From the NCBI GenBank assembly GCA_002104985.1, contig MCGO01000001.1, forward strand, positions 62,001-126,000: a DNA stretch of 64,000 nt. Reading direction: 5' to 3'. A model generated the notes under the pieces. That model was not told where the DNA came from. It did not search any database and worked only from the letters and a program-made list of their open reading frames with translations. Shown here piece by piece: positions 1-64,000 of this stretch. The position numbers and the translations under genes were made by a program. How positions within the stretch are numbered: the stretch's first letter is position 1; each line of letters begins with the position of its first letter. The stretch comes from Rhizoclosmatium globosum. Taxonomy: Eukaryota; Chytridiomycota; Chytridiomycetes; Chytridiales; Chytriomycetaceae.

Positions 1-3000
1 TGGAATTCCAAAGCAATTGAGACGGGGGATCTTCATGTTCTTTGGGGATCTTCAAACAACTTCGCGACTCTTTGCCTTGCCCATCAAGCGGGTAGAAGTC
101 TGGCCAATCAGACGCTTTTCCCCTTTCAGCAAGTTTTCAGTGCCTACAAAGACACGTTTGCCAGAAACGGCGTTCATACTGTGAAGGAGGTTTGGGAGTT
201 TTGAGTTTTCAACTGTTGTTAAACCTGTACCAGCTCCGATCAAAAGATGACGGATTTATCCTGAAATGTCTGCAAGAATCTGAGTGCTTGTCATTCTTTA
301 CAGTCTACCATTCCGATTTGCACTTTCAACTACTGGAGATTGACGTATCGGGTCCATCAATTTCTCTGCGCTGGGGTGACAGTATAGGTCAGGACCGACG
401 TGGAACTTTAATGCCAGATCAAGCGGACTCCACTTTGAGACAGTATTTCCTGCTGCAACAAATGGAATATCCACATGTGTCCAGGATTCAAAACTATCCA
501 GCACAGTCTGACGCAACCAGTTGTGGATTATGCTGTATGGCAGCATCTCGAGAGCTTGCAGATCATGGTGATATTGAGTGGTATGTGGCGCGTTTTCTAA
601 AAAAACAGTACTGAAACCTTATTAATTATGCAGGACCACCAAATCTGTCATGCAGTTCAGATACAAAATCTTGTCGTTATTGCTGCTTGAAGTAAACGGG
701 AACTCTGATTTTAATCTCGGAGTGGAAGAGAACTTAGAGCATCAAGCCATCTCAAATGCAATAGCTGCTCAAGAAGATCGTGACTTTACACTTGCGTGTC
801 AGAATTCTCTTGCAACAGAGGCTGAATTCGACGTAGCCTCTACTTTGGCATCCTTGTCTGATGTGTAAGTGATAATCCTTACTCCGCCATTTATTAATGC
901 CGAAATATTTCGATTTTATTCTAGGAAGCCTGCTATCAAGCATTCCGCTGCTGTCCTTGATGAACAAATTGCTCTTAAGAATGTTGACCCAGATTTTAAT
1001 GATCCTCGTATTCTCAACAATGATCCTGCTTCGCTAAACCCACAGTACCAAGATTTTCTCGCTGAAATATCGAAGCGGAACTGGGGAACGATGGAAATGG
1101 CGATAGACGCAATTCAATCTGGATTTCTAGCATTTGGAATCACCTTGGTTAAATTTCGAGGAAAGCCTGACAAACAACCATACACTCGGTACACTCTTGC
1201 GTGCAATCGACGCAAGCACAATGATGGATCAAAGGTCAAGTCAAACAAACAAAATGATCCGGAACAACAACGAAACAGAAAAAGCATCAAGACTGACTGC
1301 CAATTTACTATCAATATAAGTTCATCGGAAAATGGTTGGAGTATCACCAACCATTCAATGTTACAGTTAAGCTTGTTCCTAGACGTTAGAGATGGTCACG
1401 ACAGCCACTTTGAGAGTTTTGATCCTGTTCAGGAACGTAAATTTGGTATACTCGGGACAGCAACATCGTTCTCAACTGCAGAAATAGAGTTTATTTCGAA
1501 ATTTGTTAACACTGATATGGGAGCCGCGGACGTGGAAAAGCAACTTCGAATTCAAGGTCTTCAGCGCGTCCTTGCTCCAAGAGCTGTTGAATCGGTTTTA
1601 ACCAATATGCGATCAATTTCGCGATCAAAGTCCACGCATTTGTCTCAGTCTGCCCATTTACTTGCCACCATGGAGCAACAGGCTCGACTCAATTCAAATT
1701 TTCGCTACCAGGTTCTTTTGGACGAAAACGGCTGTTTATCATGTGTTGCATGGATGTCTCCATCTGAATATCGCAATTATTTGATGTACAACGATGTGAT
1801 TCAAATGGATATGACAGCCCAAACTAATACGCTACAAATGCCTTTTGGTACTGGAACAGGTACATCTAATACGTTTCGAACAGTATCTCTATTTCATTGG
1901 TATTTCAACCACGAAACCTTGGCTGCATATACTTGGTTGCTTGAATGGCTGGATTCCCTTTTTCCGAACAACCGACCAAAGACGGTGATAAAAGACGCAC
2001 ACAAGTCTCTTGAAGCTGCTATGCTTGCAGTTTGGCCAGATGTGTATCGGATTGCGTGTATTTTTCATCTTTTTATCCTTAATTTTGTAAAGAACTGCAA
2101 GGCAAGCGCTGGAGTTCATTGGCCTGAATTATACAGTGTCATGTGGGAGTTGCGAAACTGTTTCACATCAAGTCAATTTGATACATGCTATTCTTCTCTC
2201 TGTCAAAAATTGCAGGGATTTGATATCAGTATTGCCGCAAAATTACGGATTTCTGATGTGCTGAATGAACTTTATGGCATCAGGGAACAATGGGGAATGG
2301 CTTGGGTAAAAACGCGAGTGACAGCTGGCTCGTTTGCTGACCAACGCAACGAGAAGCGTCATGATGTTTACAAGAGGCGACTTCCTAAAAACCCAACGTT
2401 AAAAGATGTGTTTGAAGCAACAATGTCTGTGGAAGAACGAGAGCTAGCCACCAATTTGTATTCAAAGTATATTCACGTCACTACGACTACAAATCGAAGC
2501 TTTAGCGGAGAAGTGGCGCAAATATTTGATCCAGTCATCCAGCAGCTGAAAGTTTGGACCACTGATTGGGTTCTCGGCGATCAGAAGTCGGAAATGAATC
2601 GAAGCTTCTTCTATTCAGTTGCGGATATATCACAGACCTGGAAATCTGAGCTAACAAGACTTCAGGACTTTGAAGAACGAAGTTACGTTGATGACAATGA
2701 TCTGCCATCGAAATTACGAGAACTGCAAACAAATAATCGGTGTTCTTCGACAGCAGAAATTATTGATCAATTGGGTCGGGATAATGTTAAAGTTGTGTTG
2801 GCTTGTTCACACACAGGCCGTCCAACATCTGCAAAACAGTATCTTGCTGTGTTGTCAAATGGGAGTGTATTTTGCTCATGCTTACGGCTTTCCAACTGGG
2901 GCTTGCCTTGTGCCCATATACATGCTGCCATACGCTCCGGATTTGCAGCATTTCACATTACCCTCATTTTGAAGCGTTGGTACTCAGAGGAAAAGCAACA

Positions 3001-3511
3001 ACGCACTCAACTTCATCTACTCATTCAATCACAGCCATTTGTTACTATTGCCAATGGAAATATTCCTGATTTTGATATCTCTGACGTAAATAACATTGGA
3101 AACAATGTGATGGACGCTTTAAAATCAGCTTCTCAAATTCCAGATTCTGCAAGTGTTGCTCTATCAAGCTCGGCGTTCCATGCTCAAATGATGGAGACAA
3201 GTGACTTTGTTGCGAAAGCTGCAATCAATCAAAATAACAACGAAAAAACACGAAAACTATTAGAACTCAGTCAGGAGATGCGTGATGTAGTAAAAACAAT
3301 GGCAGACGTGAAAGATCCAGAAATGTGCCAAAGAGTAGGCCGTCCACCAACCGATCGTAAAACACATTGTACGGAGGAAGGGCGCCAAAAGTCAAAGAAG
3401 ATTAGGCAAAATGAGAACGACTCCTCTCTGTTGAAAGAAGCAAAGAAGCGAGTGATTCAATGTGGAAAATGTGGAAAGATGGGTCACAATCGGACAACGT
3501 GTACAGTTTAG
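1..3511 (+). CDS. Ulp1 protease-MULE transposase fusion (5' partial)
   Basis: Encodes a transposase for cut-and-paste movement, preceded in the same reading path by a C48 (Ulp1/SENP-like) cysteine protease domain. The protease part (about 1-600) shows the His motif DLHFQLLEID, the Asp motif WGDSIG and the Gln/Cys motif QSDATSCG. Two short introns (about 610-642 and 867-924) join it to the transposase exon. There the MULE acidic residues are seen in VIQMDM (about 1808) and TVIKDAHKS (about 1994), followed by a SWIM zinc finger (CSC...CAH, about 2875-2920) and a C-terminal CCHC zinc knuckle (CGKCGKMGHNRTTC). The frame breaks once near the T run at 199-202, where one extra T would restore continuity. 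Protease and MULE are known together in KAONASHI-type plant elements; fusion here is what the sequence suggests. Start lies upstream of the window. Confidence 0.8.
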
Positions 3512-3608
3512 TTTTCACATTTTCAAATTATTTGACAAGTAAAGGTTGATACTGAGGGCATTTATTCAAATTATGTGATGGAGCTACTTAAACGTTAATG
3601 TATATAGT

Positions 3609-3745
3609 GGGGAGCCGGTGGGGGAGCCGCCTTGGAAGATGTTTCTCAGATACCAAGGCGGCTCCCGGGGAGCCCAAACTTTGTTGGCTCCCCATGAGTC
3701 ACAATGAGTGGGGGGGAGCCACGGGCTCCCGGGGAGCCGCCTTGG
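3609..3745. repeat. GC-rich palindromic repeat cluster at MULE right end
   Basis: The 14-mer GGGAGCCGCCTTGG occurs at 3622-3635 and 3732-3745, and its exact inverse complement at 3653-3666. The first pair can form a 14-bp stem with a 17-base loop. Several extra GGGGAGCC/GGCTCCCC words lie between them. The block is far more GC-rich than its surroundings and probably belongs to the terminal repeat region of the MULE, although an independent insertion cannot be excluded. Confidence 0.55.
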
Positions 3746-3834
3746 AACTTCCTTTTTTTAATCACCGATCTCCCTTCAAGCCTGCAACCAGCCTCTTTTC
3801 AGAGTCTTTTTATTTACTGAGAGTATGAGATATA

Positions 3835-4092
3835 CCGTAAAGTATCGAGCCGTGCGCACACTTGGTGTTCTGAGCAAATTTTTCGCCGGACTAAACTCAA
3901 CTCTTCATTGCAGCGGATCCAGGGCCGTCAAGGCCTCACAAAACTCGGAAATAGCACATAGGGCCTTGTTTTATAGAATGGTTTGGTCGTTGATGTTGAG
4001 GACAACGGTGCAGTGACGGTAAAGTGATCCTAACAGTCGAGTTTTGACCGGAGTGCGCAGAAAAAAGTACTGCGCACGGCTCGATATTACGG
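3835..4092. mobile_element. 258-bp MITE with TA target duplication
   Basis: Imperfect terminal inverted repeats are visible: the left end begins CCGTAAAGTATCGAGCCGTG and the right end, read on the other strand, begins CCGTAATATCGAGCCGTGCG. Both ends continue into a shared GTGCGCA-type word. The dinucleotide TA flanks the element at 3833-3834 and 4093-4094, as expected for Tc1/mariner-type non-autonomous elements. No coding potential is seen inside. It fills most of the gap between the MULE and the PEPCK gene. Confidence 0.6.
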
Positions 4093-4218
4093 TAACAGAA
4101 AAAAATGTATGGAGCATGAAACAAAGTTTATTTCAGATTAAGGGAGTCGAGCAAATGATACATTGAAAAGGAATGAAGGAGTGATGGATGCAAAGGAATC
4201 AAAAACCACCCAAATAGT

Positions 4219-6111
4219 TTAGTTGCTAACATTTGGACCAGCCTGCAAGACAGCATGGTCAGCCTTGTCAGCATAAGCAGCAAAGTTCTTGACAAACAAC
4301 TTGGCAAGCTTCTCAGTAGTAGCCTTGTAAGACTCAGCAGTACCAGTCCAGCTCTTTGCAGGGTTCAAAACCTCTGAAGGAACGTTGGAACAAGTCTTTG
4401 GAATAGCCAAGTTGAAGGTTGGGTAGTTTTCGTACTCCACCTTGTCGAGCTCTCCAGAGTGGATGGCATCGATAATGGCACGAGAGTACTTGAGAGAGAT
4501 ACGCTTTCCGGTTCCGTAGGCACCTCCGTTCCATCCAGTGTTGATCAACCAGGCGGAAGCTTGGTGCTCCTTCATCTTCTCGGCAAGCATGGAAGCGTAC
4601 TTTGTTGGGTGCCAGACAAGGAAGGGGGCACCGAAACAGGTGGAGAAGGTGGCAGTTGGCTCAGTGACACCTTCCTCGGTACCGGCAACCTTGGCAGTGT
4701 ATCCAGAGATGAAGTGGTATGAGACTTGGGCTGGGGTGAGCTTGGAGACTGGTGGAAGGACACCGAAAGCGTCACAGGTGAGGAGGATAATGTTCTTTGG
4801 GTGACCACCGACACATGGAAGCTTCGCGTTAGGGATGAAGTCAATTGGGTAAGCGACACGAGTGTTCTCAGTGAGGGAGATGTCAGCAAAGTCAATGACA
4901 CGGGTCTCGGCGTCGTAGACAACGTTCTCGACGACAGATCCGAAGCGGATGGCACCGAAAATCTCTGGCTCCTTCTCGGCAGAGAGGTCGACACACTTGG
5001 CGTAGCAACCACCTTCAATGTTGAAGATACCGTCGTTGGACCAGCAGTGCTCATCGTCACCAATGAGGAAACGGCGTGGGTCGGCAGAGAGGGTGGTCTT
5101 TCCGGTACCAGAGAGACCGAAGAAGAGGGAAACGTCACCGCTTGGACCCTCGTTGGCAGAGGAGTGGAGGGACAAGACACCAGCCTTTGGCATCAAGTAG
5201 TGCATGACAGTGAAGATACCCTTCTTCATCTCACCAGCGTACTGGGTACCGAGAATAACCATCTCACGACGGGCAAAGTTGAGAGAAACAGAGGTGGTGG
5301 AGGTCATACCAGTAGTGTAACGGTTGGCAGGGAACTCTCCAGCGTTGAAGATGGTGAAGTCTGGCTCACCGAAAGTCTTGAGCTCCTCCTCAGTTGGACG
5401 GATCAACATGTTCTTCATGAAGAGAGCGTGGTAGGCACGGGCACAGACGACACGGACCTTGATACGGTACTTTGGATCCCAACCGGCGAAACCGTCAAAG
5501 ACATAAAGACGGGAACGGGTGTTGAGGTAGTCAACGGCACGCTCGCGGTTGACCATGAAGGAGGTTTCGGTCATCTTGATGTTGACTGGGCCCCACTAAA
5601 AATGACATGTAATGATTAGTTTTTGAGTGTCGCTGAAAGATGGATAGGTTGGAGAAAGGAAGGGGTTGGTTTGTTCCGTTTTTCGAGGCGGGTCAGATCG
5701 GGTCAGCCACAGTCAGTCACACTGAATAGTCGCGCCACCAATCGGGATTAACAAGTGTACTCACCCAGACATTGTCGGTTGAGCCAGGCTCGTCAACAAC
5801 ACGCTTGTCGGCTGGGGAACGACCCTTCTTAGCACCCGAGTTGAGGGCAAGGGCACCGGTCGAGGTCAAGTGGGTTCCGGCTTCGTGGGCAAGGGCCTCC
5901 TCGTAGAGTACGGCAGTTGAGGCGTTGCGGATGATTGGCTTGGTGTCTGTTGTTTGTGTGCGGTAGCGTTAAGTTTAGTGTGAAGACAGAGAGACAGAGA
6001 GAAACAAGAAGGGCACGCACAGTCAACGTGGGCAACGCGGTGAAGTGCCTCGTGGATCTCGTCGTGGATCTCTGAGTCTGGGTTGGCTCTCTGGGGTGAT
6101 GCCTTGGACAT
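4219..6111 (-). CDS. PCK1: phosphoenolpyruvate carboxykinase (ATP)
   Basis: Converts oxaloacetate and ATP to phosphoenolpyruvate, CO2 and ADP, the committed cytosolic step of gluconeogenesis. Three exons are read: a first exon of about 30 codons from the ATG at 6111; a second (about 5765-5946) ending [10 protein letters not shown]; and a long third exon starting [13 protein letters not shown]. The P-loop [11 protein letters not shown] and the second nucleotide/metal motif GDDEHCW are intact, as are [20 protein letters not shown] flanking residues and the [17 protein letters not shown] segment. The total of about 548 residues is the usual fungal length and the frame is unbroken. The introns are about 75 and 160 bp. 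Codon use is strongly biased compared with neighbours, fitting a highly expressed gene. Long open frames on the opposite strand here are a by-product of that bias. Confidence 0.97.
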
Positions 6112-6318
6112 TTTGGTTTGGTTTGGATAGAAGGAAAGGAAGGTGAAAAGGTGGTTTTTGTTTTTTGGACGGTGAGGCACTCGCCCTTTTGAAGGAAACG
6201 GACGGGCCCGGAACATCAATCCGACCTTCCCCGCGTCACGTGAACTCTGAAACCCGCTTTGTGCAAGAACTAGATATCACATGGAACCTGTTTTTATTGA
6301 CTGCACTTCTGCTCCTTT

Positions 6319-8477
6319 TTACTCGTCGTCCTCATTAGACAATGAAATCAATCCTACACTCGTTGCCAAACTAATGTATTTCTCTGTGTCTTCCTTAGAG
6401 GATGAAGACAGGAACGCGTTGATTTCGTCGACATCCTGACTCAAAAGTGCTCCTATATTACATCAAAATGACGTGGTTAGTATAAATGAATAAATGCACG
6501 TGATACATTCAATAGAGAACGCGTAGATAGGTTAAAAAAGGGGTGTGAAAGCGCAATGTGAAACAATATCGGGGCTCGCCACCCTTTCCTTTCCGACACT
6601 CTCCGAAAAAATCCGAAACATATTGAATCTTCCGAGCCGAACCGAACCGACCCGTCACACATACAGAATGAGGCACTGGAGGGCACAAGGGATAGCTTTT
6701 GATGCCAAGACACGGATGCGTCTTTCCTCTTTCCGCCCACCCTTTCCTTCGTTCGATATGTCGCCCATACCTCGCTAAATCACTACACTTTGCTCAATCT
6801 CGCTACTCAAATGGACCTCTAAACCTTCCCCACACTCTATGTCCTTGACTCCTTCCAACAAGTGACCTGTTCATCCAATAAACCCAGAAAAGAAGGAGGA
6901 GGGAAAACTCACTCTGCAACGCAGTAGGCAACAACCCAAACACCTCAGCCCTCTTCACCTCCTCCTCCGAACTCTCCGCCGACACAGGCAACTTATACGT
7001 CCCATCTTCCTGCAACGCAGCTCTAACCCTCTCCTCCCCCTCCCTCCTCTCCCTCTCCTCCTCAGCCCTCTCCTCCTCCTTCAAAACTTTCACCCTCCCC
7101 ACAATCCGTTCATAAGTCTCCCCAACATCCTTCATAAACGCCTCCTTCGCCTTCACATTACCCCCAATCAACCGCTGGAAAAACAGCATAACACCATCCT
7201 TCCCCAGCAACTTACAATACTGCAACAAAAGGCTCTGGTGCACGCACTCGCGCGTGCGTTTGAGGTCGCCGGACATGGCGAGGTTGAAGGCTTCAGCGAG
7301 GATCTGGTCGGAATACTTTTCGGCCATGTTGGAGGTTGGGGAGAGGATCCAGGGGTTGGATTGGATGTATTTGTAGGAGGTTTCGAGGGATGTTAGTTTG
7401 GAGAAGAGGTCGACGCGTGGGTCGGTTATGTAGAGGTCGGATGTGTCTTGGTCTTCTTCTTTTGGGTTGGTTGGGGTTGTGTTGGTGGGTTTTGGAGTTG
7501 GTTCGGCTGAGGTTGCGGCCTGCTACAATTGGAGTTAGTGTCTGCATAAATAAAATGAATTTTAGTAGGTGAGTTTACCTTGGTCGCATCGGCGTCTGCG
7601 GATGGGGTTGGATCATTCAACGTGACAATTTCAGTCTCCTTGGTTTTCACAGTCTTCTTCTTTGGAGCTGGCGGAGCAGGAGCAGGAGCTTCTTTTGTAA
7701 CAATCTTGTTGGTGGGAAGAAGGAAAGAGTTTTAGAAACACAGCGAACAGAATAGAAATATACTCACAGATTTGCTGAATCCCTCCTTGATAGTCTCAGA
7801 CGAAATCTTTGAATCAATCGCAGATTGTTCCACTTTAATCTCCGCGACAATAGCAGTGTTTCTGTCCGTGAAGGTCTTTGTGTACTGCTTCACCAAGGCA
7901 TCCAACTTTTCTTGTGCATCATCTTCCTTTGCAGCAGCATCCTTAATCTTTTCCGCCAGTGCAGGGATATCAACACGTTTCATAAAAAACGGGTCGGCAG
8001 TAGGTGGTTGCCAGCTGTCAAACAGAGTCAGTCCCACACCCTCAACAAAGCACCAGACACGCACCGAGGATCTCTGTCCGTATGAGCCTTCACCATCACA
8101 TCGTGGGCAATAGTCTTATCCCACTGATCCAACTGAGCACAAAGCGCCAAGTGGTTTGACACCGACAACATGTTAAGTTGAGCGACAATTGCCGTGTTCA
8201 GGTCTGTTTCCTTTTGGAGCGCCCAGATCTTGTCCTGGCGCTCTCTGCGTTTTCTGTGGACTTCAGCCTGCTTCCAGCGGACCATTGAGGCCTTTCGAGG
8301 AGGGTTAGCATCAGGTTATGTTACCAAGAAGGAAGGGTACCTTGTCCACGTTTGGATGGCATTCAAAGTCTTCGTCGTCTGAGAGTTCGAGGTTGTCCCA
8401 CTATTGAATGGAGTGGATTAGATGCCAGTGAGTGAGAAGGAGAGCAAGTAACCAACCTTTGAGTAGTTGAGTGGCAT
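6319..8477 (-). CDS. CDC37: Hsp90 co-chaperone Cdc37
   Basis: Kinase-specific co-chaperone that loads protein kinases onto Hsp90 in the cytosol. The N-terminus NYSKWDNLELSDDEDFE, followed by HPNVDKASMVRWKQ, is the family signature. The Ser in LSDDED (residue 14) corresponds to the conserved CK2 phosphorylation site. A coiled-coil stretch follows, then the Hsp90-binding helical part (for example SDQILAEAFNLAMSGD and CVHQSLLLQYCKLLG). The last exon ends NEDDE. About six introns are inferred from donor/acceptor pairs that keep frame; the final one (6453-6912) is about 460 bp, roughly seven times the local norm. Start chosen at 8477 because it gives the canonical N-terminus. It is head-to-head with TFB1 across 75 bp. 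Confidence 0.93.
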
Positions 8478-8552
8478 TTTCCGTATACTTTTCTTCTACC
8501 TTCTTTTTCTCTCGTTCAAACAAACCAAACCAAACCAAACCAAACCAAACCA
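8478..8552. promoter_or_regulatory. 75-bp bidirectional promoter region with (CAAAC)n
   Basis: The only sequence between the divergent CDC37 and TFB1 start codons. It contains about seven tandem copies of the pentamer CAAAC/AAACC from about 8517 right up to the TFB1 ATG, preceded by a pyrimidine-rich tract. No TATA box is evident. Both 5' UTRs and core promoters must overlap here, or one must lie inside the neighbouring gene. The regulatory role is inferred from position only. Confidence 0.45.
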
Positions 8553-10361
8553 ATGTTCTCAGTCCAAACCCGAAAGAAAGACGGCCACCTTTCTCTGACC
8601 CAAACAAGTCTTGTCTTTGCGGGACCCACGCGGGCGGACTCCTTCGAGCTTCCCTACTTGAACATCAAAGGCCAGGCAATGAATCTTGTCAGCGAGAAGA
8701 ACAAGCGCGTGATTCTGAAAGTGACAATGGTCTCGGAGGAGGCGAATAACTTTATATTTACTGGAACAGAGGCTTTGAACGATCGGTGAAGTAGTAGCCT
8801 TGCATTCGATGTACCTGCTAAGACTACCTCAATAGCACTGCCATCTCTGAGGGCCTCACTAGGGCTCTTGCTGCTCGGCCTGCCCAACCTGTCCAAGCTG
8901 ACTCTACAGCCTTAACCGCGCATGACGTGCAACTGAGACAGGCCCTTCTCGCTAATCCAAAATACAAGGTGACTCCTTCACCACCACATCAATCAATACA
9001 ACTTACCCTCTGAAAATAAGGAACTCAAACAACTGCATCAAGATCTTGTCATTGGTGGAATTCTCACGGAACAGGACTTTTGGGCATCGCGGAAAGAGTT
9101 GCTTGTGAATCAGGAATGGCAAATGTCGGGACAGAAGAAGGGAACTTCGTCAGCTTCTTTGGTGGATATCAAGAGAGCGATTGCTGGTGGTTCGAGTACC
9201 TCTGCGGATGGAGGTATGCCTGCCTCCGATTCTATAGACCAACACTAAATCAAAACCAACAGAGCCCGATAAACAGGAGCCAACACCTACTACTACGAAA
9301 ATTAAGTTTACTCCAGAAATCATTCACTCAATCTTGGTCCAATACCCGTCCGTCCATGCCGCCTACGAAAAATACGTTCCAACTCAATATACTGAGAAAC
9401 AATTCTGGACTCAATACATCGTCTCAAAACACTTTGACTCTGTTAAATCTGGAAAGCCATCTCTGACCGATGCGACCAAAGAAATCTTTACAGAAGCCGA
9501 ACAAGACCTCGAAGATGACAAGGAACCCATCTTCACTAAACGACCACGTATTGACACATCCAACCACCTCCTTGATCTCAGCACAACTCTTGAAGACCAC
9601 TTAGAATACGGAAACGCGCCCGACACAACAATGAAACCCGGCCGAAACGAACAAGCCCTCCCCATCATTCGTCGCATCAACCGCCACTCAACCGTCATCC
9701 TCAAAACCGCCGGCGAAACAGCAACCCAACCACCCTCAAAAATATACGACCAGGAAACCGTCCTCGAAGACCTCGTCGCCCCTCAAACCTCAGCCCCACG
9801 TCCGCTCACCATCCTCCAGAAAAACAGCTACTTTGGCGGAGTAACCGAAACAACATCCACAAACCCACACACCCACACCATACCCTTCAAATCAACAACC
9901 CTAAAAGGATGGACCCCCAACCTCCAAAGCGTATCCGTAAACCCAACCCTCGGCGGCAAAATCTTCAAATCATTAAACCAATCCGGCGCCCGTCGAAAGA
10001 TCCATATCCCCACATGCAAAGGTACTCCTTCATCCCCATCCACCCAAAACTAAACCCCCGTCAAAACACAGACACACCAGGTCCATACACCCCCACAAAC
10101 AACGACATCCCCAAAATCCAAAGCGCAGCCTCGGAGCTCCTACGACACTACCACGCCTTCCACCAGAAACTCACCCGCCTCTCCCCGACCTCAGATTCCC
10201 GCCTCCTCATCCAACAAAAACTCGCGAAACTGCACGCGGCGATTGAGAAAGTGTATGGCGATGTTGTGATGGTGCAGAGGAGTGGGGTTGGGGAGGTTGC
10301 GTTGTTGGAAGGGGTTAAGAGGGCGTTGGGGATTGTTTGTGGACGTTTAGAGGTGAAATAA
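8553..10361 (+). CDS. TFB1: TFIIH core subunit p62/Tfb1
   Basis: Structural subunit of the TFIIH core, used in RNA polymerase II initiation and nucleotide excision repair. The first exon encodes an N-terminal PH-like domain (LSLTQTSLVFAGPTRADSFE ... SEEANNFIFTGTEALNDR). Two BSD domains follow: one around GGILTEQDFWASRKELL and a second around YVPTQYTEKQFWTQYIVSKHF. The C-terminal helical region (IQSAASELLRHYHAFHQKL ... LEGVKRALGIVCGRLEVK) matches the end of the family. Introns at about 8788-8834, 8968-9020, 9212-9261 and 10020-10069 keep one frame throughout. It is divergent from CDC37, and a tRNA-Pro lies about 120 bp downstream. Confidence 0.92.
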
Positions 10362-10482
10362 AAGTTGGGTTTTGGTGGTTATTTTATGGGAAAGGAGTGG
10401 AAATGCGCGTATTTCTTAGTTGTGGCTGTCAGACTATCTATTCTGTGGGAATTTCTTAATGTAGACCCCTCCAACTACAACG

Positions 10483-10554
10483 AGCCCAATGGTCTAGTAG
10501 TATGATACTTCTTTAGGGTAGAAGTGGTCCCGGGTTCAATTCCCGGTTGGGCCC
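10483..10554 (+). tRNA. tRNA-Pro (AGG)
   Basis: A 72-nt cloverleaf: D arm GTCTAGTAGTATGAT; anticodon stem CTTCT/AGAAG with loop TTAGGGT giving anticodon AGG; T arm CCGGG-TTCAATT-CCCGG; acceptor pairs GCCCAA/TTGGGC. A T-run terminator (cTTTTg) follows directly. No intron. As read, position 1 is A opposite C72, a mismatch shared with the second copy at 49452-49523. Confidence 0.95.
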
Positions 10555-10746
10555 CTTTTGATTGAAAGAAAAGGGTGCCAGAAAGGATGTGTTGTCATGT
10601 TGTTGGGTGTTGGAGATGAAAAATAGTTGAATGAGAGTTGAATTCCAGATATTATTATTGCACTCGTAAATGAGAGAAGAAGAAAGAAGCATTGACAAGA
10701 ACGGGTTTGAAAGATTTAGCCATGTTTTGACATGTAGCAACAGTAT

Positions 10747-11880
10747 TTACATTCTCTCCCATCGTGTGGTAAACTCATCAACCGTTTGGCATTTCCAGCC
10801 AATATCTTCCAAAATTGTTGCAGACTCTGTGAAAAAATCTTGAATTTCAAAGCTTGCATCCAGGGATGAAAATGTAACACGTTGTAGCTTAATGCTCGAA
10901 TATTTCAAAGCGTTTCGAAGTCTGCTCATACTGTCCACATGAAGGAACGGAAGAATAAACACAACTTCCTCCAAATCAGCGCAATCGCGCATAAAATCGT
11001 AACTCGTAACAATTTTGACCTGCATGAAACGTAAAACTTGTAATCCCTGAACGAATTTCAGCTTATCCAAAACCCCATCCGTCACAGAGGCAGCATGAAG
11101 GCCCAGCGACCCAATGCGAAGATTTTCCAACGCGGACCAGTCGACATTTGGTTTCGCGTACAGAGTTGCTGTTGGAGCAAGCAATTCTACTCTCATCAAT
11201 CTTTCAATACGAGGCAGCCCTTTCAAAGCTTCCAGTGCAGATCCAATACACGCTGTTTTTTCCAACGTCAAGAAATGTTCGTCAACACGGAAATGAAACG
11301 CGACGCTCATATTGGACGTGAAGAATGGCTTCAAATGATCCACCGCCCATCCAGGATACAAGTTGACATTCAACACTCCATGGTTTCTCTGAATCACGCG
11401 ACAATATGTAAACACGCTGAATATCTTTTCGGTATAAAACGTTTCATTATCATCGTGGTAGTTGTCAAGGGGGTGAAACTCGGGCAGAACAAACTCTGGC
11501 CAATCTTCGTCAGCGTTATAGTCTTCCTTGAGAGCATACATTGCTGTCGATATGTACTTGTAGTAGCGAACCGCATGTGATAGTTGCATTATCGAGTCAG
11601 CGTCCACAAACGACGCAATCCGGTCCAAGACTTCTTCTGGCATTGACTCGAGAGTTGGTTTACCACTGGCAGATGTAACTGCTACATGATAGTTAAGTCT
11701 TGAAATGATGGGGGATTCAGGGAGCAGTGCGTGTTCAATGTGTTTGACTGGAGGAGCCTTCAGCATGCACCTGAGTGTGTTGATATCAGCCAATGCATTC
11801 GCGAGTCGACGCTCTAGCTCTGCGTTCTGCTGTCTGAGACTGGCTAGCTCATTTGTGAGGGAGTCACGCGCCAACATCAT
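10747..11880 (-). CDS. F-box-like protein with N-terminal coiled coil (subfamily A)
   Basis: Single-exon gene of 377 codons. An N-terminal heptad-rich stretch (residues about 5-45, LRQQNAELERRLANALADIN) is followed by PPVKHIEHALLPES, an F-box-like segment (LESMPEEVLDRIASFVDADSI, then LSHAVRYYKYIS) and the family marker WPEFVLPEF. The rest looks like degenerate leucine-rich repeats (for example LENLRIGSLGLHA). F-box proteins normally act as substrate receptors of SCF ubiquitin ligases; that role is inferred, because the F-box match is partial. The marker YCRVIQRN assigns it to the same subfamily as 49765-50921 and 56297-57385. Frame is intact. Confidence 0.75.
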   Translation of the reverse strand: MMLARDSLTNELASLRQQNAELERRLANALADINTLRCMLKAPPVKHIEHALLPESPIISRLNYHVAVTSASGKPTLESMPEEVLDRIASFVDADSIMQLSHAVRYYKYISTAMYALKEDYNADEDWPEFVLPEFHPLDNYHDDNETFYTEKIFSVFTYCRVIQRNHGVLNVNLYPGWAVDHLKPFFTSNMSVAFHFRVDEHFLTLEKTACIGSALEALKGLPRIERLMRVELLAPTATLYAKPNVDWSALENLRIGSLGLHAASVTDGVLDKLKFVQGLQVLRFMQVKIVTSYDFMRDCADLEEVVFILPFLHVDSMSRLRNALKYSSIKLQRVTFSSLDASFEIQDFFTESATILEDIGWKCQTVDEFTTRWERM

Positions 11881-12101
11881 TTACAAAACAAGTTAATAAT
11901 TATGGGGTTAATAAACATTTTCCTCGGAAAGAGAATTGGAAGAAGTAACACAAGAAATCCTGTGCACTTTTGAAAACGATGAACCGATGCCCTTGCCAGT
12001 ATGATAAATAAGCTGTTGTATTGTTTGACCTCATAAAATCGACTATTATTCAATATCTCTCTTTACTATCGATATGACAACCACACGTTAGACTTAGCAT
12101 T
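11881..12101. other. intergenic spacer, nothing recognised
   Basis: AT-rich spacer between the 5' end of the F-box-like gene and the 3' end of the DJ-1/PfpI gene. No ORF, RNA gene or repeat is seen. It must hold the F-box gene promoter. Confidence 0.6.
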
Positions 12102-13151
12102 TTACACCATTCCAGGATATTCCATTTCAGTTGCTGCACGAGCAGCAGAAGCCTTTCCGTATCGATTTGCAACGTCCAACAAAGCATTGTCAAGAACTTG
12201 AATTGAATTCGCACCAACAAATTCAATCTTCTTTGACCCAGATGGCAGTGCTTGCTCTTGGGGAATCAACTTCAATCCGTTCTTCGACACAATCACTGCA
12301 CTTTTCCCATACGTAATCACTTTGGATCCTCCCGTTCGGTTGTAAATGTCCGAAACAACTGCCAATTCCAACTCATCAATGCCAGTCGAAAATTCAATTC
12401 CAAGAATATCCTTCTTCCAGTTCATACTCGTCTGAATAATCTTTGGAACCAGTTTACCAAGAGTGAATGGAGAGCTATCGTATTCCGAACCCCACTCCAC
12501 AGCGCCAAGCTCGCCTGCAACCCGTTTAGCCGCATCTCTTCCTGCTACAGCTTCCACGATTGCTAAGGAAACGGGAATCGATGCCGTAACTCCAGTCGTC
12601 GTAATAATATTTCCATCATCTACATACCGACGATCCTTAACCACCAGTCCCCCAACTTTTTCCAATCCACCACGAGTAAACCAATGCGTAGTGCATTGCT
12701 TCCCAGCAATCAACCCCGCATTGACAAGACTCCACACGCCATCACAAACCCCAACAACTTTAGCTCCTTTCTCCGCCTGATCGACAATGAAAGCCTTGAG
12801 AATGGCATCTTTTTGGTTGATTTGGTTTGGTACGATAAGAATATCAGCGCCGTCTGGAAATGATTCTTTGAAACTTGTGATTGTATGGTCTGTTTCAATC
12901 GAGAAGCATCCTTGGACCATCTTGAGTGTCGTGCTAGTAGTCCCAACTGAGACGACAGTAAAATATCCTGATCGCTTGAGAATGGAGTAAGGGACCTGGA
13001 ATATTAACGTGGTTAGTTGGATGGATGGAGAGGCCAAGGAATGTTGCATACGTACAATGAAGTCCGTGACTTCGCTTCCACCTTTTGATTCTCCAATAAC
13101 GGCGACGACTGGTTGAGGGTGACTGGAGCGGGGAATGAGAGGAGACAACAT
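12102..13151 (-). CDS. DJ-1/PfpI (GATase1-like) family protein
   Basis: Class I glutamine-amidotransferase-like fold. The nucleophile elbow GVCDGVWSLVNAG contains the expected Cys, and DILIVPNQ is the preceding strand/turn. A conserved THWFTRGGLEKVGG segment and GNIITTTGVTASIPVSLAIVE complete the PfpI-type domain. A further C-terminal region of about 130 residues has no family I recognise. One 60-bp intron (about 13000-13058, GTACGTATG ... ATATTCCAG) is a multiple of three and free of stops, so an unspliced reading is also open. Start set at the ATG at 13151; upstream codons in frame lack an ATG. Substrate unknown: family members include glyoxalase-type, protease-like and regulatory proteins. 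Divergent from the small gene at 13334. Confidence 0.8.
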   Translation of the reverse strand: MLSPLIPRSSHPQPVVAVIGESKGGSEVTDFIVRMQHSLASPSIQLTTLIFQVPYSILKRSGYFTVVSVGTTSTTLKMVQGCFSIETDHTITSFKESFPDGADILIVPNQINQKDAILKAFIVDQAEKGAKVVGVCDGVWSLVNAGLIAGKQCTTHWFTRGGLEKVGGLVVKDRRYVDDGNIITTTGVTASIPVSLAIVEAVAGRDAAKRVAGELGAVEWGSEYDSSPFTLGKLVPKIIQTSMNWKKDILGIEFSTGIDELELAVVSDIYNRTGGSKVITYGKSAVIVSKNGLKLIPQEQALPSGSKKIEFVGANSIQVLDNALLDVANRYGKASAARAATEMEYPGMV

Positions 13152-13333
13152 ATGTTGGTTAGTGCAAAGTTCGACAGACAACCCACGATTTCCCGCAAAT
13201 CCCTGATTCAAGCCAGATATGCATATAAATTGGAAATAATTTTCTCATTATCAACTTTCGGAATGTGTTATGGAATTCATACGGATTCGGTGCCTCAATC
13301 CGCCAAAATTAGAATCATTTCCAAAAGAAACTT

Positions 13334-13591
13334 ATGCGACCCAACCCAGCCCTCGCAGCAGCAAGTTCATCTGCCGCAACGCTTTCCAGTCCGTCTTCTT
13401 CACGAAACTCTCTCGCTTTGAAACCAGTCAACGCGGCAATTCCTGAAAAGAAACAAACGGCACTTTCAGCGAAACTCGACTTTTTCGAGAAAGCTGCGGC
13501 TGAATTAGCCCCCAAAGCGCCGGTCCAGCCGTCGCTAGTTCAATCTCAGATCAAAGCGTTGAATAAAGCTGGGAAGACATGCGCGAAATGA
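13334..13591 (+). CDS. small Ala/Ser-rich protein, function unknown
   Basis: Open frame of 85 codons starting ATGCGACCC and ending with GKTCAK. The first third is Ala/Ser-rich and low complexity. The second half is Lys/Ala-rich with a helical segment (TALSAKLDFFEKAAAEL). No signal peptide, membrane span or known motif is seen. It lies 182 bp from the DJ-1/PfpI start, a spacing fitting a divergent promoter, which is the main reason to accept it as a gene. Confidence 0.5.
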   Translation: MRPNPALAAASSSAATLSSPSSSRNSLALKPVNAAIPEKKQTALSAKLDFFEKAAAELAPKAPVQPSLVQSQIKALNKAGKTCAK

Positions 13592-13682
13592 TGGAATACT
13601 TATGAACTTTTCTTAAATCATGAATGAGTAGTTATATATAAGAATAAATGAGGAATTATTGATATAAAAACTTGGTGCAAGA

Positions 13683-14840
13683 ATGCTTCAATCAACTTGT
13701 GTCGGTGATGGGTGTGAATGCTGTCACCGTCTGGCCGAAGTAGAATCGTCCCACCAGAAAACAGCCGCGGAACTATCCAGGACACAACGAATTCTCGGAT
13801 CTGTCCTTGAAGAGCTCAATGGATGCCGAAGACTGCTTCATTTGCCATCATTGACAGAATCGAACTTTGCCGAAACCCCCGTCTCATTCGTATCACGCAC
13901 GCCGTCGTTATCAACGCTGCCACGTGAAATCCTGGATCGAATTGTTCCGTACTTGGGCTCAAACTCAATCATCCCGCTTTGCCACGCACTTCCACAACTG
14001 AAGCATTTATCAACAGCGATCCACGATGTACGTGTCGCTTTTAAGCTTCATACTTCGGATGTTTGGCCAGACTTTTATTTTCCACGTAGCACTGAGGAGG
14101 TGTCAATGCAAAGTCTCGAAATTACTGCAACGAATACAACTCAATGCCAACCACTGGATATACCCCTGAGGCATGCATTCAAAGTCTTCAGACTTTCTTC
14201 ACTTCTCTCAAAATATGGAGGATCCGCAACAATACTACCTGGAACTCCACAGCAGCTGTCAAATATCGTATCCCTTTTACCAACCACTATCAGCATACAT
14301 TCGCTTTCAGATGTATCCGAATATATATATCCCCATAGATTTGATCAATTCTTGAACCAGTTGGTAACGACTAAACCACGGATCAAGGTTTTTGAGTTTC
14401 CAACAAAGTTTGACGGATGTATGACGGATGGAATCATAATCTCAGAAGTCGTAAATGCGTTAAAACAGTTACAAATCAATGAACTGTCATTCAGTGCATG
14501 GATTCCACGTCCCATCATCCGAACCCTTCCTCAAATCCGTGGATTAGAAGCGCTCAAAATGGAGGACGCGGATTCCAAGTTCCCTTGGAGCATATTACCT
14601 CTGTGTAAAACGCTTGTAAGGCTTGAATTCGAGTTTCCTTCATTTGGGTTCCCCACTTTGAAAGAGCTCGTTTCAATTTTGCCACGCACAGCCATTCGGA
14701 AAGTATACTTCCGATATATTACTTTATATGAAGATGAGCTGCGTTCAGTGACAGCGACTTCGCTGGAAACGATTCGATGGAGTTTCCAAAGTGGGATATA
14801 CAATCAAGAAGACTTTATTGTATGGGAGCGTTTGATATAA
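13683..14840 (+). CDS. F-box-like protein with N-terminal coiled coil (subfamily B)
   Basis: Single-exon gene of 385 codons. It begins with a Cys-containing segment (CVGDGCECCHRLAEVE), then a heptad-type helix and a short linker. The F-box-like motif is LSTLPREILDRIVPYLGSNS followed by LCHALPQLKHLS, then the family marker DVWPDFYFP. The subfamily B marker is SSLLSKYGGSAT, followed by leucine-rich repeat-like sequence (IRGLEALKMED, LVRLEFEFPSF). Likely an SCF substrate adaptor by family analogy. The following gene is a broken relative and then a second intact subfamily B copy in the same orientation, indicating tandem duplication. Confidence 0.75.
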   Translation: MLQSTCVGDGCECCHRLAEVESSHQKTAAELSRTQRILGSVLEELNGCRRLLHLPSLTESNFAETPVSFVSRTPSLSTLPREILDRIVPYLGSNSIIPLCHALPQLKHLSTAIHDVRVAFKLHTSDVWPDFYFPRSTEEVSMQSLEITATNTTQCQPLDIPLRHAFKVFRLSSLLSKYGGSATILPGTPQQLSNIVSLLPTTISIHSLSDVSEYIYPHRFDQFLNQLVTTKPRIKVFEFPTKFDGCMTDGIIISEVVNALKQLQINELSFSAWIPRPIIRTLPQIRGLEALKMEDADSKFPWSILPLCKTLVRLEFEFPSFGFPTLKELVSILPRTAIRKVYFRYITLYEDELRSVTATSLETIRWSFQSGIYNQEDFIVWERLI

Positions 14841-14842
14841 AG

Positions 14843-15665
14843 TGTATCTTTTGCATTTATTCTCTTTTCAGCTACTATGTATCGTAAATCTGATCTTTTC
14901 TGTGAGATGCAGTGTCAGCAACAATAGCTTCGACAGCATCCACATAGGTATCCATCCATTCCTAAATGATCGCTTTTCATACTGTTTTTCAGCGACTTGG
15001 CCAGCTTGGAGCGACGGCATCTGCTTCCGTAGAGTACGAAGAAAGAAGGAGAAAGAAACTCACAAATAATTTAAGAGGTTTATTTACATTGCATTATATT
15101 AACATTCCCAGCTCCGAACTCTCTGCTCCCGCTTTAGGTCCTGTCGAATATTGACCACTTCTTCCCTGAACTCCATTCGCCGAATTTGACAAATACTCGC
15201 GTAGCTTCCCGTATTGTTTTTATCCTTCTTTAAATTCTTGTGGGTTCGGAACATTCTGGCATCGCAGTGAGACGGGCTCTTCGTTGCTTCCTTGTCATCA
15301 TACCGATTGCAACCCAAACAAGTGAAACAGTTCATAACCGTTGCATTTGTGTAAATGATGCCGTTATGATGCCGCGAACGAACTTTGCCTTCACGGCGCA
15401 TTTTCACTCGAAGGATGGGAGTTTTTGCGTGCTTTTGAACTACTTGTGGCAAAGCAGTTGAGGCTAAGCCGTTGCGGCGTCCAGCAATCTTTCGCGGCTC
15501 TGGAGGCGCAACTTTGAAATCTCAAATAACCAGGAAAAGCATCGAAATCTTCTTGTAATTGATGAGTCTGACACGACCGTATCATGGAAGATTAGATCCA
15601 ACCTGCGTCATCCTGCAAAGGACAGTCGTCAAAATATCCTGACAGAAATCACAATCTAATTGTGT
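14843..15665 (+). pseudogene. interrupted fragment of the F-box-like gene at 15756
   Basis: Bases 14843-14940 resemble the 5' flank and first codons of the 15756 gene (shared words TTTATTCTCTTTTCAGC and CTGTGAGATGC). Bases about 15490-15660 resemble its codons for the end of the coiled coil and start of the F-box (shared AATCTTCTTGTAATTGATGAG and AGATTAGATCCAACCTGCG). About 550 bp of unrelated DNA separate the two halves. Frames are destroyed by substitutions and stops, so this is a relic rather than a sequencing artefact. The downstream two thirds of the parent gene are absent. Confidence 0.75.
15099..15452 (-). other. orphan open frame inside the inserted segment
   Basis: An open frame of 117 codons lies within the 550 bp that interrupt the F-box relic. 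It has a Cys/His-containing stretch (MNCFTCLGCNRYDD ... PSHCDARMF) and basic helices (REEVVNIRQDLKREQR). It has no ATG at its 5' limit; the first internal ATG would leave about 100 codons. It could be a captured exon or the remains of a small zinc-binding protein gene. No family recognised. Confidence 0.25.
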
Positions 15666-15755
15666 AACTGGTTTTAGTTGTAGCCTTGTTTGCTTATTTT
15701 AGTATAAAGAGTATTTTTTGCGTTTATTCTCTTTTCAGCCATCGTTAATCTGATC

Positions 15756-16850
15756 ATGTCTGTTCCCTGTGAGATGCGTTCGTGCACATGCTGCAAGACT
15801 GCTTCTACGCGTATTGAAGCTCTGGAGACGCAACTTGCTAACTCTCAAAGAATCGTGGAGGAGTATCGGAGTCTTCTTGTAATTGATGAGCCTGACGCGA
15901 CCGAATCGATAAAGATTAGATCCAACCTGCGCCATCTTGCAAGAAACAGTCTTCAAAATCTCCCAACAGAAATTCTCAATCTAATAGTATGCTATATGGA
16001 TCATGTTTCAATATTTCCTCTCTGTCATGCACTTCAAGAGCTAAAATACATCTCAGCATCGATATTCCGTGTCTCAAAGGCCTTCAAAGAACGCGATATA
16101 GAAAAGCTATGGCCCAAGTTCGAGTTTCCGACCATAAAGCAACCCGGATTTGGCTATAATCTAGTTGGTGTTACTCGTCCAGCTCCAATCGAAGTTCCTG
16201 CGAGACATTTATTGAAAGTATTAGATTTATCTAAGCTCCTGACCAAATTTGAAGGGTCTGCACATATTTGTCCTCCGTCAGTCGAATATCTGGATTCCAT
16301 CAAAGGACTATTACCCAAAAACATACATGTTACTCTTTATGGGGACAGCTGGGCTCCTGAAGACTCCACACAAAATCGACTGGAAAGACTTTGCAGTTTT
16401 GGGAGGAATGTAAAGAGCCTCACTTTTCCCGTCGAAATGTCAATGAATGAAAGTGTGGAAGTTGTTCCGTTCATTGAGAAGCTCAACGTATCAAAACTTG
16501 GGCTTGCGATTAATATCCCGACTAGTATACACAAAATAATATTGTCGATGCAAAGTCTTGTTTGCGTAGCGCTTTTTGAATTTGAAGATTATAGATTCGA
16601 TATGAAGACTTTGGAGCAAATCAAGAACTTGCAAACCATTGAACTGTATTATGAAGAAGTTGGTCGTCGCCGATTGCGCTTTTTGAGGACAGTCTTTGTG
16701 GGCATAAGGACAATTAAACTCTTCACAAATCCATCAGTACCTCAAGCAAGTGTCTTTCAAACTCTTGCTCCCATTAATTATAAATACCTGCATGAAGATA
16801 AAAGTAGTGGAAGATACACGAGCTTATTCACATGGACGATAAATAAATAA
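15756..16850 (+). CDS. F-box-like protein with N-terminal coiled coil (subfamily B)
   Basis: Single-exon gene of 364 codons with the same layout as 13683-14840: Cys-rich start (MSVPCEMRSCTCCKTA), coiled coil (RIEALETQLANSQRIVEEYR), F-box-like LQNLPTEILNLIVCYMDHVS and LCHALQELKYIS, marker KLWPKFEFP, subfamily marker KLLTKFEGSAH, then leucine-rich segments. Substrate-adaptor role is inferred from family only. Its stop codon is 15 nt from the start codon of the following hydrolase gene on the same strand, an unusually short spacing. A broken partial duplicate lies immediately upstream. Confidence 0.75.
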   Translation: MSVPCEMRSCTCCKTASTRIEALETQLANSQRIVEEYRSLLVIDEPDATESIKIRSNLRHLARNSLQNLPTEILNLIVCYMDHVSIFPLCHALQELKYISASIFRVSKAFKERDIEKLWPKFEFPTIKQPGFGYNLVGVTRPAPIEVPARHLLKVLDLSKLLTKFEGSAHICPPSVEYLDSIKGLLPKNIHVTLYGDSWAPEDSTQNRLERLCSFGRNVKSLTFPVEMSMNESVEVVPFIEKLNVSKLGLAINIPTSIHKIILSMQSLVCVALFEFEDYRFDMKTLEQIKNLQTIELYYEEVGRRRLRFLRTVFVGIRTIKLFTNPSVPQASVFQTLAPINYKYLHEDKSSGRYTSLFTWTINK

Positions 16851-16865
16851 TAAAGAGCTTCCAAA

Positions 16866-18766
16866 ATGGAATTCAACAAACCTTTGCTTGGCCATGTTCC
16901 CCCAAGTCCCAAATCCCTGAAACCATCCCTCTCCCACGGTAATCGAATCGGCTATTTGGCTTTCGGATTGCTCGTCGCTCTAGTTGTATTTGTGGGATGC
17001 CTAGAGTCCATCCACCCGGAACCAGTTTCGGATGTGAAGGATCCCTTCAAGTGGCAGTCGTGTCCCGGCAAAGACAAGGACTACAAATGCGGAAGACTCA
17101 AAGTTCCGTTGGACTACACAAAGGTGCGATAACTACTTTGATTGGATAAGGACTGATTTGCTTCACCAGAATCATTCGAAGACCATCGATATTGCTGTTG
17201 CTGTTTACAAGGCACAAGTTCAGCCTTCTCTTGGAACAATTACCTTCAACTTTGGTGGTCCGGGAGGTCCTGGAAAAGCCAGTGTGTTGGCACGTGGTCC
17301 TTCACTATCCGTACTCACTGGAGGCAGATACGATATTCTAGGCTTTGGTGCGGAACAGTTCCAACTTTTAAGTTTGAAATTAATGTGGTTATTTTAGATC
17401 CACGAGGGATTGGAGAGTCTGTTCCTATCACTTGCTTTGAAAGCGCCACTCATCATGCCCAATTCGACGTGATGGCGTCCATGATTTCCCCGCCAACGGT
17501 GAATGGACCCACTTCACAAGTGACTTCGTTTGCCGCTCTCCAGGAAGCTTGGGCAAAGAGCTGTGGTATGTATTCCTCTTTTTCGACGCGACATAAAGTA
17601 ACATTATCTTTCAAGCAAAATGGGCTGAAGATATACTTCCGCATATGTCCACCACTCAAGTCTCTCGCGACTTGGACGAAATCCGTAAAGCTCTTGGTGA
17701 CAGCGTGCTCAATTACTACGGCTTCTCATATGGAACAATGCTCGGCACTGTGTACACACAAATGTTTCCAAACAACGTCGGGCGCATGATTATCGACGGA
17801 GTTATGAATCCACTTACGTATATGGGAGGTCCCATTTTCAAGGACACACCAGGGGACTTCGTTGATACAGAAGAGCTGTTTGAAGCGTTTGGAAAGGAAT
17901 GTGACGACGCAGGACCTTCGCGATGTGCGTTGGCTGTTCCTGGATCGAAGACTACGACTAGAATCAGAGACTTTGCGAAACAGTTGGAACACAAACCACT
18001 CGTTGTTGTGGACGGGGCAACTGTGCCTTTCGTCATTCATCCTTTAGACGTTCTTCAAAAAATCTATGGTGCTTTGTATCGACCAGCTGGTTGGCCCGCC
18101 GTCGCAAAAACAATTGCGAAGGCTATCGCAGGAGATGGGTCCGATTTCAATGCCGAAAAATTGGATGCTTGCCCCATCAAAGATGAATCTGGTGATAACG
18201 GGATGCCCGGTGTTACTTGTTTGGATACATTCGGAAACCAAGCCGATTTCGCGGAATGGGAAAAGGCTGCAACAAGAATCCAAAAAGTCAGCCCGACTTT
18301 TGGTGTCGGAGGCTTGTGGAGTTATTTGGTGTGTAAATTCTGGCAAGTTCAACCATCTGAGCGTTTCACTGGTCCTTGGAATCACAAGCTAAAGAATCAG
18401 GTATTTCAACATGAACTGTCGAGCTTCCGTTGCTTAATTAACATCGATTAGATCCTCATAATTGGTAACACATTGGACATCATTACTCCGATTAGCAATG
18501 CAAGAACTGTGGAACGTATCATGGAGGGTGGGGGCGTTTTGTTGCATCACGATGGCTATGGACACTGTTCAACTGCTCACAAGAGTACGTGTACTTTGAA
18601 TTATATCAAGGACTATTTCAACGAAGGAACACTCCCGGAAAAAGGCACTGTGTGTAAAGTCGATCCAGACGTTGTCATCTTCCCAGAGCCTAGTCTTGTC
18701 GCAACCAAAGAGAATGACTGGCTTAATGATATCCACGATGTTGTAGTTGCAGTTAACTTGCGTTAA
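16866..18766 (+). CDS. membrane-anchored alpha/beta hydrolase, TAP-like peptidase family
   Basis: Probable serine hydrolase/aminopeptidase of the tripeptidyl-aminopeptidase-like group. Residues about 28-46 (IGYLAFGLLVALVVFVGC) form a signal anchor, placing the catalytic domain in the lumen or outside. The oxyanion motif NFGGPGGPG, the nucleophile elbow YGFSYG (about 17722-17740), the acid in NTLDIITP and the histidine in GYGHCS form a complete triad. Introns at about 17126-17169, 17353-17397, 17567-17615 and 18400-18450 all restore one frame. Several paired cysteines fit an extracytoplasmic protein. Substrate is not evident. The 3' end originally lay about 60 bp from the F-box-like gene now at 24907, before the KDZ insertion. 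Confidence 0.85.
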
Positions 18767-18814
18767 TCATGTGAATAAGATTTAATCCATCCTTTTTGGA
18801 ATTTTCCAATCTCA

Positions 18815-18822
18815 AAAAAGGA
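18815..18822. repeat. 8-bp target site duplication (left), AAAAAGGA
   Basis: The octamer AAAAAGGA abuts the first base of the left terminal inverted repeat and is repeated exactly at 24897-24904. An 8-bp duplication is the expected hallmark of KDZ transposition. Confidence 0.93.
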
Positions 18823-18909
18823 CACCTGGTCTTTTTGGATCGTATGACAACAACTCAGGAAATTTTTTTGGGCTCCCCAATTGTGAATCAGCCATCTGAC
18901 GAGCCGCGC
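18823..18909 (+). repeat. left terminal inverted repeat of KDZ element
   Basis: An 87-bp repeat matching the inverse complement of 24810-24896 with a handful of mismatches near positions 22-40 and 76-78. It contains the core GGGCTCCCCAATTGTGAATC. Confidence 0.93.
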
Positions 18910-18956
18910 ACGCAACCTGAAAAAAACATCAACTTCCTCAAACACTGACGCAGAGA

Positions 18957-21881
18957 ATGCACCAACGCCGCACAAGACCCTCCCGACGTGAATCGACAGC
19001 CATCCATAGAGGAAATCATGTGGATACAGACGGCAAACCGCGGCGCCGGGAGCCTGCTACGCAGGACCCGTATATGGAAGCAGCCCTTGCTCTCCTTCAG
19101 CAACAGCGAGCCACCACTCACGCCACCCTATTCCGCACCAATACAAACAGTGCGACGCCTAGTTCACCCATGCATATTGACGGCGACGAGGCTGGCTTTG
19201 ACGACACTATGCCTGATGAACCTGACAACGAGTAAGTGGTTGAGCTCAGTCCTGATACTCTTCTTATCAACGTTTTAACTTTTATTTAGACCCGAGATTG
19301 AAGAGGAATTCGACATTGAAGCGGAGCTTGCAGAACTTGGTCCTGAATTCATTCGCAACTTTGGTTCCATCCTCTCGAGCTTTGACCCTGTTCCTTCAGT
19401 TGCTGAGCCCAAGACCTGGCATGATAAACGCGCCAATCATCTATCCGACTGTGATGCCGTTGTTCCACTTCTCATCCCTGCCGTTGCTTGTCTTGAGACT
19501 CTTGACCTCCTTGCCCCAGGACGTTGCTGTTCTATTGATGGATGCGCAGAGCCACCTGTATTTCGCTGCTTTAGTTGTGTCATGTCCAGTTTCCAGAAGA
19601 CGCATTTCTGTTCAGCACATGCTTCGTTACACCGCTACAACAATCTTTGCCATCGAGTCAAGAATCGGGCTGACGAGCTACCCCCGACACATACCACTGC
19701 TTCTGGGAATACTGTCTTCAAAAAAATTATGTGTTGTGATGGAGCAAGAGGTCATGGAAGGCGGGCGCAGTTTCATTCTTTGACTGGAACCGAGATAGTT
19801 CAACTAGTCTACTGCCCAAATCATTCGGACGGACAGGAAATGTGTGTTGTTCTGGTTCGCGATTATGGATTCTTCCCCTCTCGGGTACGCAATACAGGTT
19901 TGTTTTACGTTGTGTGAAGTTTGGTATATTTACACGACTTTAGACCATGCCTTTTCGTATCAGTTAGTTTCGCTGGGTCTTACACTTCGTCAGCTTGGTG
20001 TTGCATTTCTGATATCAGCTGAGGCTTTTTTTGGAACCAGTCTCAAAGATCCCAAGGCCAGTGGGCTATATCAGCCATTCATGGATGCTGTTCGACAACT
20101 TGCAATAGTTAAGCATCATCTACATCATGGGACATTCTCGCCTGAGATTGTGACTGAACTTGGGATTGGACAATCACAGTGCCCAGCATGTATTGGCGGT
20201 GACGACGTACAGGGACCAGCTGCTTTTGTAAGTGGCAGTACTTACTCACATTTATACTAATTGATGTTTGTCAGACTATGGACGGGTTTGAATCAGCCAG
20301 CAAGAAATCCGTGGAGCGTGGTGGAGGGACATCTCACGGGACTCATGGATTCACAGATGTTTACTTCAAGACTCCAACAGTTCCAGATGTTGTGGCTAAT
20401 CGTGCTGCGTCAAAGGTCAGCGGAAGTGGGGGAAAGGGCAGCAGGGTCGGCACTCAGATTGGTTGCGACGCTGTACACAAGGCAGGGGCTGAGAGTGTGA
20501 CTAAGTCAACTGGAAAGGATGTTGATATGATTGTGCATGTAGACTGTGCTGCACATTCAATTGTTCATCGGGTGTATGGTAAGCTTGAATTTAGCTCCGT
20601 TCATTGCTGACTATGAGGTTAGATGTGAAGGGAGGGGAGCGACTTTGGTATGCCGACGACGTGCTTCACTGGGGAGTTACCGAATTTGTGAAACGAGGTT
20701 TCATCTTGGGATATGACGTTGCCTGCAAAGAGCTGTCTCATCTATTGTTCTATGATCTTTTTTTCCCTATTATTGGTCTAATGCTATTAATTCTATTTAT
20801 TCCAGCAATGCATGTGTACGCACATGGCAAAGACTGTCAGTGTTTGTTTAGTCCAAGGTTTTTGATGGGGCTGGGCTTGACGATGGATGGAGAAGGACAT
20901 GAGCGAGTTAACAGCTGGCTATCGCGTATGATTGGGTTGACTCAGCGAGAAACATGGGAAAATCGGCGGATGGATATTGTATTGTTTTTGGAGTGGTACA
21001 ATCAGATGAAGATACGAAGGTTGGTGGATTGGACGGAGGAGAAGCTTGTTGCAACATTTGCCGGTTTGGCTGAAGTGAAGGCGGCATTGGGTAGTCAGTG
21101 GCCAAAAGTGGAGGAAGCAGTGTATGAAGTTGTTGTGACGGGTGTGACTCGCGAGCGTCGGAAGTTGGTGGAGAAGGCAAAGGAGGGGGCTTTAACTTCC
21201 AAGGAGGATCTGCGTCAGCAAATTGATCATCTTGCTCGCAGTGTGGTCGCAATTGACAAGCACCTTAAGTCAGCACCTGGAACCAAGATGGTATCACGCT
21301 TGAGGAAGGCACTGGCGTCAACGTTTATTTCTATTCATAAGAAACTGGATGAGTTTAACGGTGGGTTTCGGTACAGTTGGTTGTCAACGTTGGTCACTCA
21401 CCTGTTCTTAAATATAGAATTGCAACCCAAAGAAGCTACACCTCTTACGTTTGCTGTCGTCAAAAAGGATCTTACCATGCTTGGTACAGGACGTGCTGCC
21501 GCTGATGCTCGTGAAGTCCGAGACCTTGTCACACTATACTTTCGTTACTGCGAGGACCTCTTTCATCACAAAAACTACTTGAATAATCTGCAGGGCTATT
21601 ATAGAAAGCGGTTGGAAGTACACTGGGATCGTGTTCGTGCAACAGTTGGCAAGCTTAGTGACTGTCGGGCTGCAGAGGCGTTGCTGACTATTGTGGATAG
21701 GCGGATAAAGGTAGAGGCTGAGTATTCGAGGAAGGCAAAGGAGACGCTGCACCTTTTTGGAGACGATGAGAATGCATTGTTGTACTTTGACAAGCATATT
21801 GACCAGATACAGCAAGCATTCTCTTCCAAGGAGTCAGCCTTGAGTCTCCAGAACCTCAGAGATGCTCAATTACGCAAATAA
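18957..21881 (+). CDS. KDZ transposase with CxC zinc-binding N-terminal region
   Basis: Transposase that should excise and insert the surrounding element. The N-terminal exon (18957-19231) is acidic/Ser-rich. The next exon holds a Cys/His cluster (CCSIDGCAEPPVFRCFSC ... HFCSAHASLHRYNN) of the type found before KDZ cores. The core includes CPACIGGDDVQ, then DGFESASKK after an intron, GYDVACKELS, the AMHVYAHGKDCQ motif and DGEGHERVNSWLS, which contain the conserved acidic residues of the family. Introns are inferred at about 19232-19288, 19896-19941, 20229-20274 and 20580-20624, all consistent with one frame; a further 30-bp intron near 20780 is possible. The last exon is coiled-coil rich. The gene ends convergently with the accessory gene about 300 bp away. 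Confidence 0.88.
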
Positions 21882-22179
21882 AATATGTTTGAGAAATAAT
21901 TGCAGTTTGTTATTTTGACACTCAATACTTCATATAAGTCGGGTAGGGGTCAGTACTAACACAACCACAACTCTGGACTTATGTATTGCAAAACAGTCGA
22001 AATTTCCAAACCAATAGATTCCCATTAAGAGATTACAGGACCGTGGCCTTCTGTGACAGGAAGATGGTTGATGGTGGATTACGCACGTTTCCTTTTAAAT
22101 TTCACATACAAAAACAAATAGAAACCCATAACACCCCCAAGGATGTCTTTATTCCGAAATAACCATTACAAAAAACTAA
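21882..22179. other. spacer between convergent KDZ-element genes
   Basis: AT-rich 298 bp separating the 3' ends of the transposase and accessory genes. Polyadenylation-type AATAAA/AAATAA words occur on both strands. No ORF or repeat is recognised. Confidence 0.5.
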
Positions 22180-24739
22180 TTATGTATAGAGACGTGTCTG
22201 GACCTTCATTTCTGATTGCACCTGCTTTGTATCTGGTTTCACTTGAGCTGGGCGGGGAATTTGACGCGCGATTCTCAACCAAACAACTTTGTATGCAAGG
22301 GCACTAAGCTGTACAGACTTTGGATTGCCAAACGTCATGATGTTGCGAACATGTGCTCGAAATACAGTGGGTTTCATAGTTGCGAAGAACGGTCGGTCGT
22401 ACGACTTTGCCAAGCCAAGAACTCTGTGTCATCGTCAGTTGAATTATACGCGCACGCTTAAAGAACTCACATCTTTCGAAAGTTGGGCTGAATCATATGA
22501 TTCAGAAACTTTGCTTCTTCGTCTGGTGAAGTTTCTTGGGTTTTGACGTCAGATATTTGGTTCAAGTCATCAAGTAAGTGAGTCTCTGTAGCTCCATAGC
22601 GCGACAGAGCTTCTAACAGCCGTTCATCTTGAACTTTATGGACTTTGCGAAGGTGCCCTTCAACGTTGGAGTTGGGGTATGTACAAGTGCGATTGAGCGG
22701 GCAAAATGGCATTAATTCTTTAATGGCAGAAGAAACTCCATCTCACAAGTAATTAAAAATAAATCCACCAATTCAAACAATTTTCAGGCTTCTGATGCAG
22801 CTCTCACCTCTGACTCCTCTTGAACAATTTCCATTAGTTCGTCAAGCTCAGCCTCAACATCCGTGTCCCTCGAATGTCTATCAAGACCTGTCACGTAGCC
22901 AGCTTTTTGTGCTTGGTTCAGTCTTCTGATGGTGTAATCTTCTTCCTCGTCATCGCCTCCTACATTTAGCTTGTCACCCAAACCCGCTTCGACATCTTCA
23001 GAATCTTCCTCTCTGTTGGCTAGATCTTCATCCTCTTCTAATTCAGCATCGACATGTTCGTCCTCAACTTCGTCCTCCTCTACATCATTGATACGTTCGT
23101 CCTCAACGTCGTCATCCTCTTCCTCATCAACTATTCCGTCAGCCACTAACTCAAGCTTGATTCTGTTTGCCGTCAATCCAGACAACACAGCCTCGCACTC
23201 CTAATATGTATCATTCAGTTTTCGGTTTACTTTGGTAGAATATTCTCACCGCATTTGAACGACATTGCCATCGGTTCGCTGTCAATGGGAATTGTACCAG
23301 TCTTACTCTGTCAATTCCTTTCACACTAAGTAGCTTCTTGACTTGTACTTTGGTAGGTTCAGGCTTCTTCAGTCTTGCGAACTCTTGGCGAATGAACTTG
23401 AGGAGTTCCATTTGTGAACGAAGCCGCAGATGCTTATTTTGCTTCGAAGCTTCCGCTGTTATAGACGGCAATCCAGGAAATGCAGTTCGACTTTTCCGGT
23501 GTACTTCGATAAGGAACAATACGGGAGGGTGGGTTTCATCCCGGCGTGATAGATAGTCGCTGACCTTGCGCCCAAATTCCCCAGTGCTGACATCCTTAGA
23601 CAAGTTCGTGTTTACATTGTATAGACATCCTTGCAATTCGTCACCATATGCGACTTAAGTTGAAAAGTTAGCGACGATGGATGACAGAAATTACAACTCA
23701 CGAAGCTTGTGAAGTACGTTTGATAGCAAAGCATGAAGCTCTTTTCTTTCCCGTGCAATAGTTTGATTTGGAATCTCGTTGTAACGTGGTCCGTTCGCAT
23801 TCTCCAATGCACTCTCCCGTTCCCAATTCTCCCATAACCTGGCATACTCTTCTGTTTCCTTCGCTTCAGCCAATTGATACAGAGATTTTCCATCATTTTC
23901 GCGTTTGAACTTATCCTCCCATTGTCTAAAGTTCAAAGATTTGTAGTTTGGATCGAGGGATTTTCCTTCCCTATTCAATCCTAATGTCAACATGAGCATT
24001 GACAACTGATGAAAGCAAAATATGCTTACCTGTTATAATGATTCCTCCATACTTTTGGTACTGGTCATACGCAGACTTTGCCTTCTTTTTGCGGTTGAAC
24101 GTGGGCTTGGAAATAAAGCGATCCACAGAAGCCTGCACAGTTTGTAGCCCCTGCGGTACAGCCGGTACAGCTACATTTGGTGCAGGATGGGCGGATTGGT
24201 GTGCCTCTTGAATGGCACGAAGTTGTTCTTGGAGGTTCGCCAAAACTGATTGAAGCTCTTGCGTTTGAGACGAAGACGATTCTGCAATAATGCCAAATTA
24301 GTGACGTTTAAGCAATCTCTGAGATACCGTGACTGGATGAGTTTGGAGTTACATTAGTGGGAACTGACCCAAGCTCCACAGGGAGATCATCCGATACATT
24401 CTCATCGCCTTCGCCTTCTATTTGCTTTATGAATCCTCGAATAAATGTCTGATGGTTCAAGTGTTAGTATGACAGTAGCTGTCAAGTTTGTTTGACAACC
24501 AACGACTTACTCGAACTTCCTCGATATTCAATCCGAAATAATTCGCGAGCTTCGTGTAGTGCTTTGTGTGGCTTGCATTGGCCGTTAACCCGAACGCCCG
24601 TATGTGGCTTTCGATCAGCATCCGTGCCTCATCTGGAAGTCCAACTCTCTTCCTCTTGTTGACTCCTCCTTGTGACTATTTAATTCAGATAGTTAGAAGT
24701 GTAGAAGAAATAGCTCTGACACCTCGCTACTCTTACCAT
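22180..24739 (-). CDS. KDZ-element accessory protein: zinc-finger/acidic, unknown function
   Basis: Multi-exon gene opposite to the transposase and wholly inside the element. The ATG at 24739 is immediately followed by an intron (ATG then GTAAGA ... AATAG), so only Met is in exon 1. The protein then reads SQGGVNKRKRVGLPDEARML, a short basic N-terminus with helices, a Gln-rich coiled coil (LQSVLANLQEQLRAIQ), a helical region (LNFRQWEDKFKRENDGKSLY), a basic domain (about 23230-23640) and an Asp/Glu-rich exon (22784-23188). Near the C-terminus comes a possible C2H2 finger: Cys-x5-Cys followed by HLRKVH. I do not recognise the family. It is not a TET/JBP dioxygenase, the partner known from mushroom KDZ elements. 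DNA binding or regulation of transposition is a guess. The exact exon join near 22780 is uncertain. Confidence 0.65.
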
Positions 24740-24809
24740 TTTGGAGGTGCTTTTTGTTGTGTTTTGTGTGATGTTGGGAGAGAATTGTCAAGATATCTAT
24801 TGCACTCTC

Positions 24810-24896
24810 GCGCGGCTCGTCGAATGGCTGATTCACAATTGGGGAGCCCAAAAAAATTTTCCAAGTTGTTATCGTACGATCCAAAAAGACCAGGTG
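24810..24896 (-). repeat. right terminal inverted repeat of KDZ element
   Basis: Inverse complement of the left 87-bp repeat; ends GACCAGGTG next to the right target duplication. Confidence 0.93.
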
Positions 24897-24904
24897 AAAA
24901 AGGA
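24897..24904. repeat. 8-bp target site duplication (right), AAAAAGGA
   Basis: Exact copy of the octamer at 18815-18822. It ends two bases before the ATG at 24907. Confidence 0.93.
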
Positions 24905-24906
24905 AC

Positions 24907-25953
24907 ATGGCTGAGATGAATCAGATGATATCAAGAAGCCGCAACGACGGTTTAAGCCACAAGTACCCCGAATCAAGCACAGTGCATAGTTCTATACAAC
25001 TACGAAGGTCAATATCTTTCAGTTTATCGTGTTTCCCGGCCGAAGTTATTGATCTGATTGTGAGCTACTTGGACACTGAGTCGATCCTGCCATTCTGCCA
25101 CACAATCAGACACCTACTTCCACTTTCAGAAACAATATTTAAAGTTGGCAGAGCGTTTGGAGTTCCCATCGATGAGATATGGCCAGCTTTCAACTTCCCA
25201 ATGTCAAAACCACCACCACTCATAGCTGGTCAAGAAGACGACGACGAAGAAGAAGCGGAGGAGTTTATTCCACAGCCAATTGAGATACCCGTCGAACATA
25301 TCGATGCTGTCAAGAGTCTCATCGTGTACCTCAATCGATACGGTGGATCTGCTCACATCAAGCCTACTACGCCTGAATACTTGAGCAACATTATCCCATT
25401 AGCGCCACGACGAGTCTCCCTTTCCCTCTCCCTCATTTCCACAGGCCCAACACCTCCCCTCACAACACAACAAACAATATCTCTCCTCGAGAAGCTATCC
25501 ATATTCGAAAACGTGCATATTACTCGATTCACAATCACCGAGCACGATCCAAGTTTGCTTCCACATCTCGCACGGGCACTGACACAGTTTGCTCGTGTGG
25601 AACGGTTCCGTTGTTTCGGCCGTCTTGCACCTACGCTTATTCCTGTACTTCCTAAAATCAATGGATTTACGAGTTTTAAGCTGTTCAAGGTGGACGATTT
25701 CCCTGTGAATGTGTTGAAGGAATGTGAGGACCTGGAAAGGCTCAGTCTTGTTGTTGCGAGGAGTTTTTCGGTTGAGTTCGTACGGGATTTGATTGGTGTA
25801 TTGTCTGCATGTCGGAAGTTGCGGTGGGTGATGATTCCGAATTGGTATGAAGGTGCAAATGCAGATGAGGTTGAGAGGGCGTTGGAGGCTATTGGATGGA
25901 ATCTAGAGAGGGACGTGTATAACTTTGTGTTTCATAAGGATGGAGCTCCATAA
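24907..25953 (+). CDS. F-box-like protein lacking the N-terminal coiled coil (subfamily B)
   Basis: Single-exon gene of 348 codons. F-box-like segment LSCFPAEVIDLIVSYLDTES and FCHTIRHLLPLS, marker EIWPAFNFP, an acidic insert (EDDDEEEAEEF), subfamily B marker YLNRYGGSAHI, then leucine-rich repeat-like sequence (LERLSLVVARSFSVEFV). Unlike its paralogues it has only a short polar N-terminus (MAEMNQMISRSRNDG) and no coiled coil. The KDZ transposon ends 2 bp upstream of the target-duplicated start region, so its own promoter has been displaced by 6 kb; transcription, if any, must start in the element. The frame is intact. Confidence 0.72.
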   Translation: MAEMNQMISRSRNDGLSHKYPESSTVHSSIQLRRSISFSLSCFPAEVIDLIVSYLDTESILPFCHTIRHLLPLSETIFKVGRAFGVPIDEIWPAFNFPMSKPPPLIAGQEDDDEEEAEEFIPQPIEIPVEHIDAVKSLIVYLNRYGGSAHIKPTTPEYLSNIIPLAPRRVSLSLSLISTGPTPPLTTQQTISLLEKLSIFENVHITRFTITEHDPSLLPHLARALTQFARVERFRCFGRLAPTLIPVLPKINGFTSFKLFKVDDFPVNVLKECEDLERLSLVVARSFSVEFVRDLIGVLSACRKLRWVMIPNWYEGANADEVERALEAIGWNLERDVYNFVFHKDGAP

Positions 25954-26024
25954 TAATGAATGGAATTTAATTGATTTTACAGTTCTCTTTTCTTTTGTTG
26001 TCGACCAAACAAAACCGAGTAGAA

Positions 26025-28887
26025 ATGGCAGACCAACGACTTGTGCACCTTCTGATTGACGTTGGAAATGTAAGTTATTAATTCATACCATTTTAGTAGC
26101 TTAATGTGCTGTTAGGCTGGTGAAATCAAGCGGGCAATGGACGACATTGTTGTAGTAGTGCTCAAAGACCTTCATCAGTTGAAGCCAACGCTCCTTTCGA
26201 CTCTCATTCAATGGTACTTAATTTACCTTTCATTGACAGAGTTTCTCTAGCCTAATACACTGTTTCAATCGAAAGCATCACTGAAATCCCAATGAAGACC
26301 ACAATCTACGGCTGTCTCACTGGTCTTCTGAACCTGCGTGATGCTCCTCTTGTTGGCCTTATTGTGGAAGAAACCAGCAGAGCCCTGGAAGATGCCGTCA
26401 GAGAAGGAGACTTTGTTTCAATGAAACTCTTGGTGTGTTACCACGTCCTTTCAATCTCAGTCTGAATTTAACATAATTATTTAGCTGCGATACTTTGGTG
26501 AACTTGTGAATGCGGGAGTCATCACGGGTCCTTCTTACCTTGACCTGGTGGCAAACCTTCTCATTGTGATTGAATCGCACGGAGTGAAACCACAGCTTAT
26601 TGATGCAATTGTTTCAGTTGTTTTGGGTGCATTGCCTTGGGTGGGTTATTCACCTTCTAATTCCCACTTGAACTGACACGCAAAGCCAGGCTTCATTCCA
26701 CCTCTCCCAAACTGATCCAGAAGGCCTTCAAGCTGTCATGTCCACCATTGAGTCTTATATTACAAAACGCCATGATTCTCTCCTCTCTGGATCCCTTGGC
26801 CAAGTATTCGACGCCTTGAAAGTCTATCGCGATTGTCCAGACAACGAACCATACGTCCAAGTCGATGTAATATCCACAAGAAACCTCTCTCACCAATTCT
26901 AACTTCCCACAACAGCGACTTGAACACCTCTGGACCCAAATCCAAAACCTTCAGGCAAACGCATGGGACGAATCCCTCCTAATGCGTCCCGAAAATACTC
27001 TCTTTGAAGAACTCTCCCGGGCACAAAGCACCCCCTCCGTGACTTTTCAATGCCCACAAACTTCCACTTGACCGAAATCCCCGAACAAGAGCCCCTTTTC
27101 TGGGTCTTTGACGACTCCGTAAACACCCCCGAGCGTATCCTCGCCGAACTCCCATCCACATCCCAAATCGAGCGATACATCCTCGACGACCTCATTGTCG
27201 ACACGCTCCACCTCCTCTCCCACAACCACATTGAATGCTCCCTCTTCCTCCTAAACGCGGACAAGTTCCATAAAGAGACGGAATACAACTTTTATCAGGC
27301 TGTTGTGGAGAACTTGATTCGAGAGTTGATTAAGCTTCCGGGGTCTGTTGAGCCGCGTGTGTATTACGCGACGCTTTTGTTTGATTTGTGTAAAGGTGCG
27401 CCAGGGAAGGTTCCAAGTGCGATGGGCCGTGCGTTGAGGATTCTGTTTTCACGGATGGATTCAGTGGGTGGAGTTGGTGGAGGGATGGATGTGGAGTGTG
27501 TAGGGAGGTTGGCGGAATGGTTTTCGCACCATTTGAGCAATTTTAATTATACGTGGAAATGGGCGGATTGGTACGTTTTTTTCTTTAGATTTTCATGGGT
27601 TGTTTGTTTTTTGACAAGGGATATAGGGCTCACGCTTTGGAAGATGAGACGAGTGCTAAGTTTGCATTTACAAAAGAAACTTTGGATCAAGAGATTCGGT
27701 TGTCTTACTACGACAGAATCGTTGGTACTGTGCCAGAAGTCTTTTTGACACATGGAACTGTGTTCCCAACCAGCGCACCTACATTCAACTTTAAATATGC
27801 TACTGGATACAGTTCTGGTGGTAAGGATGTTTGATTTCTTGGATTTCATCAGTTTTTAATGAAAAAGTAACAGACGAGGAATATGATGCCCTCCTCACAC
27901 GTCTGAACCGTGCCATGGTTTCAAAGGGTGACCACGAAAGCATAGTTTCAATTCTTGAAGAAGTCTACAGACACCGCGTCCAGCTCCAAAGCAATGCCAT
28001 GGCGACTGACGATTACTCTCGTCCTGGCTCTGCATGGAACCAAGACGCCATCGTTCGCGACGTGTTTGTTCAGAACGTCTTGTTCCTGGGTACAAAGTCC
28101 TTCTCACACTTCCTCAATGTTGTCGAACGGTAAGAGCTTCACAGAAACCCTTCCGTGTACTAATTACCGGACGTCACAGATACGTAAAGACTCTGCAACA
28201 GTTCAACACAAATGAACAAGATAAACTGCACACTGTTCAAATCATTACCACTTTCTGGGCGTCAAACACACAAAACCTCGAAATCTGTTTGGACAAGCTA
28301 ATGAATTACCGTGTCATTGACCCCGTCAGCATCATTCACTGGGTTTTGAGCGAGGAAGTGTTGCGCGGGCAGTACTCAAGGTATGATTTTTCAGGTTTCG
28401 ATCCGTGGCAAGAAACTTAAATCGAGAAATGTTAGATGGCACGTTTGGCAAATCCTCAAAAACGTGGTGACAAAGGTCAACTCCAAAGTGAATCAATTGC
28501 GCGAGAAGGTTGGCGTGAATGCTATGGAGGAGGACGACGTCTCGCAAGAATCTTTGGATGGAGCTTTGAGAGATCAGAAGGCTGCTTTCATTTTGGCTTT
28601 CACAAAGTTCCAGGCATATTTGAAGGAACTTCTTGCGGCAGGTCATATTCCTGGACAGAGTGCAGAATGGAGGTGGGTCGCTGGACAAATGAGAGAGTTT
28701 GGAAGATCTGTAAGTTTCCTTTTCTTAGCTCGTTGCAAATATTGATGTTGTGATCCAGTTCCACAAAGAAATCAACAAACTCAAATACACGTTGGAAGCA
28801 ACCGCATTTGTTGAGCCTATTGAGCCAAACTTGCTCAAGATTTGGAATGAAATCAAGGCTGTTGGGGAGTTGTTGGTGAAGGCTTGA
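26025..28887 (+). CDS. nuclear cap-binding protein subunit 1 (CBP80)
   Basis: Large subunit of the nuclear cap-binding complex, which with CBP20 binds the 5' cap of new transcripts for splicing, export and decay. It consists of MIF4G-type helical repeats. The first MIF4G domain begins almost at the N-terminus (LVHLLIDVGNAGEIKRAM ... TTIYGCLTGLLNLRD). The diagnostic WFSHHLSNFNYTWKWADW lies at about 27520-27570, and a C-terminal domain includes VIDPVSIIHWVLSEEV. At least eight short introns are inferred. A single frame break occurs near 27021-27036 (after LFEELSRAQ), where one additional base would restore continuity into HPLRDFSMPTNFH; no intron explains it. Convergent with PEX11. Confidence 0.9.
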
Positions 28888-28971
28888 GGTACTGTTGGCT
28901 CTTACGTATGTGATAAAACATTATCGAATGAAGAACACATATGTATTTGTATTTCAGTGGATTTAATGCGA

Positions 28972-29859
28972 TTAAATGGAGTTCCAGTGAGAGTCTTTGA
29001 TCAACAAAGTTAGAGGGATAACTGAAATGAGGAATCAACTTACATCCACCCAGAAGAGAAGTGAATGCTCCCGCCAAACCGACCCATCCGCCATCCAACC
29101 CGATATATTCCAATCCAGAGGCAGGCAGGAGAATGTCGACACCGTCCTGAACAGTTGTGATCCATAGTTTTCCACGTTCCACCTTCAATGCCTTGATATT
29201 CTTTTTCGCCACCGCACTTTCGTCTCCCTTTCCAGAGCTTGCAACCTTGTTTTCAATGGCAAGCTTTTTAGCATTCATTTGGAGTTTGTAAATATCTCCA
29301 GTGAATGAGAAGAGGAGAGCAAAGAGCCAGCACTTGAATGCCTTTGTACCAATATCCTTGATATTCTCGAATTTATAGACTCCCGCGGTGTGAAGCTTTG
29401 AAGGATATCGTTAGCGAAAGCCGCCTAGTACCCACACTCCACCACCCGTCAAACCCACCCACTGGCACGTATCAAAGCTCAGCCACGCCGCCATAAACAA
29501 GCTCTTCATGATGGTGGTAACCTTAACAACGCTGTCCTTGAGCGCGAGGCTCTTTTGGATTCCGCGCAGAAACTCGAGTTGACGACCCGTGCGCATCACC
29601 TTTCGCGTGGCGCCAACGACGGCGACGAGGCCCGCGATCTGTGCGGCAAAGTGCTTCTGGTCGGCGTTCTTCTGCGCGTGGAACAGGACGAACCGCCCAA
29701 AGTATTGCACGAAGCGGTTGATGCGGTCGCGCCCAACTGTCGACGAGAGGAATTTGACGGTGTGGTCGGCCTGGTTGCCGGTATTGGGTATTGGGTATCA
29801 GTGTTAGCATTGGTGACTGGTGGGGGTCGGGTGGGTGTGCAAACCAGCTCTCCACTCAT
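28972..29859 (-). CDS. PEX11: peroxisomal membrane protein PEX11
   Basis: Peroxisome membrane-remodelling protein that promotes elongation and division. The N-terminus ADHTVKFLSSTVGRDRINRF followed by VQYFGRFVLFHAQ is the amphipathic-helix signature. Later segments TRKVMRTGRQLEFLRGIQ and SLFMAAWLSFDTCQWVGLTG match the family. Exon 1 carries only MSGEL; two further introns lie at about 29398-29448 and in the C-terminal region. The last exon is tentative: splicing out about 28993-29039 gives the short ending GGYSHWNSI, consistent with the hydrophobic C-terminal part of the family, whereas reading through gives an unlikely tail. No frameshift is needed. Confidence 0.87.
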
Positions 29860-30036
29860 CGGGTTGTTTCGTGACTGAAAATTGTTAACTCATGGATGCT
29901 TATCAACACTCAAGGTCACGGAATTCCTGTAATGCGAATATATTTGAGAAATAGTACTTATGCCACAACGGTTTATTGAATCACAGTTGTTTGCCGCAGA
30001 TATAATGTCATAAATATGAGAATACTCGAGCATATC

Positions 30037-31033
30037 TCAGTCTTCCTTTCTCTTTTCCCCTGTCGCCTTTTCTGTGGTTGGAATGAAGCGTCGTCGGACG
30101 CTATCAATCATTTTCCAAAACCAAAAGAGGTTGAGACTATTCAATGAGACATTCAAGACCAGCAATAGAAGGGATGGTGCAATGGGAGCCTGTCTCTATT
30201 CGCGTAAAGGAATGCTGTAATGATTCCAGTTAATTGTTTACCAAGTTCTCAATCACGAAAGTACAACGCTACTGAACAACTCAATGCTACACCAGTTTCC
30301 CCAGCATATCCTGACTCCAAAGAATACAGAAAGCAAAAACACTCCATTCACCATTTGCAGCCATCCACCTGTCCATCCCAGCTTGTCGCACATCCATGAA
30401 TGTTCAAAAATGGCGTCGAGAGTTCGTACATTATGAATACGGCCCATAATAGAATAGGAAAGGTTGGAATCCCATGAAGAATACCAAGAATGCAAAGATT
30501 CCATGATAATGAAAGCGGGTCTTGTGATTCGATCGATACGTAAATGTCCCATATAAAATACCTAAGATGTTGTTGAGTTTGCGTCACCAGAACAGAGTTG
30601 GCACCTAAGATTACAGCAATAACTTTCCAGCTTGCACAGTGTATCCAAATAACTTGTCAGCATTAAGAACAGGATCATAGAATAGCGGATATGCGAGGTA
30701 TGGAAGAAGGATCGCATTGGTCATACTTGTGATCCTTTGTCTGCAATCATGTTCTGCGTTAGCATTCGGTATTATAGGAGACGATTAACAGACTCACCCC
30801 CAGTCTCTCTGTGTCTTCTATAATCGCCAAGTTCTTTTATGTTAGTAACTGCCTCAGAGGAAAGCTGTCTAAAGAAGCCGTACCTTTGGCCAGGATTTGT
30901 ACTGAGGCAGAAACAAGCCTGAAAGCCATCGACTACCAATGTATAGCAGCTGCCAACAGATTGCAGAGAGTACCATAAGCTTCCAGTGGTCCTTCATGAG
31001 TGGGACGCCCAGTGCCCCCCAAAGTGCTTCCAT
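30037..31033 (-). CDS. TLC-domain multi-pass membrane protein, copy 1
   Basis: TRAM-LAG1-CLN8 (TLC) domain protein of the TMEM56/TLCD type, an ER/Golgi-type lipid-related membrane family. Features: first span LMVLSAICWQLLYIGSRWL; FGYTVQAGKVIAVILGYFIWDIYV; FIMYELSTPFLNIH (the conserved pore-facing TLC motif); DKLGWTGGWLQMVNGVFLL; and a final helix NVSLNSLNLFWFWKMIDSVRRRF. Four to five short introns. One frame break at about 30395-30399, where CATGGATG would need one more T to give NIHWMCDKLG as in copy 3. Paralogues at 37045-38074 and 39380-40432 share orientation and exon layout. Biochemical activity unknown. Confidence 0.78.
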
Positions 31034-31192
31034 CTCTGTTTCCAAGTTTTGGGTCAAGAAAAGCAATGCTGAATTCTTCCGGAGCACGAGGGAGCACGAT
31101 CATTAATATCATCATAGTAATATTTTGGATTTACGTATAATTCTATGATTCAAGAAGTGACGATTGAAAAAACTTATCTTCAAGGGCGTTAA

Positions 31193-33300
31193 ATGACGCA
31201 GACAAAGACATCATGCCGTCGCTGCGTAGCCGGCCACCGGAAGTGCACATTTATTCCAGATCGAAAGTCATGCGAGCGGTGTGTCCGAAATGGGCACGAA
31301 TGTCTGTATGATGAGGTGTTACCCCGAATACCCCACGAAGCCGGGCCTGTACCCCGTGCTTCATTAGCCATCGATTATGCATACCCGTAATGGGCGGGAC
31401 TTCTTGCAAAGATGCGTAAAACTTGGGAGAGAGGAGGAATGTAGATCGGTATTTGCAAACCAACCAGGTGAAGTCCCTGGCCCAGATGGGATACTGATAC
31501 ACCTGTTTCGGGTTATTACACCGATGTTTCCGAAACCTTTATCTGGCTTGATCCAAAGAGATCAGAAAGTGTTGTGTCCAACTTGGCTTCATCAAATTTG
31601 GATCATCCATTGGTGTTGCAAATGTACCTTAAAGCCATGGAACAATCAGTGCAAGATATGGAGAAACAAACTTCGAATGTACAATATCCTGACTTAATGC
31701 CATCGTTGGATGACTGGTTGATTTGTTCGAAGTACTTGACGCAAAACGGAACTGCATCGCCTCGGTCCCGGGTGATCGACGCAGAATCATTTTTGGATAA
31801 TTTCTTTGAGAAGCCGGTAGTATTGCGGTTTGTGTTATGATGTTTTTATTATCTGGTTTGATGTTTTAATTCATGCAGATTTATCATGTGCGGTTGGGCT
31901 CTCATGAAAACAAAGAATACCACAGACGAAGGGCTTGCGTATTATAATAGGGCTCGTAAAGCCTTGATGCGATCAAATTGGACTGCATCTGTGGATATGG
32001 TGTTCGCATTTACAATGATTTATCAAACTGCTCGCAGTAAGTAACTATCAGAGAATGAAAAATAAGGATCGTAATGCAATACTGCAATAGTGCGTTTCCA
32101 GCCAACATTGGGAAACAGTTTTTGGATATGGCAGTAGAAATGGCTTTTGAACTAAGAATGGATGTAGATCCTGACGAGTCCCCTTGGCTGTCACACTTAA
32201 CTCCGCGACAAAAAGAAGAAAGGCGAAGAGTCTTTTGGAATTGTTTTGGAAATCTCAGTCATTATGCTGCCTCGGCACCAGGAGGCGATGTTCCACAATT
32301 TAAGCGTTTCAAGCAAGTCAAATTAAAGCCTGCGAGCCAGACCCTAGAACTAGTATTTTTGCCGTTCGACTCATTAATGTATACCTGGCCACTGCGAATG
32401 ATGATCTATTCTGTCAAACAACAACTGAGTGTTCCTCCCAAATCAACACAAGAAATTCTATCATTGGATTTGGAGTCATCACTTCGAGATCATCTACTCT
32501 TATTTCATTCAGTGTGTCCTCCCGGTTACATTCTGTCATTTGAAGATCCCTTGGAAATCTCACACTCTGAATCGGAACTATTTATTTCTCAAATTATTTC
32601 AGCAAGAGCACTATTATTCAACCTGAATCTTCAGTATCAGGCAACCATATCTGTTGTGTTCAGACCATTAATGTCGCTCGCCGCCCTTCCTTCGTGTCGG
32701 CCAATGTACCTCAGCCTTCAAGAACAAAAAGTGATAACAAACGCAATCAATCAGTGCCTCGAAGCAGCGTGGCGCATTTATTCGCTATACAAATTCGCAT
32801 TTCACTTTTCTCATCAAGGCGTTGAACAAAAACTACCGCTTGATGATTCAGAATATCAAAGTTATGATGGACATGAAGCCTTTGTTGTTTTCTGGTTTGT
32901 TTCTTGTAAACTGGATCCAACTTGGTTGCCTCTTATTCGGTTTGGTGACTGTAACTCGTTCGAATTGAGGCAAGGTTTAAGAACACTGCTGGACGCTTCT
33001 CCTCTCGAAAGCAACGGCGGAAATGTTGCGGCAGTTTTGAAAGCACAGCATGCCATGTTAGGAGAGATGGAGGAAGTTGCGCGAAGTGGAGTACGGAATC
33101 CATTGTTTAATGCTGAAGTTTCAAATCACGCTGAGATTTTAGGAATGGAAGTAACCTCACTTGATGTGCGAGATGGAAAAGGGAGTGTTTTGGAGCCGTT
33201 CTGCTATTTGGGATTTCTTGGGTTTGAGATTGGAGGCAAAATACAATGGAAAGGATGCAGCGAGGATTCTTGGCGGCTCTTTTGGAAATTAAACGCGTAA
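31193..33300 (+). CDS. Zn2Cys6 transcription factor, copy 1 (apparently frameshifted)
   Basis: Tandem relative of 33669-35789. The N-terminal zinc cluster is intact (CRRCVAGHRKC ... CERCVRNGHEC). The following sequence has lost one base near 31312-31318 relative to copy 2, so translation stops at 31388. A second missing base lies near 31405 inside the remnant of the second cluster (QRCVKLGREEEC). The middle homology region (31574-31830) and the long C-terminal fungal transcription factor domain (32074-33300; for example SPWLSHLTPRQKEERRRVFW and CNSFELRQGLRTLLDASP) are open and well conserved. Either a young pseudogene or an intact gene with assembly indels; the conservation of the large last exon favours the latter or very recent decay. 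Confidence 0.7.
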
Positions 33301-33668
33301 TTTGCATGAATACGTACATTGAAAGATATCAATCATAAAAAAAAGAAAATAAAAGACGAAGACGTCCAAGGTCACCGTTTTCCCGATTTCTGTTTGCTTC
33401 ATATAATCGCACCAGTCGCTCACCAAACCTCCGATTTGCTTACATCCAAAACATTTAACAGACAGACAGAAACTCTTTTGCAAATCTCCAAATTTTTGCT
33501 TTTGTGAATTTGGCTTTGGTGTGTTGATTAGAGTGTCTGAAACATACACTCAACGCCAAAACATAGACAAAACATACACTCTGAGATTTAGGGCTTGTTG
33601 AACTTGTTTAGTAGGGGGGTTCTCAAATAGGGGTGTCTAAGAGATTTAACCAAACCAGTATTTTTTGA
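33301..33668. other. spacer between tandem transcription factor genes
   Basis: AT-rich 368 bp with no recognised ORF, RNA or repeat. It must contain the promoter of copy 2. A run AAACATACAC...AAACATACACTC near 33540-33580 repeats twice. Confidence 0.5.
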
Positions 33669-35789
33669 ATGACCCAGACCAAGACATCATGCCGTCGCTG
33701 CGTAGCCGGTCGCCGAAAGTGCGCATTTATTGCAGATCGAAAGTCATGCGAGCGGTGCATCCGATTAGGGCATGAATGTCTGTATGATGAGGATGTTACT
33801 CCTCACGCTCCACGCAACCGAGTCTGTACCCCGTGCTTCATTAGCCATCGATTATGTGTACTCGGAGCGGATGGAAGCGCTTGTGAGAGATGCTTGAAAC
33901 TCGGAAGGGAAGATCAATGTCGCTATGTTTTACAATTGCCCCAGGACCAAGCCAACATAAACCCTGAACCTGTCATTCGCAATACTCCTGCTTCCAGCTA
34001 TAGCGATAATACATTCGAAGGATTTACATGGTCTGATCAACAAAGCTGGGGAAGTATTGGTTCAAACTTGGCTTCTCCAAATTTATCAACACACACATGG
34101 GCGATGCATTTGTTCCTTCAAGCAATGGAACAATCCGTCCAAGAACATGCAAAAGAACCGTTCGATATTGAGGATCCTGATTTGATGCCAACATTGGACG
34201 ACTGGTTGATTTGTTCAAATTACTTGACACGAAATGGAACTTCGCCGCCCTTATCCCGTGTGATTGATGCCACTTCATTTTTATCAGAATTCTTTCAAAA
34301 ACCAGCAGTATTAAGGTGCGTTTCATGTGAATTTCGTTTCCATTTCTCATAAATTCAACAGATACATTATGTGTTGCTGGGCTCTCATAAAAACAAAGAA
34401 TGCTGCAACAGAAGAAGGAATTCTGTATTATAATCGCGCTCGTAAAGCGTTAATTCGTTCGGACTGGACGTCGTCGGTGGATATGGTGTATGCCTTTACC
34501 ATGATTTACCAAACTGCATATTGTGCGTAAAAACATATTTCCAATCATTTAATAACAACTTATTTTGAGCAGTTCGGTTTCAGCCATCTATTGGTAAACA
34601 GTTTTTGGATATGGCCGTGGAAATGGCGTTTGAACTTGGGATGGACACTGATCCTGACGATTCGCCTTGGCTATCCCATTTAACTCCGAGGCAAAAAGAA
34701 GAACGGCGAAGAGTATTCTGGAACTGTTTTGGAAATCTCAGTCATCATGCTGCTTCATCGCCAGGAGGTGATGTTCCAGAATTTAACCGATTCAAGAAAG
34801 TCCAATTGAAGCCCGCGAGCCAAGTACTTGCCGACGGACCAGTCTTTTTGCCGTTTGACTCATTAATGTATACCTGGCCGTTGCGAATGATGATCTATTC
34901 TGTCAAACAAAAACTGAGTGTTCCTCCCAAATCAACACAAGAAATTCTATCATTGGATTTGGAGTCATCGCTTCGAGATCATCTACTCTTATTTCATTCA
35001 GTATGTCCTCCTGACTATATCCTGTCCTTTGAGGATCCTTTGGGGATCTCACCATCCGAATCCGAACTCTTTATTTCTCAAATTATTTCAGCCAGAGCGC
35101 TATTGTTCAACCTAAATCTACAATACCAAGCAACAATCTCTGTCGTTTTCAGGCCGATCATGTCGCTTGCTGCCCTTCCATCATGTCGGCCAATGTACCT
35201 CAGTTTAGACGAGCAAAAAGTCATCACAAACGCAATCAATCAGTGCCTCGAAGCTGCATGGCGTATTTATGCACTCTATATGTTCGCGTACCAATTTTCT
35301 CAACGAGGTGCGGAACAAAAGTTGCCTTTTGATGATTCAGAATACCAAAGCTATGATGGACACGAAGCTTTTATTGTTTTTTGGTTCGTATCGTGTAAGC
35401 TAGATCCGACATGGTTGCCAATCACGCGGTTTGGTGACTGTAATACCATGGAATTGAGGCGAGGCATGCGAGCACTACTTGAAGCTTCTCCTCTCGAAAG
35501 CAACGACGGGAACGTTGCAGTAGTATTAAAAGCTCAGCATGCCATGTTAGCTGAGATGGAGGAAGTTTCATTTACTGGAGTGCGGAATCCATTATTCAGC
35601 GCCGAAGTCTCGAATCATACGGAGATATTGGGAATGGAAGTGACTTCAATCGATTTGGTGGATGGAAAAAGGACCATCACTGAGCCATTCTGCTATTTGG
35701 GATTTCTTGGGTTTGAGATTGGAGGCAAAATACAATGGAAGGGACGGAGCGAGGATTCTTGGAGACTCTTTTGGAAATTAAACGCGTAA
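33669..35789 (+). CDS. Zn2Cys6 transcription factor with two tandem zinc clusters, copy 2
   Basis: Fungal-type DNA-binding regulator. Two zinc clusters occur back to back: CRRCVAGRRKC...CERCIRLGHEC (C-x2-C-x6-C-x8-C-x2-C-x6-C) and CTPCFISHRLC...CERCLKLGREDQC (same spacing, last gap 7). A linker and helical region precede the fungal-specific transcription factor domain (MALELG-type helix: MAVEMAFELGMDTDPDDSPW; LTPRQKEERRRVFWNCFGNL). Introns at about 34317-34362 and 34526-34573; the second uses GTGCGT and joins to FRFQPSIGKQF. Frame is intact. Target genes are unknown. Copy 1 directly upstream is about 80% identical in the last exon. Confidence 0.88.
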
Positions 35790-35908
35790 TTAACATAAAT
35801 AGATTGAAAGACACCAACCATCGAACTAGTGTCTGAGATTGGATCTTTGTCTTCGTTTTTCCCACCTTCACTCAAAAAACAGTTCAAAAAACAATCAACG
35901 AAACCAGT

Positions 35909-36971
35909 ATGGCTCCCGCCCAAGTCCCACAACGTACGATATTACCTCTTTCACCCTTTGACATACCTTTGTTTGAATGCCAATATCTGAATGCATCTGC
36001 CTCTGGATTTTGGTGATTCAATCCAGCCACCCGCAGCAGTTGCCTCCCACCTTGACCCCTTTCTTAAGACGGAAGCTAACTCTCTTTCCTAACAATATTA
36101 AGATCCTTTAATCGCCCACAAGATTTCGCTTCTCAGAGATGCTCGAGTAAAGCCAAAGCAGTTCCGCGAACTGGTCAACGAATTGGGGCTCATGATTGGA
36201 TACCACGCAACAGCCAACCTTGATTTGGTGGAGACAAAACAGGTGCAATTTATCTGGAAAGAAGGGCTTGCGTGTGGAACCTGACTGTGCGATATAACAG
36301 CTCGAGTCTCCTGTGGCCCCATTCACAGGCGTTAAGCTCAAGGACAAGATTGGTATCTTCCCAATTATGCGTGCCGGTTTGGGAATGGTCGACTGTAAGT
36401 CCATCGAGTTATCGTATCTTTCGTTGACATTGTATTCGTCAGCATTCTTGCAACTCATTCCATCTGCTCGCGTCCACCACCTCGGTTTATATCGCGAACA
36501 CGTACGTTTCTTTCAATCAACTGCTTTTGAATCTCATTGATTGGTATTTTTTTCAGAGCACCCTCCTTCCGGTCGAATACTACAACAAATTGCCAGCTCA
36601 GTGCTCAGTAGATCTCGGTTTTGTTGTGGACCCAATGTGTGCAACCGGTGGAACAGCCGTTGCCGCAATTAATCTTCTGAAGGTATGATTCGGTAGTTGT
36701 TAAGGTGTTCATAAATTAAATCGGATTATGTAGGAATGGGGGCTCAAGAAAATCAAGTTTGTTGCGTTGATTGGGTCAACGTATGGAATCAAGGTTCTGA
36801 GCGACGCCCATCCTGACGTTGAGATTCACGTCGGAGTCATTGACGACCAAATGACAGAGGCAGGATACATTGTTCCAGGATGCGGTGATGCTGGTGACAG
36901 GTATGTGATGCTTGTTTGTCAATGTATTACCTCGCTAATCTGTTGGTTAAAGAATCTTCAAAACTCTGTAA
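35909..36971 (+). CDS. FUR1: uracil phosphoribosyltransferase
   Basis: Pyrimidine-salvage enzyme making UMP from uracil and PRPP. Key features: [20 protein letters not shown] at the start; [14 protein letters not shown] (substrate contact region); HHLGLYREH; the PRPP-binding loop [14 protein letters not shown]; and the C-terminal uracil-binding segment [17 protein letters not shown]. Exon 1 has only nine codons (MAPAQVPQ plus split codon). Introns at about 35934-36102, 36243-36300, 36396-36442, 36501-36556, 36684-36733 and 36902-36953 keep frame. About 215 residues, normal for the family. Start at 35909 is the only ATG upstream of the conserved core. Confidence 0.93.
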
Positions 36972-37044
36972 ATGGCTCTTATCAAATTCATGCAAAACTT
37001 TCATATATTTATCGAATGAAGCGTATGATTGATATGTTGAGTGT

Positions 37045-38074
37045 CTATAACTCTGCGCTCTTTAATACGTAGTCCTGTCTTGGTTCGTGCTTCCAAAATC
37101 TTTGTCGACAGCCTCTTTCCATTCTTCGTTTCAAGCTTCGAAGCAACTTGAAGAACCATACAAGGTTTAGGATAGTTGAAGCAAGGTGAACTAGGGAAAA
37201 CAATACAGGCATTGGTCCATCATATTTGGAGGCTTCTCCTGCATTCTGCATTAAAAATACGAAGCTTATTTTAGGATTAGGCTATAATTACCAAAGAACT
37301 CGTAACTCGAAGAAATCCCGAACACGATCCGAACTCTGAAGAATACTAACACCAACAAGAACGCATTTATAAGTTGGATTCCACTCTCCTTCATCTCCAT
37401 CTGATTACATAACCAATGAAAAACGAGAAACGGTGTTGTGAGCTCCTGAATAAGGAAGGCCAGTGCGCTTTGAATTGCAAATGGGGCACTTCCAACCACA
37501 AAAACAAGAAATCCAGCAACAGATCTAAGAATCAAAAGAGAGTCACCGAGCTGAAAAGAGTTATATGTCTCCCACAGGTAGTAGCCTGTTTGGTTCTATT
37601 CGCGTCAGAGATTGTCGCCCTCGAAATACATCGAACTTGATGGAAGCACGTACCCATAGTGATAGAAAGAACGTCTACTGCTTTACTAGTCCAATCAATT
37701 TCTGCAGTATTATTTTTTGGGAGTTTTCCAATGAGAGATGTAGCCATACTGACTGCTAAGCAAGCATGACAGATGCTTACAATCTTGGAGCTAGAATATC
37801 ATATGAGCGTCAAAAGTGGATGTACTATTGCTTATGACGTACCCCCAGTCTCTTTCTGTAATCTAAATGAATCCTTAAACGTTCGGTTGGTCTTCTCAGA
37901 AACAACACTCACTTTATCCTGCGGCTTCTCTGTGAGCTTCAACCACTTTCTGGCCGATAACCGGCCTACTAGATATAACACCTGCCATCCAATGGCGGCG
38001 CCAAACACTGTCTCCCATCGCTGCTTTGCCCGTGGAGCGCCGTTTCCCCAGATGGAATCCATTAAGTCAATCAT
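37045..38074 (-). CDS. TLC-domain multi-pass membrane protein, copy 2 (divergent)
   Basis: Same architecture as copies 1 and 3 but more divergent. First helix VFGAAIGWQVLYLVGRLSAR, a second exon KIVSICHACLAVSMATSLIG, YYLWETYNSF at the start of the TLC core, QELTTPFLVFHWLC (TLC motif), IQLINAFLLVLVFF, and last helix TILNLVWFFKLLRSLKRRM. The loop after the first helix is longer than in the other copies and basic/polar. Introns (about 37252-37297, 37551-37616 and 37790-37841) restore one frame without indels. Role in lipid handling is inferred from the family only. Confidence 0.75.
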
Positions 38075-38324
38075 TTGTTGCGATCAAATTATTACAAATC
38101 GGATGGAAGAAATATAGAATATAATGCCCAAATGTTTACACGAAGTGTACTCGTCCAAAATGTAATTACCTACTGGCTTGCCAAGAACCAAAGTGACTCT
38201 TCATGGAAAGAAACCCAGAAACAAATCAATCACTATCCTACAATCAAAAAGGATTAGATTCGGATTTTTGCACATTATTTATTCTGTTTGATTGTTCCTC
38301 AGCTTCCAATCACATTTGAAATCC

Positions 38325-39270
38325 ATGAGCAACTCTCGAAAGCGTGCTTCCAAGAAGTCGACAAAGCCCCTGCTTTACATGCAAAGCGATGGACACGATC
38401 ACTTGACCCAACAGCCCCCTGAAATTGTCACCAAAATACTTGGACTGCTCGATGCTGTCAGTCTGGCCAAAGTTGGGCGAACCAACGTGAGAATGAACAC
38501 GCTCGCATCCCAGGAACTGCTTTGGAAGGAACTATGGTACTGTAACCCGTGGACTCACTTGATATGAATCTAACGACGGCTGATTTGAAAGCAAGTGGCG
38601 GTGGGCTGACAAAAAGCACCAAGAACATGCACTTCATCCTTTCGTCGATTACTCTGGAATCCTTGAGAAACTTACTCGTGAACAGAAGTTGGATGTGTTG
38701 AGACGGCGCGTGGTGAAGATCGCAAAGCTGGCAGAATTCAGTGAACAGAAGTTGAACGATCTCGTCGTGAAAACGACACCGGTTGGACTTCGTGGCGTTC
38801 GCATTTATAAACCGATTCGCTGTGGAAAGTGGCAGGTTGGCTTATATTACCGATGTTGATGCATATTGATCAGCATTGTAGGCTTCGTTCATTGCAGCTG
38901 AGCTTGATTCCACAAGACATGATTTGTCAAAGGTGGAACTATGTCTCTATGACTGGATATACGAAGACCTTTATGATGAAGGTAATTTTGCGCCCCGTTC
39001 GATGAAATAACTCGGTATTAACCAACTGCAATAGAGGACGAAGGGGAAATTCGTGTCAAGTTCTGGCCACATGGTACCCGTGGAAATGTTGATGGATCAG
39101 ATAATCCGTATGAAGTTCCTTACTACACAAAACCTGATGGACGCGTTCAAGTCCATCACTATCCACGCCATGAAAAACCAATGCGATTACTGGACTGGGG
39201 TTGGAGATTCGGAAATCCATATGTTATCTATACGAGCGTTGATCCACCAGTTCTCATAGAGGAAGATTAA
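38325..39270 (+). CDS. F-box protein (canonical, unrelated to the expanded family)
   Basis: Begins with a basic Ser/Lys-rich stretch (MSNSRKRASKKSTKP), then a good F-box: QQPPEIVTKILGLLDAVSLA ... NVRMNTLASQELLWKEL. After a first intron (about 38536-38593) comes KWRWADKKHQEHALHPF, a common post-F-box pattern, and a helical segment (TREQKLDVLRRRVVKIAKL). The C-terminal exons, after introns at about 38834-38881 and 38979-39033, encode a beta-rich domain (EIRVKFWPHGTRGN ... RLLDWGWRFGNPYVIY) that I do not recognise. Likely an SCF substrate receptor. Divergent from TLC copy 2. Confidence 0.72.
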
Positions 39271-39379
39271 ACGAGAACCAAACTTCCGTTTACTGAATAT
39301 TACCCCAAATGAACCAAATAAAAATCAATGAATGATTATAACAAATAATAGAATGTCCATTCGACCGTCAGCCCCATCT

Positions 39380-40432
39380 CTACTCATCCTTTGGTTCTCC
39401 CTTCTGTAAGTGCGTTACAGGTCGAGACGCAATACCACTGCTCCCACTTTCCGTCTTCTCGTAACGACCTCCTGGCTGGAATCGCCGTCTCACACTATCA
39501 ATCATCTTGTAGAACCAGAAGATATTGAGAGAGTTGAGAATCGCATTGATAACTGAAATCATAATCACGAGATAGAGAGGAATCTTTTCATACTGGTGGT
39601 ACATTTCAACTAGAACGAAGAATATCAGAACTTAAGTCTTCGTCATACTGAGCTTCCGACTTACCAAAAAGCCAGAAGCTGGAATACAGTCCAAACACAA
39701 TTCTCGCCAGGAAAAACACAATCAAGAGAATGATTCCATTGACGAGTTGCAGTGTGCCTCCAGTCATGCCCAGTTTATCGCAAACCCAGTGGATATTCAA
39801 GAACGGAGTCGACAGCTCATACATGATAAATACAGATCCATAATACTGAATGAAAGGCCTGAATGTGATCAAGTATACTGTGAAAGCTGAGACTCCATGA
39901 ACAATGAATCCAGGATCTCCCATAGTGAAGCAGACGTAAATGTCCCAGAGAAAGAAACCTTGATTAAGATTCGTGTGAGTTGGATATTGTCGCTGTTATG
40001 CTGAAGCTGAGAGCCTACCAAGGATCACTGCATTGACATCTCCAGCGTATTGAGTGTACCCAAACAACTTATCATTATACATTGCTGGATCGAATAAGAT
40101 TGGTACAGCCATTGCACACACGATAATCGCATTCACGAAAGATGCGAAACGGATACTGCAGTGAACACAGGTTCTGTCAGGGACAACCATTCCCAACCAA
40201 CGAATAAGCTTACCCCCAATCCATCTGTCGCATCTGAAAGTGCTTTTCGTTAGCTTCACCTCGCCTACATTAGAAATCAAACCTTGTCCCAAGTTCTATA
40301 CTGATGAATCCAATTGCTGGACGCCCATCGAGCAGCAAGATAGATGAGATGCCAGACAGCTGCAGATATCAGAACAACTAAGGCATGGTTCTTCAAAGCA
40401 GGTACGCCGAGGGCATCGAAAATGGCGTCCAT
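39380..40432 (-). CDS. TLC-domain multi-pass membrane protein, copy 3
   Basis: Best preserved of the three paralogues. N-terminal helix VVLISAAVWHLIYLAARWAS; HQYRTWDK then MRQMDWG across two introns; SFVNAIIVCAMAVPILFDP; FGYTQYAGDVNAVILG; FIMYELSTPFLNIHWVCDKL (TLC motif); LQLVNGIILLIVFFLARIVF; and the C-terminal helix NAILNSLNIFWFYKMIDSVR with a basic tail. Start set at the ATG at 40432 because it aligns with copy 1; an in-frame upstream ATG at 40468 would add 12 residues. Function beyond TLC membership is unknown. It sits next to two FAD-oxidoreductase copies on the same strand. Confidence 0.82.
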
Positions 40433-40529
40433 GTCAGGTTTCTGTTGAACAATGATCACCACATTCACGTGACCGGATAAACTTCAAGACGAACAAAATG
40501 AACCCAACAACACATGTGGCGTTTATTAC

Positions 40530-41901
40530 TCATACGTAGATTCCAACCGCCGCCAACACTGCTAATACGGTTGCTATCATCCACCATGCAACGCATTCTA
40601 TCCCACTTTCCTTTTTATCCACACGTAAATGCTCGGGGGTCTTGTACAGAAACTTCTGATGCATTTCGTTCCAATTCGTGCCTAAGAACATCCTCTCCGA
40701 CTTGGACAGCCTTGCAGCCCACTTTCCAAATGTCCCAATCGGGGTTTGCACAACTCCGCCGAAACGTCCAATGGTTACAATGAATAGACCGCCAGGCGTT
40801 GATTTCGTATATAGCGCAGAAGCAGGTTTGCCAGCGATTGCGTTGATGATGTTCGTACAAATGACGGGCGACTGGAAACGTGTTGCGAGGTATGCCAGTT
40901 TCGCGTCGTCCAACGTTGATACGTCTCCAACAGCGTACATGTGTGGGAAATCTTTGAGTTGGCCAGTTGGTTCTACCAAAATGAAGCCGCGGGGATCGAG
41001 AGTTTCGGGGAGGGATTTAGCAAGGAATGTCGTGTTTGGACGGATGGATCCCGTGCAAATGAACTGTACGTCACTTTGAATTATTTGACCAGATGTTGTG
41101 GCGATTTTGTGAGGGCTGAGGTTGTATGGTTTTCCATCTGGGAGAAGTGTTGTGCTCCGGGAAGAAGTGCAGCTCGGGTATTCAACAGAACTTCAACCCC
41201 GAGGGAGGAGAGTTGTGAGTTTACTTCTTTCGTAGTTGCGACACTGGGAGCAATCTTGTCCATAAGAACTGAGGCGGAATGGATTATTGTGACTTTCTTG
41301 CCAGGAAGTCTGTCGCAATTTCACCGGCAAGCTCGATGCCCACAACTAATTAATGCAAGATATTAGTATCGAAAAACAACGTCAATTGTTCAGCGAGTCA
41401 AACGTTACCTCCACCACCAACGATAACAACTGATTCAGACTTTTCAACAGCCCTCTGAATTCTTTCCATCTCATTCACATAATCATCCTTTGAAATAAAT
41501 GATGTTCCTCCAGGTGCAGGCTGAGAAACGCCCGTCGCAATTACCAGGTAATCAAAGACAATCGTTTCCCCATTTCACAGCTTGACTTCTTTCTCAGTCA
41601 TTGTTTCAGCACGAGCTTGAATCACTCTGGAGTTCCTGTTGTGTTGGAATAGGCTGGAGTAAGGAATCCAGGTGTGTTGGGCGTAGTTTGGTTCAACCGC
41701 CGCACGAAGTCCTCCTACTTGATAGTAAAATGCTTCGCGCTCCTCGATTAAGATAATGTTTGCCTATGGTAGATGAAGATGAGTCGAGGGGATTGCAAAG
41801 AAGGAAGATGGTACCTTGGTTCTCAGGCTCTTATCAAGGCCTTCAGCAACACCCTTGCCGGCAAAGGAGCCTCCAATTATCACAATAGTAGGTACTGGCA
41901 T
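40530..41901 (-). pseudogene. AIF/FSP1-like FAD oxidoreductase, copy 1 (disrupted)
   Basis: Pyridine nucleotide-disulphide oxidoreductase of the AIFM2/FSP1 type. The N-terminal FAD motif TIVIIGGSFAGKGVAEGL is intact and a short intron follows. The second nucleotide-binding motif (VVIVGGG) is split by an intron, and the FAD-contact motif HMYAVGDVSTLDD is present. The end is hydrophobic (ATVLAVLAAVGIY), suggesting a tail anchor. Two lesions: TGA at 41575-41577 where copy 2 has TCA (Ser in KLSNG), and one missing base near 41140-41158 relative to copy 2. The nonsense change is a substitution, so decay is more credible here than for the frameshift-only genes. Confidence 0.7.
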
Positions 41902-42052
41902 ATTTGTACTGTGCTTTTAACTTGATGGATTTGTGGTCTGGGAAATGATGAGTGATTGGAAATCCTGTAAATGGTTTGAAATCATTAAAAAAATGCTTAC
42001 GTTTATACTGCCAGGAATTTATTTATGCATTCATATATCATGCAAATATCAA

Positions 42053-43453
42053 TCAATTCTCCTGATTCTTGACATACAACCCAACAGCCGCCGCCGCCGC
42101 CAAAACAGTCGCAACAATCCCCCACCCAACAACCCCACCACTCCCACTCTCCCTCTGATTCACCAACAAATGCTCAGGAGTCTTGTACACATACGGCTGC
42201 CTCATCTCCTTCCAATACTTATCCAAAAACAATCCATTCGATTTAACCATTCTCGCCGCCCACTTCCCAAACGTCCCAATCGGGGTCTGCAAGACCCCCC
42301 CGAACCGCCCAATCGTCGCAACAAAGAACCCACCAGGCACAGCCTTCTTGTACACAGCCGTCGCGGGTTTCCCGCAACCGCATCCGTGATATTCGCAACG
42401 ATTACCGGCGCCTGGTTCGAAAACGCGAGGTACGCGAGTTTCAAGTCGTCGAGGGTTGATACATCGCCGAGAGCGTACATGTGTGGGTGGGCCTTGAACT
42501 GGCCCGTGGGTTTCACGGAGACGAAGCCGTGTGTGTCGAGGGAGTCTGGAAGGGGTTTTGTGAGGAAGGATGTGTTTGGATGGGCGGATCCTGTGCATAG
42601 GAATTGGATGTCGCTTTGGATTGTTTCGTTGGTTGTTGTGGTGATTTTGTGGTGGCCGAGGTGGTATGGTTTTCCGTCTGGGAGGAGGGTTTTGGCGCCT
42701 GGGAGGGGTGTTGCGCGGGTGTTGAGGAGGACTTGGACTCCGAGGGCGGAGAGTTGGGAGTTGATTTCTTTTGTGGTGGATGCGGTTGGGTAGAGCTTGT
42801 CCATGAGGACTGAGGCAGAGTGGATAATGGTGACCTTCTTGGATGGGAAGTCAGTTGCGATTTCACCAGCAAGCTCAACACCGACGACTGTACGTAAGGT
42901 ATTAGCATCGAAATTAATTGTAGACTAAGGAATTTCGCCTTTACCTCCTCCACCAACAATTACGACCGATTCAGCTTTTTCAACAGCTTTCTGCACCTTT
43001 TCCATCTCCTTGACATACTCATCCTTAGAAACAAAAGAAGTTCCTCCAGGAGCCGACTGCGAAAGTCCAGTCGCAATGACGATATAATCAAAAGCAATGG
43101 TTTGCCCGTTTGACAGCTTGACCTCCTTGTCAGTAACCGATTCCGCACGAGCTTGAATCACTTTAGAGTTATTATTGTGTTGGAAGAGATTGGAGTATGG
43201 AATCCAAGTGTGTTGGGCGTAGTTTGGTTCAACTGCGGCACGAAGACCTGCGATTTGGAAGTAAAGCCTTCTCGTTCTTCGATCAAAATGATGTTTGCCT
43301 GATACAAGAATTTAAAAGGGATTGGCGTGGAATGGGCTGGCTAAATGGATTTTCGGGTATGTACTAACCTTCGTCTTGAGGTCTTGTCAAGTCCTTCAGC
43401 GACAGAGTTTCCAGCGAACGATCCCCAACGATAACAATAGTAGGGACTGACAT
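42053..43453 (-). CDS. AIF/FSP1-like FAD oxidoreductase, copy 2 (four apparent 1-bp deletions)
   Basis: Tandem relative of 40530-41901. NAD(P)H:quinone-type oxidoreductases of this group reduce ubiquinone or similar acceptors at membranes. The middle is open and conserved (KLSNGQTIAFDYIVIATGLS; MDKLYPTASTTKEINSQLSA; HMYALGDVSTLDDLKLAYLA) and the C-terminus is hydrophobic (IVATVLAAAAAVGLYV). Single bases are missing relative to copy 1 near 43424, 43380, 43264 and 42369, each in a 2-4 base homopolymer. Between these points the protein is conserved, which suggests assembly errors rather than decay. One intron interrupts the second dinucleotide-binding motif. Confidence 0.68.
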
Positions 43454-43641
43454 CGATGCTTTTTTAAGATGATTTTGTTTTGGTGCTTTGTGTAAAGCCG
43501 TTGATATCTGGGTCGATTGGAAATCGGGTATTTGTAATCATGAAATCATTTCATATAATTACCAACACTTAAAATTTGAAACTCATCAGCAACAAGAGTA
43601 CTTTGATATGTAATACATTAAAGTTTCCATCGAAAATGTTG

Positions 43642-44756
43642 TTATAGTATTCTACCACAATAAAACCAAAGAACAGTCACACCTTTCTTCCTCCAAGAAA
43701 CTTTTCCCTCATCATCTCTAACACTCCATCCAACCTCCTTCACGTGCACCTCTAAACTACGTACAGTCTCCAACCCTTTCTCCCCTTCCTCCCCTTCCCA
43801 CTCAAACACCACCTTCCACAGACCAGTCTTCTTCAACGCATCCACCAACTCCTTCAACGCCTCCACCGAACACCTCGGTTTCTGCACAAACAAACAAGTA
43901 ATATTCTGACACTCCATCAAAACAGAACACGGAAACAGTGTGGGGTTAAAGAAACAGAGGATACGGAGGGACGGCATGTACTTTAAAATAGACGCGTGAG
44001 GTGGTTGAGTATCACCAAGAAAGATGTATGCTTCTGCAGAGAGTGTTTTGAGTGTTGATGTGAACGTGGAGTCTGTGAATGGATTGTTTTGTGGGCTGGT
44101 TGAGAAAGGTGTGGAAGGGGGAGGGAGAGGAGACGGATTCTGAGGGAGAGAGAGGAGAGGTGTGTTAAGATGGCGGTTATGTCTTGAGAGGGAGTGTAGA
44201 GAATGTTAGGTTCACACCAATTGTTTTGGGCAAGAAGGGTGTGATTGATGTAAGGTATTCTAGGGATGTGGGTGAAATAAGGCCAGATCCATCGTATTTC
44301 GAGAGGAGGCGCGATAAATTGTGGAGGTGGATGGCTGCATGGAGAGGAATCTGGAGAGTTGGGTCAAATGAAAAGTGGGGCCACATGTCAGATACTTTGC
44401 GGAGTTTGAATACTTGGGCTGTAGTATATAATGTGTGCGAAATGTGTTTGTAGAATGGGATGGCATGGCAGAGAGTAAACAAAGAGGTAGAGTCGACATA
44501 ACACGCGATTTTGTCCAATATTTCGTTTGGAAGAGATTCGAGAGAAGAGTTTGGAATATGTAGTTGATTTTTAAGTAATTGATGAGTGGAGATTGTATTT
44601 GAGTTGTTTGACAGGTGGAAGGCCGAGTAGAGCGCGATACTGGTTCACTTCAGAGAGAGCATACTGAAGCTGTGATTCCAGTTGATCGATATGGCCGTCC
44701 TTGAGTGTGCACTTTTCGCAGCCACTTTCTCCCTCTGAGCTACGAAAGTTAATCAT
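43642..44756 (-). pseudogene. F-box-like family member with several frame breaks (subfamily B)
   Basis: Three separate frames together cover one F-box-like protein. The first (44571-44756) gives CEKCTLKDGHIDQLESQLQY, the Cys-containing start and coiled coil. The second (44177-44518 and upstream codons) gives LESLPNEILDKIACYVDSTS, CHAIPFYKHIS, MWPHFSF and RLLSKYDGSG. The third (43642-43977) gives the C-terminal leucine-rich part. Breaks occur around 44560-44585 and 44150-44180 and possibly once more near 44100. Whether it is dead or mis-assembled cannot be decided from sequence. Confidence 0.65.
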
Positions 44757-44836
44757 TTAATTGTTTGTTTCCATTTCTCTTCTTTTTCACGCCAACCACC
44801 ACCACCACCCACCAACCACCTTCTCAGTTCGCACCA

Positions 44837-45229
44837 ATGCTCGGCCTCCTCCGCCACCGCCTCTCTCTTCGAACCCCGACCCGTCCTCTTTCGTCCTCGA
44901 CCGTTGTCCGTGGCGGCGACCACCACGGCGCGCACTTTGGCGGCGAACCCGCGGGCTACTTCCTCGGCGACCCGGCCTCGGCCTCAAAGGCAAAGACAAA
45001 GTACTTTTGGGAACCTGTTTTTGTCTGGGGCTACTTTGGCGGAACGGCCGTCTTCCTGACCGCCTATGCTTTCTCGCCTAACAAATCGTAACGTTTCTTT
45101 CTCGAAAACACTTGTCACTCACCCCTTTCTCGCTATAGCCCATCCCAGGCCGCGAAGATCGAGGCGCACAGAAGACTCGAAAAGTCGGGCGAATCCTTCG
45201 GTTGGCCTCTCCCTCCTGATTGTGAGTAG
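44837..45229 (+). CDS. complex I subunit NDUFB11/ESSS
   Basis: Accessory subunit of mitochondrial NADH:ubiquinone oxidoreductase. Basic, Arg-rich N-terminal presequence (MLGLLRHRLSLRTPTRPLSS), then the ESSS pattern GGEPAGYFLGDPAS ... YFWEPVFVWGYFGGTAVFLT (single membrane span) and a C-terminal helix QAAKIEAHRRLEKSGESFGW. One intron (about 45089-45138). Length about 115 residues, normal for fungi. Start at 44837 is chosen because it gives a good presequence; an upstream in-frame ATG at 44765 would add a hydrophobic Thr/Pro-rich stretch. The final codons TGTGAGTAG also look like a splice donor, so a further exon is possible. Confidence 0.75.
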
Positions 45230-45780
45230 GCACCAAGTCAGCCTTCAGCCATCCCTCGTCAACTGGTATCGGAATTGAAAGTGTTAGACAGATGGATTCA
45301 GTCCTTGAAAGTGATCATATCGATGGAGGGGAGGAAGAGATGTCGAATTGTTGATAATCACTTATGACTGAAGGACGGCATGTAGTGGGGACACATTGAA
45401 AATAGCGAGCGCATGAACCGTTTAATGGTTCAGCTGAATGTATCATGCGTCGAACGTCTCTTTCCAACTCAATCACGATCTCGTCACTAACTTCACTTTT
45501 ACAAACAGCCCAGGCCAAGTAAACTATACCTGTGAATTACATTTCCTAAAATTAGGACTCAAAATACCAACCAATAAAACCCTCGCTACCGATATAATTC
45601 TCATGTCCAATAGTTTCCTTTCATATTACCCAAATCTACTTTACTTTGGCTCTGAAATGTTCCAACTTGTTTCCACAGTCAAAGAATCTGTCGGACTCTA
45701 TTGTTCCTCGTTCGAGAGTATACGATCATCAAATTTTTAAACCCTTCCCAACGATACGAAACCCGCGTTGATATTAAAGT
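45230..45780. other. spacer containing a duplicated segment shared with 49030-49130
   Basis: No intact gene. Bases about 45460-45560 resemble 49035-49125: both have CACTAACTTC followed by TTTTACAAACAGCCCAGG. This looks like the branch point and 3' end of an intron followed by exon sequence, so both may be relics of one spliced gene, possibly the YecM-like one that follows. Confidence 0.5.
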
Positions 45781-46353
45781 ATGGCAATTTCTGTGGAAGA
45801 GTGTGCATTTGCAGTAGGAACGGCCGCGGCAACTAAATTTGGATATTATTCGCAGACATGGAAAACGCTGAAGACGGCAAGGGAGACGAACGTTAAGAAC
45901 GAAACGTCATTGTCTTCCAGACTTTCCACCATAATATCCAAATCCAACGTGTGGTTGCCTCGACTTCGGCTTTGGTCCGCTGGAACACGCATTGTTCGTG
46001 TCATTGATTGCCCTCGCCGAAAGAAGGGAGCGTGTACAGTACTGGCTGGGAACATGCTGAGTTTGCATTGAGGGGATTCATAGGCCGATCGTGCGCTTCC
46101 TGCTCAACCCAGACTGAACGTGAACACAACGCCCTCGCTTGTCTCGAAGAGTTTGCAAACCATCCTCTCAACAAGGGCGTGCAGTTTAGTAGAAAGAGTT
46201 TCAAGAAGGGTGGATTTAACATTGACTTACGTTGGGAATCCAATCGGTCAAGATCCAGCTTGGTCGGTAAAGTTCCATTGGTTACCACTGGAAGAAGTAA
46301 TTGCAATCGAGAAGGAAATGGAATCAGTGTAAACGAGGCAGCATATTTATAAA
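45781..46353 (+). pseudogene. YecM-like (VOC superfamily) gene relic
   Basis: Three reading frames together resemble the YecM metalloprotein family: SPKEGSVYSTGWEHAEFALR (the PxP...GWEHxE pattern), LACLEEFANHPLNKGVQFS, and VKFHWLPLEEVIAIEKEMES, comparable to the family's IKFHPWSIEEI ending. Frame changes are needed near 46003-46010 and near 46225. The upstream part (TAAATKFG...) is repeated in another degenerate copy at about 49196. Family assignment rests on recalled pattern similarity only. Confidence 0.45.
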
Positions 46354-46410
46354 TATTTGTCAACTTGTTGAATATGAATCAAACAAAATGCAGAAAAAGC
46401 TAAACCCAAA

Positions 46411-48243
46411 TCAAGCACCCATGGCAATTTCAGCGCCCTTTGGAAGTCGCTCCTTCGTCACAAACATACAGGTAACAAGCATACACGCTCCAAATCCGAT
46501 CGGAAGGTAGAAGAGTGTTCGGAGAGTTTCCAAGTATCCATGAATCAAAGCTTGTTGAAGTGGACTATCGTGTGGAACCAAAGCTGGGTTGTGGATAGAA
46601 GAAGAGTCTTTGAAGATAATGTCCGGAGAGGCTCCATCGATCAAAGTCAAAGTTGCGTTATATTGTACGAGAGCGCTTGCGATATTACCAGCCAAGTTGT
46701 TGTTGAACAAAGAAGAACAGATGGCGATTCCAATAACTGCCCCAATGGTTTGGAAAAAGTTTGTGGTAGAGGTGACAATAGAGAGCATCTCAGCAGGAAC
46801 GGATACTTGTCCAGCAATTAAATTGGTTTGAATACCACAACCGACTCCAACACCTGCAGATTTGACATGTCAGTTATACTTTAAAAATGGTATCTAAAAG
46901 AAAACATACCAGCAATAAGCAAGTAAACAATTTGCTTCCAAGTGGCTGCATTTTCATCCATGGTGGTCATCAAACCGGATCCAATCATCAAAATGATAGC
47001 AGAGGCCGGCAAGAAGAAGTAAAACAATCCCGTGGTAGTTGCGACGACTCCAGTGGTGATTGAGAAAATGACAAGACCCATGATCAGTGGAATTGTGTGA
47101 ACTCCAGCGTCAGTGGCAGTGGAACCCAAAACAATTTGGAACCACAATGGGGAGTAGAAGACGAGGATGAAGAACGCACAACCCAAGAAAAAGGTTGTAG
47201 CAAAGACAGCCAGAGCTTTACGGTTCTTGAAAAGCTCAAAGGACAAGACTGGGTTGGTGGCTACCCATCCTTCAACGTAAAGGAATGCAATGAGGAGAAT
47301 AGATCCGACAACTAGAGCAAGATGTTAGACATGCTCATCCTGAACTGTTTAAAGCTTACCAAACAATGAGATGACAAGAGGAGAGTTCCAAGCATACTGC
47401 GAGCCTCCTCCCTGAATGGGAATCAAGAGACAAATAACTGAAGCAACGAGCAACACTGTTCCCAACACATCCACCTTCTTGAACGACTCCATCAAGCTTC
47501 CACTTCCAATCTTTCTCAACTTCAAGAATGCAACAATGACACCGACGGTAAACGCACCAATTGGCAAGTTGATGTAGAAGACCCAACGCCATGTAACATG
47601 ATCAACAAAGACACCGCCAAGAAGAGGTCCAGCAACAGAAGCAAGTCCATAACAAGCCCCAATAACACCAAGATACTTTCCACGATCTCTCACACTCGTC
47701 AAATCCGAAATAATAATAATCGCCAACGAAAAGATTCCACTTCCACCCACACCTGCAATCGCCCGTGCAGCAATCAACATATTCATGGACGTTGCAACAC
47801 CACACAAAAGCGATCCGAGCTCAAAGATCCCGATCGCGAGAAGGAAAATGGATTTACGACCGAAAATGTCGGCGAGTTGGCCGTAGACGGGGATGAAGGC
47901 TGTTGCCGTCAGGAAGTATCCAGTAGCGATCCAGTTGATTTGGTCCAAGGACTGGAATTCATTGGCGATGGCTTGGAGGGCGACGGCGACGATTGTCTGT
48001 GATGTGTTAGTAATCTTGAAACAAGGGGCGGGGTGGTATGGCTAAGGTTACCTGGTCTAAAGCAGCAAGGAACACAGCGAGGGCAAGTCCGATAAAGACG
48101 AGGACGAATTCAAGTGTTGTAAGCAATGGGGCAGGGTTTGCATCGACAATGACAAGGTCGTCTGGCTTGGGGAGGGCTTGAGTTGTGGATGTATCTGCAA
48201 CCAGAAACTCTGAGCTCGAGGTTTGTTGAAGAGATGCAGTCAT
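46411..48243 (-). CDS. MFS drug:H+ antiporter, DHA2 (14-TM) family
   Basis: Proton-coupled plasma- or vacuolar-membrane exporter by family. A polar N-terminal tail of about 40 residues precedes the first span ([20 protein letters not shown]), followed after an intron by [19 protein letters not shown]. Motif A is [13 protein letters not shown], motif C-like [20 protein letters not shown], and [14 protein letters not shown] is typical of DHA2. Around 14 hydrophobic segments are visible. Four introns (about 47998-48051, 47315-47358, 46854-46909 and one near 47936) keep one frame. The C-terminus is short ([14 protein letters not shown]). Substrate cannot be predicted. A 3' fragment of a close relative lies directly upstream. 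Confidence 0.88.
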
Positions 48244-48511
48244 GATTTGAAATTTGGTATTGGAGTTGGTAGATTGGTCGGAGGAAACTGAAGAGGGTTT
48301 TTATTGTTTTTCAGAAGCGTTGACAAATAAAAATCGCTTGGGTCGATATCAAACAATTTCAACCCCAAAAATAGAGATTTGCCAATTACAGATGACGAAT
48401 TCGTGTCCACGAATTTGATATCCACACACAGTCATTACAAATATGAAATTTCCATGATTGTAATCCAAAACACACCTATCCTGTGGGCCATCAGAAGCAT
48501 ATTCAAGCCCA

Positions 48512-48950
48512 TTACGCCTCAACGACAGACTTCTTTGTTTTATTGACTGGTAACCTTGCCATAGTAACAAACATGCACGAAATAAGCATCAAAATGCCCA
48601 GACAAACAGGTAACATAAAATTAGCCTTCAATGTTTCCAAGTACCCACGAATCAACGCTTGTTGGATTGTACTGCCATCTGGAATGATGGCAGCGTAATG
48701 AAGTGCGGAAGGATCTTGAAAAAGGTTTGAGACTGGGATTCCTTTAGAGTCAAATTTCTGTTGACTTCCACAAGTGCAGCAATGATGTTGTCTCCAAGCC
48801 TGTTGATCACAAAGGCGGAACAAACAGCCAGTCCAATTACTCCACCAATCAATTGGAAAAAAAGTTGACGAAACTGGTCATTACTGACAGCATTTCAACG
48901 GGAACCGTGACTTGTCCAGCACAAAATGATGGAAGGGCCAATATGGTGGG
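48512..48950 (-). pseudogene. 3' fragment of a second DHA2 MFS gene
   Basis: Corresponds to the last fifth of the neighbouring transporter: GGVIGLAVCSAFVINRLGDN, then in another frame DGSTIQQALIRGYLETLKAN and LGILMLISCMFVTMARLPV. It has at least one frame break and no 5' part; homology stops near 48950, where unrelated sequence begins. A truncated duplicate. Confidence 0.8.
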
Positions 48951-49009
48951 ATGGCGAGATTATGGAAAATAGAACGTAAGACCTGTTGAATCTTCAGGCT
49001 GGATGCGTG

Positions 49010-49400
49010 ATTCAGTTTTACGTTTCTTGCCATTCTTTCTCAACTCAATCCGACCTTGACACTAACTTCTATTTTACAAACAGCCCAGGTCTACTTACCT
49101 TGAATTACGATTTCCTAAATTGGACTCATACAACCAAAAACCCCCAGACCAATTTAGGTATAATCGTTTGCCACTAACCAGATCGATTTACCTGTAGGAA
49201 CGGCCGCGGCAGCAACTAAATTTGGAGTAGATCATATTCCCCACATCACTAGCGTCAGACGAAAACGCTGGAAAAGTACGGCAATTTTGGGAGTGTGCAT
49301 TTGTGAACCCCGCAACTAAATTGATAGATATCGCAGACATGGAAACGCTGAACGCAAGGAGAAATTACGAACGCATTGTCTTCCATTCCCATCAACTCAA
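49010..49400 (+). pseudogene. second degenerate copy of the 45.4-46.0 kb segment
   Basis: Contains shortened, rearranged matches to 45460-45950: the TTTTACAAACAGCCCAGG block, the AACGGCCGCGGCA...ACTAAATTTGGA block (49199; partner 45819) and CGCAGACATGGAAA...CGCTGAA (49330; partner 45853). Internal deletions have removed much of the sequence. A short stretch reads TAAATKFGVDHIPHI, compatible with the start of a YecM/VOC domain. Confidence 0.6.
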
Positions 49401-49451
49401 CTCCCCCGCACGACAACACCTTCCCCATCCATTCCATACAATAACGAAAAG

Positions 49452-49523
49452 GGGCCCAACCGGGAATTGAACCCGGGACCACTTCTACCCTAAAGAAGTA
49501 TCATACTACTAGACCATTGGGCT
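49452..49523 (-). tRNA. tRNA-Pro (AGG), second copy
   Basis: Identical over 72 nt to 10483-10554, on the opposite strand, including the A1-C72 mismatch and the following T-run terminator. Flanking sequences differ, so only the gene and its immediate 3' end are conserved. Confidence 0.95.
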
Positions 49524-49764
49524 CACGTTCATCCTAACATAAACTTTAATATATACTGTTCTGATTTAGTAACAAGCATATCAATCAGTATTATAACCGT
49601 AAATTCGAAAGTATACGTCAGAATTCCTACTCCTTTTTGGAGTGTAACACGAGTGGCAACATTACAACTCGATTATTCTCAGAATAATTGTTCAAATTTT
49701 CCTACCCCTTTTACCATTTATTTGAGATTGGAAAGACTAAAAAAAAGACGAAGGAGACGCGTAA

Positions 49765-50921
49765 ATGTTGAGACAAAACGACCCGCCCATCAACTGTCTT
49801 TGCTCTGTCCAAGTCGCAAATCTGAACCACCAAGTTTCTGAGCTAGAGCGCCAACTAGCCAATGCACTCGCAGACATAAACATTCTTCGATGCTTGTTGA
49901 AAGCTCCACCAGTTCATCGAGTTGAAGACGCACTTTTACCTGAATCCTCAACCCGCGCGAAATGCGCCATGCTTCCTTCCTATACCACCTCAAAACCAAG
50001 CCTCGAGTCGTTACCAGGAGAAATCCTCGACAAAATCGCATCATACATTGACCGTCGCTCAGTGAAGAAGTTGGCCCACGCAGTCCCTTACTACAAATAC
50101 ATATCAACAGCAATGTTCGCACTCGTAGGATACCCCTCCGTAAACTCATCCTGGCCACACTTCCAACTACCAGAGTTTCGCGTATCCGTACAAGATTACG
50201 ACATATCCCCTTCCGACCAGATATTCAAAGTATATACGTATTGTCGCGTTTTACAACGGAACCAAGGTGTCGTACTACTGAATGTATATCCCGGACTTGA
50301 TTTGACGTATTTGGCGCCGTTCTTCACGTCCAGTATGGAGTTGATCTTTTACTTCCCGAAAGATAGATATGATTTGATGGGGAAATGCGTACCTCTTGGA
50401 ACCGTATTGGACGCTTTGAAGGTGTTGAAGAAGTGCAATGTTCAAAGATTGAATTATTTGTCGTTTTCGGCAAAGGATCGAAATGCAACGTTGATCACAA
50501 ACAAACAGATGATTGGTCCGTCTTTGAAAATATTCCTATAGGTTGCATTCACTTTCGTGTTGGTTCAGTCGATGAAGAAGTTTTGGATCGACTCAACGTT
50601 GTGCTTGGGTTACGAGAAATCCTGTTCCAGCGCTCATACTCAGTTTTGAGCTGTACCTTTTTGAGGGACTGTCGATTTTTGGAGTCTGTTCAGTTTATTG
50701 ATCCTCGTCTTGACTTTTCTAGTGTTAAACGACTTAAGAATGCGTTGAGGAGTTCGACTACCTCATTGAGATACGTTGAATTTGAGCGCATTCGTACTAA
50801 GGGCGGACTTCGTGGGTTTATTTTAGAATGTGGTATAGAGTTAGAGTTAGAGAGTGTTGGTTGGCAATCTCAAATTATTGCTGAGGATGGGTCATCAGTA
50901 CGATGGGAGAAGAATTATTAA
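49765..50921 (+). CDS. F-box-like protein with coiled coil (subfamily A), one frame break
   Basis: Layout as in 10747-11880: Cys near the N-terminus, coiled coil VSELERQLANALADINILRC, PPVHRVEDALLPES, F-box-like LESLPGEILDKIASYIDRRS and LAHAVPYYKYIS, marker SWPHFQLPEF, and YCRVLQRN. The first frame stops at 50541. The C-terminal part (DDWSVFENIPIGCIHFRVGS onward) continues in another frame to 50921. One base lost in the AAACAAACA tract near 50497-50509 accounts for this. Conservation on both sides makes an assembly indel plausible. A tRNA-Pro lies 240 bp upstream on the other strand. Confidence 0.7.
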
Positions 50922-51321
50922 TAGGTAGAATAAACTCATTACTGACCAATTGAAATCACTGGAAGTCATAATGTAGTGTTCAAAGAGTACTGGCAGTTTC
51001 AGGTGTTGCAATATATGCTCAACAAAGTTGCTCGGACAAATAAATAAATAATCAGTTTCATTCAAACACACTCCACCGTAGCCTATAACTATACGAATAT
51101 CAAGAGAAACTTAAAAAGAACAAAAGCATCACGTTCCCGCCATCTAAATATCCAAAAAAGGCGACGCGCTAATATCTAAAGACTCCCACTCTCTTCTCCA
51201 CGACTACTCGCCCTCGTCTTCATAGTTGGTAGCTTGCTCAACGCCACTCCCCCAGTCGTCCCATTCATCGCGTTCCCAACATTTGAACCCCCAACCCCTC
51301 GAATTTTTCCCATCGTCCTCG
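50922..51321. other. convergent intergenic region, possible kinesin tail extension
   Basis: Between the 3' ends of the F-box-like gene and kinesin-5. Bases 51204-51320 on the minus strand keep an acidic, coding-looking frame ([14 protein letters not shown] ... ERDEWDDWGSGVE). It would extend the kinesin C-terminus if one base were missing in the AAAA run near the annotated stop. The rest is AT-rich with nothing recognised. Confidence 0.4.
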
Positions 51322-54300
51322 TCACTTTTCAACAGTGGGTGCAATAACAGGCGTTGGGCCTTCATTTTCAGCTTCGACGCCATCGGCCGAATCGTCAACT
51401 GATGAAGACGCATCGACGAAAACATCGTCGCTTCCTAAATCCATTTGCAGTTTCTTGTGTACAGGACTAGTGGTAGCAGAGACTGGCTCGTACGCAACAG
51501 ATGGAGGCTGTCCGATTTTACGGAATTCCGCCAACAGATCCGTGTGAGGACGTGTTTTAATCCAGTCAGTGGGAACCCTATTTATGGGTTAACTGTCAAT
51601 ACAAGTAAACTCTTTCATTTAACACTCAACTGTAACTTTCTTTTCCGAGGAGTCTTTCCAGTTGGTTCGTCGAGCGTCAGACGGCTGCATTGTACTTCCG
51701 ATCGTGTTTGTGAGATAGTCTGAGAGGTTTCAGATGCGTATGATTGTTGGGAAGCAATGTGGGAGTCGGCCTGTTTACAATAACGGTAAGAGCTCGTCAA
51801 ATTAAAAGGGCGGAAATCTTACCAGGCTTTTTAGTTCAACAACACTCGTTTCAACGAAATCGCCAAATGTCATTACTTTTCGGTCTAACACTGCAACATC
51901 ATCATTGACAGTCTCCAGCATTTTCTTCAAATGGTCTTGCTGATGTGCCTGCACCTCATCGACTTTCTCACACAGAACAGAATAGGTGGGTTCGGCATTA
52001 ATCCTGCTTTCTTGAACCAAGCCAACAATTCTACTCCCGCCGGCTTGATGTTCGGTACCGCATTTAAGCATCACGTTTTCGGCAACAGACATATTCGACT
52101 CCAATTCGAGCAATCCACTCTCGATACGTTCTGAGACAAGACAAGAACTTTTCTCCAAGGCTTCACACTCTTGCTTTGAAGCGCTGAGATCCATCACACA
52201 GCGCTCTTGAGCGAGAGTCATTGCGTTTTCCTGCTGTTGAATGCAGTTCGCTTGGTTTTCAACAGCTATAGCACCAATAGCAGATGAACGAGCGTTCGTT
52301 TCCACGCTGAAGTTTTGAACCAAAGACGAGATAGATGCCAATAAAGTAGCCTGGGCATCAGTCTGTGCAGCTTGCTGAGCAGCAATAGTCTCTTGAAGTG
52401 TGACGTTTTGGGATTTCAAGAGAGCAATCTGCGAATAACATTTAACAAAGTTTTGATGGATTCACAAAGAAGACTACCTCATCTTGAAGGGCCTTGAGAG
52501 AAGCATCATGCATTTCTTGATACCGCTGTGCCTGAGATTTCAGTGTCGCATCAACTGAAGAAACCAAGTTGGAAACCCCAAATCTAACTTCGGAACACCA
52601 CTGACGCATCTGCATAACCGCTCGTTAGAAATAACTGCGACAAGTTTATAATTATGTTATACTTACAGTGCTTGCAAGTTGTTGAACAGCTTCCGTCGTC
52701 TCATTCCAGTTGCCAGCCCATCCCTCTTCATTAAATTTTTGCTGCTCTGCAATCCTAGTGCAAAGCTGGAGAACGTATCCCAACATATCAGACAACCCAT
52801 TCTTTGCAACCTCATTCGCATCTCCGCAACCCTCTTCCAAAGCCGCTGCTTCTTTTGAAACCAAGTCCAAAAGCGTTTTGATGTCATCTCGAATCTGTTT
52901 GCAACTCTGTCAAACAAACATTAGAATCCTAGTTGAACGACACAATTAGCAAACCTGTTCTCCAGTTTCTTTCACCATCCAAAGCCTTCACCAAGTTTTC
53001 CAAACACCTGCGATGAACCTTCACTAAATGATCCCATTGCGGTCTCCAGATTCGCAAGCTGTCTCATCACGTTGTTTTGAAGATCGTTAAAGAGCCGCAT
53101 GTTAGAAATCTCAACCGCCGATTTACGTTCTAAACAATAAAATGAGATGGGCTACTCCTTGACGATATACTGTACCAATTTTCGCGTGTAGCCATAGTTA
53201 TCACTGACGGCTCGTTCCGTGAACGAAACCAGTCCCGTATGAAGTGAATGAAGCGAAGATTCAGTCGTGGAATGGGCACTGTCATGTACAATTAGCGTTT
53301 CCCTTCAAACATTATTGTTCGCTTACTCTGTCAAAACTCGTTGCTCCACCAAATCTTTCTGCAAGTCCCCAACGCGACCAAGAGCTTCAGTCAAATGCTG
53401 CGTCTGTACATGTAGCTCCTCTCGAGTCCCACGGAGTTGAGTTCGCGTCTGCTCAAGAAGCGAGAGTTGTTCGGCATAGTCGGCTTCCATTTTGGTGATG
53501 GCATCCTCCTTCGCAAGTACAGTGCGCTCAATTTCGTCAATGCGGTCTTTGCGTGATTGAGTCGTTTCCACTAGATCTTTATACGTCTACAGAACCAGAA
53601 TAATGTCATTAAGTTATCTTCAATTCAGTAGGCACTACCTCTGCCGCCAGGTAGACTCCATTCTTGTCGCGAGTAGCTTGTAAATCCATCTTGAGTCGCT
53701 CAATCTGTGTCTCATACTCGCGAATCAAAGCCTTCTTTGTCATACGTTGGTTGACTTCCGGCTTGTTGCGGATGTTCTTGGCACGATGAGCGTAGTCCAA
53801 GGTGGAGAGGGATTCTTCGAGGTTACATTTTGCTGGCGAAACAGCTGCCACGATACAGGTTTTCGTTTTTCCACCTGTTGAGTATTATGATGAGTTTTCA
53901 TTGCACGAATAAAATCCAAGAACAAACCGAGAGAATCTTGCAACAATCGCGTCAGTTTACTCTCTCTATACGGAATATGCAATCCCTTCTCAACTAATGC
54001 GTTGATTACTCTTCCTAACGTCAAGAGACTCTGGTTAATCATTCCAGCTTCTTTTGCACGCCCCTTCTCAGCCCCGGAGCGTCCAACGTTTTCACTTCCA
54101 GCCAAGTCAACGAGATTAAGTTTTCCGACTTTGAGAAGATCTTCTCCATCGGATGTTGTTTCTTTGATGTGTACAGTGATTGTAAAGATACAGTGCGAAC
54201 GACTGCATAACAAGGATTAAACTCCGACTTAAAACCAAGCCGGACGTGAACAAACCTGGATGCTTCGTTCATCTTCGTCGCTGCTGTTTGTCTCTTGTTC

Positions 54301-55080
54301 GACCCTTTCTGCAAAATAGTAATAACATCCTGTGCAGAATTCACGAGGATCTTTTCCATTCCTTGCACTTCGTTGGAACCACGGCGGTTCATATCTTCAA
54401 AGATTTTGAGTTTCACGGATGGAACTGTTGGATCGTCTGGAGAGAGAAGGTCACGAAGCTCTTCATTATAGATTTCAAGAAACTGTGCGCCATATAATAT
54501 TATTAGCGAGGTCTTCGAGGCCGTTGAGAAAGCGACGAGTTACCGAAACGCGAACAGAATATTCCGAGTCCTCCTTCTCGAGCTTATCAAAGAGACGGTA
54601 CAGTGTACGTGGAATGATTCCCGCGTCTTTTCCTGCACAAGAAGTGAGGTCTCCCTCCATAGTATGTGTTTTTCCAGTTCCCGTCTGTCCATACGCGAAA
54701 ATGGTGCAGTTGTAACCCATCAGGACCTGTCATTTCGGAGTAAACACCACATCTTCCATCCAGCCATCACTACGCAATACCTCCTCCAGAATCGGCGCAA
54801 CGACTTCATCGTACACCATTTGCTGGTCAGCATCGGGACCAAATACTTTATCGAACGAGTAAGTTTTCGACTGCGGGTCTGACGGGTTCGCCTTGACATG
54901 AAGGTCCTTCCCTTTTACGCCAGAAGTGCTGATTACAATTGGGCTGTTTTCGCGGATTTCTTTCTGGTTTCGTGGCCTGGATTCGGCGGGTGCTTAGTGC
55001 TTCACCAGGGAAACAAGGAAGTGTTGTTACCGCACGCGCACGACGACGTTGATGTTGGTTTCTTTGGATTCAGACGACAT
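51322..55080 (-). CDS. kinesin-5 (BimC/Eg5 family) mitotic motor
   Basis: Plus-end bipolar kinesin that slides antiparallel spindle microtubules. The N-terminal motor starts [21 protein letters not shown]-loop [10 protein letters not shown]; switch I NEASSRSH (across an intron); switch [13 protein letters not shown]; and the neck-proximal [18 protein letters not shown], which is diagnostic of the family. Long coiled coils follow (about 53610-51800). The tail has a BimC-box-like [16 protein letters not shown] with a TPRK CDK site. At least ten short introns are inferred, and all tested joins keep frame. End taken at the stop at 51322; a frameshifted extension to 51204 is possible. It is divergent from the WW-domain relic. 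Confidence 0.92.
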
Positions 55081-55339
55081 TTGAATGCGGCGAGAGACGG
55101 TGGGACGGAGGATGGCGAGGCGGTTGGGTGGTGGGCGCCTTTCTTTCAAAACCAACTTGTTTCGGACAAAATGGAAGAGCGAATGACCAAAACTATGAGT
55201 GCATCATTACAGAGGGCCTTACATTCACGAGATTTAAATCCTATTCTAGAATGGGTCTTTGAAAAAGTCGGAGGTTGCCCACTTATTTTTGGAGTTGGTA
55301 GTAACGATATTGGCTCTTAAGTCGAGAGGCTATCATTAA

Positions 55340-56212
55340 ATGTTCTCTTTCCTTCCCCCATATTTTTGGGATTGGTCCTCCAAAGCCGTCACTACCACCC
55401 CCGATTGTAGCTGCTCCTGTTCTACTGCTGTCCTGCAAGAAGCTGCGGAATTGCGAATGGCCTTTGCTACACTGCCTGCCCATCAACCTGCAATCATCAT
55501 CACCTGGATCACAGGACCTTCTCCAACTCAAACACAGCAATCGACTAACCCTTCTGATCTTGGATTCACCTGCCAATGCTCCCATTCCAGTCAGGCTGTA
55601 CTTCTACCGTAGTGGTCCAGAACAGCCCAATTTGTCCAAATGCGTGCAGTAACATTTGTGTTCCTTCCACTCAATCAAGCCCTGGATCTGGATCTTCACT
55701 TTCTTCAAGTACCATCGCAGTAATTGCCATCGGAGCCATTACTTGATCGTCATTGCTATTGGAAGTTTCATGCGCCGTAGTCACTTGTTCAAGCCAAAGA
55801 CCGCTACAAGGTTCGCCTCGGCCACCTGGTCAAAAGTCATAGATTCTTCAGGAACAGAGCTACTTCCTCGGGATGGGAAGCGAAGAAAACCGAAGACGGT
55901 CGTGTCTACTTTGTTAACCACAACACCAGCACCACCACCTGGAATGATCCAAGAACTGGGGCACCATCCGATGGAAACGTTGTAGAAGAGAGAGTCACTT
56001 CCGATGGCCGTGCATATTACGTGAACCATGCTACTCAAGAGACTACTTGGACTGACCCTCGTGTCGTTACCATCTCCACTAATGCTTCATCCCAAGCCGC
56101 ACCAAATGATTGCCAGAGACAAGCTCTTCACGTCGGTATGTTTCAAACTTACCAACGTATCAAGTTGGCTCTTCGCAGGCATAGAGGGAAATGTGGACAC
56201 TTATTAATGTAA
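55340..56212 (+). pseudogene. WW-domain membrane protein relic
   Basis: Pieces in different frames suggest one protein: a Cys-rich segment (GFTCQCSHSSQ, then NSPICPNACSNICVPSTQ), a Ser-rich linker, a membrane span (SSSTIAVIAIGAI continuing in another frame as LIVIAIGSFMRR), and two consecutive WW domains. The first is GWEAKKTEDGRVYFVNHNTS...TTTWNDPR; the second is RVTSDGRAYYVNHATQETTW followed by TDPR. At least three frame changes are needed, so it is either a pseudogene or heavily affected by indels. WW domains bind proline-rich ligands; a membrane-anchored pair is unusual. Confidence 0.55.
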
Positions 56213-56296
56213 TCTACTTTTGTTTGAGGATTAAGTAGAAATAGAGTCTTCGATTCGATATTTTTATGTAGTTTGTGTAAAAGAGCGGACAAAGCT

Positions 56297-57385
56297 TCAT
56301 TCACCCGTTACTGAAATTCGTTTCCAAACTACATGAAGCAAATCCTCGGAAACAGTCCACCCAATCTTACGCAATTCGTCACTATATCCTTTAGCCCTGT
56401 TAAAACAGTCTTCGTCGGGTGGACCTGACTTAGTCGTGAACGAAACTGATTCAAGGAAAGAATGTGGAAGCCAATTCAACAGAGAATCAAAGGCTGAGTC
56501 TCGCAGGGAAGGCTCTTCAAAGCAAATGGACTTGAGTGATTTGCAATCAGGTAAAAATTCAAAGGTAATGAACCCAGTCGCCTTGAAATAAACTTTGCGG
56601 AGTAATTTCATGTCCTTGAAGAGTGCAGTCAATTGAGCGTCCACATTGACCGAATTCGTGCGAATACTGTGCAATGGAAGTTCTGTAAGGACTCTTATGT
56701 TCTGTTCTTCAACATCCTCAAGCGAAAGAAAAGCTGGCAGAGACAAGCATGGGATACTCTGAATTCGTGAAACTCCATTCAACAAGTTAATCGCTGATTC
56801 AAAATTCGAAGACGTCGCCCAAAAGTCGTCATCACTGAAGGTCAATGACACAGTAGGGGGAAGCAGTGCCAACACTTCTTCAAAGTACTCAACATCATGC
56901 ACTTCAACATCACCGCTACATCCATTCCTTTGCAGCACTCGAGCATATCTGAAAAACTTGAAGCGGTGTTTGAGTGGAATCCGAAGTACATTCAGTGAAG
57001 GAACGTGATAGAACGGCCATATGACTTCAAAGTCAAAGTCCCCAAATTCATCCTCAATTGCCTTTGCAACCTCGTAGATGGCTTTTGAAATGTATTTGTA
57101 GTAAGGAACTGCATGGCACAGGTTCATTATTGAATCTTTGTCGTTTACAAGACGGGCAATCTGGTCCAAGACTTCATTTGGGAGAGACTCGAGAGTTGGT
57201 TGGCCAATGCGAAGTGGCCTTTGTCGCCCACTGATCTTGTTCGACTCATCAAGTAATGCGTCAGCGATACTATTGACGGGCGGCAACATCAAGAGCGAAC
57301 GAAGCGTGTTGATATCGGCAAGAGCATTGCTGAGCTCGTGTTGAATCTGGTTGGGTTGGTGGCCAGCAGGAGTCAGTGCCATCAT
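56297..57385 (-). CDS. F-box-like protein (subfamily A)
   Basis: Single-exon gene. Starts MMALTPAGHQPNQIQ, then a short helical segment (HELSNALADINTLRSLL), PPVNSIADALLDES, F-box-like LESLPNEVLDQIARLVNDKD and LCHAVPYYKYIS, WPFYHVPSL, the YARVLQRNG marker and leucine-rich segments (CKSLKSICFEEPSL). The start at 57385 is the first ATG; upstream in-frame codons have only TTG. Intact frame. It lies tail-first against the WW relic and 84 bp from the 3' end of the adhesin gene's upstream neighbour, in a compact arrangement. SCF adaptor role inferred. Confidence 0.75.
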   Translation of the reverse strand: MMALTPAGHQPNQIQHELSNALADINTLRSLLMLPPVNSIADALLDESNKISGRQRPLRIGQPTLESLPNEVLDQIARLVNDKDSIMNLCHAVPYYKYISKAIYEVAKAIEDEFGDFDFEVIWPFYHVPSLNVLRIPLKHRFKFFRYARVLQRNGCSGDVEVHDVEYFEEVLALLPPTVSLTFSDDDFWATSSNFESAINLLNGVSRIQSIPCLSLPAFLSLEDVEEQNIRVLTELPLHSIRTNSVNVDAQLTALFKDMKLLRKVYFKATGFITFEFLPDCKSLKSICFEEPSLRDSAFDSLLNWLPHSFLESVSFTTKSGPPDEDCFNRAKGYSDELRKIGWTVSEDLLHVVWKRISVTGE

Positions 57386-57468
57386 TTGCAAGACACAATT
57401 TACAGTCCGCAAAATGGGAAAGAGTCAACATTATATTTGAACGAATCAACGTATAAGAGGCCATGTAT

Positions 57469-59343
57469 TTAGGCCAAAAGAACAAATACAGATAGAGCAG
57501 AAATTAGTGACCCAACAATCCTTTCTCCGGTGGAGGCATAAATATTGTTACTTGCAACCTTGCTCGTAGTTTTGATAGCATTAGGAGCAACGTATGCGAC
57601 AGTTGGGGTGGGAGCAGGTACGCCAGTTGGAAGAGAAATTGAAACCACTGATGTTGCTCCCGTAGATATACCGAGACTGCTACGAACTTGGACAGGTGAA
57701 GCAGAAACAGCCGTAGAAACAGAAACAGTTGAAGCAAAACGAATTGAAGCAGAGCTTGGTGAAACCGTCGTCTCAACGGCATCGGAACCAGCTATTCGAG
57801 ACGACGCTGAATAGATGTTCGCAAAGACGCCAGGTCCAGCCCTCTTGCCATTTCCAGGCTTAGCCGTCAACATCGAAATATCAAGTGACCCAAGCGCCTG
57901 ATGCTGCGAATAGATATCGACGTGAATTGCATAGTATGGTCCTTCTCCAATCACGTTGATGCCATACCATACATTGGACACATTTTTGGCAACAGTGAAA
58001 GTAAGTGTAAACCCAGATTCTTGAAGACTGGCCCCAGAGTAATAGATTTGCTGCACATCAACCAATCCTGTATTATACACAATGAAGTTGGAAGGGGCTG
58101 GGAAAGTTGGATTTTCGTTGGGAGCTTGAACACTGAAAATAGCTTGGTTTCCGTTCAAATTCAACAAAACAGATCCGTTGAAAGTAACAGGTGAAGCACC
58201 ATAGTCAAGACGAACTTCGGATAAAGTACCGATCGTAGAAATTATGTCAGGCAGCTTGATTCCAGCAGGAATGTCGGGGATTAATCGTCTTGCGTAGCTT
58301 TCAGCATCGTTTCCTAAAGATCTTAATCCGCGAACAGGCATTCCTTGTGCGGCTTTGGTAATTTCGTCTGGAATAGAAGATGGAGTAATGATCCCCGTGA
58401 CTTTGGCGGCAGAATATGGTTGAGTTGTGCTTGCGACAGTGGATACAGTAGAAAACGAGGCAGTGAGAGTATCCGAAGATGCAGTTGAAGACAATGTTGT
58501 GAAAACAGCAGTAGATAGAGTAGGAGACGGAGTAGTGTCAATGGTAGAAACAACAGTGGAAGTTATAGCACTGAGGAATTTCCTAGACGTGGCCGACAAC
58601 AACAAAAAAGAAAGAGCAGAATCCCTTTTGGCTTCAGGAGTGAAAGTGAGTCCAATTTCGAACGTTGCCATGGGAGTTGCTGTATCCGTTAAAGGAATTA
58701 CATCAACATGAAGAGCTCCAGCGCCCGAAAAAACTGATCCAACAAACTTGAACGCATAAAATACGTCTGAAACGTCGCTAACAATGTCGAAAGCAACTCC
58801 AACTGGACTTGCTCCGTCTTCGCCATGGTACGCAAAGACCTTTTCGGTGTCAAACAATTCTGGATTGTAGATGACAAAGTTCGAAACACCATCGACTGAC
58901 TGAAACGGTGATGAACCATTAGTTTGGTCAGTCAACCACTTACACTTACATTCACAGTTCCCTCAAAATCAAGAACCAAAACAGGAGTGTTCGCTTCACC
59001 GTCCGCAAAGAAGTTGGCTCCCTGAAAAGTTTGCACGACATCAGACACCAATGCAACTTCAATGCTTTTCAAGGATTCACTGAGGTCATCCTCCCTCGCT
59101 TCGAACGGTGTAAACTTCTCCTTATGCGCAGACCAGGAAGCTGCACTCAAAGTTGCAACGGGGGTAACAGCGTTGGCAGCTTTGTAATCAAGTGAATCTC
59201 AGTTTGGAGCTCCAACTTCAGATGGACTTACGTGGAAGACTGGTAGTCTCGTAGTTGACGGTTACTGTGGTGGCCGTTGGATGGACAGCAACGACGCCAG
59301 TGGAAGCCGCTGCAAGGGCAGCAACAGCGGTGATGATTCGCAT
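57469..59343 (-). CDS. secreted Ser/Thr-rich GPI-type cell-surface protein, copy 1
   Basis: N-terminal signal peptide (MRIITAVAALAAASTGVVAV). The mature part contains two homologous beta-rich units: one around SNFVIYNPELFDTEKVFAYH...GALHVDVIPLTD and one around SNFIVYNTGLVDVQQIYYSG...YAIHVDIYSQHQALGSLDIS. They are separated by a Ser/Thr-rich stalk with many short aliphatic-Ser-Thr blocks. A second Ser/Thr/Ala/Val-rich stalk leads to a C-terminal hydrophobic tail (IVGSLISALSVFVLLA) after small residues, as in GPI-anchored wall proteins. Introns at about 59183-59230 and 58907-58960. Probably an adhesin-like surface protein; no known adhesin fold is recognised. Frame intact. Confidence 0.78.
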
Positions 59344-59553
59344 CGATTTTTGGGGGCTTCCTATAAGATTTTTTCGCAACAAACCAAATGCTGGCCTCAA
59401 AGTTCATTTACAGCATAAAAAGATAGCCTATTTGACAGTAAACCCCAAGAAAACAGTATTTGTGATCACGTTGCTGAATATCAGTTAGATGTGTGGGAAA
59501 AAAAGCATTTTTATAGTCTAAAAATATGCAAAACGGCTTGGTTATTCTATTTA

Positions 59554-60628
59554 TTAATCTTTTCCCAGAACAGATCGATTTCTGACGAGAACGGGAATAC
59601 CAGGACACATTCTCAACGCTGTCTCCGAATTTCCCAAATTATGTGCTGAAGCACTTCGATGGTTGTGCACAACTGCTCCCGTGTCCATCGGTAAGAGACC
59701 TGAAGACGTTGAACTTGATTTCTTCACTTCATTAGCCAGCACAGCTTTGTTTCTAGATGAAGGCGTTGCGAGTTGAGTTACAGTTTTCTTCATCTCTGGA
59801 AGAATGATTTCAGCGTTTAAACATCTGCATAATACGTATGTTTGAATAGCCCATGCCATGTTAAGCCAAAATGAGTCTGGCCAAAGAGCTCCCGTGACCA
59901 TTATTGCTATGTTAGTTGATGCGACAAGAGACGATCGGAACACTACATAATTGTTCATCAATGATAATTTTAAAGACATAAACTTACTACTCATAACTGT
60001 CATATAATTCGTATCTGCAAAGTCCCATCCAATATGCCGTGCAATCACACCACAGCAACAACTGTAGCAAACAAGTCACAAAGAAGGTCAAGCCAGCTGT
60101 ATCCAATAAGACTGGTTGAATCTTGAGCAAAATCACATGTCTGACTCGCTTCGTCCCATTCCCCTCTTGACTTACATAGATCCCAAATCCCCCAAAACAA
60201 CCGATTGAGGATCAGGAGAGTAGAAATTACGGAACACCATTTATCGCGACCAGAAATAATCCAACTTCGATAAAGTATGAATGTATCGAATGTGAACGAG
60301 ATCATATGTGAAAAAAGGTTGGAAACCAGTTGAACTGATAGACAGGTGACAGAATTGCCGATTGGAAGAAGTAACACAATGTTTGCAACAGTATTGCAAA
60401 TAATAGATATGTTGCAACATGATATTATAGCCTCTGCCAGAAAAAGGCGGTCTTTCTGTAACGTTTGGTTGAAGAGTTTCACAAACACAGCAAACACCGC
60501 ATATAGTGCACTTTCGTTGTTAGTCCAAAGATGATGTGCAGAATAAAAGTCTGTTGGAACGTGAAGCCATTTGGTAATGTTGTTTCAGCAGTGAGGTCAG
60601 CCCGGAAGGAAGGATTTACGATGGACAT
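59554..60628 (-). CDS. multi-pass membrane protein, unknown family
   Basis: About six or seven hydrophobic segments are visible (for example FTFQQTFILHIIFG; ALYAVFAVFVKLF; ISCCNISIICNTVANIVLLL; WSVISTLLILNRLFW-like; SWLDLLCDLFATVVAVV; ASTNIAIMVTGALW). A polar, Ser/Lys-rich C-terminal tail of about 90 residues follows. The layout resembles small 7-TM proteins of zoosporic fungi, but no motif fixes a family. Two frame breaks are inferred: one near 60525 (after ILHIIFG) and one near 60048-60051 (between TVVAVV and IARHIGWDFADTN), each curable by one base. An intron is likely at about 59943-59988. Confidence 0.6.
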
Positions 60629-60732
60629 CTCTTCAAAATAATAAATACATTCGATTTTTCATCTATGTAATCAACTGTCACTCCACATGAAAAATTGAAA
60701 GAAATGACTTCATACAACGTATATTCAAAGTT

Positions 60733-62247
60733 TCACACTTTAAAATCATGTAAATACTTGCCCAACTCAAACCGAACTCTTCCCGCAAGCGCAAAAGCTG
60801 TCTCCATCCCAATATTCACTTTACACTTGACCTCTTCAATACGTCCCGCGGCACTCATCCGAATCAAAAGACCTTTTGCAACTAGAGACGTTATTTGCAT
60901 TTGAATGTCACTAGAGATTCGAGTTCATCGACTGTGGAGGACGTGTCTTCCTTGATTCGATAGAAGATGGCAAGCATACGTTCGATGGGGAATGGCTTTG
61001 GGCCGACGAGTTGTTGGCGGAGCTACAAGAGAGAAAGATGGGTTAGTCCAGGAACGCAATGGAGATAAATTATACTTTTGCTGAAGTCTTTTTAGCCGTT
61101 GAAATACCCGTTTTACGAGTCCTCTTTTCGTTGGCACGCGCAAAAAGCGAACATCCAGACCTTTAGGGTTGTAAGAAGCAATGAACGAAGCAAGGAGGAG
61201 GTATGTTGTGTTGTAGGGAAGATCAATGTCAAATGTTCTTTCGTTGTCGAGTTATTAAACGTGGGTAGATCAAACAAAATCTAATTACCAAGAGCTTTGA
61301 GGGTCTGAGCATTAGAGAATGGTTTGACAGACGTTGACGCTTGAGTCCATTCAGAACTTGACACTTTGCGAATATAGAGCTTATCAATGACTTCCCTAAA
61401 TATAGAATGAGTAAAGTCCAGAACAATTATAGATCCCTACTTGAAGTAGAATTGAACGGCATCATAGAGTAGTTTGGAATCCTTGATGTCCTTTGTGCAT
61501 TTGCCATGAATGACAGGATCCTTGTACTTTGGAAACAGGAGAGCGACAATATGCCTGAGTTCATTCAAATCTCTGCATGCACGGTGCAGAACAGACTGGG
61601 TCAAGTCGACAAAGCGCAGGTAAAACGCCAAATCATCTTCATCAGCTGGACAGTCCCGCTCCAGAATCACACGAGTCTCCGCATACGAGTACGCGTTGAA
61701 GTAGATATTGATCTGATTACTTTCTTCAGCATCGGCTTGGAACTGGCGCCACGGCAGCGCCGCAACAAAGACGCAAGTAACGTTTGGCAGACGGAGCAGC
61801 GCCGACACGAGGCGCACTCTGTTTTCCGCGAGGCCGCGCAGCTTTTCGGCGCCGTCGAATACAACGACTTTCGGGGTTGACAGGAGGCGGCAGGCAAATG
61901 CGAGCGAGGCCAAGTCGGAATGTGCGACGAGGGGCCAAAGAGGATTGCCGCCATCTTGCCTCGTTATTAGTCAGCAACCACTCGTTCGGCAAAGGAAACT
62001 AAACGACTCACCGCCGAAAGCACAAGCGGCAGAGTAAAGGCCCGGTTGCAGTCAACAATGCTCTCCGTCCAAACACGAGTTGCACTGCCGCTGTCTTGCC
62101 CGTTGCCGCGGGTCCAAACACAAACGCCGATGCTATCAGCCCGGCCAGTCGTTGCACATTTCGTAGCTGGGAGAGCTGTCTCTCTCGCCCGGAAGCTCCG
62201 TGGATGGCTGGTTGCTCATTTTTGGATGTGTCCGAAAGTTGGTTCAT
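60733..62247 (-). CDS. ORC5: origin recognition complex subunit 5
   Basis: AAA+ family subunit of ORC, which binds replication origins and loads MCM helicase with Cdc6. Walker A is FGPAATGKTAAV; the Walker B region is VVVFDGAEKLRG. LRLPNVTCVFVAALPW is followed by YFNAYSYAETRVILERDCP, then HRACRDLNELRHIVALLFPKY, which is highly characteristic of ORC5. The C-terminal domain includes LRQQLVGPKPFPIERMLAIF and FELGKYLHDFKV. Start at 62247 (MNQLSDTSKNEQPAI). Introns are inferred near 61975-62008, 61378-61440, 61265-61290 and 61025-61075. Two apparent 1-bp losses (near 62085 and 60907) interrupt otherwise conserved protein; for an essential gene this points to assembly error. Confidence 0.88.
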
Positions 62248-62379
62248 AAACCCAACATGGACCTTCAAAATCATTGATTCTTTCATCCAATTCACAGCTT
62301 TGAGTTAATACCAGAAAATAAAGAACGTAATAAACAATCAATCAATAGCTATAAATTTATGATGAGATCATCCTTTGAA

Positions 62380-64000
62380 TTAAACCAAGGAGAAAAGAGC
62401 AACAACGACAGCAAAGGTTTGGAAAGCTGCTTTTTCAGCGGCAGACGCGTAAATATTGTTATTGCCCGGCTTGTACGCAGTTGGGACAACTTGAACGTTT
62501 GGAGAAATGTAAGAAGCAGTTGGTGGAACATAACCAGGAACGGTAGCCTGCAAGGTTGTTGTAACAGCGTTTCCGCTGGCAAAGGAGCAGCAGAAGTAGT
62601 TGGTACCGACGAAAGTACAACAGATTGAGTAGCAACGCTCGAAATAGACGATCTTGCAGCAGTCGACGCAGATGGGAGAACAGACGAAACGGTGCTTGGT
62701 AAAGCAGTGGTTGATTGTATATCGGGAATTCGTGGGCTGAATCGGGATGAGGCCGAGAAAAGGTTCACTTCAACCCCACGAGCTCTCTTGCGTGCAACAA
62801 AGTAAAATGGATTCACATCAAAAGATCCAAGAGGCTGGTGGCCTGAGAAAACATCAACGTGGAAGCTGTAGCTAAACGCACTGGCATTGGTTGCAACACT
62901 GATTCCATACCACAAACTCTGCACATCTTTGTTAACAGGGAAAGAAACAGTGAATCCGTTTCCGAAAGGAGTTGAAGTGGAATATAGAACTTGGGTAGTA
63001 TCAATCTCATCGTTGTAAACAACAAAGTTGGATGGAGACTGTGGGGCTTTGGAAGGCGTGGCGACACTCAAAATAGCAAGGTTGCTGGCGCTATCGTGGA
63101 ACAAACTGGACGCGTTGAATGTAAGAACAGGTGCTTCAGGAGAGAGGAACAGTTCAAATCGGCCAGTTAGGGAATCCGCGATATCTGTAACATTGCCTCC
63201 ACTGACTTGACCCAATAGCGCAGCATAGGTGTACTTCTGAGAGCTAACAGCGCCTGACGATAAAGAAATAGAAGGAGTGCCTGCAGCAATACTCATTGCA
63301 TTTGTTGGAATGTCTGTAGTCTTGGTGATAGAGGTGACTTGCGCAATGTACGCAGTTGTAGTCGTTGTAGTCGTTGTAGTTGTATCAGTGGTGGTGCTCG
63401 TTGAAGTAGAAGATGTGGTGGAAGAGGTAGTTCGCGTAGCGCCGATGTGTGCAGCTTTGGCAGAAGCCGAGAACAGAGTCAGAGTCCACGAATCAACGTC
63501 TCGTTTTGTTGGTGCTTGAACAACATCCACATCGAATGAAGCAAGTGGAAGAGCGCCGGAATCTCCAGTCAAAATGTCGACATGGATAGTTCCCGTGAAC
63601 ACATCAGACTGAGTGTGACTGAAAGAATACCAAATCTTGCTAATACTGTTGTCTGCAACAAACGACACACCATCCTCTCTTCCACCTTGGAACGACAAAA
63701 TAGTCGTCGCATCAATTGACACAGGATCGTAAACAGTAAAGTTGTAGACACCTTGTTGAATCTAACAAACAGTTGACTCTGTTACATCACCACCCATTAA
63801 ATCTGTGTACTCCACCCACCTCGAACGAATCCGGAAGCGACAGAATGAGAATAACATCATTAGACGTCGCGTCGTCCGTAGAATACAGCTGAGCAGCCAC
63901 AACTCCGATTGGATTGGAAGACACGCTCACATCACCTGACAAGAGCGATCCTTTGACGTCGTCCCAGTTGGCGCCATAGGGACGTAAATCAGCTTGGTAG
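62380..64000 (-). CDS. secreted Ser/Thr-rich GPI-type surface protein, copy 2 (5' partial)
   Basis: Paralogue of 57469-59343, continuing beyond the window end. Visible: the end of a first unit (VVAAQLYSTDDATSNDVILI), an intron (about 63762-63818), a second unit (GVYNFTVYDP ... GTIHVDILTGDSGALPLASF), a Thr-rich stalk with a run of about ten Thr (63350-63400), and a third unit (SNFVVYNDEIDTTQVLYSTS ... SFHVDVFSGHQPLGSFDV). A Ser/Thr stalk follows. Near 62578 one base appears to be lost; in the corrected frame the protein ends NNNIYASAAEKAAFQTFAVV plus a hydrophobic tail, matching the GPI signal of copy 1. Without correction the tail is random and runs to 62349. The start lies beyond 64000. Confidence 0.75.

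Follow-up and report, generated by a model that had tools for sequence, protein, structure and literature searches.

An insert in the chytrid Rhizoclosmatium globosum (Chytridiomycota, Chytridiales, Chytriomycetaceae), 6,074 bp long and spanning positions 18823-24896 of the window, is, as judged from its sequence, very probably a DNA transposon of the KDZ (Kyakuja-Dileera-Zisupton) type that is complete, moves by cut and paste and is potentially autonomous. By the window we mean the whole stretch of DNA analysed (64,000 nt; MCGO01000001.1, positions 62,001-126,000 of the forward strand); coordinates are window positions unless a contig is named, and contig labels (C1, which carries the element, C42, etc.) refer to the same assembly.

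Ends of the element and target site duplication

The left terminal inverted repeat (TIR) begins at 18823 with CACCTGGTC and the right one ends at 24896 (Table 1). The two arms are identical at 80 of 87 positions (92% complementary, approximately 8% divergent) and all seven mismatches are transitions. The exact flanking repeat reaches a maximum of 8 bp, AAAAAGGA, and because this is the longest exact repeat on the two flanks, the boundaries at 18815-24904 are exact. The odds of an exact 8-mer abutting both ends by chance are about 4^-8 (arithmetic, assuming even composition). With the 5' TIR as query, just the element's own two arms matched in the 56.9-Mb assembly; the single-copy TIR and the 8-bp limit of the flanking repeat rule out that the element lies within a wider repeat. 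Both arms having been aligned, and AAAAAGGA standing on both sides, the preliminary description of a complete element with 87-bp TIRs and a perfect 8-bp target site duplication (TSD) is borne out, and its reservation that the TSD might belong to a longer unrelated repeat falls away. The search of the genome with the TIR that it had proposed for the detection of other copies and empty sites returned no further copy, while two empty sites were found with the joined flanks (see below). No relatives of the element were found among the bacterial and archaeal contigs searched.

Table 1 Features of the KDZ element of R. globosum (window positions)
Feature	Position	Strand	Details
Left TSD	18815-18822		AAAAAGGA; flank comparison; single copy at two empty sites
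5' TIR, 87 bp	18823-18909	+	Arm alignment; 15-base end pattern with 19 occurrences in the assembly
KDZ transposase gene, 890 aa	18957-21881	+	6 exons: 18957-19231, 19290-19897, 19944-20227, 20275-20578, 20623-21360, 21418-21881
Gene 3, 161 aa	22180-22712	-	Modelled with 2 exons: 22471-22712, 22180-22423; starts MPFCPLN
Gene 2, 546 aa as modelled	22784-24739	-	7 exons; acidic C-terminal tail
3' TIR, 87 bp	24810-24896	-	Arm alignment
Right TSD	24897-24904		AAAAAGGA; flank comparison

The transposase gene

The spliced transposase is identical to a public predicted protein, P0001. The match to PF18758 covers positions 5-210 of the 217 of the profile with 73 bits (cut-off 26.6), which bears out the KDZ identity proposed earlier; this score and the database match were obtained with a 909-aa model in which one intron was still included, the final product being 890 aa long. 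The database search returned 11 proteins (its own included) from Rhizoclosmatium, Obelidium and Chytriomyces (species according to the source labels), the best match being a R. globosum protein. In the alignment of ten homologues D522 is present in 10/10, D392 and E581 each in 9/10, the homologues with gaps at D392 or E581 being P0006 and P0011; these three residues of the 890-aa protein are a putative catalytic triad, acidic catalytic residues within an RNase H-like fold being a mark of KDZ transposases. P0002, a protein of Rhizoclosmatium sp. JEL0117, was kept out of this alignment because it consists of a shortened transposase repeated three times. Blocks of 110 and 158 aa in it are identical to the transposase of the window, the third repeat showing two differences, and P0002 may represent a very recent relative, a copy that was rearranged or a fault of the assembly. 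By eye the transposase of the window shows a cysteine cluster; no Pfam cysteine-cluster family matched it.

We propose that the transposase binds the 87-bp TIRs, that D392, D522 and E581 presumably serve as its metal-ion active site, and that it would cut the element out and join it to target DNA opened by cuts 8 bases apart, the repair of which would generate the TSD.

Related elements in the genome

A search of the genome with PF18758 gave 26 hits. Of these, 25 lie outside the window, and 23 of them (all but those in C69 and C402) are covered by the twenty stretches that were fetched; nine of the twenty match the DNA of the element. The ends were checked in the six closest relatives, one of which (C90) lacks the left end in its stretch. 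The five with both ends all begin with CACCTAGTCTTT and are flanked by perfect 8-bp TSDs (GAAAAACG, GACTTTCT, GTTTTTTC, GAGTGAAT and ACGTATTC), hence a perfect 8-bp TSD accompanies every element with both ends available (6/6, that of the window included), and other copies end at matching bases rather than elsewhere, the latter having been named as an outcome that would count against the element. Two pairs of relatives are nearly identical (C401 and C113, 99.78%; C35 and C157, 99.67%) with the members of each pair at different targets, so both families moved recently. The TIRs of these relatives are without mismatch over the first 91 bases in C35 and in C157, 98 in C404 and 87 in C401 and C113.

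For a 15-base end pattern, CACCTRGTCTTTKTB, the genome contains 19 matches, versus none for the reversed control. These 19 matches make up nine facing pairs (in C1, C35, C90, C113, C157, C279, C388, C401 and C404) and a lone match in C365. The relatives are not uniform in this respect: the exact pattern is missing from C224, C361 and C418, which match the element more weakly; C281 and C24 carry end-like matches outside the exact pattern. The elements at C279:126531-130842 and C388:725969-730264 share the same TIR ends. They are probably deleted, non-autonomous derivatives, because each is only 4.3 kb long, resembles the C35 element in separate pieces and was not among the PF18758 hits. Within the sister element of C90 lies an LTR retrotransposon of 8 kb (C90:187272-195309) that by eye resembles Copia, with 536-bp LTRs that are 100% identical and with about 29 perfect 60-bp tandem repeats inside; a further 1.1 kb is inserted near the left TIR of the same sister element.

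It is conceivable, at a probability that we regard as low, that the copy in the window is non-autonomous or dead, i.e. that its ends and frames are intact while it is immobile, with active transposases being supplied by the sister families. This insertion is indeed a single copy with unequal TIRs (7/87), and sister families exist in multiple, nearly identical copies. However, an open frame of 890 aa encodes the transposase, the insertion is absent from two near-identical copies of its locus (see the next section), and the JEL0117 protein contains blocks identical to the transposase. We thus retain a potentially autonomous element as the preferred reading.

Empty sites and age of the insertion

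A 400-base query, made by joining the two flanks across a single target copy, was compared to the assembly. It matches over its full length at C107:6019-6409 (98%) and C42:101436-101827 (97%), and both sites read AAAAAAGGAACATGGCTGAGATGATAT, that is, one target copy with the insert absent. Immediately to the right of the junction the window differs from both sites, and this fits a net length difference of 8-9 bases. Pieces of the flanks sampled from the window are collinear in C42 and C107, with a span of approximately 17 kb in each and a spacing that corresponds to the window minus the insert. The piece at 25105-27104 matches both contigs at 97%, the piece at 4001-6000 both at 98%, and the piece at 15001-17000 matches C42 at 98% and C107 at 92%. 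Pieces from about 4.1 to 27.1 kb of the window are accordingly present three times in the assembly (C1, C42 and C107) at 92-98% identity, unlike the piece at 42001-44000, for which no such copy was found in the assembly. The copies in C42 and C107 may be partial haplotypes or the result of segmental duplication. The simplest reading is that the element inserted into C1 after the copies of the locus had separated, whether these are haplotypes or duplicates.

A chance inverted repeat with a chance 8-mer around unrelated genes, in favour of which nothing was found, has practically no probability left: the 8-bp TSDs in 6/6 elements, the end pattern found 19 times versus 0 and the two uninterrupted sites together show that the structure is more than a chance repeat, and the exact ends, the empty sites and the sister elements refute coincidence.

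The element had been described as apparently young, and its recent insertion is upheld by the empty sites in C42 and C107; the divergence of the TIRs lends no support to youth, the arms being 8% different. Comparison of the TIRs, which had been put forward as a means of dating, turned out to be misleading, 8% standing against the mostly 2-3% between filled and empty copies of the locus, and TIR divergence was rejected as a clock, as the TIRs of a DNA transposon need not be equal at insertion. Since the 7/87 differences exceed the 2-3% of most sampled pieces of the locus, the TIRs were probably already unequal when the element moved. The TIR divergence, which is higher than in three sister elements, together with the one flanking piece that is just 92% identical to C107, could also be accommodated by an old element that was precisely lost from C42 and C107. 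This we consider very improbable, as the insert would have had to be lost twice at identical bases without a footprint, each site keeping one intact target copy, and as neither the frames, which are open, nor the base ratios, which are equal, show decay. There is no sign of repeat-induced mutation: the TA/AT, (CA+TG)/(AC+GT) and CpG ratios of the element differ little from the values for the remainder of the window. A recent insertion remains the preferred reading.

The left neighbour of the insertion is an alpha/beta hydrolase gene, the frame of which ends at 18766 with PF08386 in its last part. On the right, an ATG at 24907, two bases past the right TSD, opens a 348-aa ORF that is F-box-like by eye (no Pfam match at E 0.01); the insert would cut off this ORF from its upstream region. 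Elsewhere in the window the neighbouring stretches 40601-41901 and 42142-43453 are 72% identical and are likely a tandem gene pair.

Two further genes on the minus strand

The preliminary description of the contents of the element was right about the KDZ gene; it overlooked two minus-strand genes as well as the sister families. Neither gene 2 nor gene 3 matched any Pfam family over the cut-off. The model of gene 2 is uncertain at its first exon, which holds nothing but the ATG (24737-24739). All five relatives examined contain a homologue of the exon at 23250-23653 (33-36% identity), and the gene is conserved across all four families. For the single informative pair, C35 versus C113, dN is 0.194 and dS 1.47 (dN/dS about 0.13), the other five pairs being at or near silent-site saturation. 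Database homologues of gene 2 were not found at E 0.001, a weak negative, as the searches also failed to retrieve gene 2 of the sister families from this very genome; the fold model of its central domain is poor (pLDDT 45).

For these accessory genes the zinc-finger label (gene 3, C2H2-like) and the helix-turn-helix label were both assigned by eye. An ORF homologous to gene 3 is open in C404, whereas in C113 and C401 the frame breaks off at 21 residues, and short matches are found in C35 and C157. Gene 3 looks dispensable because the family with two near-identical copies (C113/C401) carries the broken version. Hence, given the conservation and the dN/dS of gene 2 and the open or interrupted state of gene 3, the element seems to have a working part in gene 2 and an optional one in gene 3.

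Six TET/JBP-like hits are present in the genome (C301, C101, C110, C334, C1:221290 and C17), three of them over the family cut-off together with neighbours; none of the six lies inside the nine facing TIR pairs. A TET/JBP gene as cargo was rejected: no Pfam match to such a gene was found in the three proteins of the element (0/3), and none of the six genomic hits is at the place of the element.

Gene 2, transcribed towards the transposase gene, may encode a protein with a helper or regulatory role that travels along with the element. We tentatively suggest a chytrid KDZ lineage with a dedicated helper, in which the product of gene 2, which would belong to an undescribed protein family and is encoded convergently with the transposase, is needed for or controls transposition and is sometimes accompanied by the small zinc-finger-like gene 3. 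As a candidate gene for a KDZ helper protein, the conserved gene 2 is in any case a definite one. If the suggestion is true, gene 2 would explain the presence of extra genes in KDZ elements without recourse to TET.

Comparison with known KDZ systems

No paper on KDZ elements of chytrids was found in the literature collection searched, and the element, as had been anticipated for a lineage of zoosporic fungi, is a good type element for chytrids. It offers to the Chytridiomycota the ends, TSD, gene models, empty sites and sister families in one public genome, and PCR across its filled and empty sites would allow tests of both insertion and excision. The accompanying claim that KDZ elements with defined ends are little described outside mushrooms is superseded, such elements being already in print for Cryptococcus KDZ1-3, rust Dileera and Zisupton (excerpts of PMC12810828 and PMC12730594). 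The published systems are compared below as they appear in excerpts of the sources cited.

TIRs and a TSD of defined length, 8 bp in Zisupton and Dileera (PMC12730594), are both present in the chytrid element, and this combination fits either the Zisupton or the Dileera branch. Similar to Kyakuja of Laccaria, it has a KDZ transposase and CA..TG ends; however, the 7-bp TSD and lack of TIRs that mark the Kyakuja branch (PMC12730594) contrast with its 8-bp TSD and 87-bp TIRs, and the element was therefore not assigned to that branch. It shares with the Zisupton elements of fish and nematodes a multi-exon KDZ transposase and TIRs, an 8-bp TSD having been reported for Zisupton, while Zisupton proteins reach about 1,400 aa, a CxC7 cluster occurs in platyfish and no TSD was detected in Pristionchus (PMC12730594, PMC9297572, PMC12062965). 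With Dileera of rust fungi (Zisupton-1_PGr) it shares the KDZ transposase, the 8-bp TSD and the presence of an extra internal gene, which is a TET/JBP dioxygenase in the rust element and an unrelated, unrecognised gene here (PMC12730594).

KDZ1, KDZ2 and KDZ3 of Cryptococcus neoformans were shown to be mobile; they are 9-11 kb long, with TIRs of 241, 139 and 169 bp, respectively, and TSDs of 8 bp in KDZ1 and 4-8 bp in KDZ2 and KDZ3 (PMC12810828). The chytrid element resembles them in its fungal KDZ transposase, its long TIRs and its 8-bp TSD. The Cryptococcus elements belong to a basidiomycete yeast and carry a CxC1 domain in the transposase, whereas the 6-kb chytrid element has 87-bp TIRs, minus-strand accessory genes and a transposase without a Pfam cysteine-cluster match.
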